30,804 nucleotides of DNA, from positions 1-30,804 of the IMG/VR virus record IMGVR_UViG_3300021963_000019. One strand, 5' to 3'. The notes below the pieces were generated by a model that searched no databases, was not told the origin of the DNA, and saw only the letters and a list, made by a program, of their open reading frames with translations. This DNA comes from a virus. This document shows positions 1-30,804 of the stretch, one piece after another. The position numbers and the translations under genes were made by a program. The stretch's first letter is position 1. Each line of letters starts with the position of its first letter.

Positions 1-66
1 CCCTGTTGTAACCGCACCTGCTACTACATACGCTTGAACAGGTTGCATATTTTGTTCTGCCATACC
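1..66. repeat. terminal direct repeat, left copy (assembly overlap)
   Basis: Bases 1-66 are identical to 30739-30804. The repeat lies inside the tape-measure reading frame, and joining the ends keeps that frame open (codon phase is preserved). This marks a circularly closed assembly of about 30,738 bp rather than a separate biological element; the virion DNA could still be circularly permuted. Confidence 0.9.
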
Positions 67-1815
67 TTGTGCTATTTGATTTGCACCACCTTGACCTACT
101 ACATTGAAAGAAGGGGCTGAACCTGCACCTGCACCACCACCCGTTCCTGCACCTGCACCACTCGGAGCACCACCACCACCTAAAGCAGAAAGTGCTTTTG
201 ATGTAGCTGCTATATTTGCTGCAATACCTAAACCTGCAGAAACTTGATTCATTATTTTTTTAGTAGCTAAATATGGAATACCTGCAGGACCCATTAAAGC
301 TGCTGCTGCTGTATCGGCTGCATTAGCTGCTTGTGTACCAATTATAATTCTTGCAATACCCATAGCACTTTCAGCAATAATTAAACCTTTTTGTATATCT
401 TCATTTCCTTCAAACAAGCCTTTTAATAAACTTAAACCACCTTCTATATTTGATAATGTAGCTTCTTGTATTGCTTTTTTACCTTCTAAAGTTGCTTTTT
501 CTTGTTCTAATATTTTTTCTTTAGTTTGTGTTGCATTAAGAATTAAAGCATTATCTATTTCTTGTTTTTTAGTTTTAAAAGCTAATTCAGCATCTACTCT
601 TGCTTGTGTACCTAAAGTTGCAGCATTTATATTATTTTGTAACCTTTCAAGTTCAATTCTTTTTTCTTCTTCTAAATTAGCTTTTTGTTTTGCTAATTTT
701 TTTAATTCGTTTGTTTCTAATTCTTCATCAAATTTTCTTTGTTCAATAGCTAAAGCATTTAAACCTTCAATTTCTGATTGACCTAAAGCAATTTTTTCTT
801 TTTGTAAAGAAATGTTATTTGCAATTTGTTCACTTCGTAAACCTTCAACTTGTGCTAATACTCCTTCTTTATTTGCTAATGCTTCTGTTACAGCAGCTTG
901 GTTTTCAATGCTTTTATTCATTGAATAATTTGCTTGGGCTGCTTGAACTTGTAAATCAGCTTGGGCTATCATAGCTTTTTGCTGTTTTTCTAAAACTTTC
1001 TGTAAATCATTATTAGCTTTAATTCTATCATCAATGCTTAATAAATCATTATCCCTAATTTGTCTTAATTTTTCTGCTTGTCTATCATATTGTTCAACTA
1101 ACCTACCTTGTTCTGCAGCAGCTAATATAGCAGTGTTTTGTAGTTTAACATTTGCCTCGGATGCTTTATATGTTTTAACAGCATAATTTGTAATTGCTTC
1201 TGCAGCATCACCTAAAGCTTTACCTGTTCTATCAACTGTATTATTAACACCTGTAAATATATCAACGGATTCTTTACCTGCTTTTTTAACAGAATCCATA
1301 GCACCTGCAAAATCACCCTGAAATACTTTGCTTATTGCTTCACCAATATAACCTATTGTATCTAAAAATGAATTAAACCTTTCAATTAAATTTTCTTTAA
1401 CTAAATCACCAAACTTTTTTAAATACTTTGTAGGATTTTCAAATACATCTTTAAATACATTTATAACAGCAGGGAAATTATCCATTACAAAGCCAACCAA
1501 ATCATTAAAGGCAATAGATAAAGCACCAATAACAGTATTAAAAGCATCTACAACTTTTTGATTTTTACCTAATACTTCCTTAAAAATATTAAATGCTTCT
1601 AAAACTAAACCAATACCAAGTGCTTTAATAGCAAGTCCCATTCCTTTAAACCCATCGGACATAGCTTTAATTCCTGATTCAGCATTTTTAGTAGATTTTT
1701 GTATGCTTTTTATTTCATCTGCAGTATCATCAAAAGTAGAATTTAATTTTTTTACTTCTTTAGTAACAACATCTAAATTACTTTGTATTTCTAAATTTAC
1801 TATTTTGTTTTCCAT
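1..1815 (-). CDS. Tail tape-measure protein (first 605 codons; continues at 30738-30694)
   Basis: The ATG is at 1815-1813 and the frame runs off position 1. Joined to 30738-30694 across the circular junction it gives about 619 aa. Residues 1-60 are polar and helical (MENKIVNLEIQSNL...). Hydrophobic or amphipathic segments follow (GMGLAIKALGIGLVLEAF), then a long Ala/Gln/Glu-rich coiled-coil centre and a Gly/Ala-rich low-complexity stretch near 121-190, ending in a short basic tail. This pattern is typical of siphovirus tape-measure proteins, which span the tail lumen and set tail length; at about 1.5 Å per residue it would suit a tail near 90 nm (inference). It is the last gene of the tail block and starts 16 bases inside the preceding 48-codon gene. 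No peptidase domain is visible. Confidence 0.85.
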   Translation of the reverse strand, partial: MENKIVNLEIQSNLDVVTKEVKKLNSTFDDTADEIKSIQKSTKNAESGIKAMSDGFKGMGLAIKALGIGLVLEAFNIFKEVLGKNQKVVDAFNTVIGALSIAFNDLVGFVMDNFPAVINVFKDVFENPTKYLKKFGDLVKENLIERFNSFLDTIGYIGEAISKVFQGDFAGAMDSVKKAGKESVDIFTGVNNTVDRTGKALGDAAEAITNYAVKTYKASEANVKLQNTAILAAAEQGRLVEQYDRQAEKLRQIRDNDLLSIDDRIKANNDLQKVLEKQQKAMIAQADLQVQAAQANYSMNKSIENQAAVTEALANKEGVLAQVEGLRSEQIANNISLQKEKIALGQSEIEGLNALAIEQRKFDEELETNELKKLAKQKANLEEEKRIELERLQNNINAATLGTQARVDAELAFKTKKQEIDNALILNATQTKEKILEQEKATLEGKKAIQEATLSNIEGGLSLLKGLFEGNEDIQKGLIIAESAMGIARIIIGTQAANAADTAAAALMGPAGIPYLATKKIMNQVSAGLGIAANIAATSKALSALGGGGAPSGAGAGTGGGAGAGSAPSFNVVGQGGANQIAQGMAEQNMQPVQAYVVAGAVTTG

Positions 1816-1946
1816 TCTCTTTTTATTTTTTCAAATGCTTGTTTCCAAGAAGTTGTTAATTTATATTTTCCTTTTGCTATTTCTATTACTTCACTTTGTC
1901 CGTAATGTTCGTGTAGTGATAATAATTCTAAAATGTTTTTTATCAT
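1800..1946 (-). CDS. Small conserved-looking protein upstream of tape measure, 48 aa
   Basis: This short gene fills the gap between the large tail gene and the tape measure. Its ATG overlaps the preceding stop as ATGA (1943-1946), and its TAG stop lies 16 bases inside the tape-measure gene, the same tight packing seen throughout the genome. The product (MIKNILELLSLHEHYGQS..., ending KREWKTK) is basic and helical with no recognisable domain. Its place suggests a small tail-assembly factor, but that is inference. Confidence 0.7.
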   Translation of the reverse strand: MIKNILELLSLHEHYGQSEVIEIAKGKYKLTTSWKQAFEKIKREWKTK

Positions 1947-4315
1947 ATTGCAGTTTGTAAAAAATTAATGTATTCTGTTTTTTGTAATACACCATCAATG
2001 TAATATTCAATACCTATTCTATCAGTTCTATCTGCACCTGAATTAGCAGGTATAGTAACTGTTAAAGAAACATCTGTTACATTGTCTAATGTTGGCGTAT
2101 AAACTAAAAAGTTTTCTGCACCTTTTAATGAAAAACTATCATAGTCATTTAAATAAATAATTTCTTCTAATACTTGTGCTGTTTTATCTACCTGTACATC
2201 ATCATAACTTGCGTATCTATATCCAACGGAAGTTGCAGCATTTAAACCCCTATAATCTGTAATTAATTCTAAATTAGCTTCGCCTGTTGTTAAATCAATA
2301 GTCATATTATTAATGATATATCTTTTGTTTCTAATTACTAATCTATCGTTTAAAGCTATTCCTAATGCTCTGCCTGAACCATTTGTAACAGATGAATTTA
2401 ATAAACTTGTAGGGAACAACGCTTTACATTTAATAACTCTTGTTTTAATATTATATAAATTATCTACATAGTTTTTATAGTGTCTAAAATACAATCCTTT
2501 TGGTGCTAAAACATTATACCAAGGCGATTGTTCATTACCAAAATTCATAGACATCAAATATGTATATGTTAAATCTGTAGGCACACTATTATATTCATTT
2601 GAAAATCTAATGTAATTATCTTGATGCGAGTGTCCTGTTTCTGTTGTAACATAAAATCTATCTGAACCTGTTAAATCAGTAGGTAATTCACCATTGTTAT
2701 AAATCAACATTGGTTTTGGCGTATATGGTTTTAAATCTTTATCTATTAATGTTGCAGTTTCAAAATTGTAACCTACAGCACGTTCAAATAAAACATTTTC
2801 AAATGGTAGTTTAATATCATAATTTGCACTTTCGTTTGAATTAGTATTAGTATAAATTAAATCACCATATTCTTTATTGTATAAACCTCTATAAGCGTTA
2901 TTTAAAATGTTATTGCTTTTTTCATATTGAAAATTGATTGCCTTAAATAATTTAGGGCGTTCTATTTCCATTTCATCTGCATAAACATATTTTGTTATAT
3001 CTAATATTTTTCCTGCGTTGTAATACATTTCTAAAGGTAAAAATTCAAATGTATTTATATCTTTAGGAATAATCATTAAGTTAAACGCTTTAATAATTCC
3101 TGTAATAAAATCATTAACAGTAATATCAGGTACATAATCATTTAAATCAATTCTACCTGATGTTGATTGTGATGAACTAAATGCACGTACGGTAACAACG
3201 CTTGAAGTACGTGAAGGAAAATGATTTACAAAACTTCTTCTATAATGTAATTCTGTTGTAAAATTAAAATTTGAATTAGAACTAATTTTAACTGTATATG
3301 TATAATTAGCACCTTGCACATCTGCATAAGCAAAATCATCTAATTGTGATTGTGAATTACCTACACATTGATAGGTGCGATATAATAAATCATTTTTAAA
3401 AATATAAACAGTGTAATTAACAGCACCAAAACCTGAATCAGGCGTTACATATATATCAGATGTTATACGTGCAGAAAATGAAGGTGATGTAGTAGGTGCA
3501 AAATTCCAATTAGTAGTAACCACATTAGTTGTTAAATTCATTTCAGGAAACGGACCTGCAAGAATAGAAGTGAAATCTACCATTAATTGCTCGGTAGTAT
3601 ATGTTATTGTTTCACCATTCTTAAGATATAAATATAAATTGTTCCATTGGTCTAAACTAAAGAAACTACCTGTAAATGTTACGCCATATTTTGTTTGTAT
3701 AAATTCAAACACTTTCCATAAAGGTACGGCAGGAAATAACTCATTCCATTGAATAGCACCTGCAGTGTGAGTAATATCCTCGTGTGATGCACCTGATTTA
3801 TAATAGAATTTTCTTCGTGAACCAATTAAAGGATAGCTAACTAAATAACTTGTTCCTGTAGGGTTTATTCTATTAATTACATTAGTTGAATTATAAGTGT
3901 GATTTAAACTACTGAAATCTAAAGTGTTTAATTTATCATCTTTAAATTTATCTTTTAATTGTGTTAAGTTACCATAAAACGTAACTGTATAACTTTCAAT
4001 AAATCCGTTCTTTTTATTTGCCTTTTCTAATTGTATATTCCCTTTCTTAAATAGAACTGAATTTACTTCTATATAAGCATCATATCTTTTTCTATGGTCG
4101 TAACCATTATCTATAGAACTTTCGTACCAATGTGATAGTATTTTGTTATTCTTTTTAGATGCAGGTATTGTAAACGATTGTGTAAAGTCTGTATAGATTT
4201 TTCCTAAATCATTAAAATTAGAAACAGCACTTGTAACAGATATTTTTTCATCTGAAAATAATTCTAATCTTTTTGAAATTGTATCTGTATAAATATAAAG
4301 TGAAACTACATTCAT
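1943..4315 (-). CDS. Large tail protein, probably tail tip/baseplate component, 790 aa
   Basis: A long protein rich in Tyr, Asn and Thr with predicted beta content and no signal peptide. The N-terminal part (residues 1-110) has the look of the 'distal' tail proteins common in Bacteroidota siphophages, with FTQSFTIPASKKNNKILSHW near residues 46-65; the C-terminal 100 residues look like a small beta-sandwich. It begins with a one-base TAATG overlap on the preceding tail gene and ends four bases into the 48-aa gene before the tape measure. Context places it in the tail tip, where it may contact the host surface or the tape measure. I cannot assign a catalytic role. Confidence 0.65.
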   Translation of the reverse strand: MNVVSLYIYTDTISKRLELFSDEKISVTSAVSNFNDLGKIYTDFTQSFTIPASKKNNKILSHWYESSIDNGYDHRKRYDAYIEVNSVLFKKGNIQLEKANKKNGFIESYTVTFYGNLTQLKDKFKDDKLNTLDFSSLNHTYNSTNVINRINPTGTSYLVSYPLIGSRRKFYYKSGASHEDITHTAGAIQWNELFPAVPLWKVFEFIQTKYGVTFTGSFFSLDQWNNLYLYLKNGETITYTTEQLMVDFTSILAGPFPEMNLTTNVVTTNWNFAPTTSPSFSARITSDIYVTPDSGFGAVNYTVYIFKNDLLYRTYQCVGNSQSQLDDFAYADVQGANYTYTVKISSNSNFNFTTELHYRRSFVNHFPSRTSSVVTVRAFSSSQSTSGRIDLNDYVPDITVNDFITGIIKAFNLMIIPKDINTFEFLPLEMYYNAGKILDITKYVYADEMEIERPKLFKAINFQYEKSNNILNNAYRGLYNKEYGDLIYTNTNSNESANYDIKLPFENVLFERAVGYNFETATLIDKDLKPYTPKPMLIYNNGELPTDLTGSDRFYVTTETGHSHQDNYIRFSNEYNSVPTDLTYTYLMSMNFGNEQSPWYNVLAPKGLYFRHYKNYVDNLYNIKTRVIKCKALFPTSLLNSSVTNGSGRALGIALNDRLVIRNKRYIINNMTIDLTTGEANLELITDYRGLNAATSVGYRYASYDDVQVDKTAQVLEEIIYLNDYDSFSLKGAENFLVYTPTLDNVTDVSLTVTIPANSGADRTDRIGIEYYIDGVLQKTEYINFLQTAI

Positions 4316-5385
4316 TATATTACGTTGTTAATTAAAGTATCTGAATATTCAAAATCAATAGTAAAGTTTATATTTTTATCTAATAAATTAGTTTTGTATT
4401 GTAACGATTGTGTTTTAATTGTTACAGGTTTTGCATCCAATAAAATAGTTTCACTTAACATTAATTCTTTTATAAAAGTATTATATCCTTCGGTAACCCA
4501 ACCTGTGTTACAAGTTATAGTTTGCTTTCCGTTTATGTTAAATGATTTATTTGTTCCTTCGTTTATATTATAGTATATTGCAGAAGGTATTAAATTATAT
4601 TTGCTACCTTGTACATCAATTTTATTTGTTTGTGCCTTAAAGAACGTTATTTGTTGCCACCCACCATTTTTATTTACATAAGTACAATTTACAGGCGTAT
4701 ATTTACATTCTTCTAACTTTTCTGTATAAACTCTATAAATAACACTTGCGACATCACTTTCAATTTCACAATAAGAAGAATTATTAAAAGCTAATGGGAC
4801 TTTATAATTAAAATAATCTGTTGAACCACCACTTAAAATAACAGTTGAATTTAATAAAGTACCTGCAGCATTAAAATAGCTAACTATATAATCATTTGCA
4901 GGTTCACGTTTCATTAATAAATTTAAAGATGGTATATTATTGTAATATTGTATTTTATTATTTGAATTGTTTGATGCCCCTAATAATATATAATCTTCAT
5001 CATCGGTAATATTATAATTTACACCATCTGATACTTCTGTATAAGCATTAATACCAAGGTATAATGTAGTATCTAATAAAGTAAATGCACCTGAAACGTT
5101 TTTATATCTTTTTACTTTTACAAAACACCATTCATTATTACCTGCTACAGAAGGCGTTGTTCCATAAACAGCAACAATATGATTAACATATTCTAATATA
5201 TAAGGCGATATATTATAGTTAGTTTCTATTTGTGATGCAGAAGTAATATTAGAACTTAAAATATAAGTTGGCGTTGTAGGTTCTGTTGTACCTTTATTCC
5301 AAATAAACAACTCTACTTTACTACCTGTTTGCCCTGCTTCATCTATTATTATTTGGTATGGGCTTCTTGCACTTATTACTTTCAT
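4315..5385 (-). CDS. Minor tail protein, 356 aa
   Basis: A beta-rich, Asn/Tyr/Thr-rich protein beginning MKVISARSPYQIIIDEAG. The N-terminal 100 residues resemble a fibronectin-like or receptor-facing tail domain (ELFIWNKGTTEPTTPTYILS). It overlaps the tail-completion gene upstream by four bases (ATGA) and the 790-aa tail gene downstream by one base (TAATG), implying translational coupling. It is likely part of the tail tip complex; the exact homologue class is not recognisable by eye. Confidence 0.6.
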   Translation of the reverse strand: MKVISARSPYQIIIDEAGQTGSKVELFIWNKGTTEPTTPTYILSSNITSASQIETNYNISPYILEYVNHIVAVYGTTPSVAGNNEWCFVKVKRYKNVSGAFTLLDTTLYLGINAYTEVSDGVNYNITDDEDYILLGASNNSNNKIQYYNNIPSLNLLMKREPANDYIVSYFNAAGTLLNSTVILSGGSTDYFNYKVPLAFNNSSYCEIESDVASVIYRVYTEKLEECKYTPVNCTYVNKNGGWQQITFFKAQTNKIDVQGSKYNLIPSAIYYNINEGTNKSFNINGKQTITCNTGWVTEGYNTFIKELMLSETILLDAKPVTIKTQSLQYKTNLLDKNINFTIDFEYSDTLINNVI

Positions 5386-5918
5386 TTTTTATCTTTTAAA
5401 TTATAATCTACCATTGTTTCAACATCCTGACCGAACGCCTTTATTAAATCTATATCTATGTATTTTTTATATCCTGCTTCAAATGGTTTAGTAAAGAATA
5501 AAGAAGGTTTAATACCTTTGTGAAATATAGAACGTGTAATTAAATAAGCTGTTGAATCGTAACTTAAAAACCTACCTCTTTTATCCCTGAATTGAAAACC
5601 TTTTTGTTTAACCCATTTATTTATCCCTTGTGTTAAACCACCTTTTTTACCTGTACCACTACCAAACTTATAAGGGCTGTTAGGTGCTTTATTAGAACTT
5701 GTTTTACCTTTAACACCTAAATCTACAAATGTTCCATAATCATTCATTGTAAACCCTACAATAGCATAATTATCATCTGTTACTATTTCACCTTTTAAAC
5801 TATTTGCTAATGAACTTGTGTTGTTATGACCTGTACGTTTTAAATTATCCTTTGCTTCACGAATAACATAATCACGAAACATCTGAATAGTTTTATTTAC
5901 TTTTTCAAGTTTTAACAT
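5382..5918 (-). CDS. Tail completion / head-tail joining protein (HK97 gp10-like), 178 aa
   Basis: An N-terminal helix (MLKLEKVNKTIQMFRDYVIREAKDN) is followed by a segment with NYAIVGFTMNDYGTFVDLGV and a Gly/Lys-rich loop (SPYKFGSGTGKKGG), then KPSLFFTKPFEAGYKK. The order 'helix, N-x-Y-G-x-F-V-x-x-G, basic loop, FF-x-x-PF' is characteristic of HK97 gp10-like tail-completion proteins. Its neighbour just upstream looks like the tail terminator, a normal pairing. Seven bases overlap that neighbour. Confidence 0.65.
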   Translation of the reverse strand: MLKLEKVNKTIQMFRDYVIREAKDNLKRTGHNNTSSLANSLKGEIVTDDNYAIVGFTMNDYGTFVDLGVKGKTSSNKAPNSPYKFGSGTGKKGGLTQGINKWVKQKGFQFRDKRGRFLSYDSTAYLITRSIFHKGIKPSLFFTKPFEAGYKKYIDIDLIKAFGQDVETMVDYNLKDKK

Positions 5919-6367
5919 TTTGTCATTTTGTTTTCAATAGCAATATCAAAAGTAAAAGTTACACCTGCTATTTTGTTTTCAAATCTTTCAGTAAAAAATT
6001 CAATGTTTGCAGTACCATTAACTAATTCGTAATCTTCTGCTAAAGCACCTCTGCTTAATACTTCTAAAAATCTATTTGCTACAGCTAATTGTGTGTTTAA
6101 TACATCCTGCTCATTATCGTTACCAAGAAATATATCTGTAACTTTTGATTTACTTTCATCTACAATATCCATACATAAAATAGATATATTATAATTTAAT
6201 ACAGGACCTTGATACGATACTGAATTAACTATAATATGACTTAATGGAAATATAGTTTGTTTATTTAAATCTACTTTAAATATATCACCTGTTGTAACTG
6301 TATTTACAAATATATCTTCTTGTAGTTTATTCTTTATTACTTGTGTTATTTCGTAAAATGTACTCAT
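5912..6367 (-). CDS. Tail terminator-like protein, 151 aa
   Basis: Mixed alpha/beta protein with an N-terminal helix (MSTFYEITQVIKNKLQED), a central strand pair around IIVNSVSYQGPVLNYNISIL, and a C-terminal strand motif (IAGVTFTFDIAIENKM) typical of tail terminator proteins that cap the tail tube. Its ATG forms a TAATG overlap with the stop of the -1 frame of the chaperone gene at 6367-6369, which supports both that stop and this start. Confidence 0.55.
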   Translation of the reverse strand: MSTFYEITQVIKNKLQEDIFVNTVTTGDIFKVDLNKQTIFPLSHIIVNSVSYQGPVLNYNISILCMDIVDESKSKVTDIFLGNDNEQDVLNTQLAVANRFLEVLSRGALAEDYELVNGTANIEFFTERFENKIAGVTFTFDIAIENKMTKC

Positions 6368-6618
6368 TATCTTTTTTTAATTAAATCCGATTCTATTTTG
6401 TTTTTTTGTTTTTCAAATGTTAGGTATGTTAAACATTGGTTAATTGGTAATTCTGTGATTGTGTCAAATCTTGTAATATCCCCCTGAGCAAGTCCATAGA
6501 TTGAAGAATACCAACCCCATCGTTTGCCAAACTGTGCTGTTGCAGAATAGTCTGCATCTGCTTGTTCGTATCCAAATAGTTCATCGTACTTTTCAATAAT
6601 TCGTTGCCTAAATTGTAA
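6367..6618 (-). CDS. Tail assembly chaperone, -1 frameshift extension (83 codons)
   Basis: In the -1 frame an open stretch begins right after a TAA just upstream of the T9 run and continues to TAA at 6367-6369. It contains no ATG, GTG or TTG, so it can only be reached by frameshifting from the chaperone gene. Slippage at T-TTT-TTT would append 83 residues beginning LQFRQRIIEKYDELFG and containing FGKRWGWYSSIYGLAQGDIT and ELPINQCLTYLTFEKQKNKI, a sequence with strong coding character. The fusion would be about 248 aa, analogous to lambda gpG-T. The extension ends in a TAATG overlap with the next gene. A homopolymer sequencing error is the main alternative. Confidence 0.75.
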   Translation of the reverse strand, partial: LQFRQRIIEKYDELFGYEQADADYSATAQFGKRWGWYSSIYGLAQGDITRFDTITELPINQCLTYLTFEKQKNKIESDLIKKR

Positions 6619-7112
6619 AAAAAAACATTAGCACCAAATACAACATCCAAAGGTGCGTGTTTCATTACATCACTATACGTTATACTACCATTATACTTTT
6701 CTATTTCGTATGTATTATTTAAACCTTTCTTTTTAATTGGTCTATACAATACAGCCATAGCTTTATGCATATTATCCCAATCACCAATGTATGAATCTAA
6801 ATCTGTATATTCGCCAAAAGTCATTTCATCTAAATCAGGAATAAAACCAAATTCAACTCCACCAAGTTTAAATCTGTTTATAAACCTATGTGAAGTAACA
6901 TCAAACATTTTACCAAGTGATGCAGTTATTTGTAACACATCCTTATACTTGATTTCAGCAACATCTTTTAAATCTATATTGCAGAACGTTTGAACCATTT
7001 TCTGATTCATAAATTCAACATCATCATTATCTTTAGCTATTTTTAAAAACGCCTGATATTGTGATAACTTAATTTCATTTAATTCTGTTGGTACGCTAAT
7101 TTCTAATTTCAT
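6429..7112 (-). CDS. Tail assembly chaperone, zero-frame product, 227 aa
   Basis: The first product of the tail block. I chose the ATG at 7112 (MKLEISVPTELNEIKLSQYQ), preceded by the standard A-rich leader; an upstream in-frame ATG at 7172 lies inside the terminator hairpin and is unlikely. Residues 1-160 are a helical domain like the chaperones of Bacteroidota siphophages. At codons 163-165 the gene crosses a run of nine T residues (minus strand, 6625-6617). The zero frame continues for 62 more residues (NLGNELLKSTMNYL...) to TAA at 6429; the alternative frame is described separately. Tail chaperones bind the tape measure during tail assembly. Confidence 0.7.
   Translation of the reverse strand: MKLEISVPTELNEIKLSQYQAFLKIAKDNDDVEFMNQKMVQTFCNIDLKDVAEIKYKDVLQITASLGKMFDVTSHRFINRFKLGGVEFGFIPDLDEMTFGEYTDLDSYIGDWDNMHKAMAVLYRPIKKKGLNNTYEIEKYNGSITYSDVMKHAPLDVVFGANVFFYNLGNELLKSTMNYLDTNKQMQTILQQHSLANDGVGILQSMDLLRGILQDLTQSQNYQLTNV
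6617..6626 (-). promoter_or_regulatory. Probable -1 ribosomal frameshift site (G + T9)
   Basis: On the minus strand the zero frame reads GTT TTT TTT TAC. The heptamer T-TTT-TTT permits both tRNAs to re-pair after a one-base backward slip, after which the next codon is TTA and the 83-codon frame follows. I did not identify a convincing downstream pseudoknot by eye. Confidence 0.65.
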
Positions 7113-7157
7113 ATTATTGTTTTTTATATTAATAACTATTTTGTGATATTGTATTAA

Positions 7158-7188
7158 ACAAAAAAAAGGCACATATTTCTATGCACCT
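7158..7188 (-). terminator. Rho-independent-type terminator
   Basis: Minus strand: a 9-bp stem (AGGTGCATA / TATGTGCCT, two G-U pairs) with a GAAA tetraloop, followed by seven or more T. It ends the short transcript carrying the 68-aa gene at 7222 and insulates it from the tail block. Confidence 0.8.
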
Positions 7189-7221
7189 TAATTAACCAAA
7201 TTAACTAATCTAAAACAAAAT

Positions 7222-7428
7222 TTAATCTTCTATTTCTTCTATTGCTAAATCTATTATATCATTGATTTGCTTTTGTGATAATATTTCCCATACATCAACG
7301 CCTTGTATTAATATTTGTTCATCTTCAATACAGCTTCCTGTATAATCATATGAATCACCTTTTATATAGAATCCTTTTACTTCAAATTCTATATCACAAT
7401 AATTAACTGTTACTTTTACTTTTTTCAT
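7222..7428 (-). CDS. Hypothetical acidic protein, 68 aa
   Basis: A small acidic protein (MKKVKVTVNYCDIEFEVKGF...) with a beta-rich N-terminal half and an acidic helix at the end (QINDIIDLAIEEIED). It is the only gene between a TATATTTG promoter (7452-7459) and a terminator (7158-7188), so it appears to be expressed as its own unit. Beta-hairpin small proteins of this general style are common in Bacteroidota phages; function unknown. Confidence 0.75.
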   Translation of the reverse strand: MKKVKVTVNYCDIEFEVKGFYIKGDSYDYTGSCIEDEQILIQGVDVWEILSQKQINDIIDLAIEEIED

Positions 7429-7451
7429 TTTTCTTTGTTTTAAATTTTTAA

Positions 7452-7492
7452 CAAATATAATATAAATTTGTTACATAAATTAGTTTTAACAA
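7452..7492 (-). promoter_or_regulatory. Promoter, TATATTTG with upstream TTGTTAAAA box
   Basis: Minus strand: TTGTTAAAA at 7492-7484 and TATATTTG at 7459-7452, with 30 bases between TTG and TATATTTG, and the ATG 23 bases downstream at 7428. TAnnTTTG is the established -7 element of Bacteroidota promoters. The same box pair with the same spacing occurs at both plus-strand cassettes. Confidence 0.7.
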
Positions 7493-7496
7493 TTAT

Positions 7497-7646
7497 TTAA
7501 CTTTTCAAATGTTCCGATGCTATTAAGTACATCTTTTGCATCTTTTTAATTTCACCTATATTACGTGGTAGGTTTATATTCACTTCTTTACCTGTAGCGT
7601 GATGAATATAACATTGTATTGTGGCTATCATTTGTCCGTATGTCAT
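7497..7646 (-). CDS. Small hypothetical protein, 49 aa
   Basis: Begins MTYGQMIATIQCYIHHATGK and ends KKMQKMYLIASEHLKS. The peptide is basic and helical at its C-terminus and is preceded by a palindrome-rich spacer after terL. It has normal codon use for the genome and an A-rich start context (TATAAAATG). Function not recognised. Confidence 0.65.
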   Translation of the reverse strand: MTYGQMIATIQCYIHHATGKEVNINLPRNIGEIKKMQKMYLIASEHLKS

Positions 7647-7681
7647 TTTATATTTAATTGATTATTAAAACAATAAATCTA

Positions 7682-7695
7682 TTATTGTACAATAA
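7682..7695. promoter_or_regulatory. Perfect 14-bp palindrome, possible operator
   Basis: TTATTGTACAATAA is its own reverse complement. Part of it also pairs with ACAATAAATCTATTATTGT just to the left, giving nested dyads. It lies in the 127-bp spacer between terL and the 49-aa gene, upstream of the latter, a suitable place for a dimeric repressor or activator to bind. No TAnnTTTG box is visible in the spacer. Confidence 0.4.
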
Positions 7696-7744
7696 ACTTT
7701 ATAGGTTTATTATTAATTTGTCAAGTTTTTGCCATCATTTACTT

Positions 7745-7773
7745 TGTCGCAAGTATAGTATTAATTTGCGACA
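7745..7773. repeat. Inverted repeat directly after terL
   Basis: Arms TGTCGCAA (7745-7752) and TTGCGACA (7766-7773) are perfect and GC-richer than their surroundings, with a 13-bp AT-rich spacer. The right arm ends immediately before the terL stop codon. No T-run follows, so it is not a standard terminator. A pac/cos-related signal, an operator or an RNA-stability hairpin are all possible. Confidence 0.5.
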
Positions 7774-8982
7774 TTAATATATAAAATAGTTCCCTTTATT
7801 AGCATTTCCTAATTGATATGTAACAGCGTAACGCAACGGATCGAGTAAATGGTTGTGGGCATCGATTGGAGTTTTTGACTTTTTTTCTAACCAACAATAA
7901 TTATTTAATTCTCTAATTAAGTTTATTGATTCAGGTGATACAATCAAATCATAATCTTGCAATACACTAATACCATACGTAACAGAATCAGGACCTTTAA
8001 TTGCAGGTACAATATTTAATCCTAATGTTTGAAGTTCTGAAATCAATCTTGGCTCGGAAGAATCAGCTACGATTAAACCATCGTTTGCGTGTTGCTTGTT
8101 TAATTGATATATCTGACTTGTTGTTAAACCTTTTAAATAAAACCTTTCATTAATATAAATTCGTTTGTTAGAACTATCTATATTGCATTCTAATAAAGTT
8201 GATTCATCTGAAGCAAAACCATAATCTTGACCAAAGATAGATTTACCTATTTGTTTATATTCGCCTATAGTCCAATTAGTAAATATAACTCCTTCTGCTT
8301 TATCTAACCAACCACCTAAAATTTGATGCTTATATTTTTCAGGTCTACGTTTCTTTATATTCTCTATTTGATTTATAAATGATTCAGATAGGTTATTGAT
8401 ATTATCTAAATAGGTAGTATGTATATATGTAGTATCACCTTTGATTAAATTGCTTCCTGCTTCTACACCTTTATCTTCAAAGAACTTCTTATATATAAAG
8501 TGTTCTTTTGTTGCAGGGTTCAATATTAATAAAATTCTATTATGTATTCCTTTAGTACGAATACTTAAATCTATTTTATCAAATATATCTTCATCTGTTA
8601 ATTCTTCTGCCTCATCTAAAACGAATGTTGTAACACCTGCTAAAGATTTTAAAGAAGCTGTTTGTGTACCACTACTTGTTTTAATACCTTTAAATAAGAT
8701 TTTAGACCCTGTTTTAAGATTTACTATTTCATCTTTAGTTATATAAAAATCGTTGCTTAAATCAGCTGTTTCAATTTTGTCTATAAATTCAGGAATAATA
8801 GAAACGTTAGCAGAAGTTAAAGTATAACGTGTAAATAATATTACGTGTCCTGCTTCATAGGTTAATAGTAATAAAAACGAGTTAAGGGAATATGATTTAC
8901 CACTTCCCCTACCACCTGTAATTACAAAGTACCTACTATCTGAACCTAATAGATTATATTTCTGATTTATTGCTATTCCCAA
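7774..8982 (-). CDS. terL: Terminase large subunit (TerL), 402 aa
   Basis: The DNA-packaging motor: an N-terminal ATPase pumps DNA into the procapsid and a C-terminal RNase H-fold nuclease cuts it. Walker A GGRGSGKS is at residues 23-30, Walker B VLDEAEEL at 121-128 (D123, catalytic E124), and a coupling motif LILNPA near 152-157. Nuclease acidic residues fit GQDYGF (D253), VADSSEP (D307) and LLDPLRYAV (D381). All expected motifs are present, so the protein looks intact. It overlaps the small subunit gene by 29 bases. Unusually, it is followed not by the portal but by two small genes and the tail block. Confidence 0.95.
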   Translation of the reverse strand: MGIAINQKYNLLGSDSRYFVITGGRGSGKSYSLNSFLLLLTYEAGHVILFTRYTLTSANVSIIPEFIDKIETADLSNDFYITKDEIVNLKTGSKILFKGIKTSSGTQTASLKSLAGVTTFVLDEAEELTDEDIFDKIDLSIRTKGIHNRILLILNPATKEHFIYKKFFEDKGVEAGSNLIKGDTTYIHTTYLDNINNLSESFINQIENIKKRRPEKYKHQILGGWLDKAEGVIFTNWTIGEYKQIGKSIFGQDYGFASDESTLLECNIDSSNKRIYINERFYLKGLTTSQIYQLNKQHANDGLIVADSSEPRLISELQTLGLNIVPAIKGPDSVTYGISVLQDYDLIVSPESINLIRELNNYCWLEKKSKTPIDAHNHLLDPLRYAVTYQLGNANKGNYFIY

Positions 8983-9250
8983 CTTTGAAGATATCTTTTA
9001 TATTAAAATCATTTACGTTGTGTGTAGCTTCTATTATTTCTTTTGGCTTACCAAATATATGTTCTGCAATAAATAACTGACCCCTTTGTGAATCCATTAA
9101 TGTACCTTTAACAAAAGCTATCTTTGTTTCTTCTTCTGTTTCTTTATTGTACAGTTCACCTAATGCTTTTAGGAATATGTTATTTACTTTTTGCTCATCT
9201 ACTTTCGTAGGTCTACCTTTTCCTAATTTATTACCCTTTTCAAATCCCAT
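8954..9250 (-). CDS. terS: Terminase small subunit-like DNA-binding protein, 98 aa
   Basis: Placed directly upstream of, and overlapping, terL. Starts MGFEKGNKLGKGRPTKVDE, where the KGRPTK-type basic stretch is typical of the N-terminal DNA-binding region of small terminase subunits, and it has a helical body containing RGQLFIAEHIFGKPKEII. The small subunit recognises the packaging site and loads TerL. Family assignment rests on position and general style. Confidence 0.75.
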   Translation of the reverse strand: MGFEKGNKLGKGRPTKVDEQKVNNIFLKALGELYNKETEEETKIAFVKGTLMDSQRGQLFIAEHIFGKPKEIIEATHNVNDFNIKDIFKVGNSNKSEI

Positions 9251-9301
9251 AGTTAAAAGTTATGTTTAAACATATTAATAATAAATAAAATCTATTGTTG
9301 T

Positions 9302-9523
9302 TTAAAGATTGATTTGTATCTTCATTGTTGCACAACTTAATTTATGTTTACCATTTTCTTGGTTACAATATTCGCATACTTCCCAATAGTAATCACATTG
9401 ATTATTTATATTAGGTGGTTTTACAAAGTATGATTGTCTATATTCTGATGGTTCTGCTTTATATCTGTAGCAGGTCTTTGCTAATTCGCAATAGTTACCA
9501 TTACACATTGTTATATCAGGCAT
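9302..9523 (-). CDS. Small Cys-rich conserved phage protein, 73 aa
   Basis: Eight cysteines, beginning MPDITMCNGNYCELAKTCYR and containing PSEYRQSYFVKPP and QCDYYWEVCEYC. The pattern C-x4-C-x4-CYR, RQSYF, CDYYW recurs in small proteins of Bacteroidota phages and prophages that may bind metal. No function is established to my knowledge. It lies two bases downstream of the 73-aa gene at 9526. Confidence 0.8.
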   Translation of the reverse strand: MPDITMCNGNYCELAKTCYRYKAEPSEYRQSYFVKPPNINNQCDYYWEVCEYCNQENGKHKLSCATMKIQINL

Positions 9524-9525
9524 AG

Positions 9526-9747
9526 TTATTTGTTTTTAAATTGTTTAAACCATTCTTCTTTTGTATCAATATTGGAATTTACTAAATCATAATGAAAAGA
9601 ATAAAGTATTTTAATTACTTCTTCCTCACTATAACTTCTTTCTTGTTGCCATTTAGCACCTGCTATAAATGATTCATAATCACCAAAAGCATTAATAGTA
9701 TTTAAATTATAATTTTCAGCGGCTTCTTCAAGTGTTTCTACTTTCAT
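9526..9747 (-). CDS. Small acidic protein with WFKQFKNK tail, 73 aa
   Basis: Contains FIAGAKWQQERSYSEEEV and ends EEWFKQFKNK. A similar end (SEEDL ... WFEQFKNK) occurs in the gene at 18150, indicating a shared C-terminal module that is repeated in many phages of this host group. No enzymatic motif is visible; function unknown. Confidence 0.75.
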   Translation of the reverse strand: MKVETLEEAAENYNLNTINAFGDYESFIAGAKWQQERSYSEEEVIKILYSFHYDLVNSNIDTKEEWFKQFKNK

Positions 9748-9749
9748 AA

Positions 9750-9833
9750 TTATTTCTTTTTAATTTCCTTTAATATTATTGATGTTATTGCTGCAATCTG
9801 TATTAAAATTGCTATTACTCCTAATATACCCAT
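9750..9833 (-). CDS. Tiny membrane peptide, 27 aa
   Basis: MGILGVIAILIQIAAITSII followed by LKEIKKK: one hydrophobic helix with a basic cytoplasmic tail. It fits exactly between two genes (2-base gap to the downstream start at 9747, 4-base gap to the upstream stop). Single-span micro-proteins of this kind occur in several places in this genome. Confidence 0.55.
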   Translation of the reverse strand: MGILGVIAILIQIAAITSIILKEIKKK

Positions 9834-9837
9834 AAAA

Positions 9838-10002
9838 TTATTTGTTATATAATTTTGCTAATTCTTTTGCTACTTCTTTCCAATGTTCATTTTGTTGCAT
9901 AGCACCTGAACAAACTATTCTGTTATATTCTTTAGTATACTTATTGTAAAGTATTACTGCTCTCTCGTATGGTGTTATTGGTTCTATTGTTGGTGTTATC
10001 AT
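9838..10002 (-). CDS. Small hypothetical protein, 54 aa
   Basis: The start forms an ATGA overlap with the upstream stop (9999-10002). It contains YERAVILYNKYTKEYNR and ends HWKEVAKELAKLYNK, resembling a shortened version of the neighbouring 74-aa protein (KAVDLFNEYYSYL ... VKQEIEKL). It probably belongs to the same small helical family. Confidence 0.7.
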   Translation of the reverse strand: MITPTIEPITPYERAVILYNKYTKEYNRIVCSGAMQQNEHWKEVAKELAKLYNK

Positions 10003-10223
10003 AACTTTTCTATTTCTTGTTTAACTTCTAAATAAAATTTATCAATATCCCAATTATTCTCATCACAATTAGAAAGGCCCAAATTTAAATCTAATATTTC
10101 ATTAACTGCTATTAATGCACATACCTTAGCATCTTCCCTCGCTTCTTCATCATACATTAAATTTGATTTTAAATAACTGTAATATTCGTTAAATAAATCT
10201 ACTGCTTTTGAGTGCGCTGTCAT
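9999..10223 (-). CDS. Small helical protein of the 'CALIAVNEIL' family, 74 aa
   Basis: I place the start at 10223 (MTAHSKAVDLFNEYYSYLKS) because that ATG overlaps the upstream stop as ATGA; an in-frame ATG exists four codons earlier. The core DAKVCALIAVNEILDL and end FYLEVKQEIEKL define a small helical family also represented by plus-strand genes at 25472, 25685 and 28663. Such proteins are common in Bacteroidota phages and prophages, with no known function. Confidence 0.75.
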   Translation of the reverse strand: MTAHSKAVDLFNEYYSYLKSNLMYDEEAREDAKVCALIAVNEILDLNLGLSNCDENNWDIDKFYLEVKQEIEKL

Positions 10224-10324
10224 AATACTATACATTTAATTATTAATACTATTGCTAATGCAACTATAAATGATGCTATAATTGCAAATGTTTCTACTGC
10301 TATTTTTTCTTGTTTTGGTGTCAT
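10220..10324 (-). CDS. Tiny membrane protein, 34 aa
   Basis: MTPKQEKIAVETFAIIASFI followed by a further hydrophobic stretch (VALAIVLIIKCIVL). It is one transmembrane helix with an N-terminal polar segment. Both ends overlap neighbours as ATGA (10220-10223 and 10321-10324), which strongly supports translation. Confidence 0.65.
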   Translation of the reverse strand: MTPKQEKIAVETFAIIASFIVALAIVLIIKCIVL

Positions 10325-10845
10325 AGTTTTATGTTTTTATTCATTATATAAAATGCTTGTAATCTTTGTTGTATTAATGTGTGTTGTGGTGTTCCTTTAG
10401 TGTTTAACATTAGTGTGTTTAGTTCATCTATTATTTTGTGTTCGTATCTTGGTCTATCTATTTGTTCTTGTAATTCTTTTTTAAGTTTATCATTTTCAAA
10501 TGTTAGTTTATAAATCTGTTGTTTTACTTTTTCAATTTCAGATAGTTCTTTTAATTCTTCTTCATTATCTATTGTAAAGTAACTTAATACAGTTGTTCTA
10601 AACTTCTTTAATTCAGGGTTATATTCTTCATACATTTTATAGTTCTTTAAAGCGTGTATAACTGTAGCGTGATTTAGTTCTAATGTATCACCTATAGCTT
10701 GGAGTGTTTTGTTTGGTTTTAATTGTTTTAATACATTACAATATAAAGAACGTAATTCAATAACTTCTCTTTTACGTGTTCTTACTTCTATATCTGTATT
10801 CGTTTCTTGCTTAATTATTTCTTTTAATCTTTGTGTAATTTCCAT
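10321..10845 (-). CDS. DnaA domain IV-like DNA-binding protein, 174 aa
   Basis: Residues 23-70 (RTRKREVIELRSLYCNVLKQ then LKPNKTLQAIGDTL and NHATVIHALKNY) match the C-terminal DNA-binding domain of DnaA: a basic helix, then a helix-turn-helix with the 'IG...H-x-TVIHA' signature. The rest (90-150) is a coiled coil. It lacks the DnaA AAA+ domain, so it may mark the phage origin or regulate replication rather than open DNA itself. It lies directly downstream of the RecE-like exonuclease gene. Confidence 0.65.
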   Translation of the reverse strand: MEITQRLKEIIKQETNTDIEVRTRKREVIELRSLYCNVLKQLKPNKTLQAIGDTLELNHATVIHALKNYKMYEEYNPELKKFRTTVLSYFTIDNEEELKELSEIEKVKQQIYKLTFENDKLKKELQEQIDRPRYEHKIIDELNTLMLNTKGTPQHTLIQQRLQAFYIMNKNIKL

Positions 10846-10854
10846 ATTTGTTTT

Positions 10855-11628
10855 TTATAAAATTCCTCTTAATACATATTGATTTAAATCTACTTCTTCT
10901 TCACCGAAAAAGTATTTATAGTTTGCTATACCTTGTTCTAATTTTCTTTTACCACTTTCGTAAAATTCATCAGAACATTCAAAGATTCCAATATCTAAAC
11001 TTCCTTTATCTATTGCAACAAAAACAAAGTTATCTACACCAAACATTTCACGATATAAATACGCTTGTAAATCATAACTATATTTAGATGCAGAATATCT
11101 AAATTCATTTAAACCTGTAGTAGTTTTTAAATCTACAATCATATTATCTTTTAATATATCTGCTTTTGCTCTAAATGGTATATCATCAATCATAGCTATT
11201 GCAGGTATTTCAAATTGTGCTTTATTCATATAGTGTACAGCTTCATCATTTCTTAATAGTGCATCTGCTAAACGTTCTGCATCTTTTAATTCCTTTGATG
11301 TATAAACATCTAAACCTTGTTCTTTAGCTTCTTTGTATGCTTTTCCTGCTTTTGTTGCTACATCTACAATTACTAAATCATCTATTTTATGTGGTTCTAA
11401 AATCATAGTGTGAAATAGTTTACCATCACGTAACGCTTGTGATTCACCTGAACCATATTTAGTAACGTATTTATATGTTTTAGGTGATTGTATTAGCATT
11501 TTTAAACTTGAACTGCTTAATGCGTTTTTACCTAAATAACCATAGTAAAAATCATCTTCATACATATTATCTAAAAGTTCTTGTTTATCCCAAATTTTGT
11601 TGTCGAAAGTTTTAATTGTTGTTTCCAT
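10855..11628 (-). CDS. RecE-like PD-(D/E)XK exonuclease, 257 aa
   Basis: A 5'-3' double-strand exonuclease of the DUF3799/RecE type. LSSSSLKMLIQSPKTYKY at residues 37-54 and RDGKLFHTMILEPHK at 67-81 (H73) are N-terminal hallmarks. The catalytic core is RAKADIL (D157) followed by MIVDLKT (D166, K168), and YDLQAYLYR (185-193) is the usual downstream helix. With the ERF annealing protein at 17168 it would form a two-part recombination system, although the genes are about 5 kb apart. The start METTIKT is shared in DNA with the start of the 98-aa gene at 14952. Confidence 0.8.
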   Translation of the reverse strand: METTIKTFDNKIWDKQELLDNMYEDDFYYGYLGKNALSSSSLKMLIQSPKTYKYVTKYGSGESQALRDGKLFHTMILEPHKIDDLVIVDVATKAGKAYKEAKEQGLDVYTSKELKDAERLADALLRNDEAVHYMNKAQFEIPAIAMIDDIPFRAKADILKDNMIVDLKTTTGLNEFRYSASKYSYDLQAYLYREMFGVDNFVFVAIDKGSLDIGIFECSDEFYESGKRKLEQGIANYKYFFGEEEVDLNQYVLRGIL

Positions 11629-11815
11629 TTATTATTATTAGTTTTAAAATATAGTTATAAATACTTAATTCTCTTGTTGTACTGTTAATCATCTTGCTTA
11701 ATTGGTCTTCATTCAATAAAGTTTTGCCTGATATTAATTCATCTACATATCCTTTTAGTTCCCTATCTAAACCAAGTATTATAGATTGTACTTTGATTAA
11801 TGCGAGTTCATTCAT
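11612..11815 (-). CDS. Hypothetical helical protein, 67 aa
   Basis: Begins MNELALIKVQSIILGLDREL and contains SGKTLLNEDQLSKMINSTTR. Helical throughout. It overlaps the exonuclease start by 17 bases and the upstream stop by one base (TAATG). No recognisable domain. Confidence 0.7.
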   Translation of the reverse strand: MNELALIKVQSIILGLDRELKGYVDELISGKTLLNEDQLSKMINSTTRELSIYNYILKLIIINGNNN

Positions 11816-12024
11816 TATCTTATTTTTATGTTATTTAAATTAAACATTGTTTCATCATAATTTAATACATCTTTTACTTCTTGTTCATACGTATCAGAAT
11901 TATTAAATTCAGTTCTTAATGCTTCTGTAATTTCTTCTAATTCGTGTTTTACATAAGTGTTTTCTACTTCTGCCATTAACCAAGTAATGTTTTCTAATCG
12001 TTCAATAATTTCTTGCTTTGTCAT
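11815..12024 (-). CDS. Hypothetical acidic coiled-coil protein, 69 aa
   Basis: MTKQEIIERLENITWLMAEV and a following acidic helix. This is the first gene of the transcription unit that starts at the TATATTTG promoter at 12057-12064 and runs toward the terminase genes. Function unknown. Confidence 0.75.
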   Translation of the reverse strand: MTKQEIIERLENITWLMAEVENTYVKHELEEITEALRTEFNNSDTYEQEVKDVLNYDETMFNLNNIKIR

Positions 12025-12056
12025 AGTGTTTGTTTTTAATTGTTAATTTATATATG

Positions 12057-12099
12057 CAAATATAAACAAGTTATTAATATAAAATACATTTTTTAACAA
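12057..12099 (-). promoter_or_regulatory. Promoter, TATATTTG with upstream TTGTTAAAA box
   Basis: Minus strand: TTGTTAAAA at 12099-12091, TATATTTG at 12064-12057, 32 bases between TTG and TATATTTG, ATG at 12024. It lies just after a terminator and starts the unit running to terS/terL. Confidence 0.7.
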
Positions 12100-12109
12100 A
12101 AATTTAAGA

Positions 12110-12141
12110 TAAAAAAAAGCTACCTTTTATTAGATAGCTTT
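12110..12141 (-). terminator. Rho-independent-type terminator
   Basis: Minus strand: 9-bp stem AAAGCTATC / GGTAGCTTT with an 8-base loop, followed by eight T. The stop codon of the 45-aa gene is inside the hairpin. It ends the helicase-sigma-nuclease unit. Confidence 0.8.
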
Positions 12142-12257
12142 TGAGTTATAATTTTTCTATAGACTTCATTAACGGATTCTTTATTGTTTCCACGTTTCCA
12201 AAGGAAATCCATTATCCTATTTATTCTTTGTAGTGGTGATTGTTTACTCTTTGTCAT
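12120..12257 (-). CDS. Small basic protein, 45 aa
   Basis: MTKSKQSPLQRINRIMDFLW... ending ITQKLSNKR. Strongly basic; could bind nucleic acid (inference). The start lies 14 bases inside the preceding gene and the TAG stop lies in the terminator stem. Confidence 0.65.
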   Translation of the reverse strand: MTKSKQSPLQRINRIMDFLWKRGNNKESVNEVYRKIITQKLSNKR

Positions 12258-12438
12258 TTAATTTTTCTTTTAGTTTCTGAACGTAAAGTGTTGCATCCAT
12301 TAATTCTTCTTGAAGATGTTGTAGCCATTCTAAAGCGTTTAAATCTTCTCTATCAAGTGTAACACCATATTTATTTATTCCTGCTTCTGAACGTTGTTTA
12401 AATTGTTCTATTACTGATTCTACTATTGTATCTTTCAT
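12244..12438 (-). CDS. MazG-like small conserved phage protein, 64 aa
   Basis: Reads MKDTIVESVIEQFKQRSEAG then NKYGVTLDREDLNALEWLQH and LQEELMDATLYVQKLKEKL. The combination 'R-x-x-x-G-x-x-KYG-x-TLDR-x-DL ... EWLQH-x-x-EELMDA-x-Y' is widely conserved in phage proteins. The EELMDA helix recalls the metal-binding helix of MazG-type nucleotide pyrophosphohydrolases, but at 64 residues only part of that fold can be present. It starts with a TAATG overlap on the 43-aa gene. Confidence 0.75.
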   Translation of the reverse strand: MKDTIVESVIEQFKQRSEAGINKYGVTLDREDLNALEWLQHLQEELMDATLYVQKLKEKLNDKE

Positions 12439-12569
12439 TATAATTTTAATAATATTTTAAAATGTTCTAATGCTATTATGTAACCTTTTTCTTCTTTAGT
12501 TTTTTTATTTATATATTTATAATGTTCTAAAGTTTCATCTATTAATTCTATTATTTCTTTACGTTTCAT
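12438..12569 (-). CDS. Small hypothetical protein, 43 aa
   Basis: MKRKEIIELIDETLEHYKYI followed by a basic segment and ALEHFKILLKL. Helical. Overlaps both neighbours (ATGA at 12566-12569; TAATG at 12436-12440), which supports translation despite its size. Confidence 0.7.
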   Translation of the reverse strand: MKRKEIIELIDETLEHYKYINKKTKEEKGYIIALEHFKILLKL

Positions 12570-12829
12570 TTGTTAAATCTTTTTGAGTGTAATGTATAAA
12601 GCTCCATTGTTTTTTTTAAAGCATCGTGTTCTGTAAATTCAACATCAATATTATTTTCTTTGTAAGTATATTGTTCTAATCTATTTGAAATTTGAAATTT
12701 AACTACTTTATATTTCTTTGTATATTGTATTGGTTGTATTACGTATGCTAAATCATTTCTATTGCAAATATACATAGATTGTATTTCTGATTCTGTAGGT
12801 GAATAATTTGTTTCTTGCTTTTTAGCCAT
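12566..12829 (-). CDS. Hypothetical protein, 87 aa
   Basis: Contains TESEIQSMYICNRNDLAYVI and VVKFQISNRLEQYTYKEN. Probably a small beta-rich fold. An internal TATATTTG-like string at about 12767-12774 is part of the coding sequence and is not called as a promoter. Overlaps the upstream gene by 8 bases. Function unknown. Confidence 0.7.
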   Translation of the reverse strand: MAKKQETNYSPTESEIQSMYICNRNDLAYVIQPIQYTKKYKVVKFQISNRLEQYTYKENNIDVEFTEHDALKKTMELYTLHSKRFNK

Positions 12830-13181
12830 TTAATTTTAAAAATTCAGTTTCACCATATTCTTTAAACCATTCTTTGTTTTCTTTGTATTTATCAATTACT
12901 GCATTTATAAATACTAATTCATCTATTGAACTTGTTTGCAGCTTTTTAATAATTGTTTCAATACTGTTTAAAATATTAGTAGTTGTTTCAGGGTCGGTAT
13001 TATAAATTATTTTATATTCGTTTCTAACTACTTCTTCTAAATCTTTATTTAAGCTGTTTATTTTGTGTTTTATTTGTTGTTTGTATTGTGTTGTAAAAAA
13101 TAAACTTTCATTTGCTTCTAAAAGTAATTGACTTAATAAAACGCTTTTTAAATATTCCTGTTGTATTATGTTTTGTTCCAT
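12822..13181 (-). CDS. Hypothetical helical protein, 119 aa
   Basis: All-helical and hydrophilic, from MEQNIIQQEYLKSVLLSQLL to NKEWFKEYGETEFLKLNG. The ATG overlaps the stop of the MjaI-like nuclease gene by one base, so the two are likely translated together. No domain recognised; a nuclease-associated role is only a guess from position. Confidence 0.7.
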   Translation of the reverse strand: MEQNIIQQEYLKSVLLSQLLLEANESLFFTTQYKQQIKHKINSLNKDLEEVVRNEYKIIYNTDPETTTNILNSIETIIKKLQTSSIDELVFINAVIDKYKENKEWFKEYGETEFLKLNG

Positions 13182-13825
13182 TATATTAAATTTGTTAATA
13201 GTATATTTATTTGATTCAGTACCTTTTGTTTTTCGTATAATTTACCATTTTCATAGTAGATTAAAAAATGTGGTACTTTAAATTTTTCTTTGTAGTTTGT
13301 TCTTTGCCTTTCGTGATTTAATTTAGCTTGATTCTGATAGGGCGTATTCATATACATATAAGTTATTGGTTTAATCTGTAAACCTAAAAATAATTTATCA
13401 TTTGAATATGCTTCCCAATCAGTAAAATAGTTTTCATCTAAATTATAATCAGCTTTTTTAAAATCAATGTTTGGGAATTCCTGTTTTAATTCTTCTATTA
13501 AATTTATTTCGTTTAGCATACCATTCCAAGTTTGCCCGAGTACTCTAAATTTTACATAGTCATAACAAACAGCTTCACTTAAATTAGTTAATTCAATTAG
13601 TTTATTTGTTACTTCTTTTAAAATAGTAATTCCCATTACTGATTCATAGAATCTATACCAATCTGAAGGTTTTAATTCTATTGTTGATTTGTAGTAATCA
13701 TCAAATATTTTAGCACATTTACCAACAGATGAACTTCTAAATAAATAAGATATTTTTTTATCTTTATTAAGTTTAGAAAATTCATCTTTACTTAATGATA
13801 TTTCAAACCTATATTTATTGTGCAT
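13181..13825 (-). CDS. MjaI-like restriction endonuclease family protein, 214 aa
   Basis: The central region reads DFKKADYNLDENYFTDWEAY (121-140) then LFLGLQIKPITYMYMN (145-160). The order 'D-W-E ... L-Q-I-K-P-x-[ST]-Y' resembles the PD-(D/E)XK active site of MjaI-type restriction endonucleases, with D136 or E138 and K152 as candidate catalytic residues. An upstream helix NEINLIEEL (105-113) could supply a glutamate. Length is close to that family. No cognate methyltransferase is visible anywhere in the genome, so it may degrade host or rival DNA, or act as a recombination nuclease. The assignment is from memory of the family and needs a profile search. Confidence 0.55.
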   Translation of the reverse strand: MHNKYRFEISLSKDEFSKLNKDKKISYLFRSSSVGKCAKIFDDYYKSTIELKPSDWYRFYESVMGITILKEVTNKLIELTNLSEAVCYDYVKFRVLGQTWNGMLNEINLIEELKQEFPNIDFKKADYNLDENYFTDWEAYSNDKLFLGLQIKPITYMYMNTPYQNQAKLNHERQRTNYKEKFKVPHFLIYYENGKLYEKQKVLNQINILLTNLI

Positions 13826-14195
13826 CTACTTTATATTCGTTGTAAACTTTTCTTAATTCTTGTATTTTACCTGCCCAACAAGAACCACAAGAACTCAACT
13901 GTAACCTATAATTAAATACATTGTAATAAATTTCAGCTATTGTATTTTGTTCTTCTGCTGTTAATGAACTCTTTTTAGGGTCTATTAATTCAGTTAAAGC
14001 ATTGTAATCTTTTTCAGTTAAACAATTAATGTTCCTGTTATAAGAAAATAACTGATTTAACTTTTCTTTACGTTCATCGCATCCACAATCTAAACCTGTT
14101 GCTTTGCTAAACATTTCTACTGCTTTTTTAATTCCTGTTGCTTCTGTGATTTGCTCAATCGTATCACCTAAACCTTGTGCTTTCTTTTTAGCCAT
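13815..14195 (-). CDS. Conserved hypothetical protein with GLDCGCDERK motif, 126 aa
   Basis: MAKKKAQGLGDTIEQITEAT, then KATGLDCGCDERKEKLN (about 51-67) and a second Cys pair SSCGSCW near 101-107. Four cysteines in two C-x-C / C-x-x-C pairs suggest metal binding. Proteins with 'GCDCDxRK' near the N-terminus are common in Bacteroidota phages; function unknown. Overlaps the nuclease start by 11 bases. Confidence 0.75.
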   Translation of the reverse strand: MAKKKAQGLGDTIEQITEATGIKKAVEMFSKATGLDCGCDERKEKLNQLFSYNRNINCLTEKDYNALTELIDPKKSSLTAEEQNTIAEIYYNVFNYRLQLSSCGSCWAGKIQELRKVYNEYKVDAQ

Positions 14196-14213
14196 TTTAA
14201 TTTAATTTAGTTA

Positions 14214-14756
14214 TTAATATTGTGTGTTATAATCATTAGTTTTGTATTCATCATATTGTTTTTGAAACTTATTTCTTAATATTTCTTTATAGTTTTTAAT
14301 GCTATGAAAAATACTAATTAAACTTATTGTAGTTTCTTTTGAAATATCACGCATTGATAAATCATTATCACGATACAATTTAAATAATTTCTTATCATAC
14401 CACCCCCAATTATCTATTTCTTCATCAATCATTAAACATATATCATTGTAGGCGTTTTGTTCTTCTATGTTTGAATCATCAAATAATTCCCAACATCCAT
14501 CAAAAGGCACTTTATTTACAAGTTTCTTTTTATTGTAGTATTGGTAGTATAAAGAACGTAATGTAAAAAACATATATCCTTTACGTACATTACCTTTATC
14601 ATCTATTAACTTTTCTGCATTTGCATACTTCATTAAAGCAATATAAGATTCTTGTACTATATCTTCTGCATAGTCAAACTCACCAAGTTTCTGAATAGTT
14701 TTAACCCATTCTTTGTGATGCTTTGCTACTTGTTCGAGCCATTTGAAGTTGTCCAT
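14214..14756 (-). CDS. Sigma-70-like transcription factor, 180 aa
   Basis: Residues 24-46 (LGEFDYAEDIVQESYIALMK and following) match sigma region 2.1-2.2, the part that binds core RNA polymerase. KGYMFFTLRSLYYQYYNKKK (59-78) corresponds to region 2.3-2.4, and LYRDNDLSMRDISKETTISL (about 127-146) to a region 4 helix-turn-helix. The size is that of an ECF-type factor. It may direct host RNA polymerase to phage promoters; a link to the TTGTTAAAA/TATATTTG promoters is inference. Overlaps the preceding membrane-protein gene by 31 bases. Confidence 0.65.
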   Translation of the reverse strand: MDNFKWLEQVAKHHKEWVKTIQKLGEFDYAEDIVQESYIALMKYANAEKLIDDKGNVRKGYMFFTLRSLYYQYYNKKKLVNKVPFDGCWELFDDSNIEEQNAYNDICLMIDEEIDNWGWYDKKLFKLYRDNDLSMRDISKETTISLISIFHSIKNYKEILRNKFQKQYDEYKTNDYNTQY

Positions 14757-14950
14757 AAAAAGTTAAATGATATAAATAATATTACTATTTGAATTGTATG
14801 GTCTGTTTCAATATCATATACATCATCGTTATATAAAGCACCAAACATTACTCCTTTAATTGGCGTTATAATAACATCGCATTCAAAAAAACTTGTTGCT
14901 AAAAATACTAATGCTAAAATAACTACTAATATTACTATAAAAAATTCCAT
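14726..14950 (-). CDS. Small membrane protein with two hydrophobic segments, 74 aa
   Basis: The N-terminal helix MEFFIVILVVILALVFLATS and a second segment IQIVILFISFNFLWTT are transmembrane-like, separated by an acidic loop (YNDDVYDIETDH). It lies inside the replication operon, so a lysis role is unlikely; membrane anchoring or superinfection exclusion are possible. Confidence 0.65.
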   Translation of the reverse strand: MEFFIVILVVILALVFLATSFFECDVIITPIKGVMFGALYNDDVYDIETDHTIQIVILFISFNFLWTTSNGSNK

Positions 14951-14951
14951 A

Positions 14952-15248
14952 CTATAAACTTTTAATTGTTAAAAATGCTTCTTTTTTTTCTGTTATTACT
15001 TCTTTAATTTTAAAATTTACATTAATATTAGTTAGTTCTGAATCTTTTTCTTTTAATAAATTCATTATGTTTTCAATTTCTAACCAATTATATTTTGATT
15101 CCATTTGAACTAACTCCTGTAAATATATTAACTTTTCTGTTAAGTCTTTAAAATAACTTATTAACATTTTATTATCTGAATTTAATACAAGCATTCGTGT
15201 TGCAGAAGTATGTAATTCATCTAAGTGTGTTTTAATTGTTGTTTCCAT
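14952..15248 (-). CDS. Hypothetical coiled-coil protein, 98 aa
   Basis: METTIKTHLDELHTSATRML followed by continuous helix. The first seven codons are nearly identical in DNA to the start of the RecE-like gene at 11628. One base separates it from each neighbour. Function unknown. Confidence 0.7.
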   Translation of the reverse strand: METTIKTHLDELHTSATRMLVLNSDNKMLISYFKDLTEKLIYLQELVQMESKYNWLEIENIMNLLKEKDSELTNINVNFKIKEVITEKKEAFLTIKSL

Positions 15249-15249
15249 A

Positions 15250-16092
15250 TTAAAATATATCTTTTAGTGGGTCGTAAAAAGCGCCTTCAACTTGTGGCAA
15301 GCCAAAACTATTAACTTTAAAGCTAAAATTTTCAAATGGCGCATTACGTGAACGCTTGCAAGATACTGTTACTAAACCCTTGTTTACTGTATTTAATTCT
15401 AATTGTATTTGTGTTTCTGCTTTCTTTTCTAAAAATGAACCTAAATGACCTGTAGGTTTATCTGAACCAAAGTTACTATGAATAACTGTTACTATGTGGC
15501 AATTTAATTCTTTTGACCATTTCATTAGTTTTTGAACTACAGCATTTGATTCTTCTATGTTATTTACATCACTACATAAATCTGCAATACCATCAATTAT
15601 AACTAAACCTATTTCTTTTGCTTCTAATTTGTCATAAAGGTAGTATTCTATAAATTCAACACGTTCTTTAAATGATAATTGTCTTAATGCTAAAGTATGA
15701 TATCTATCAGTTTTTATAGCAGTCATATCTAATGGTCGTTTAAATACCATTTGAGCGTGAAAATTCGATTGTTCTGTATCAAAGTGTATAATGTGTTGAT
15801 TTTCTCTATTAGCTTTTAAATCGCCACAAAATGATTCTAAATGTTCTGCTAAATATATTGCTGATAATAAACTTACAAAAAATGTTTTCTTTGATTTTGG
15901 AGGTGCTTGTACAAAACTAAAGTTGCCATAAGTTCCTAAAGGGACCGGATATTCTTTTGAACCATCTTTTGTATCATAACTTTTTGTGCCAAATGATATT
16001 GCAGGTTTAGGATATTCTATTTTCTCTAATGGATTTATAAAGCAATCTTCTTCAAACATTTGCATTAATAGCCTTTGTGCTTCTATATCCAT
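15250..16092 (-). CDS. RecA-fold ATPase / replicative helicase (RepA/DnaB-like), 280 aa
   Basis: A single RecA-like domain of the AAA_25/RepA type. The Walker A region reads VQAPPKSKKTFF at 61-72, lacking the usual GK glycine. Walker B is LVIIDGIADL at 163-172, a DTE-type motif IIHFDTEQ lies at 101-108, and VTVIHSN (201-207) is a DnaB/RepA-style sensor strand. Probably the hexameric helicase of the phage replisome. It heads the unit running to the terminator at 12110, with a TATATTTG box 41 bases upstream. Confidence 0.75.
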   Translation of the reverse strand: MDIEAQRLLMQMFEEDCFINPLEKIEYPKPAISFGTKSYDTKDGSKEYPVPLGTYGNFSFVQAPPKSKKTFFVSLLSAIYLAEHLESFCGDLKANRENQHIIHFDTEQSNFHAQMVFKRPLDMTAIKTDRYHTLALRQLSFKERVEFIEYYLYDKLEAKEIGLVIIDGIADLCSDVNNIEESNAVVQKLMKWSKELNCHIVTVIHSNFGSDKPTGHLGSFLEKKAETQIQLELNTVNKGLVTVSCKRSRNAPFENFSFKVNSFGLPQVEGAFYDPLKDIF

Positions 16093-16119
16093 ATTATTGT
16101 TTTCTTGTTTTAATTGTTT

Positions 16120-16494
16120 TTAATAATTAGTGCAAATATATTTAATCTGTATTTTATTTAAATTAAACCATTCGCCTCTTACTCTAAAATCTTTATATTT
16201 AATATGTAATTCATTTTCAATATTTTTATCAAAAATTTTAATTAATTTAATATTAGGCTTTTCAGATTGTAATGTTTTTTCTCTTTTTATCGGGTCTATA
16301 CTTCTGCCTATTTTATATAAATTAGTATTATCATCTTTTATAATATATGTTTTAGAATATTTTTTTTCTTTTATATTTTCTATAATAGTATTTACTAATA
16401 TTCTTTCATTTTTATAATTTTTTTCATCTTCTATTTGTTGTGGATTTTTAAAAAAATCTTTTATTTTATCTTTTTGATATTGACATAAATCATA
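16120..16494 (-). pseudogene. GIY-YIG (T5orf172/MUG113-like) nuclease frame without a start codon
   Basis: 124 codons encode a T5orf172-like domain: TYIIKDDNTNLYKIGRSIDP with a following K-R-E and LHIKYKDFRVRGEWFNL, giving the 'YII...YKIGR...KRE...E-x-x-LH...GEWF' pattern of GIY-YIG nucleases. There is no ATG, GTG or TTG in the frame. Upstream it is continuous, in the same frame, with the 88-aa gene at 16495, separated only by a TGA (16497-16495). Either the TGA is read through, or the gene lost its start: an out-of-frame ATG at 16486 reaches this frame if one base of a nearby A5 run is dropped. Free-standing GIY-YIG proteins in phages are often homing endonucleases, which decay readily. Confidence 0.65.
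16133..16140 (-). promoter_or_regulatory. TATATTTG promoter element before the helicase gene
   Basis: TATATTTG on the minus strand, 41 bases upstream of the helicase ATG, inside the last codons of the GIY-YIG frame. No TTGTTAAAA box is visible upstream. Confidence 0.45.
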
Positions 16495-16761
16495 TCACAT
16501 TATAGAAATATAAGACATTATTTCATAAATTTTATCTCTTGTATTATCATATTCAAACCACGTTGGTGTTGCATAATAATCTCTTGCATAATTTATTCTT
16601 TTATTTAAATAAAATTTGTCTTTAAATAATATTTTAAAATTAATATAATGATAAGATTCATAATTTATATTAACAACTTCTATTTCTTTTACTTTAAATA
16701 ATTCTTTTGTTTCAAAAAATATTTTTTCAGCTAAACTTGTACCACTTGTAAATTCATTCAT
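16495..16761 (-). CDS. Hypothetical protein, 88 aa, in frame with GIY-YIG remnant
   Basis: MNEFTSGTSLAEKIFFETKE followed by an aromatic, basic segment (YHYINFKILFKDKFYLNKRI). It ends ATG TGA and the next codons continue the GIY-YIG frame; readthrough would give a 213-aa protein. On its own the product has no recognised domain. It sits between the SSB terminator and the helicase unit. Confidence 0.6.
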   Translation of the reverse strand: MNEFTSGTSLAEKIFFETKELFKVKEIEVVNINYESYHYINFKILFKDKFYLNKRINYARDYYATPTWFEYDNTRDKIYEIMSYISIM

Positions 16762-16777
16762 TGTTTCTTTGTTTGTT

Positions 16778-16802
16778 TAAAAAAAGGGGTTTTTACACCC
16801 CT
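16778..16802 (-). terminator. Rho-independent-type terminator
   Basis: Minus strand: AGGGGT / ACCCCT stem with a 6-base loop followed by T7, 8 bases after the SSB stop. It ends the ERF-SSB unit. Confidence 0.85.
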
Positions 16803-16809
16803 GTTAATT

Positions 16810-17112
16810 TTAGAAAGGCAAACTATCATCACCTACTACTTCTTTAGTAGCAACTCCTTCTTTCTTTTCTGCTAATTGGATAGTTCCATTTGTCCAAATC
16901 ACGTTACCATTACCCAAATATGATTTAGGTTTTTTAGCTTCACGTTCTTCTTTAGTTTGAGAATCTGTAGCTGATACATTTTGTCCGAATTGATTAGATT
17001 CATCATTAACACTGATTGTAAAATTGTAATAAACTTTACCATCTTTACCTTGAACAAATTTTTCTTTAGGTAATTTGTCAACTCTTAAGCTTAAATTAAT
17101 TAATGCTCCCAT
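16810..17112 (-). CDS. Single-stranded DNA-binding protein-like, 100 aa
   Basis: Starts MGALINLSLRVDKLPKEKFV with a short OB-like strand region (KVYYNFTISVNDE), and ends in an acidic tail GDDSLPF that mimics the conserved C-terminal tip of bacterial SSB (DDDIPF), which recruits repair and replication proteins. It is shorter than cellular SSB and may be a reduced OB fold. It follows the ERF gene, a normal partner, and is followed directly by a terminator. Confidence 0.65.
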   Translation of the reverse strand: MGALINLSLRVDKLPKEKFVQGKDGKVYYNFTISVNDESNQFGQNVSATDSQTKEEREAKKPKSYLGNGNVIWTNGTIQLAEKKEGVATKEVVGDDSLPF

Positions 17113-17167
17113 ATTATTGTTTTTAATTTGCTTACCTTTTTTTACTGTTGTCAGCTATTCAGTTTTA

Positions 17168-17728
17168 TTATTTAACTTTTAGTAATTCTGCACGAACTGC
17201 TTCCTGCATTTTGTATTTAGTTTGTATTGCTTCAAAGTTACCACCATTTTTTAGATATTCAATAGCTTTATTAAATTCAGGTGTGTTTTTATTTAAAAAC
17301 TTTTTTTCATCAGCTACAGGTTCTTTATCGTGCTTATTAACTGCATCTGAATCTTGTGTATCATCAATTAAAAGTAAGTTACCTAATGCGTACTTTTTTG
17401 CGTAACTTGATGCAGAACCAAACTTTTGTGGCATTTGCATTCCTTTCTGTTCTAAATCAATACCTACAATAGCTGTAGCAGAAATAGAATCTAAATCATC
17501 GTTTATAGAAGCTGTAGAACGTAACATTGGAAATTGTAAAAATTGCGATTCTTCTATTTGTTCTGTAATTGTAAAATTCACTTTGTATTTTTCGTTAAAA
17601 GGTTTAAGTGCTTCTAATATATCTTCTGCACTTCTAAAGTTATATTTTCCAAAGCTGTTAAACTTTGACTTACTTGCTTTAAATTCTTTTTGAATTAAAG
17701 ATAATTTTTGGTTTAATGTTAATTCCAT
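17168..17728 (-). CDS. ERF-family single-strand annealing protein, 186 aa
   Basis: GKYNFRSAEDILEALKP (residues 27-43) and MPQKFGSASSYAKKYALGNL then LLIDDTQDSDA are the standard ERF signatures: an N-terminal DNA-binding helix set and the 'Y-A-x-x-Y-x-L-x-x-x-L-x-x-DD-x-D-D' core. ERF proteins anneal complementary single strands during phage recombination and genome circularisation. The 5'-3' exonuclease at 10855 would supply substrate. It starts one base after the 59-aa gene. Confidence 0.85.
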   Translation of the reverse strand: MELTLNQKLSLIQKEFKASKSKFNSFGKYNFRSAEDILEALKPFNEKYKVNFTITEQIEESQFLQFPMLRSTASINDDLDSISATAIVGIDLEQKGMQMPQKFGSASSYAKKYALGNLLLIDDTQDSDAVNKHDKEPVADEKKFLNKNTPEFNKAIEYLKNGGNFEAIQTKYKMQEAVRAELLKVK

Positions 17729-17729
17729 T

Positions 17730-17909
17730 TTAATTTGTTTTTGAGTTATAAAGTTCTTGTTTAATAATTGTTTTGTATGCTTCAGGGCAATCTATATCTG
17801 CTAATTCAAACACATAAGTTTCTAATGTTGAAATATGGTGTTCTAATTTACATATTTGAGCCTGTAAAGCTTCCATTCTAAATCTGTTGTAATCTAATAA
17901 ATCTTTCAT
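17730..17909 (-). CDS. Small helical protein, 59 aa
   Basis: MKDLLDYNRFRMEALQAQIC and KLEHHISTLETYVFELADID then CPEAYKTIIKQELYNSKTN. A probable coiled coil. It fits between the ERF gene (one-base gap) and the 73-aa gene upstream, with an A-rich leader. Confidence 0.7.
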   Translation of the reverse strand: MKDLLDYNRFRMEALQAQICKLEHHISTLETYVFELADIDCPEAYKTIIKQELYNSKTN

Positions 17910-17923
17910 AATCTTATTTGTTT

Positions 17924-18145
17924 TTAAATTAATTTTGAATATTCATATAAAACCTTCATTTTATCATAACTATCGATTTCAGTTGATAAATTTGGATATA
18001 CAAATTTTAAAGTGCCTTTCATTTGTTCAATACGTTTGTTAGAATAATTATCTAATTCATCTTGTAACATTTCATAAAATCTAACATACTTACCATTTGT
18101 TGAAGTATCTTTTATAATTTCATTTAATAATTCTTGTTCTATCAT
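17924..18145 (-). CDS. Hypothetical protein, 73 aa
   Basis: Start chosen at 18145 (MIEQELLNEIIKDTSTNGKY), preceded by AAACAAATAAGATT, the standard leader of this genome. A longer frame reaching 18211 overlaps the upstream gene and is less likely. It is helical, ending DKMKVLYEYSKLI. Function unknown. Confidence 0.7.
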   Translation of the reverse strand: MIEQELLNEIIKDTSTNGKYVRFYEMLQDELDNYSNKRIEQMKGTLKFVYPNLSTEIDSYDKMKVLYEYSKLI

Positions 18146-18149
18146 AATC

Positions 18150-18503
18150 TTATTTGTTTTTAAATTGTTCAAACCAATCATTAAAACTATATTTACCAAA
18201 TTGACCTTCAAAAAATGCTACTTCTAAATCTTCCTCACTAAAACCTTGTTGTTGCTTTTCCATTTCTTTGGCTTGTTCAATTTTGTTTCTAAAATCAGGA
18301 GTACAATTTTCAATACTTCCAAAATTTGTTTCAATTAACCATTCTATTGCTGTTTGTTCTTGTTTAGGTTCTTCAAGTGTTTCTTGTTTAGGTTCTTCTT
18401 TCATAGTAGCTTTAAAGTTGTAATGTGTGTTACCACTTTCATCTGTTGTTGGCTCTATACCTGTGTTAGCAAATAATTCTTTAAATGTTTTTGGTGTTTC
18501 CAT
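18150..18503 (-). CDS. Hypothetical protein with acidic linker and WFEQFKNK tail, 117 aa
   Basis: METPKTFKELFANTGIEPTT, then a Glu/Lys/Pro-rich linker (two EEPKQE copies, about 36-50), then FSEEDLEVAFFEGQFGKYSF and an end NDWFEQFKNK. The last part is paralogous to the gene at 9526. The linker repeat suggests a flexible tether. Function unknown; it precedes ERF in a recombination-centred operon. Confidence 0.75.
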   Translation of the reverse strand: METPKTFKELFANTGIEPTTDESGNTHYNFKATMKEEPKQETLEEPKQEQTAIEWLIETNFGSIENCTPDFRNKIEQAKEMEKQQQGFSEEDLEVAFFEGQFGKYSFNDWFEQFKNK

Positions 18504-18553
18504 AATATTTGTAGCACTTATCCTTGCAATCGGGTTTGTTTGTTTTTAAATTG

Positions 18554-18643
18554 TTAAATAAAATTTGAAATTAATAATTGCATAGTAAATAAACCTGCCC
18601 ATAATAATAAAGCTAATCCGAAATTTTTTAATGTTTGTTTCAT
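18554..18643 (-). CDS. Tiny membrane peptide, 29 aa
   Basis: MKQTLKNFGLALLLWAGLFT then MQLLISNFI: a short basic N-terminus and one transmembrane helix. It is the first gene after the TATATTTG promoter at 18667-18674, with the usual AAAAACAAACATT leader. Confidence 0.55.
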   Translation of the reverse strand: MKQTLKNFGLALLLWAGLFTMQLLISNFI

Positions 18644-18666
18644 AATGTTTGTTTTTAATTATAGGG

Positions 18667-18674
18667 CAAATATA
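18667..18674 (-). promoter_or_regulatory. TATATTTG promoter element of the ERF/SSB unit
   Basis: Minus-strand TATATTTG, 24 bases upstream of the 29-aa peptide start. Two TTGTTAAAG copies lie further upstream on the minus strand (18718-18710 and 18729-18721), about 41 and 52 bases from the element, so this promoter has the box but at a different distance. Confidence 0.55.
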
Positions 18675-18726
18675 TAAATACATTTCAGATAAAAAACTAC
18701 AATATAAAACTTTAACAAAACTTTAA

Positions 18727-18755
18727 CAAAAAACCCTGCACTATTAATACAGGGT
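18727..18755 (-). terminator. Rho-independent-type terminator after NinG-like gene
   Basis: Minus strand: ACCCTG / CAGGGT stem, 11-base loop, followed by T6. It lies 29 bases downstream of the NinG-like stop. Confidence 0.8.
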
Positions 18756-18783
18756 CTTAAAACAAAGAAAAACAAGAAACAAA

Positions 18784-19170
18784 TTATAAACTATTAACCT
18801 TTTCAGTATAGTGTTCTATTAGTTGTAATAAATCCGATTCTGTAAATTTAACTACTTCTTTTGATTTTATCATTAAATCTTCAGCAAAGTTATCACCATA
18901 TTTTAAACAAAGTTTTTTACCAAATTCAAATTGCATACCTTGATTACATATATTGCAGGAATAACATTGTACTTGTACATTAAATTCATCCCACCTTGTT
19001 GAATAATGCCTTCTTGATGCGAAATGACCTGCTTGTTGTTTTTTATAATCATTTTTAACTCCACAAGTAAAACATTCAGATATATTATTAATAGCATATC
19101 TTCTACGTATGTACTGACTAAAGATTTTATCTAACTTTTCTACTAATGATTTTCTTGTTGGTTTTTTCAT
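18784..19170 (-). CDS. NinG-like recombination endonuclease, 128 aa
   Basis: ECFTCGVKN (C33, C36), QQAGHFASRRHYSTRWDEFN (45-64, H49), VQCYSCNICNQG (C69, C72, C75). This arrangement of a zinc-ribbon pair, GHF-x-SR...TRWDE-x-NV-x-x-QC-x-x-CN, is diagnostic of the lambda NinG/Rap Holliday-junction nuclease family. NinG resolves recombination intermediates, fitting with ERF and the RecE-like exonuclease. It is expressed as a single-gene unit between its own promoter-like box (19175) and a terminator (18727). Confidence 0.85.
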   Translation of the reverse strand: MKKPTRKSLVEKLDKIFSQYIRRRYAINNISECFTCGVKNDYKKQQAGHFASRRHYSTRWDEFNVQVQCYSCNICNQGMQFEFGKKLCLKYGDNFAEDLMIKSKEVVKFTESDLLQLIEHYTEKVNSL

Positions 19171-19174
19171 ATTT

Positions 19175-19182
19175 CAAATGTA
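19175..19182 (-). promoter_or_regulatory. TACATTTG promoter-like element before NinG
   Basis: Matches TAnnTTTG but lies only 4 bases from the ATG at 19170. If used, the mRNA would be near leaderless, so the true start or promoter may differ. Confidence 0.35.
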
Positions 19183-19202
19183 AATTTAAGATATAAACAA
19201 TT

Positions 19203-19250
19203 TTGTTAAAAACTTTTAAAATTAATGTATCTTTTTTTTATATACCTTCG
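19203..19250 (+). promoter_or_regulatory. Weak plus-strand promoter candidate
   Basis: TTGTTAAAA at 19203-19211 and TACCTTCG at 19243-19250 (one mismatch to TAnnTTTG), with 37 bases between TTG and TACCTTCG, followed 20 bases later by the ATG at 19271. Spacing and match are poorer than at the two cassette promoters. Confidence 0.35.
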
Positions 19251-19270
19251 TGGAATCAAAAACGATATAT

Positions 19271-19417
19271 ATGAAAGTTAAATTTAAAATAAAAAATGAA
19301 AAAGATAGATTAAGAGAATTTATAAAAGAATTTGAAAATATTGAACATTTAAATAATTATAGAAATAGTTTAATAAAAACAAATTGCTTTATTTTTAAAG
19401 AAACTTACCTTCCTTGA
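19271..19417 (+). CDS. Small plus-strand protein, 48 aa
   Basis: MKVKFKIKNEKDRLREFIKE, then FENIEHLNNYRNSLIKTNCF and IFKETYLP. Charged and helical, A-rich on the plus strand as expected for a true coding strand here (minus-coded genes are T-rich on plus). It ends 13 bases inside the oppositely oriented 44-aa gene, which argues for caution. Confidence 0.5.
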   Translation: MKVKFKIKNEKDRLREFIKEFENIEHLNNYRNSLIKTNCFIFKETYLP

Positions 19418-19539
19418 CCTTTATAGATTTTTTTATAGTTCTTTGAAGATTTTAATTTAGAACTTTTACTTTTGCTGTGTATGTTGGGTCTTGATATATG
19501 TTTATCTTCTTTTACAAGAACAATCGTTTGCTTCGCCAT
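19405..19539 (-). CDS. Small basic protein, 44 aa
   Basis: MAKQTIVLVKEDKHISRPNI followed by HSKSKSSKLKSSKNYKKIYK and GQGR. Short Ser/Lys-rich proteins with this look (HSKSK...YKKxYxGQGR) are widespread in Bacteroidota phages. It overlaps the spanin-like gene by 28 bases in another frame. Function unknown; probably nucleic-acid binding from its charge. Confidence 0.75.
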   Translation of the reverse strand: MAKQTIVLVKEDKHISRPNIHSKSKSSKLKSSKNYKKIYKGQGR

Positions 19540-19994
19540 ATTAAATATAAAATTATTATTCCTAAAATAAACCACAAATAAATAAAGTAATTAGCTTTTT
19601 TATCTATTTGCTTTTCTTTAATATTTTCTTTACTTGATGTTTTTACTTTAATATCAGTTTTAACGTGTTTTAACGTGTTTTCTGATACTTTTATCTTATT
19701 GTTATATAAAGTATTAGTTTTAGTTTTTTTATAGCTTAAAACAACGTTTTTATATGTTTTACCTTCTACAATAAATTCTTTACAACTGTCTAAAGGTTTA
19801 ATAGTAATTTCATCAAAGTAAACAATTTTGTTTATATTAGTTTCTGCAATAGAATCTTTAACTTTATTTTCAGTTAAATCTATTTTTGTTTCTACTAAAC
19901 TATCTTTTTTAATTTCTATTTTTTTAACATCTACTTTACGTGATGCACAAGAAAATAAAAGTGCACCACATATGATATATAATATATATTTCAT
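19512..19994 (-). CDS. One-piece spanin-like lipoprotein, 160 aa
   Basis: The N-terminus MKYILYIICGALLFSCASRK carries a signal peptide with a lipobox ending at C16 (LLFSC). A Lys/Thr-rich periplasmic stretch follows, and a C-terminal transmembrane helix (about 135-153, FIYLWFILGIIILYLIW) ends in basic RSKRLFL. Lipidated N-terminus in the outer membrane plus C-terminal inner-membrane anchor is the topology of unimolecular spanins (T1 gp11 type), which fuse the two membranes in the last step of lysis. The gene is the last of the holin / DUF5675 / spanin set, beginning one base inside the DUF5675 stop. Confidence 0.65.
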   Translation of the reverse strand: MKYILYIICGALLFSCASRKVDVKKIEIKKDSLVETKIDLTENKVKDSIAETNINKIVYFDEITIKPLDSCKEFIVEGKTYKNVVLSYKKTKTNTLYNNKIKVSENTLKHVKTDIKVKTSSKENIKEKQIDKKANYFIYLWFILGIIILYLIWRSKRLFL

Positions 19995-20377
19995 TAAGAT
20001 ATAATTAAAGTTATTTCTTTTGCTTTTTGCATTTTAGCAAATAAAGAATCAAACGCTTTACGTGATTGACCTATAAAATCTTTTGAGCGAGTTCTACCAA
20101 CTAAAATACAACCTTCTGTATTATGATTAGTATTTCCTGAATGAATACGTACACCTTCAAAATTAGGTACATTTAATAATAAAGGCAATAATCTTTTAAA
20201 TCTATTAGACTGATTAATTATAACTTTATAAGTACCTCTTGGAATTGCAGTTTCATTTTTAATTTTTACATCACGTTCTTTATCTTCTAATGTATAGCAT
20301 TCCCAAACACCATCAATTAATAATTCACCAATAGTAGAATTTTCTGTTCTATGTAACCTTTTAACTTCTATCTTCAT
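19994..20377 (-). CDS. DUF5675-type protein, probable lysis/peptidoglycan enzyme, 127 aa
   Basis: Contains a region reading GVWECYTLEDKERDVKIK, IPRGTYKV (46-53), then GVRIHSGNTNHNTEGCILVG (75-94) with H79 and C90. This is the standard pattern of DUF5675, often found in phage lysis regions, and the H...GC motif recalls the active site of L,D-transpeptidase-like enzymes. No other endolysin candidate (lysozyme, amidase) is visible, so this is the best candidate for the wall-acting enzyme; catalytic activity is inference. Confidence 0.75.
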   Translation of the reverse strand: MKIEVKRLHRTENSTIGELLIDGVWECYTLEDKERDVKIKNETAIPRGTYKVIINQSNRFKRLLPLLLNVPNFEGVRIHSGNTNHNTEGCILVGRTRSKDFIGQSRKAFDSLFAKMQKAKEITLIIS

Positions 20378-20537
20378 TATTTTTGTTTTTTTCCATTAAA
20401 TACCATCTACGTAAAGTATAACCTGAAGCTAACATAAATGCTAAAACTTTCATTGTAGCATCTACATTAGCAAAAGATATTGCAAAATATGTTCCTGTTA
20501 AAAGTGATAATTTCAAGTCTAAAAAATATTGTCTCAT
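20361..20537 (-). CDS. Small membrane protein, possible second holin or antiholin, 58 aa
   Basis: MRQYFLDLKLSLLTGTYFAI then SFANVDATMKVLAFMLASGY and TLRRWYLMEK. Two hydrophobic segments with a basic tail. Starts with an ATGA overlap on the holin-like stop (20534-20537) and ends 17 bases inside the DUF5675 gene. Two adjacent small membrane proteins in a lysis region usually form a holin pair. Confidence 0.65.
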   Translation of the reverse strand: MRQYFLDLKLSLLTGTYFAISFANVDATMKVLAFMLASGYTLRRWYLMEKNKNNEDRS

Positions 20538-20716
20538 TTTCTTAATCGTTCTACTATATTGGTAACGCCCTCAATTCCTATATAAGCAGTAGCAATAACA
20601 ACCCAATCAGATGAAGTTAATGTTTGATTAAATAAACCAAAACAAGCAATTACAAAAACTGATAATTTTCTGCTAATTAACTTATTTAATATAGAATCAA
20701 ATTGTTGCATACTCAT
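20534..20716 (-). CDS. Holin-like protein, 60 aa
   Basis: A short amphipathic N-terminus, then two hydrophobic stretches (KLSVFVIACFGLFNQ and DWVVIATAYIGIEGV) and a basic end ERLRK. Size, two segments and neighbours fit a class II holin that permeabilises the inner membrane and frees the lysis enzyme. Confidence 0.65.
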   Translation of the reverse strand: MSMQQFDSILNKLISRKLSVFVIACFGLFNQTLTSSDWVVIATAYIGIEGVTNIVERLRK

Positions 20717-20723
20717 TACCTAA

Positions 20724-20951
20724 TTATTTAACTTGATAAAGTGCATTAATAAATAAATCTATATTTTCGTATTTTTTATCATTAATAGATAAAGATAAAT
20801 CTAAAAATATTAAACCTTCATTTGTACCTGATAACATTTGGCTATCTGAAACAATTTCATAAGGTTTTAAAATACCATCTATTTCAAAAGATTCAAAAGT
20901 ATAATCTATTGAATTTAAATTAAAGCCGTTTTTTAAAGTTTTTATATTCAT
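20724..20951 (-). CDS. Hypothetical acidic protein, 75 aa
   Basis: MNIKTLKNGFNLNSIDYTFE, then an acidic, probably beta-rich body ending NALYQVK. It lies between the fibre-like gene at 20953 and the holin, so it may be a fibre chaperone or cap; no domain recognised. Confidence 0.65.
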   Translation of the reverse strand: MNIKTLKNGFNLNSIDYTFESFEIDGILKPYEIVSDSQMLSGTNEGLIFLDLSLSINDKKYENIDLFINALYQVK

Positions 20952-20952
20952 A

Positions 20953-21682
<730 letters not shown>

Positions 21683-21686
21683 AATA

Positions 21687-22424
21687 TTATGCTTTTCTAA
21701 TTGCAACCATTGGAATATTTCCCCCTTGATAATTAATAGAACCTAATGTTGAAGGAATTGAATTGTATGTTGATGCTATAAATCCTTGAGTTGCTGCACT
21801 AAAATTTCCTGATGTAGAAAACGCATAAACAGCAGCTTGTGATAAATGTGTAAATACATTTGTAGCATTATTAGCAATAAAACCAATCCAATATGTTGTA
21901 CCTGCATTAAAGGTAAATGATGTTGTAGCTGTTTTATTACCTATTGTTGAACAATCAAAATCAGCACTTTCATATAACTTTGAACTTGGTACACCATTTA
22001 AATCAGAAAATATTAAAACTTTTGCTAAACCGCCAACAAATAAAGTACTTACGTTTATACCTAATGATTGCGTTGTAAAAGTTTGATTCGGAAAAAAAGG
22101 CATACAATATAATCTATTCGCTACAACTGTTGATGTTGTTGGTGCCGATGAATAAACTACATATTGATTAACATATTGACCACTAACAATAAATTTTTGA
22201 GCGTGAACTCCACCACTATTTCCACCACCACTTATTTCTAAATCACCACTACCTAATAAAGAATTTCCATTTATTGTTTTTATAGTTGAACCACTAACTA
22301 ATGTATCTTGCTTTTCAGCATAAATATCATCAATATTTTCATTTACTTTAGCAATAACTATTTTTAAATTATCACCTGTTCCATCGTTTGGCGTTCTACC
22401 TATTTCAATATTTTTTTTAGGCAT
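21687..22424 (-). CDS. Tail-fibre-like protein with NDGTGD adaptor, 245 aa
   Basis: MPKKNIEIGRTPNDGTGDNL then AKVNENIDDIYAEKQDTL gives the adaptor seen in 20953. It is followed by STIKTINGNSLLGSGDLEI, a repeat typical of phage fibres, a Gly-rich hinge (SGGGNSGG), and a beta-rich C-terminal domain with aromatic residues that may be the receptor-binding part. Starts one base after the gene at 22426. Confidence 0.75.
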   Translation of the reverse strand: MPKKNIEIGRTPNDGTGDNLKIVIAKVNENIDDIYAEKQDTLVSGSTIKTINGNSLLGSGDLEISGGGNSGGVHAQKFIVSGQYVNQYVVYSSAPTTSTVVANRLYCMPFFPNQTFTTQSLGINVSTLFVGGLAKVLIFSDLNGVPSSKLYESADFDCSTIGNKTATTSFTFNAGTTYWIGFIANNATNVFTHLSQAAVYAFSTSGNFSAATQGFIASTYNSIPSTLGSINYQGGNIPMVAIRKA

Positions 22425-22425
22425 C

Positions 22426-22641
22426 TTAAATTAATGTTTGGTCTGCTTTAATTAATGTTGAATCTGCTTTATAAGCAGTTGAATCTACTGTTAAAGGTAC
22501 TTGTGCAACTATTTCTAATAATGTTTCACCTGAATAAGATACAGAATAACTTGAACCCCAATCAATAGAATTATTAGTTGAACCTTGCCCCCAACCAATG
22601 TTATTATCTACTCCTTCGCCCCAATTAATATTATTTGCCAT
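22426..22641 (-). CDS. Small structural protein with NNxxWG repeats, 71 aa
   Basis: MANNINWGEGVDNNIGWGQG then STNNSIDWGSSYSVSYSGET. Three degenerate copies of NN-x-[NGD]-WG at residues 3-28 precede an SGET motif and a repeated AD-x-T-L-I end. Such W-G repeats occur in fibre-adaptor proteins of Bacteroidota phages. Its start overlaps the 28-aa gene by 11 bases. Confidence 0.7.
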   Translation of the reverse strand: MANNINWGEGVDNNIGWGQGSTNNSIDWGSSYSVSYSGETLLEIVAQVPLTVDSTAYKADSTLIKADQTLI

Positions 22642-22717
22642 TCTTTAATTTATTTAAAAAGATTTCTAATTTCTTTACATTAGTTTCTTTTGGTTTATAC
22701 GTTTCTTTTACTTTCAT
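22631..22717 (-). CDS. Very small basic protein, 28 aa
   Basis: MKVKETYKPKETNVKKLEIF then LNKLKNGK. A gene-sized frame filling the gap between the connector and the WG-repeat gene, with an A-rich start. Lysine-rich with a single helix. Confidence is limited by size. Confidence 0.5.
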   Translation of the reverse strand: MKVKETYKPKETNVKKLEIFLNKLKNGK

Positions 22718-22724
22718 AATTTAA

Positions 22725-23228
22725 TTATAAAACCCAACTTACAAAGTTAACATCTTTATCAGGATATACATCTGCATTTGAATTTAGATTATATTCAGGA
22801 AATAAAGATTGGTTAAAAGTCATATAGTCAATAAATCTATTTGTGTAGCTTTGTGCTGTATCACGTGATTTTTCAATCAAATAATCTATTTCTGTTTTAT
22901 CTACTACTGTACTATTTTCAGAATTATGTTTAAATACACCTTTCTCGCTTATTTTAATAGATGCATAAGGTAAAAACTCTACCATAGTCCAATGTACTAC
23001 CATCATTTTAATATAATCGCTTAAAAGCGTTGTATAAGGTGATGCTAAATTACCTGCTACAATTCCATCGTTAATTTTATTATATAATTTAGTACCTAAA
23101 TAATTTTGTATGTGAACCTGTTGTGCTTGAAAAATATATTGTGTATATGTATCAGGGTCAACATTACCATTTAAAATAGTATATTTAACTAAATCGTTTG
23201 TCGTTATAAATAATGCTTTTGCTGCCAT
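22725..23228 (-). CDS. Head-tail connector-like protein, 167 aa
   Basis: MAAKALFITTNDLVKYTILN, then GNVDPDTYTQYIFQAQQVHI and QNYLGTKLYNKINDGI, a central LSDYIKMMVVHWTMVEFLPY and a C-terminal stretch ending DKDVNFVSWVL. This helical architecture resembles adaptor proteins that dock under the portal, and its position right after the portal gene supports that. A connector role is inference. Confidence 0.65.
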   Translation of the reverse strand: MAAKALFITTNDLVKYTILNGNVDPDTYTQYIFQAQQVHIQNYLGTKLYNKINDGIVAGNLASPYTTLLSDYIKMMVVHWTMVEFLPYASIKISEKGVFKHNSENSTVVDKTEIDYLIEKSRDTAQSYTNRFIDYMTFNQSLFPEYNLNSNADVYPDKDVNFVSWVL

Positions 23229-23234
23229 TTCTTA

Positions 23235-25028
23235 TTAATTTGTATATCCCATTTTATCCCAATACTCTTGTGTGTAACCTTTTGTAGGCATATCGCTTGG
23301 CTTCATAGAAACTTCTTTTTCATTTCTAATTCTATAACCATATTTTTCAGCAGTAGCAGAACTAATAGCTTTTGCATTTGGATTTGTAGGGTCTATTTTA
23401 ATACCTTCAAAACTTGCGTATGTTCTACGTAACCATTTATGATTGCATCGTGCTCCGCCCTTCCAAAGCCATATAGAATAAGTATCAGAACCACCTTTTC
23501 CAAAACCTGAATTTACTACCTTCGATTCCATCGCTATAATATCTTCTTTACGATATACTTTTTCAGCACGTAACATTTTTTTGCAAAATTCACGTTCACC
23601 TGTTAAATCGCCACTATAAACATATCTTGTAATAAATTGAACGCCATCTATAACTTTATCTTGTTCTGTGCTTTTTGCGTTTGGTCTTGCTGTACCTGTA
23701 GAAGTAATAAATTTCCACATTTTAGATAATGTACTTTTCTTTTTATTATTTAAAGCATTTATTTCAGCATCTAATTCTTCTTCTGTATCGTAATCTACTT
23801 CTGTTTCATCAATTAAAAACCATTCATCGCTTAATTGTTCACCTTTTTCAATTAAAGCATCTGCAATACTTTCAGTAGATAAATTGTGTGAACACATTTT
23901 AACACCTGTTTCTTCTTCCATTGTTTCGTTGTTCATTCCTGATACATCAACGAATTCTAAAGGTTGTATTGTTTTAAAATATAATTTTAATGATATACTA
24001 TTAACAGCTAATATTTCATCTAAAGCATCGATTATTTCAAGTTGGTATGGTTTAATAACTATATTATCAAATAATAAAGTAGCAGTTTTAATTTCATCTG
24101 CATTGTTACCAAGTCCACCATCGCCCGTTCTGATTCCTAAAAGCATTGGTGAAGTAACTCTATGACCTACAATTAATTTATCAAAACATTCTTTACTTAA
24201 ATATTCGTAATGTGCAGGTGCATCGTTTAATGGTAAATCTTCTACAGTAGTTTTACTTTCTGCATTAGCATTAAAAGCTATAATAACTTTTTCACCTCTT
24301 GCACCTGTTAATTTACCCATAACATCACGCTTCATTTTATCACGCATTTCCTCTGAAGGAATACCATTATTGAAGTTGATTACTTTTGTGCCACTAAATC
24401 CATTTTGAACATCGTTAATTTGATAATCAGCAATATTTTCTTCTAATAAAGCATAAGGTAAAGAACCTGAATAATCTATTGGAGAATAATAATCAAATCC
24501 TGATACATAAGGTTGAATAACATAAATTTCTACTTCATTACCATTACCAAAACCAAAAGCAGGAATACGTTTTACATCTTCACTTGGCTTCTTTTTAGTC
24601 CAATCGTGGTGATAATACCAAGCTTCTATCTGTCCTTTATCGTTGCATTTTTCAGCACGTAAAGTTTGCATAGGAAAATGTAATACTTGTTTAACTACTT
24701 TATTCTGCATTACAACTTGCATAGCAGCCATTCCTAATAACTTTCTTTCTAAAGCTATTTTACGCAAATCTGAATCTTTAATTATAGATTTCATTTGTGC
24801 ATATTCATTTGGCTTCTTGTTAGAATCTAAAGCATCTAAACCTTTACCATAAATCATATTAGCAATACCTGTAATAATTGCACCATTGGTAGCAGAATAT
24901 AAATATCTATCAATTAAATATTGAAAGTAATTGTTATCACTTCCATATTCAATGTAACTATTCTTTTTATTTTCTTGTATTACAGGGCTTGTATAAGCAC
25001 TTAAATTTACTATTGATATATTACTCAT
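23235..25028 (-). CDS. Portal protein with C-terminal extra domain, 597 aa
   Basis: Residues 1-440 have portal character: an N-terminal arm (MSNISIVNLSAYTSPVIQEN), a stem/wing region and a helical crown, with FDKLIVGHRVTSPMLLGIRT and IKTATLLFDNIVIKPYQLEI typical of DUF935/HK97-type portals. From about residue 444 a linker leads to a separate domain with FITRYVYSGDLTGEREFCKK, DTYSIWLWKGGARCNHKWLR and GYTQEYWDKMGYTN, similar to the MuF/SPP1 gp7-like 'R-x-FC ... GG-x-x-C-x-H-x-W' minor head domain. Portal and minor head function may thus be fused. The gene lies after capsid and tail tube rather than next to terL. Confidence 0.75.
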   Translation of the reverse strand: MSNISIVNLSAYTSPVIQENKKNSYIEYGSDNNYFQYLIDRYLYSATNGAIITGIANMIYGKGLDALDSNKKPNEYAQMKSIIKDSDLRKIALERKLLGMAAMQVVMQNKVVKQVLHFPMQTLRAEKCNDKGQIEAWYYHHDWTKKKPSEDVKRIPAFGFGNGNEVEIYVIQPYVSGFDYYSPIDYSGSLPYALLEENIADYQINDVQNGFSGTKVINFNNGIPSEEMRDKMKRDVMGKLTGARGEKVIIAFNANAESKTTVEDLPLNDAPAHYEYLSKECFDKLIVGHRVTSPMLLGIRTGDGGLGNNADEIKTATLLFDNIVIKPYQLEIIDALDEILAVNSISLKLYFKTIQPLEFVDVSGMNNETMEEETGVKMCSHNLSTESIADALIEKGEQLSDEWFLIDETEVDYDTEEELDAEINALNNKKKSTLSKMWKFITSTGTARPNAKSTEQDKVIDGVQFITRYVYSGDLTGEREFCKKMLRAEKVYRKEDIIAMESKVVNSGFGKGGSDTYSIWLWKGGARCNHKWLRRTYASFEGIKIDPTNPNAKAISSATAEKYGYRIRNEKEVSMKPSDMPTKGYTQEYWDKMGYTN

Positions 25029-25350
25029 AAATTTTAAATTCGTTGTTTGTAACGTTTGCTACGTATTGATTTTGGTTTACTGTATATGTATCATTCGCTT
25101 GGTTTGTGCAAAAGATAATATCTTTGTAAACTATATTATTACCATTTTTAATAGTTAAATTATAAAAGGTATTTTCTTTTAAATCAAATATTGTAGTAGT
25201 AGTTAAATAATAACTTGATAAAGCAAATGTAGCAGAAATTGTAGTTTCTTCATTTGTAGTTTCATTTCTTAATACAATAGTTGTAGCACTCATCACCCTT
25301 GGTATAAATGTTAATGTTTGTGCTGTAGCTTGTTCTCTTAAAATTATCAT
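25021..25350 (-). CDS. Small beta-rich structural protein, 109 aa
   Basis: MIILREQATAQTLTFIPRVM, alternating Thr/Ile/Leu strands, and an end TYTVNQNQYVANVTNNEFKI then YE. Similar small proteins occur near head genes in Bacteroidota siphophages; a virion component is likely. It overlaps the portal start by 8 bases. Confidence 0.65.
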   Translation of the reverse strand: MIILREQATAQTLTFIPRVMSATTIVLRNETTNEETTISATFALSSYYLTTTTIFDLKENTFYNLTIKNGNNIVYKDIIFCTNQANDTYTVNQNQYVANVTNNEFKIYE

Positions 25351-25406
25351 AAACTATTTTTATATATTAATAATTTAAATTCAAAATTGTTTTAATAGTT
25401 AAATAT

Positions 25407-25447
25407 TTGTTAAAATAGATTTTGTATTATAAAGTTTTATATATTTG
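25407..25447 (+). promoter_or_regulatory. Cassette 1 promoter, TTGTTAAAA plus TATATTTG
   Basis: TTGTTAAAA at 25407-25415 and TATATTTG at 25440-25447 with 30 bases between TTG and TATATTTG. From 25407 through the ATG at 25472-25474, 66 of 68 bases match 28598-28665. A TTTTG at 25420-25424 could serve as an upstream element, but its 15-base spacing is short for a -33 box. Confidence 0.75.
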
Positions 25448-25471
25448 TCAAAACAATTAAAAACAAAAATT

Positions 25472-25681
25472 ATGAATGAAGAACAAAGAGCAGAAGAAAT
25501 TAGATTAAGAATGGATAGAGCATTTAGGGAAGTTTTACAACTATCTTCAACTAAAGAAGTAAAAGCTTGTTGTAATGTAGCTATAAAATTATTATTAGCA
25601 AATGATAATGCACAAACTAAAGAAGCATCAGATGAATATTTTAAATTTTGGAAACTTGTTGCAGAAAAAATAAATAAATAA
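25472..25681 (+). CDS. Cassette 1 first gene, small helical protein, 69 aa
   Basis: Start at 25472 (MNEEQRAEEIRLRMDRAFRE); an upstream frame to 25445 lies inside the promoter and leader. Core KEVKACCNVAIKLLLAND and end YFKFWKLVAEKINK match the loose pattern 'K-x-C-A-x-x-x-x-x-x-L ... F-x-x-V-x-x-x-I' of the family at 9999, 25685 and 28663. Its start shares DNA with the gene at 28663. Transcribed against the surrounding structural genes. Confidence 0.75.
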   Translation: MNEEQRAEEIRLRMDRAFREVLQLSSTKEVKACCNVAIKLLLANDNAQTKEASDEYFKFWKLVAEKINK

Positions 25682-25684
25682 ATT

Positions 25685-25942
25685 ATGTTAGGAAATAATA
25701 AAGATATAGAATTAATTTGTAGAAAATATTATACTTTTGGTTTAAATAGATTAGGAGGCGATTCTTTTTCAGAATACGAATGTTTTAAATTAGCAATTTT
25801 AGAAATTAATTCTATTTTAAATGTTTTAGAATGGCAAGATAATTATTATATGTACTATTATAGTTTAAAATTAAAAATAGAAAAAAAAATAAAAAAAATA
25901 GAAAAACAAGATGAAGCAGAAGATTGTTTATTTGAATATTAA
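25685..25942 (+). CDS. Cassette 1 second gene, small helical protein, 85 aa
   Basis: MLGNNKDIELICRKYYTFGL, core SEYECFKLAILEINSILNVL, then a Lys-rich helix (KIEKKIKKIEK) and acidic tail DEAEDCLFEY. The core fits the same family as 25472, 28663 and 9999. The start is 3 bases after the previous stop; a bidirectional terminator follows. Confidence 0.75.
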   Translation: MLGNNKDIELICRKYYTFGLNRLGGDSFSEYECFKLAILEINSILNVLEWQDNYYMYYYSLKLKIEKKIKKIEKQDEAEDCLFEY

Positions 25943-25972
25943 AAAAAAGGGAGTTATTAGCTCCCTTTAATT
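25941..25972. terminator. Bidirectional terminator between convergent genes
   Basis: AAAGGGAG / CTCCCTTT stem (25946-25953 with 25961-25968), 7-base loop. Runs of A precede and T-rich sequence follows, so it can stop transcription from both sides. Confidence 0.85.
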
Positions 25973-26322
25973 TATAATTTGAATGTTAAAACTCTATTTA
26001 TATCTGATTTATATTTTTTAATTTTATCTGATATTTTTGATAATTCTGCATTTTGACTATCTAAACCTAAATCTTTTAATTTTTGTATAGCTTGTACTAT
26101 ATTTTTTTCTATAACATCTAATTTTGGTAAATCATTTTTAATTAAAGATTGTTTGTTTTTAGCACTTTCAATATCATTATAGAATCCATCATAAATAGCA
26201 CCAAAATCTTTATCTACAAAATTAAAATCAGATTTTATATCATCTAATAAACCAAGTTCAACTTTTTGTGAAGATAATTCTGTTTTGAATAATGTTCCCA
26301 TTACTCTTTTTAATTCACTCAT
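25972..26322 (-). CDS. Coiled-coil protein, copy 1, 116 aa
   Basis: MSELKRVMGTLFKTELSSQK then VELGLLDDIKSDF, a long helix and KLKDLGLDSQNAELSKISDK. It is paralogous to 29165: both carry LFKTEL[SA][ST]QK[VI]EL near the start and [KI]-x-KDLGLDS near the end. Likely a head- or tail-assembly factor; one copy lies on each side of the capsid/tail-tube genes. Confidence 0.75.
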   Translation of the reverse strand: MSELKRVMGTLFKTELSSQKVELGLLDDIKSDFNFVDKDFGAIYDGFYNDIESAKNKQSLIKNDLPKLDVIEKNIVQAIQKLKDLGLDSQNAELSKISDKIKKYKSDINRVLTFKL

Positions 26323-26350
26323 TTTTTATATTTTTAAAAGTTATTGTTTT

Positions 26351-26386
26351 AAAAAAAGGGATTTCTAATTAAAGTAAACCCCTTTT
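26351..26386 (-). terminator. Terminator after tail tube gene
   Basis: Minus strand: 10-bp stem AAAGGGGTTT / AAATCCCTTT (one G-U), 11-base loop and T7, 20 bases downstream of the tail tube stop. Confidence 0.85.
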
Positions 26387-26405
26387 AAAAAAACAAATAA
26401 TAATA

Positions 26406-26948
26406 TTATGCTACAGTTCCTTCAACAATAGAAGCTAAAATACTTGTAGTTAATGGTCCTGTTATAAAGTTTGCAGGTACAGGTTCCATTCCTTGGAATT
26501 CCATAGAATAACCTGATAAATCAGCCATAGCAGCACCTGTAGAAATAGTTGAAGTAACTAAATCCATACCTTTAGTTAAACCTGCCATAAAGAAGTTTCC
26601 GTTGTTATCTTCTACTATAATTTGTGGTCTACCATAAGAAAGTAATTTTAATTGCTTGTGGTCTGCAATAGTTAATTTCTTAATGCTTAAAGTTAATTTT
26701 TGGTCTACAAATGTAGTTCCGTTTTCTCTTGATGAAGTTACAGTTTGTTCAAATGTTGAAGTTCCCTTCAATTCATATTTGTACCCAACAGGAGTTCCAC
26801 CTAAAGCTGTAATTACATCTTCCATTCCTGCAGTTGCAGAATAAGTTACCGTTGTAGCATCACCCCAATTAATGAAGTATGCTGCTCTCAATCCACCGAT
26901 GCTATTTTTGCATTGTTCGGCTCTTCCTAATGATATATCGCAAGGCAT
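26406..26948 (-). CDS. Major tail tube protein candidate, 180 aa
   Basis: MPCDISLGRAEQCKNSIGGL, alternating strands with TSTFEQTVTSSRENGTTFVD and KLTLSIKKLTIADHKQLKLL, then an Ala/Thr-rich C-terminus. Single beta-barrel-sized protein of typical tail-tube length, with its own terminator, implying high expression. The location directly after the capsid gene fits. Confidence 0.65.
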   Translation of the reverse strand: MPCDISLGRAEQCKNSIGGLRAAYFINWGDATTVTYSATAGMEDVITALGGTPVGYKYELKGTSTFEQTVTSSRENGTTFVDQKLTLSIKKLTIADHKQLKLLSYGRPQIIVEDNNGNFFMAGLTKGMDLVTSTISTGAAMADLSGYSMEFQGMEPVPANFITGPLTTSILASIVEGTVA

Positions 26949-26969
26949 AGTTTTATTTTTTAAAAGTTA

Positions 26970-27000
26970 ATAAAAAAGGGAAGGCATTTTACCTCCCCTT
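26970..27000 (-). terminator. Terminator after major capsid gene
   Basis: Minus strand: stem AAGGGGAGGT / GCCTTCCCTT (two G-U pairs), loop AAAAT, followed by T6. It separates the capsid from the tail tube gene. Confidence 0.8.
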
Positions 27001-27022
27001 ATTTAAGTAAACTAAGTTAGTA

Positions 27023-27976
27023 TTAGTTAGCGGCGTTTGTAATTCCGTATGTTACAATATCTTCTACAGCAGAATATTGAACACCTGCAGTAAAACGCAT
27101 AACAACTCTTACATTTTCAGAACCATCAATGTCAGCCATATCAATCACTTTTACTTCATTGTAGTCAGATAATAAACCTGTTCCGAAATATAAGTTAGAT
27201 TTTTGTGCTGCAATAGCAATGTTAGAAGCTAAACCATTAGCAACAAAGATTTTAACACCATCAAAAGATAATGAACCATTGTTAAACCATTGTGTACCTT
27301 GTGTATTAGTACCATTAGCACCTAAACCTGATGCACCAAAACCACCTAAAGCACGTACATATGCTCTTGCGATGTTTTGAGAAACATAGATGTATAAATC
27401 TTCTTTTCCGTAAAGTGAAGCAGGAATAGCATCTACGATTTTTCCTAATTCAGTAATTACGTTTGCAGCAGTTACAGTAGTTCCTGCAACTTCTTGTGCA
27501 GCAGGTAAAGCAGCATCTAAAGTTAACAATCTTGTGAATCCGTTAAATTCACCTGCATTAGCAGTTACACCTCTCCAAATGTTTTGTTCTGTTTTTTCAG
27601 CAACTTTAGAAGCAACGTGTGCTAATAAGAAATCTGCAAAAGCAGGAGGTAAAGAATCAAATGCAGAATAACCCATTTGAACGGCTTCCCAATCCGATTT
27701 AAATGAAGATTTACAAAGCTGTAAATTTACTTGAAATTCCTCAGGTTGTAAAATTCTTTCAGTTAATGTTACTGTAGAAGTAGCATCAAAATCACAAGTA
27801 GCATCTTTAACGATTGCATCTGTAGCAACTTTTTTAAGAACTTCTTTAAATTTTACGTTTGGTTTTACTTCAATTCCACCATTTGCAATAGTAGAACCTG
27901 ATAATAATGCAGCAGAAACATATTTTCCTGCAAATTCTCCACTATAGGTAGTGGTCACCGATACACTTGTTGGCAT
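27023..27976 (-). CDS. Major capsid protein, 317 aa
   Basis: Length and profile fit an HK97-fold capsid protein: an N-terminal arm (MPTSVSVTTTYSGEFAGKYV), a helical spine region with FADFLLAHVASKVAEKTEQN and a P-domain beta segment, then a compact A-domain with GTNTQGTQWFNNGSLSFDGV and VRVVMRFTAGVQYSAVEDIV. Codon use is more GC-rich at third positions than in the neighbours, as expected for the most abundant product. It is preceded by a scaffold-like gene 6 bases upstream. Confidence 0.8.
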   Translation of the reverse strand: MPTSVSVTTTYSGEFAGKYVSAALLSGSTIANGGIEVKPNVKFKEVLKKVATDAIVKDATCDFDATSTVTLTERILQPEEFQVNLQLCKSSFKSDWEAVQMGYSAFDSLPPAFADFLLAHVASKVAEKTEQNIWRGVTANAGEFNGFTRLLTLDAALPAAQEVAGTTVTAANVITELGKIVDAIPASLYGKEDLYIYVSQNIARAYVRALGGFGASGLGANGTNTQGTQWFNNGSLSFDGVKIFVANGLASNIAIAAQKSNLYFGTGLLSDYNEVKVIDMADIDGSENVRVVMRFTAGVQYSAVEDIVTYGITNAAN

Positions 27977-27982
27977 AGTTTT

Positions 27983-28534
27983 TTAATTAAAAAGTTTAGA
28001 CATAACTATATCTTGTGTAGTTAATTGTCTGTTAGATGAAAATTTATTTAGTTTTACTTCGTTTTTAACTTCAGGTGAGTGTGTTAATGGTTCAACAACT
28101 ACATCTGAACTTAATTCTTCTTTAACAACTTCTTTTACTGATTTTAATTCAGCAATTTCAGTTCTTAATTTTTCAATTTCTGCAAAAAACATTTCTTTAG
28201 AAACTGATTCTACAATTCTTTTTGGAGTAGCTACTGTTTCAGCTTGTGCTTCAACCTCAACTTCTACTTCAGCTTCAGGTGCTTCTTCTACTTCTACAGC
28301 AGGTTCTTTAATTTCAGCAATAATACCTTCAACAGCTACTACTAAAATCATACCATCTTCTAATTCGTATTCTCCAACAGGCATAGGAATTCTGTCCTCA
28401 CCATTAACAATAAAAACAGCTTTTTCCATTTCAAAAGCATCTGCTTCTATAATGGTAACTCCATCTTTAAGTTTCATTTGAGCAAGTTTTACTTCCATAC
28501 CCAAAAGAGTTTTGATTTCATTTAAAACATTCAT
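27983..28534 (-). CDS. Scaffold-like protein, 183 aa
   Basis: Residues 1-85 form a beta-rich N-domain (VKLAQMKLKDGVTIIEADAF, PMPVGEYELEDGMILVVAV). An acidic Glu/Ala/Val repeat region lies at about 90-115, then a coiled coil (FFAEIEKLRTEIAELK), and the C-terminus is basic (NKFSSNRQ...). A coiled-coil protein with an acidic linker directly before the capsid gene fits a procapsid scaffold. Confidence 0.65.
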   Translation of the reverse strand: MNVLNEIKTLLGMEVKLAQMKLKDGVTIIEADAFEMEKAVFIVNGEDRIPMPVGEYELEDGMILVVAVEGIIAEIKEPAVEVEEAPEAEVEVEVEAQAETVATPKRIVESVSKEMFFAEIEKLRTEIAELKSVKEVVKEELSSDVVVEPLTHSPEVKNEVKLNKFSSNRQLTTQDIVMSKLFN

Positions 28535-28597
28535 ATTTACTTAATTTACTTATTAACGTATATTTTTATAATAAAAAAATTTTTTTTTGTTATATTT

Positions 28598-28638
28598 TTG
28601 TTAAAATAGATTTTGTATTATAAAGTTTTATATATTTG
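28598..28638 (+). promoter_or_regulatory. Cassette 2 promoter, TTGTTAAAA plus TATATTTG
   Basis: TTGTTAAAA at 28598-28606 and TATATTTG at 28631-28638, 30 bases between TTG and TATATTTG, ATG at 28663 (24 bases on). Nearly identical to cassette 1 over 68 bases including the leader. Confidence 0.75.
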
Positions 28639-28662
28639 TAAAAACAATTAAAAATAAAAATT

Positions 28663-28890
28663 ATGAATGAAAAACAAGAAGCAATTAATTTAATAGGTAA
28701 ATTTCAAGATTTAGTTTTAGTAAATAATTATGATGAACCTGATTTTGAAAGGCAAAAAAAATGTGCTATAATAGTAATTGAAAAAATATTAGAATTATTA
28801 CCAACAATAGATTATGATAAACAAGGAGAAGATTATGAATTTTTATACGATTGGTATAGTGGGGTAAGAAGAGAAATAGAAAGTATGTAA
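28663..28890 (+). CDS. Cassette 2 first gene, small helical protein, 75 aa
   Basis: MNEKQEAINLIGKFQDLVLV, core RQKKCAIIVIEKILELLPTI, end YSGVRREIESM. This is the clearest match to the 9999 protein (KVCALIAVNEIL ... VKQEIEKL). Begins with the same MNE[EK]Q as cassette 1. Confidence 0.75.
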   Translation: MNEKQEAINLIGKFQDLVLVNNYDEPDFERQKKCAIIVIEKILELLPTIDYDKQGEDYEFLYDWYSGVRREIESM

Positions 28891-28901
28891 AAAAAATAAA
28901 T

Positions 28902-29147
28902 ATGGAAAAAACAATAATGCAATATCTATTAGATTTAATAGAATCAAGATTGATGTTAAATAATGAAAAAATCATTTACAATATTGATACAAATTATTTT
29001 TTAACAAAAGAACAAGAACAAAAAGATGATTTTGCTTTAAGATTTGCACAATGGTATCATTCATCTAATAATAATGAATATCATTTATATTCTAATAAAA
29101 ATATAGAAGAACATTTAAAAATATTTAAAAAAGAAAAAGGGTACTAA
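28902..29147 (+). CDS. Cassette 2 second gene, small protein, 81 aa
   Basis: MEKTIMQYLLDLIESRLMLN, core FALRFAQWYHSSNNNEYHLY, end IEEHLKIFKKEKGY. The 'A-x-x-F-A-x-W ... E-x-L-x-I-FKKEKG' pattern is another common small protein family of Bacteroidota phages and differs from the first cassette's second gene. The stop codon lies inside the bidirectional terminator. Confidence 0.7.
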   Translation: MEKTIMQYLLDLIESRLMLNNEKIIYNIDTNYFLTKEQEQKDDFALRFAQWYHSSNNNEYHLYSNKNIEEHLKIFKKEKGY

Positions 29148-29165
29148 TTTAGCACCCTTATTTTT
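29137..29165. terminator. Bidirectional terminator between convergent genes
   Basis: AAGGGT (29137-29142) pairs with ACCCTT (29154-29159), extended by CTAA/TTAG inside. A T-run follows on plus and on minus (AAGGGTGCTAA...ACCCTTTTT). Confidence 0.8.
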
Positions 29166-29503
29166 TATACAGATAATAATTTATTTAAAATTGTATCTAA
29201 CGCATTTAAATTACCACTTACTTCAGATTTTGCTTTTTGAACTTTTTGTAATTCAGAATCTAATCCTAAATCTTTTATAAGTACTTCAGCTTTATTTAAT
29301 TCTTTTAATAATTCTCTATTTTTATTTATTGAAACTTGGGTAAGTTTTGCAGCTTGTGATTTTAAATCTAATGCTTTAATAACTTCTTTATTTGCTTCAG
29401 CTAACGCACCTTTTAAATCTTCATATATAGTAGCTAATTCAATTTTTTGTGTAGCTAATTCTGTTTTGAATAGTTTATTAAAAACCAATTTTTCAGTTTG
29501 CAT
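29165..29503 (-). CDS. Coiled-coil protein, copy 2, 112 aa
   Basis: MQTEKLVFNKLFKTELATQK then IELATIYEDLKGALAEANKE, ending DTILNKLLSV. Shares LFKTEL-x-x-QK-x-EL and KDLGLDS with the gene at 25972. It lies between the Cys protein/protease genes and the scaffold, facing cassette 2. Confidence 0.75.
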   Translation of the reverse strand: MQTEKLVFNKLFKTELATQKIELATIYEDLKGALAEANKEVIKALDLKSQAAKLTQVSINKNRELLKELNKAEVLIKDLGLDSELQKVQKAKSEVSGNLNALDTILNKLLSV

Positions 29504-29549
29504 AATTTTATTTTTTATATTAATTAATGTTATTTATTTTTGTTATAAA

Positions 29550-29759
29550 TTAACCATTAGAACGTACCATAGTTCTTTCAGTATTTACATTTGTAACTGA
29601 ACTTGATTGTTGTGCTACAGTTGAACCAATACCTTGTTCTTGTAATTCACCTTGGCAACATTCAGAACTATATTTTCCATCTTTACAAAGACATCCTCTT
29701 TTTCCACCTTTAGGCGAACTTGTTTTATTACCCATAATTTTATTTATTAATTTAAACAT
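29550..29759 (-). CDS. Small Cys-rich protein, 69 aa
   Basis: MFKLINKIMGNKTSSPKGGK then RGCLCKDGKYSSECCQGELQ and EQGIGSTV. The motif GCLCKDGKYS-x-ECCQGELQEQGIG is shared by small proteins near head genes in Bacteroidota phages. Overlaps the protease stop by one base (TAATG). Function unknown. Confidence 0.75.
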   Translation of the reverse strand: MFKLINKIMGNKTSSPKGGKRGCLCKDGKYSSECCQGELQEQGIGSTVAQQSSSVTNVNTERTMVRSNG

Positions 29760-30658
29760 TATTCTTTTCTTATTTGCTTTAATTTTCTACTTGCCCATTC
29801 AATACCTGCATCACCACCCCAAGCTAACCACATTAAACGCCCACATCCTTCGCCTAATGGTCTATCTGAATTTTGTCTTTGTCTTTCAAATGATGCCATT
29901 CTTGCGATTGTATCTTCTGAAATTGGTTCTCTATTTGCTAATTGATTTGCCCTTGCTTTACCTACAGGCGTACCACAAGCACCCCATCCATTCTCTTCTG
30001 CATATCTTAAAGCTATCTTTGCATTTTCAGTAGCTTGTTCAGGATAATCTGTATATGATTCTAAATTAGTCTTTTTTTTTTCGCTATTTAAAATAATATC
30101 TTTTATTTTATTTAGCAATTCTAATTCTTTTTCTTGTTGTAAAGACATTTCTAATTTATCAGCAAAGTAACCTTCGATTGAAAAACCTTTTACTTTACCT
30201 GTTTTAACAAAATCATTCCAAATAGTATCATTATTTACTTTCATTGAAACTACCCAAGAACCTACAGGTGCATCTAAACCATATTTTTTAGATTTGTCCA
30301 TTTCTGCATCTTCAACAATCCAAGATTCTACAATACTTAAATCTTTTAATTCTTTTTGATGTTCTAATGTAGCGTTGTTTTGATTTGAGTTCATTAAAAA
30401 CAATTCACTTGCTTTACGTACTGTTTCATCTGAAAAGAAAATGTAATATTCATCATTACCATTTCTTCTATAAATGTGCTTGTTAGGAATTAAAGCAGCA
30501 CCCATTAAAATACGTTTTTCATCATCAACTTTTGCCAAAGCTAATTGTTGATTTAATGAAACAAAATTAGATTCTATTGCAGGAAATTCTACTATTGAAA
30601 CAGCATCAACTCCTGATAGTTCTTCATTTTCATCTATTATTAGTTCTATTATCTTCAT
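29759..30658 (-). CDS. XkdF-type head maturation protease with C-terminal extra domain, 299 aa
   Basis: MGAALIPNKHIYR (52-64), an H100 in NATLEHQ and the VKGFSIEGYF block (156-165, S160) are the hallmarks of XkdF/Peptidase S78-like prohead proteases. S160 is the likely nucleophile. From about residue 202 an additional domain reads YPEQATENAKIALRYAEENG, CGTPVGKARANQLANREPIS and GEGCGRLMWLAWGGDAGIEW; a similar domain follows other phage proteases and may bind DNA or the capsid. Acts in capsid maturation with the scaffold and capsid genes downstream. Confidence 0.75.
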   Translation of the reverse strand: MKIIELIIDENEELSGVDAVSIVEFPAIESNFVSLNQQLALAKVDDEKRILMGAALIPNKHIYRRNGNDEYYIFFSDETVRKASELFLMNSNQNNATLEHQKELKDLSIVESWIVEDAEMDKSKKYGLDAPVGSWVVSMKVNNDTIWNDFVKTGKVKGFSIEGYFADKLEMSLQQEKELELLNKIKDIILNSEKKKTNLESYTDYPEQATENAKIALRYAEENGWGACGTPVGKARANQLANREPISEDTIARMASFERQRQNSDRPLGEGCGRLMWLAWGGDAGIEWASRKLKQIRKE

Positions 30659-30693
30659 ATTATTAAAATAAATTAAGTTTTGTTTTGTTTTAA

Positions 30694-30804
30694 TTAACCC
30701 ATTGAAGCGTTGTTAATGATATTTCTGTTTAATGCTTGCCCTGTTGTAACCGCACCTGCTACTACATACGCTTGAACAGGTTGCATATTTTGTTCTGCCA
30801 TACC
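30694..30804 (-). CDS. Tail tape-measure protein, 3' end (continues from position 1)
   Basis: Minus-strand continuation of the gene at 1815-1. Bases 30739-30804 repeat 1-66, and the last unique codons give ALNRNIINNASMG and a TAA at 30694-30696. A C-terminus of the form R-x-I-x-NNA-S-x-G is usual in these tape-measure proteins. The protease gene starts 36 bases downstream. Confidence 0.85.
   Translation of the reverse strand, partial: GMAEQNMQPVQAYVVAGAVTTGQALNRNIINNASMG
30739..30804. repeat. terminal direct repeat, right copy (assembly overlap)
   Basis: Exact copy of bases 1-66; see the left copy. Removing it leaves a 30,738-bp circle. Confidence 0.9.

Follow-up and report, generated by a model that had tools for sequence, protein, structure and literature searches.

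Frameshifting in tail chaperone genes is textbook ribosomal recoding. The genes that fill this role in different phages share little sequence (PMC5009743), and the distance from the slip site to the in-frame stop codon has a mean of 26 nt in the SEA-PHAGES set and 36 nt in the phages of Xu et al. (PMC10885494). A second group of described systems relies on programmed transcriptional slippage at runs of nine A or nine T, as in Thermus dnaX (A9), Shigella spa13 and mxiE, and IS elements (PMC1088944, PMC5009743); where homologues keep the length of a 9A or 9T run, its role is very likely transcriptional slippage (PMC1088944).

The window analysed here, a stretch of 30,804 nucleotides of the IMG/VR virus record IMGVR_UViG_3300021963_000019, carries on its minus strand a gene with two overlapping reading frames (Table 1). 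An earlier note on this DNA had described a T9 run in the frame GTT TTT TTT TAC, a -1 frame that follows a stop codon, contains no ATG, GTG or TTG and ends in a TAATG overlap with the next gene, and some 190 bases over which both frames remain open. The run and its phase are exact to the base, and the attributes of the -1 frame were all confirmed in the sequence. Its first base (6627) lies directly after a TAA, and its own stop (TAA, 6369-6367) overlaps the ATG of the next gene as TAATG; homologues commonly have the next ATG overlapping or near the -1 stop. Frame 0 runs from an ATG at 7112 to a TAA at 6431-6429. The two frames are jointly open for 196 nt on the minus strand, and the distance from the end of the T9 to the frame-0 stop is 185 nt. 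A -1 shift at the T9 would yield a 248-aa GT-like product made of residues 1-165 followed by 83 aa from the -1 frame. No other gene of the window has a T9 on its coding strand.

Table 1. Coordinates of the slip site, the reading frames around it and neighboring genes in the window.
Feature	Position	Strand	Basis
T9 slippage site, GTT TTT TTT TAC (frame 0)	6617-6625	minus	sequence; T9/T10 in 287/287 distinct homologues
Frame-0 product, G-like, 227 aa (N-terminal domain and frame-0 tail)	6429..7112	minus	sequence; PHROG 32199; AlphaFold2
-1 frame without ATG/GTG/TTG	6367..6627	minus	sequence; T domain -1 from N domain in 381/381 loci
Dual-coding stretch, 185 nt, frame-0 tail over -1 domain	6432..6616	minus	substitution classes; frame-0 stop avoidance with third-frame control
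TAG shutting the third frame, third third-frame codon past the T9	6608..6610	minus	third-frame stop there in 284/287 homologues
Next gene, 151 aa; ATG overlaps -1 stop as TAATG	5912..6367	minus	sequence
Terminase large subunit, upstream of chaperone gene	7774..8982	minus	Pfam Terminase_3, E 2.8e-32
Probable tape measure, 605 aa to window end	1..1815	minus	PHROG 21537 virion structural protein, E 4.6e-20

By position and layout, this gene is a tail chaperone resembling lambda G/GT. It is located among tail genes, upstream of the probable tape measure and in the same direction, and it is followed on the same strand by genes for proteins of 151, 178, 356 and 790 aa and then by the probable tape measure. 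In Nonlabens phage P12024S, the terminase gene likewise lies directly upstream of the homologous gene. This gene block is a siphovirus-like head-tail block, and a -1-shifted gene at such a place fits the expectation for a tail chaperone. The earlier identification as a tail chaperone therefore holds for position and layout, but homology to lambda G and T is undetectable: comparison with both by hhalign gave no match (probability 0.2 and 0.1 percent, respectively), and no chaperone model of Pfam or NCBIfam was matched. The frame-0 protein does match PHROG 32199 (E 9.2e-16), as do 79 of the 79 members of our alignment A3. The tape measure is considered probable on the basis of its length, its sequence character and its PHROG match to a virion protein; the gene continues at 30694-30804 through a 66-bp terminal repeat. 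This direct repeat occupies positions 1-66 and 30739-30804 of the window and makes it probable that the genome is complete and circularly permuted, the two ends of the window each carrying part of the probable tape-measure gene.

AlphaFold2 models the frame-0 protein with a mean pLDDT of 84.6 and with confidence up to about residue 180. A predicted helix at residues 155-197 spans the slip site (residues 163-165) and includes about the first 25 residues of the frame-0 tail; block pLDDT is 88 and 82 over residues 161-180 and falls to low values beyond. The part of the tail within this predicted helix matches the segment in which constraint on frame 0 is strongest, as described below. A helical domain is predicted for the -1 part. 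Searches of solved structures by sequence returned no match for the -1 domain and no credible match for the N domain, and when structures were compared with Foldseek and VIA, the N domain had no hit exceeding noise and the -1 domain had just two weak rows, both from VIA. The best viral matches are uncharacterised phage proteins, including the Nonlabens homologue. In A0A6J5N0W0, A0A6J7WJY4 and other viral proteins, both predicted models were matched in one chain, as is expected of natural in-frame fusions.

When viral contigs and genomes were scanned, both domains were present at 381 loci, and in every one of them the downstream domain lies in the -1 frame relative to the upstream domain; approximately 35 further loci are consistent with this relation. 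T runs were counted in 287 distinct complete homologue sequences. The run is T9 in 275 of these and T10 in the other 12, never shorter, with identical codon phase. The two Phe codons at the slip are TTT TTT in all 287, whereas TTT accounts for only 79 percent of the Phe codons elsewhere in the gene, and a slippery heptamer of the form X_XXY_YYZ, here U_UUU_UUU, stands in frame in every homologue. A run of nine T is error-prone on some sequencing platforms, and a sequencing error or a broken gene could be suspected for that reason. The homologues exclude this explanation, to which we assign negligible probability, since the great majority of the distinct sequences, which come from many samples, share the T9, as do the isolate genomes P12024S and P12024L, and since both frames are under selection; a pseudogene is rejected as well.

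Relatives in named records are Nonlabens phages P12024S and P12024L, together with contigs of metagenome-assembled genomes (MAGs) labelled Flavobacterium, Winogradskyella and Psychroflexus; among cultured phages, no match other than the two Nonlabens phages was obtained. Genes 38 and 39 of P12024S are the two frames of the chaperone gene, with the T9 present (locus L156, 3001-3695; JQ823122.1, 23136-23830), and are annotated as separate hypothetical proteins. We also observed a contig from a MAG labelled Euryarchaeota (L321) that carries a phage chaperone gene with the T9; the label is probably a binning error or that of a mislabelled phage contig. Another locus (L438), from a genome that shares its family with the Flavobacterium MAG, has a frame of about 217 residues whose C-terminal part is the -1 domain (E 6.6e-6), and it lacks a long T run. 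The match is weak and lies in a single frame, and L438 is possibly an in-frame fusion relative.

The annotation of P12024S, in which the second gene is given an ATG at the frame-0 stop, raises the question of whether the -1 frame is a separate gene with its own start codon or one that is translated by coupling at that stop. An ATG precedes the main (W) motif in the -1 frame of only 8 of the 287 homologues, and 217 have no ATG, GTG or TTG there at all. Independent initiation was for this reason rejected as a general mechanism. Moreover, the conserved region begins at the T9, upstream of any such ATG, and we consider a separate gene extremely unlikely.

In order to describe selection within the overlap, we compared near relatives in 108 disjoint pairs and calculated substitution rates per opportunity. 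Upstream, where a single frame is read, synonymous changes occur at a rate of 0.244. Within the overlap, changes silent in both frames occur at a rate of 0.341, frame-0-only changes at 0.091, -1-only changes at 0.068, and changes altering both frames at 0.036. The bootstrapped ratio to the upstream synonymous rate is 0.33-0.45 for frame-0-only and 0.24-0.35 for -1-only changes; rates so far below the synonymous rate indicate purifying selection on both frames, while the free evolution of doubly silent sites is evidence against constraint at the RNA level. Selection is unevenly distributed along the overlap. Over the first 26 codons or so frame 0 is the more constrained (0.042 for frame-0-only against 0.091 for -1-only changes), and over the remainder the -1 frame is (0.056 for -1-only against 0.138 for frame-0-only changes). 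The latter value barely differs from that of synonymous changes in the downstream -1-only part (0.1405), so the amino acids in the far half of the frame-0 tail may be only weakly selected.

Stop codons were counted in 104 representatives with less than 85 percent identity, with expectations derived from the -1 amino acids and codon usage. At codons 2-56 past the slip, 32 frame-0 stops were observed against about 304 expected, an approximately tenfold avoidance, and at codons 56 to 66 the numbers were 155 and 153. In the third frame, taken as a control over the same codons, 689 stops were observed against 752 expected, and some stretches depart locally, upward or downward. Selection therefore keeps frame 0 open for about 56 codons and then releases it. 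We also simulated recoding and compared frame-0 identity among distant homologues. Identity was higher in the real than in the recoded sequences, but the same was true of the third-frame control; the simulation is confounded, because synonymous sites are unsaturated, and is not used as evidence.

These results bear on the possibility that only the -1 extension is functional and that the frame-0 tail is a by-product, open by chance. The length of the tail, 57-65 codons in most members, is only about 19-28 codons in Nonlabens-type relatives, which would agree with a by-product, as would the weak constraint on the frame-0 amino acids of the second half; the confounded recoding test offers no counter-evidence. 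A by-product does not account for the avoidance of stops over 56 codons while the third frame stays near expectation overall, nor for doubly silent changes being free (0.34), and it is contradicted for about the first 26 codons by the first-half excess of -1-only over frame-0-only changes. We consider it highly unlikely. The impression recorded in the earlier note, that both sequences look real, is borne out in that both are selected, with frame 0 leading over the first 26 codons or so and the -1 frame over the rest, and is limited by the short frame-0 tail of the Nonlabens-type relatives. Comparison across homologues, which that note had itself named as a way to refute its claim, gives strong support to a -1 shift that is conserved and followed by long dual coding. 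It appears nearly certain that the -1 relation and the T9 are fixed, that selection acts in two frames over about 56 codons, and that the -1 frame has no start codon of its own.

The earlier note had likened the shift to that of lambda. The -1 shift itself holds, but its ribosomal nature is not established, as conservation of the T9, the lack of a stimulatory structure and the scarcity of motifs resembling a Shine-Dalgarno sequence (SD-like motifs) fit slippage by the polymerase at least equally well. No consistent downstream RNA structure was found in single folds and z-scores of 79 representatives (mean z 0.13, -0.06, -0.12 and 0.09), and SD-like 4-mers occur upstream of the slip in only 7 of the 79. 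Further in favor of the polymerase, the rule on nine-base runs of conserved length (PMC1088944) applies here, and the number of T's is exactly nine even where the run has slid with respect to the codons. This is seen in two separate lineages (L435 and L437), in which the run has moved by one base and reads C-F-F-L and G-F-F-L, respectively, in place of the usual V-F-F-Y. Where the run has its common phase, amino acids conserved in both frames also account for the two T's outside U_UUU_UUU, so that only these two lineages separate a nine-T from a seven-T rule. Also in line with the polymerase, the third frame is closed at the identical codon in 284 of 287 homologues, a closure that is partly forced by dual-coded Leu and Lys/Arg codons. 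In loci L421 and L433, a T10 and an extra codon (ATT TTT TTT TTG TGG) stand ahead of the usual junction motif, and the -1 relation is kept.

The same two products and the same dual coding could instead arise on the ribosome, by a tandem -1 slip of two Phe-tRNAs on U_UUU_UUU. This heptamer is correctly framed in all homologues, and -1 ribosomal frameshifting at this place is the mechanism in lambda and in many other long-tailed phages (PMC5009743). In E. coli, however, the ribosome shifts less readily on U_UUU_UUU than on A_AAA_AAG (PMC5009743), and neither the near absence of stimulatory signals nor the retention of nine rather than seven T's when the phase slides would be anticipated for a ribosomal site. 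The other genes of the homologous loci contain fewer long runs than expected, with 6 A runs of at least nine seen against about 42 expected and 5 T runs of at least eight against about 22, a depletion that fits slippage by the polymerase. T8 in slippery phase is absent from them (0 against 14.8), which speaks for the ribosome. The scarcity of long A and T runs could also result from replication slippage. Other genes of the window itself contain one A10 and one A9; the A10 (a plus-strand T10 at 30072-30081) lies in a minus-strand protease-like gene at 29759-30658 and, being of a length rare in these genes, might also slip. On balance, we regard ribosomal slippage as a plausible but less probable origin of the two products.

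The explanation that we favor, and consider moderately likely, is that one gene gives rise to two tail-assembly chaperone isoforms, with the slip at the T9 made mostly by RNA polymerase. Unshifted decoding would produce the G-like protein, whose tail would prolong its last long helix. A one-base slip would produce the GT-like protein, which would have residues 1-165 in common with the shorter isoform and whose extra 83 residues would form a separate helical domain containing the conserved FG-KWGWY...FEKEK region. The slip would occur mostly in transcription: with one U added by RNA polymerase at the U9, some of the mRNAs would carry the two domains fused in frame; mRNAs slipped the wrong way would stop at once in the third frame. 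If the proteins act as in lambda, the short G-like form, present in many copies, would coat the tape measure, and the long GT-like form, present in few, would recruit the tail-tube protein. The existence of two products with a shared N terminus is as certain as sequence alone allows. Whether polymerase slippage on the U9 sets the ratio of G to GT throughout the clade, with two C-terminal parts drawn from the same DNA, is in our judgement evenly balanced.

Chaperones that depend on slippage are already known, and what is new here is the 185-nt dual-coding overlap after a bare T9. The signal would consist of the nine-T run by itself, and the region that follows is selected in two frames for about 56 codons. 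Since the bases past the T9 can be read in two frames, the same DNA would encode two protein ends, and the unshifted chaperone would gain a tail of its own that is absent from the standard G/GT model. Our search, which covered papers outside subscription, found none that describes this gene as frameshifted. A large branch of such genes, in phages of Flavobacteria-like hosts, is apparently unannotated, both products of P12024S and P12024L being listed as "hypothetical proteins". Gene callers that depend on start codons will split or miss the gene in hundreds of viral contigs. The family offers a clean test system in which transcriptional and ribosomal slippage can be compared for one purpose in phages.

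The closest described system is that of lambda gpG and gpGT, which resembles this locus in the shared N terminus, in shifting to -1 before the first frame has ended and in having the tape measure among the downstream tail genes. The lambda slip occurs at GGGAAAG, 15 nt from the G stop, as against a T9 at 185 nt here; the lambda G gene follows the gene for the major tail protein, whereas the chaperone gene here follows that of the terminase; and the short form here, in contrast to the lambda model, has a selected tail of its own. The chaperones of PRFect and Xu et al. (PMC10885494) also have overlapping frames, and their slippery sites precede the in-frame stop by mean distances that, like that in lambda, are far shorter than the dually selected stretch here. 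The 9A/9T slippage systems have in common with this locus a homopolymer of nine that is conserved across homologues. In Thermus dnaX, moreover, nearby stops close the other frames, much as one frame is closed at this locus. These systems are not phage tail chaperones, and slippage here is proposed from sequence. Lastly, in Potyvirus P3N-PIPO slippage likewise opens an overlapping frame that is fused to a shared N terminus (PMC4552492, PMC5009743), but it does so in plant RNA viruses, on an A-run and through an RNA-dependent polymerase.
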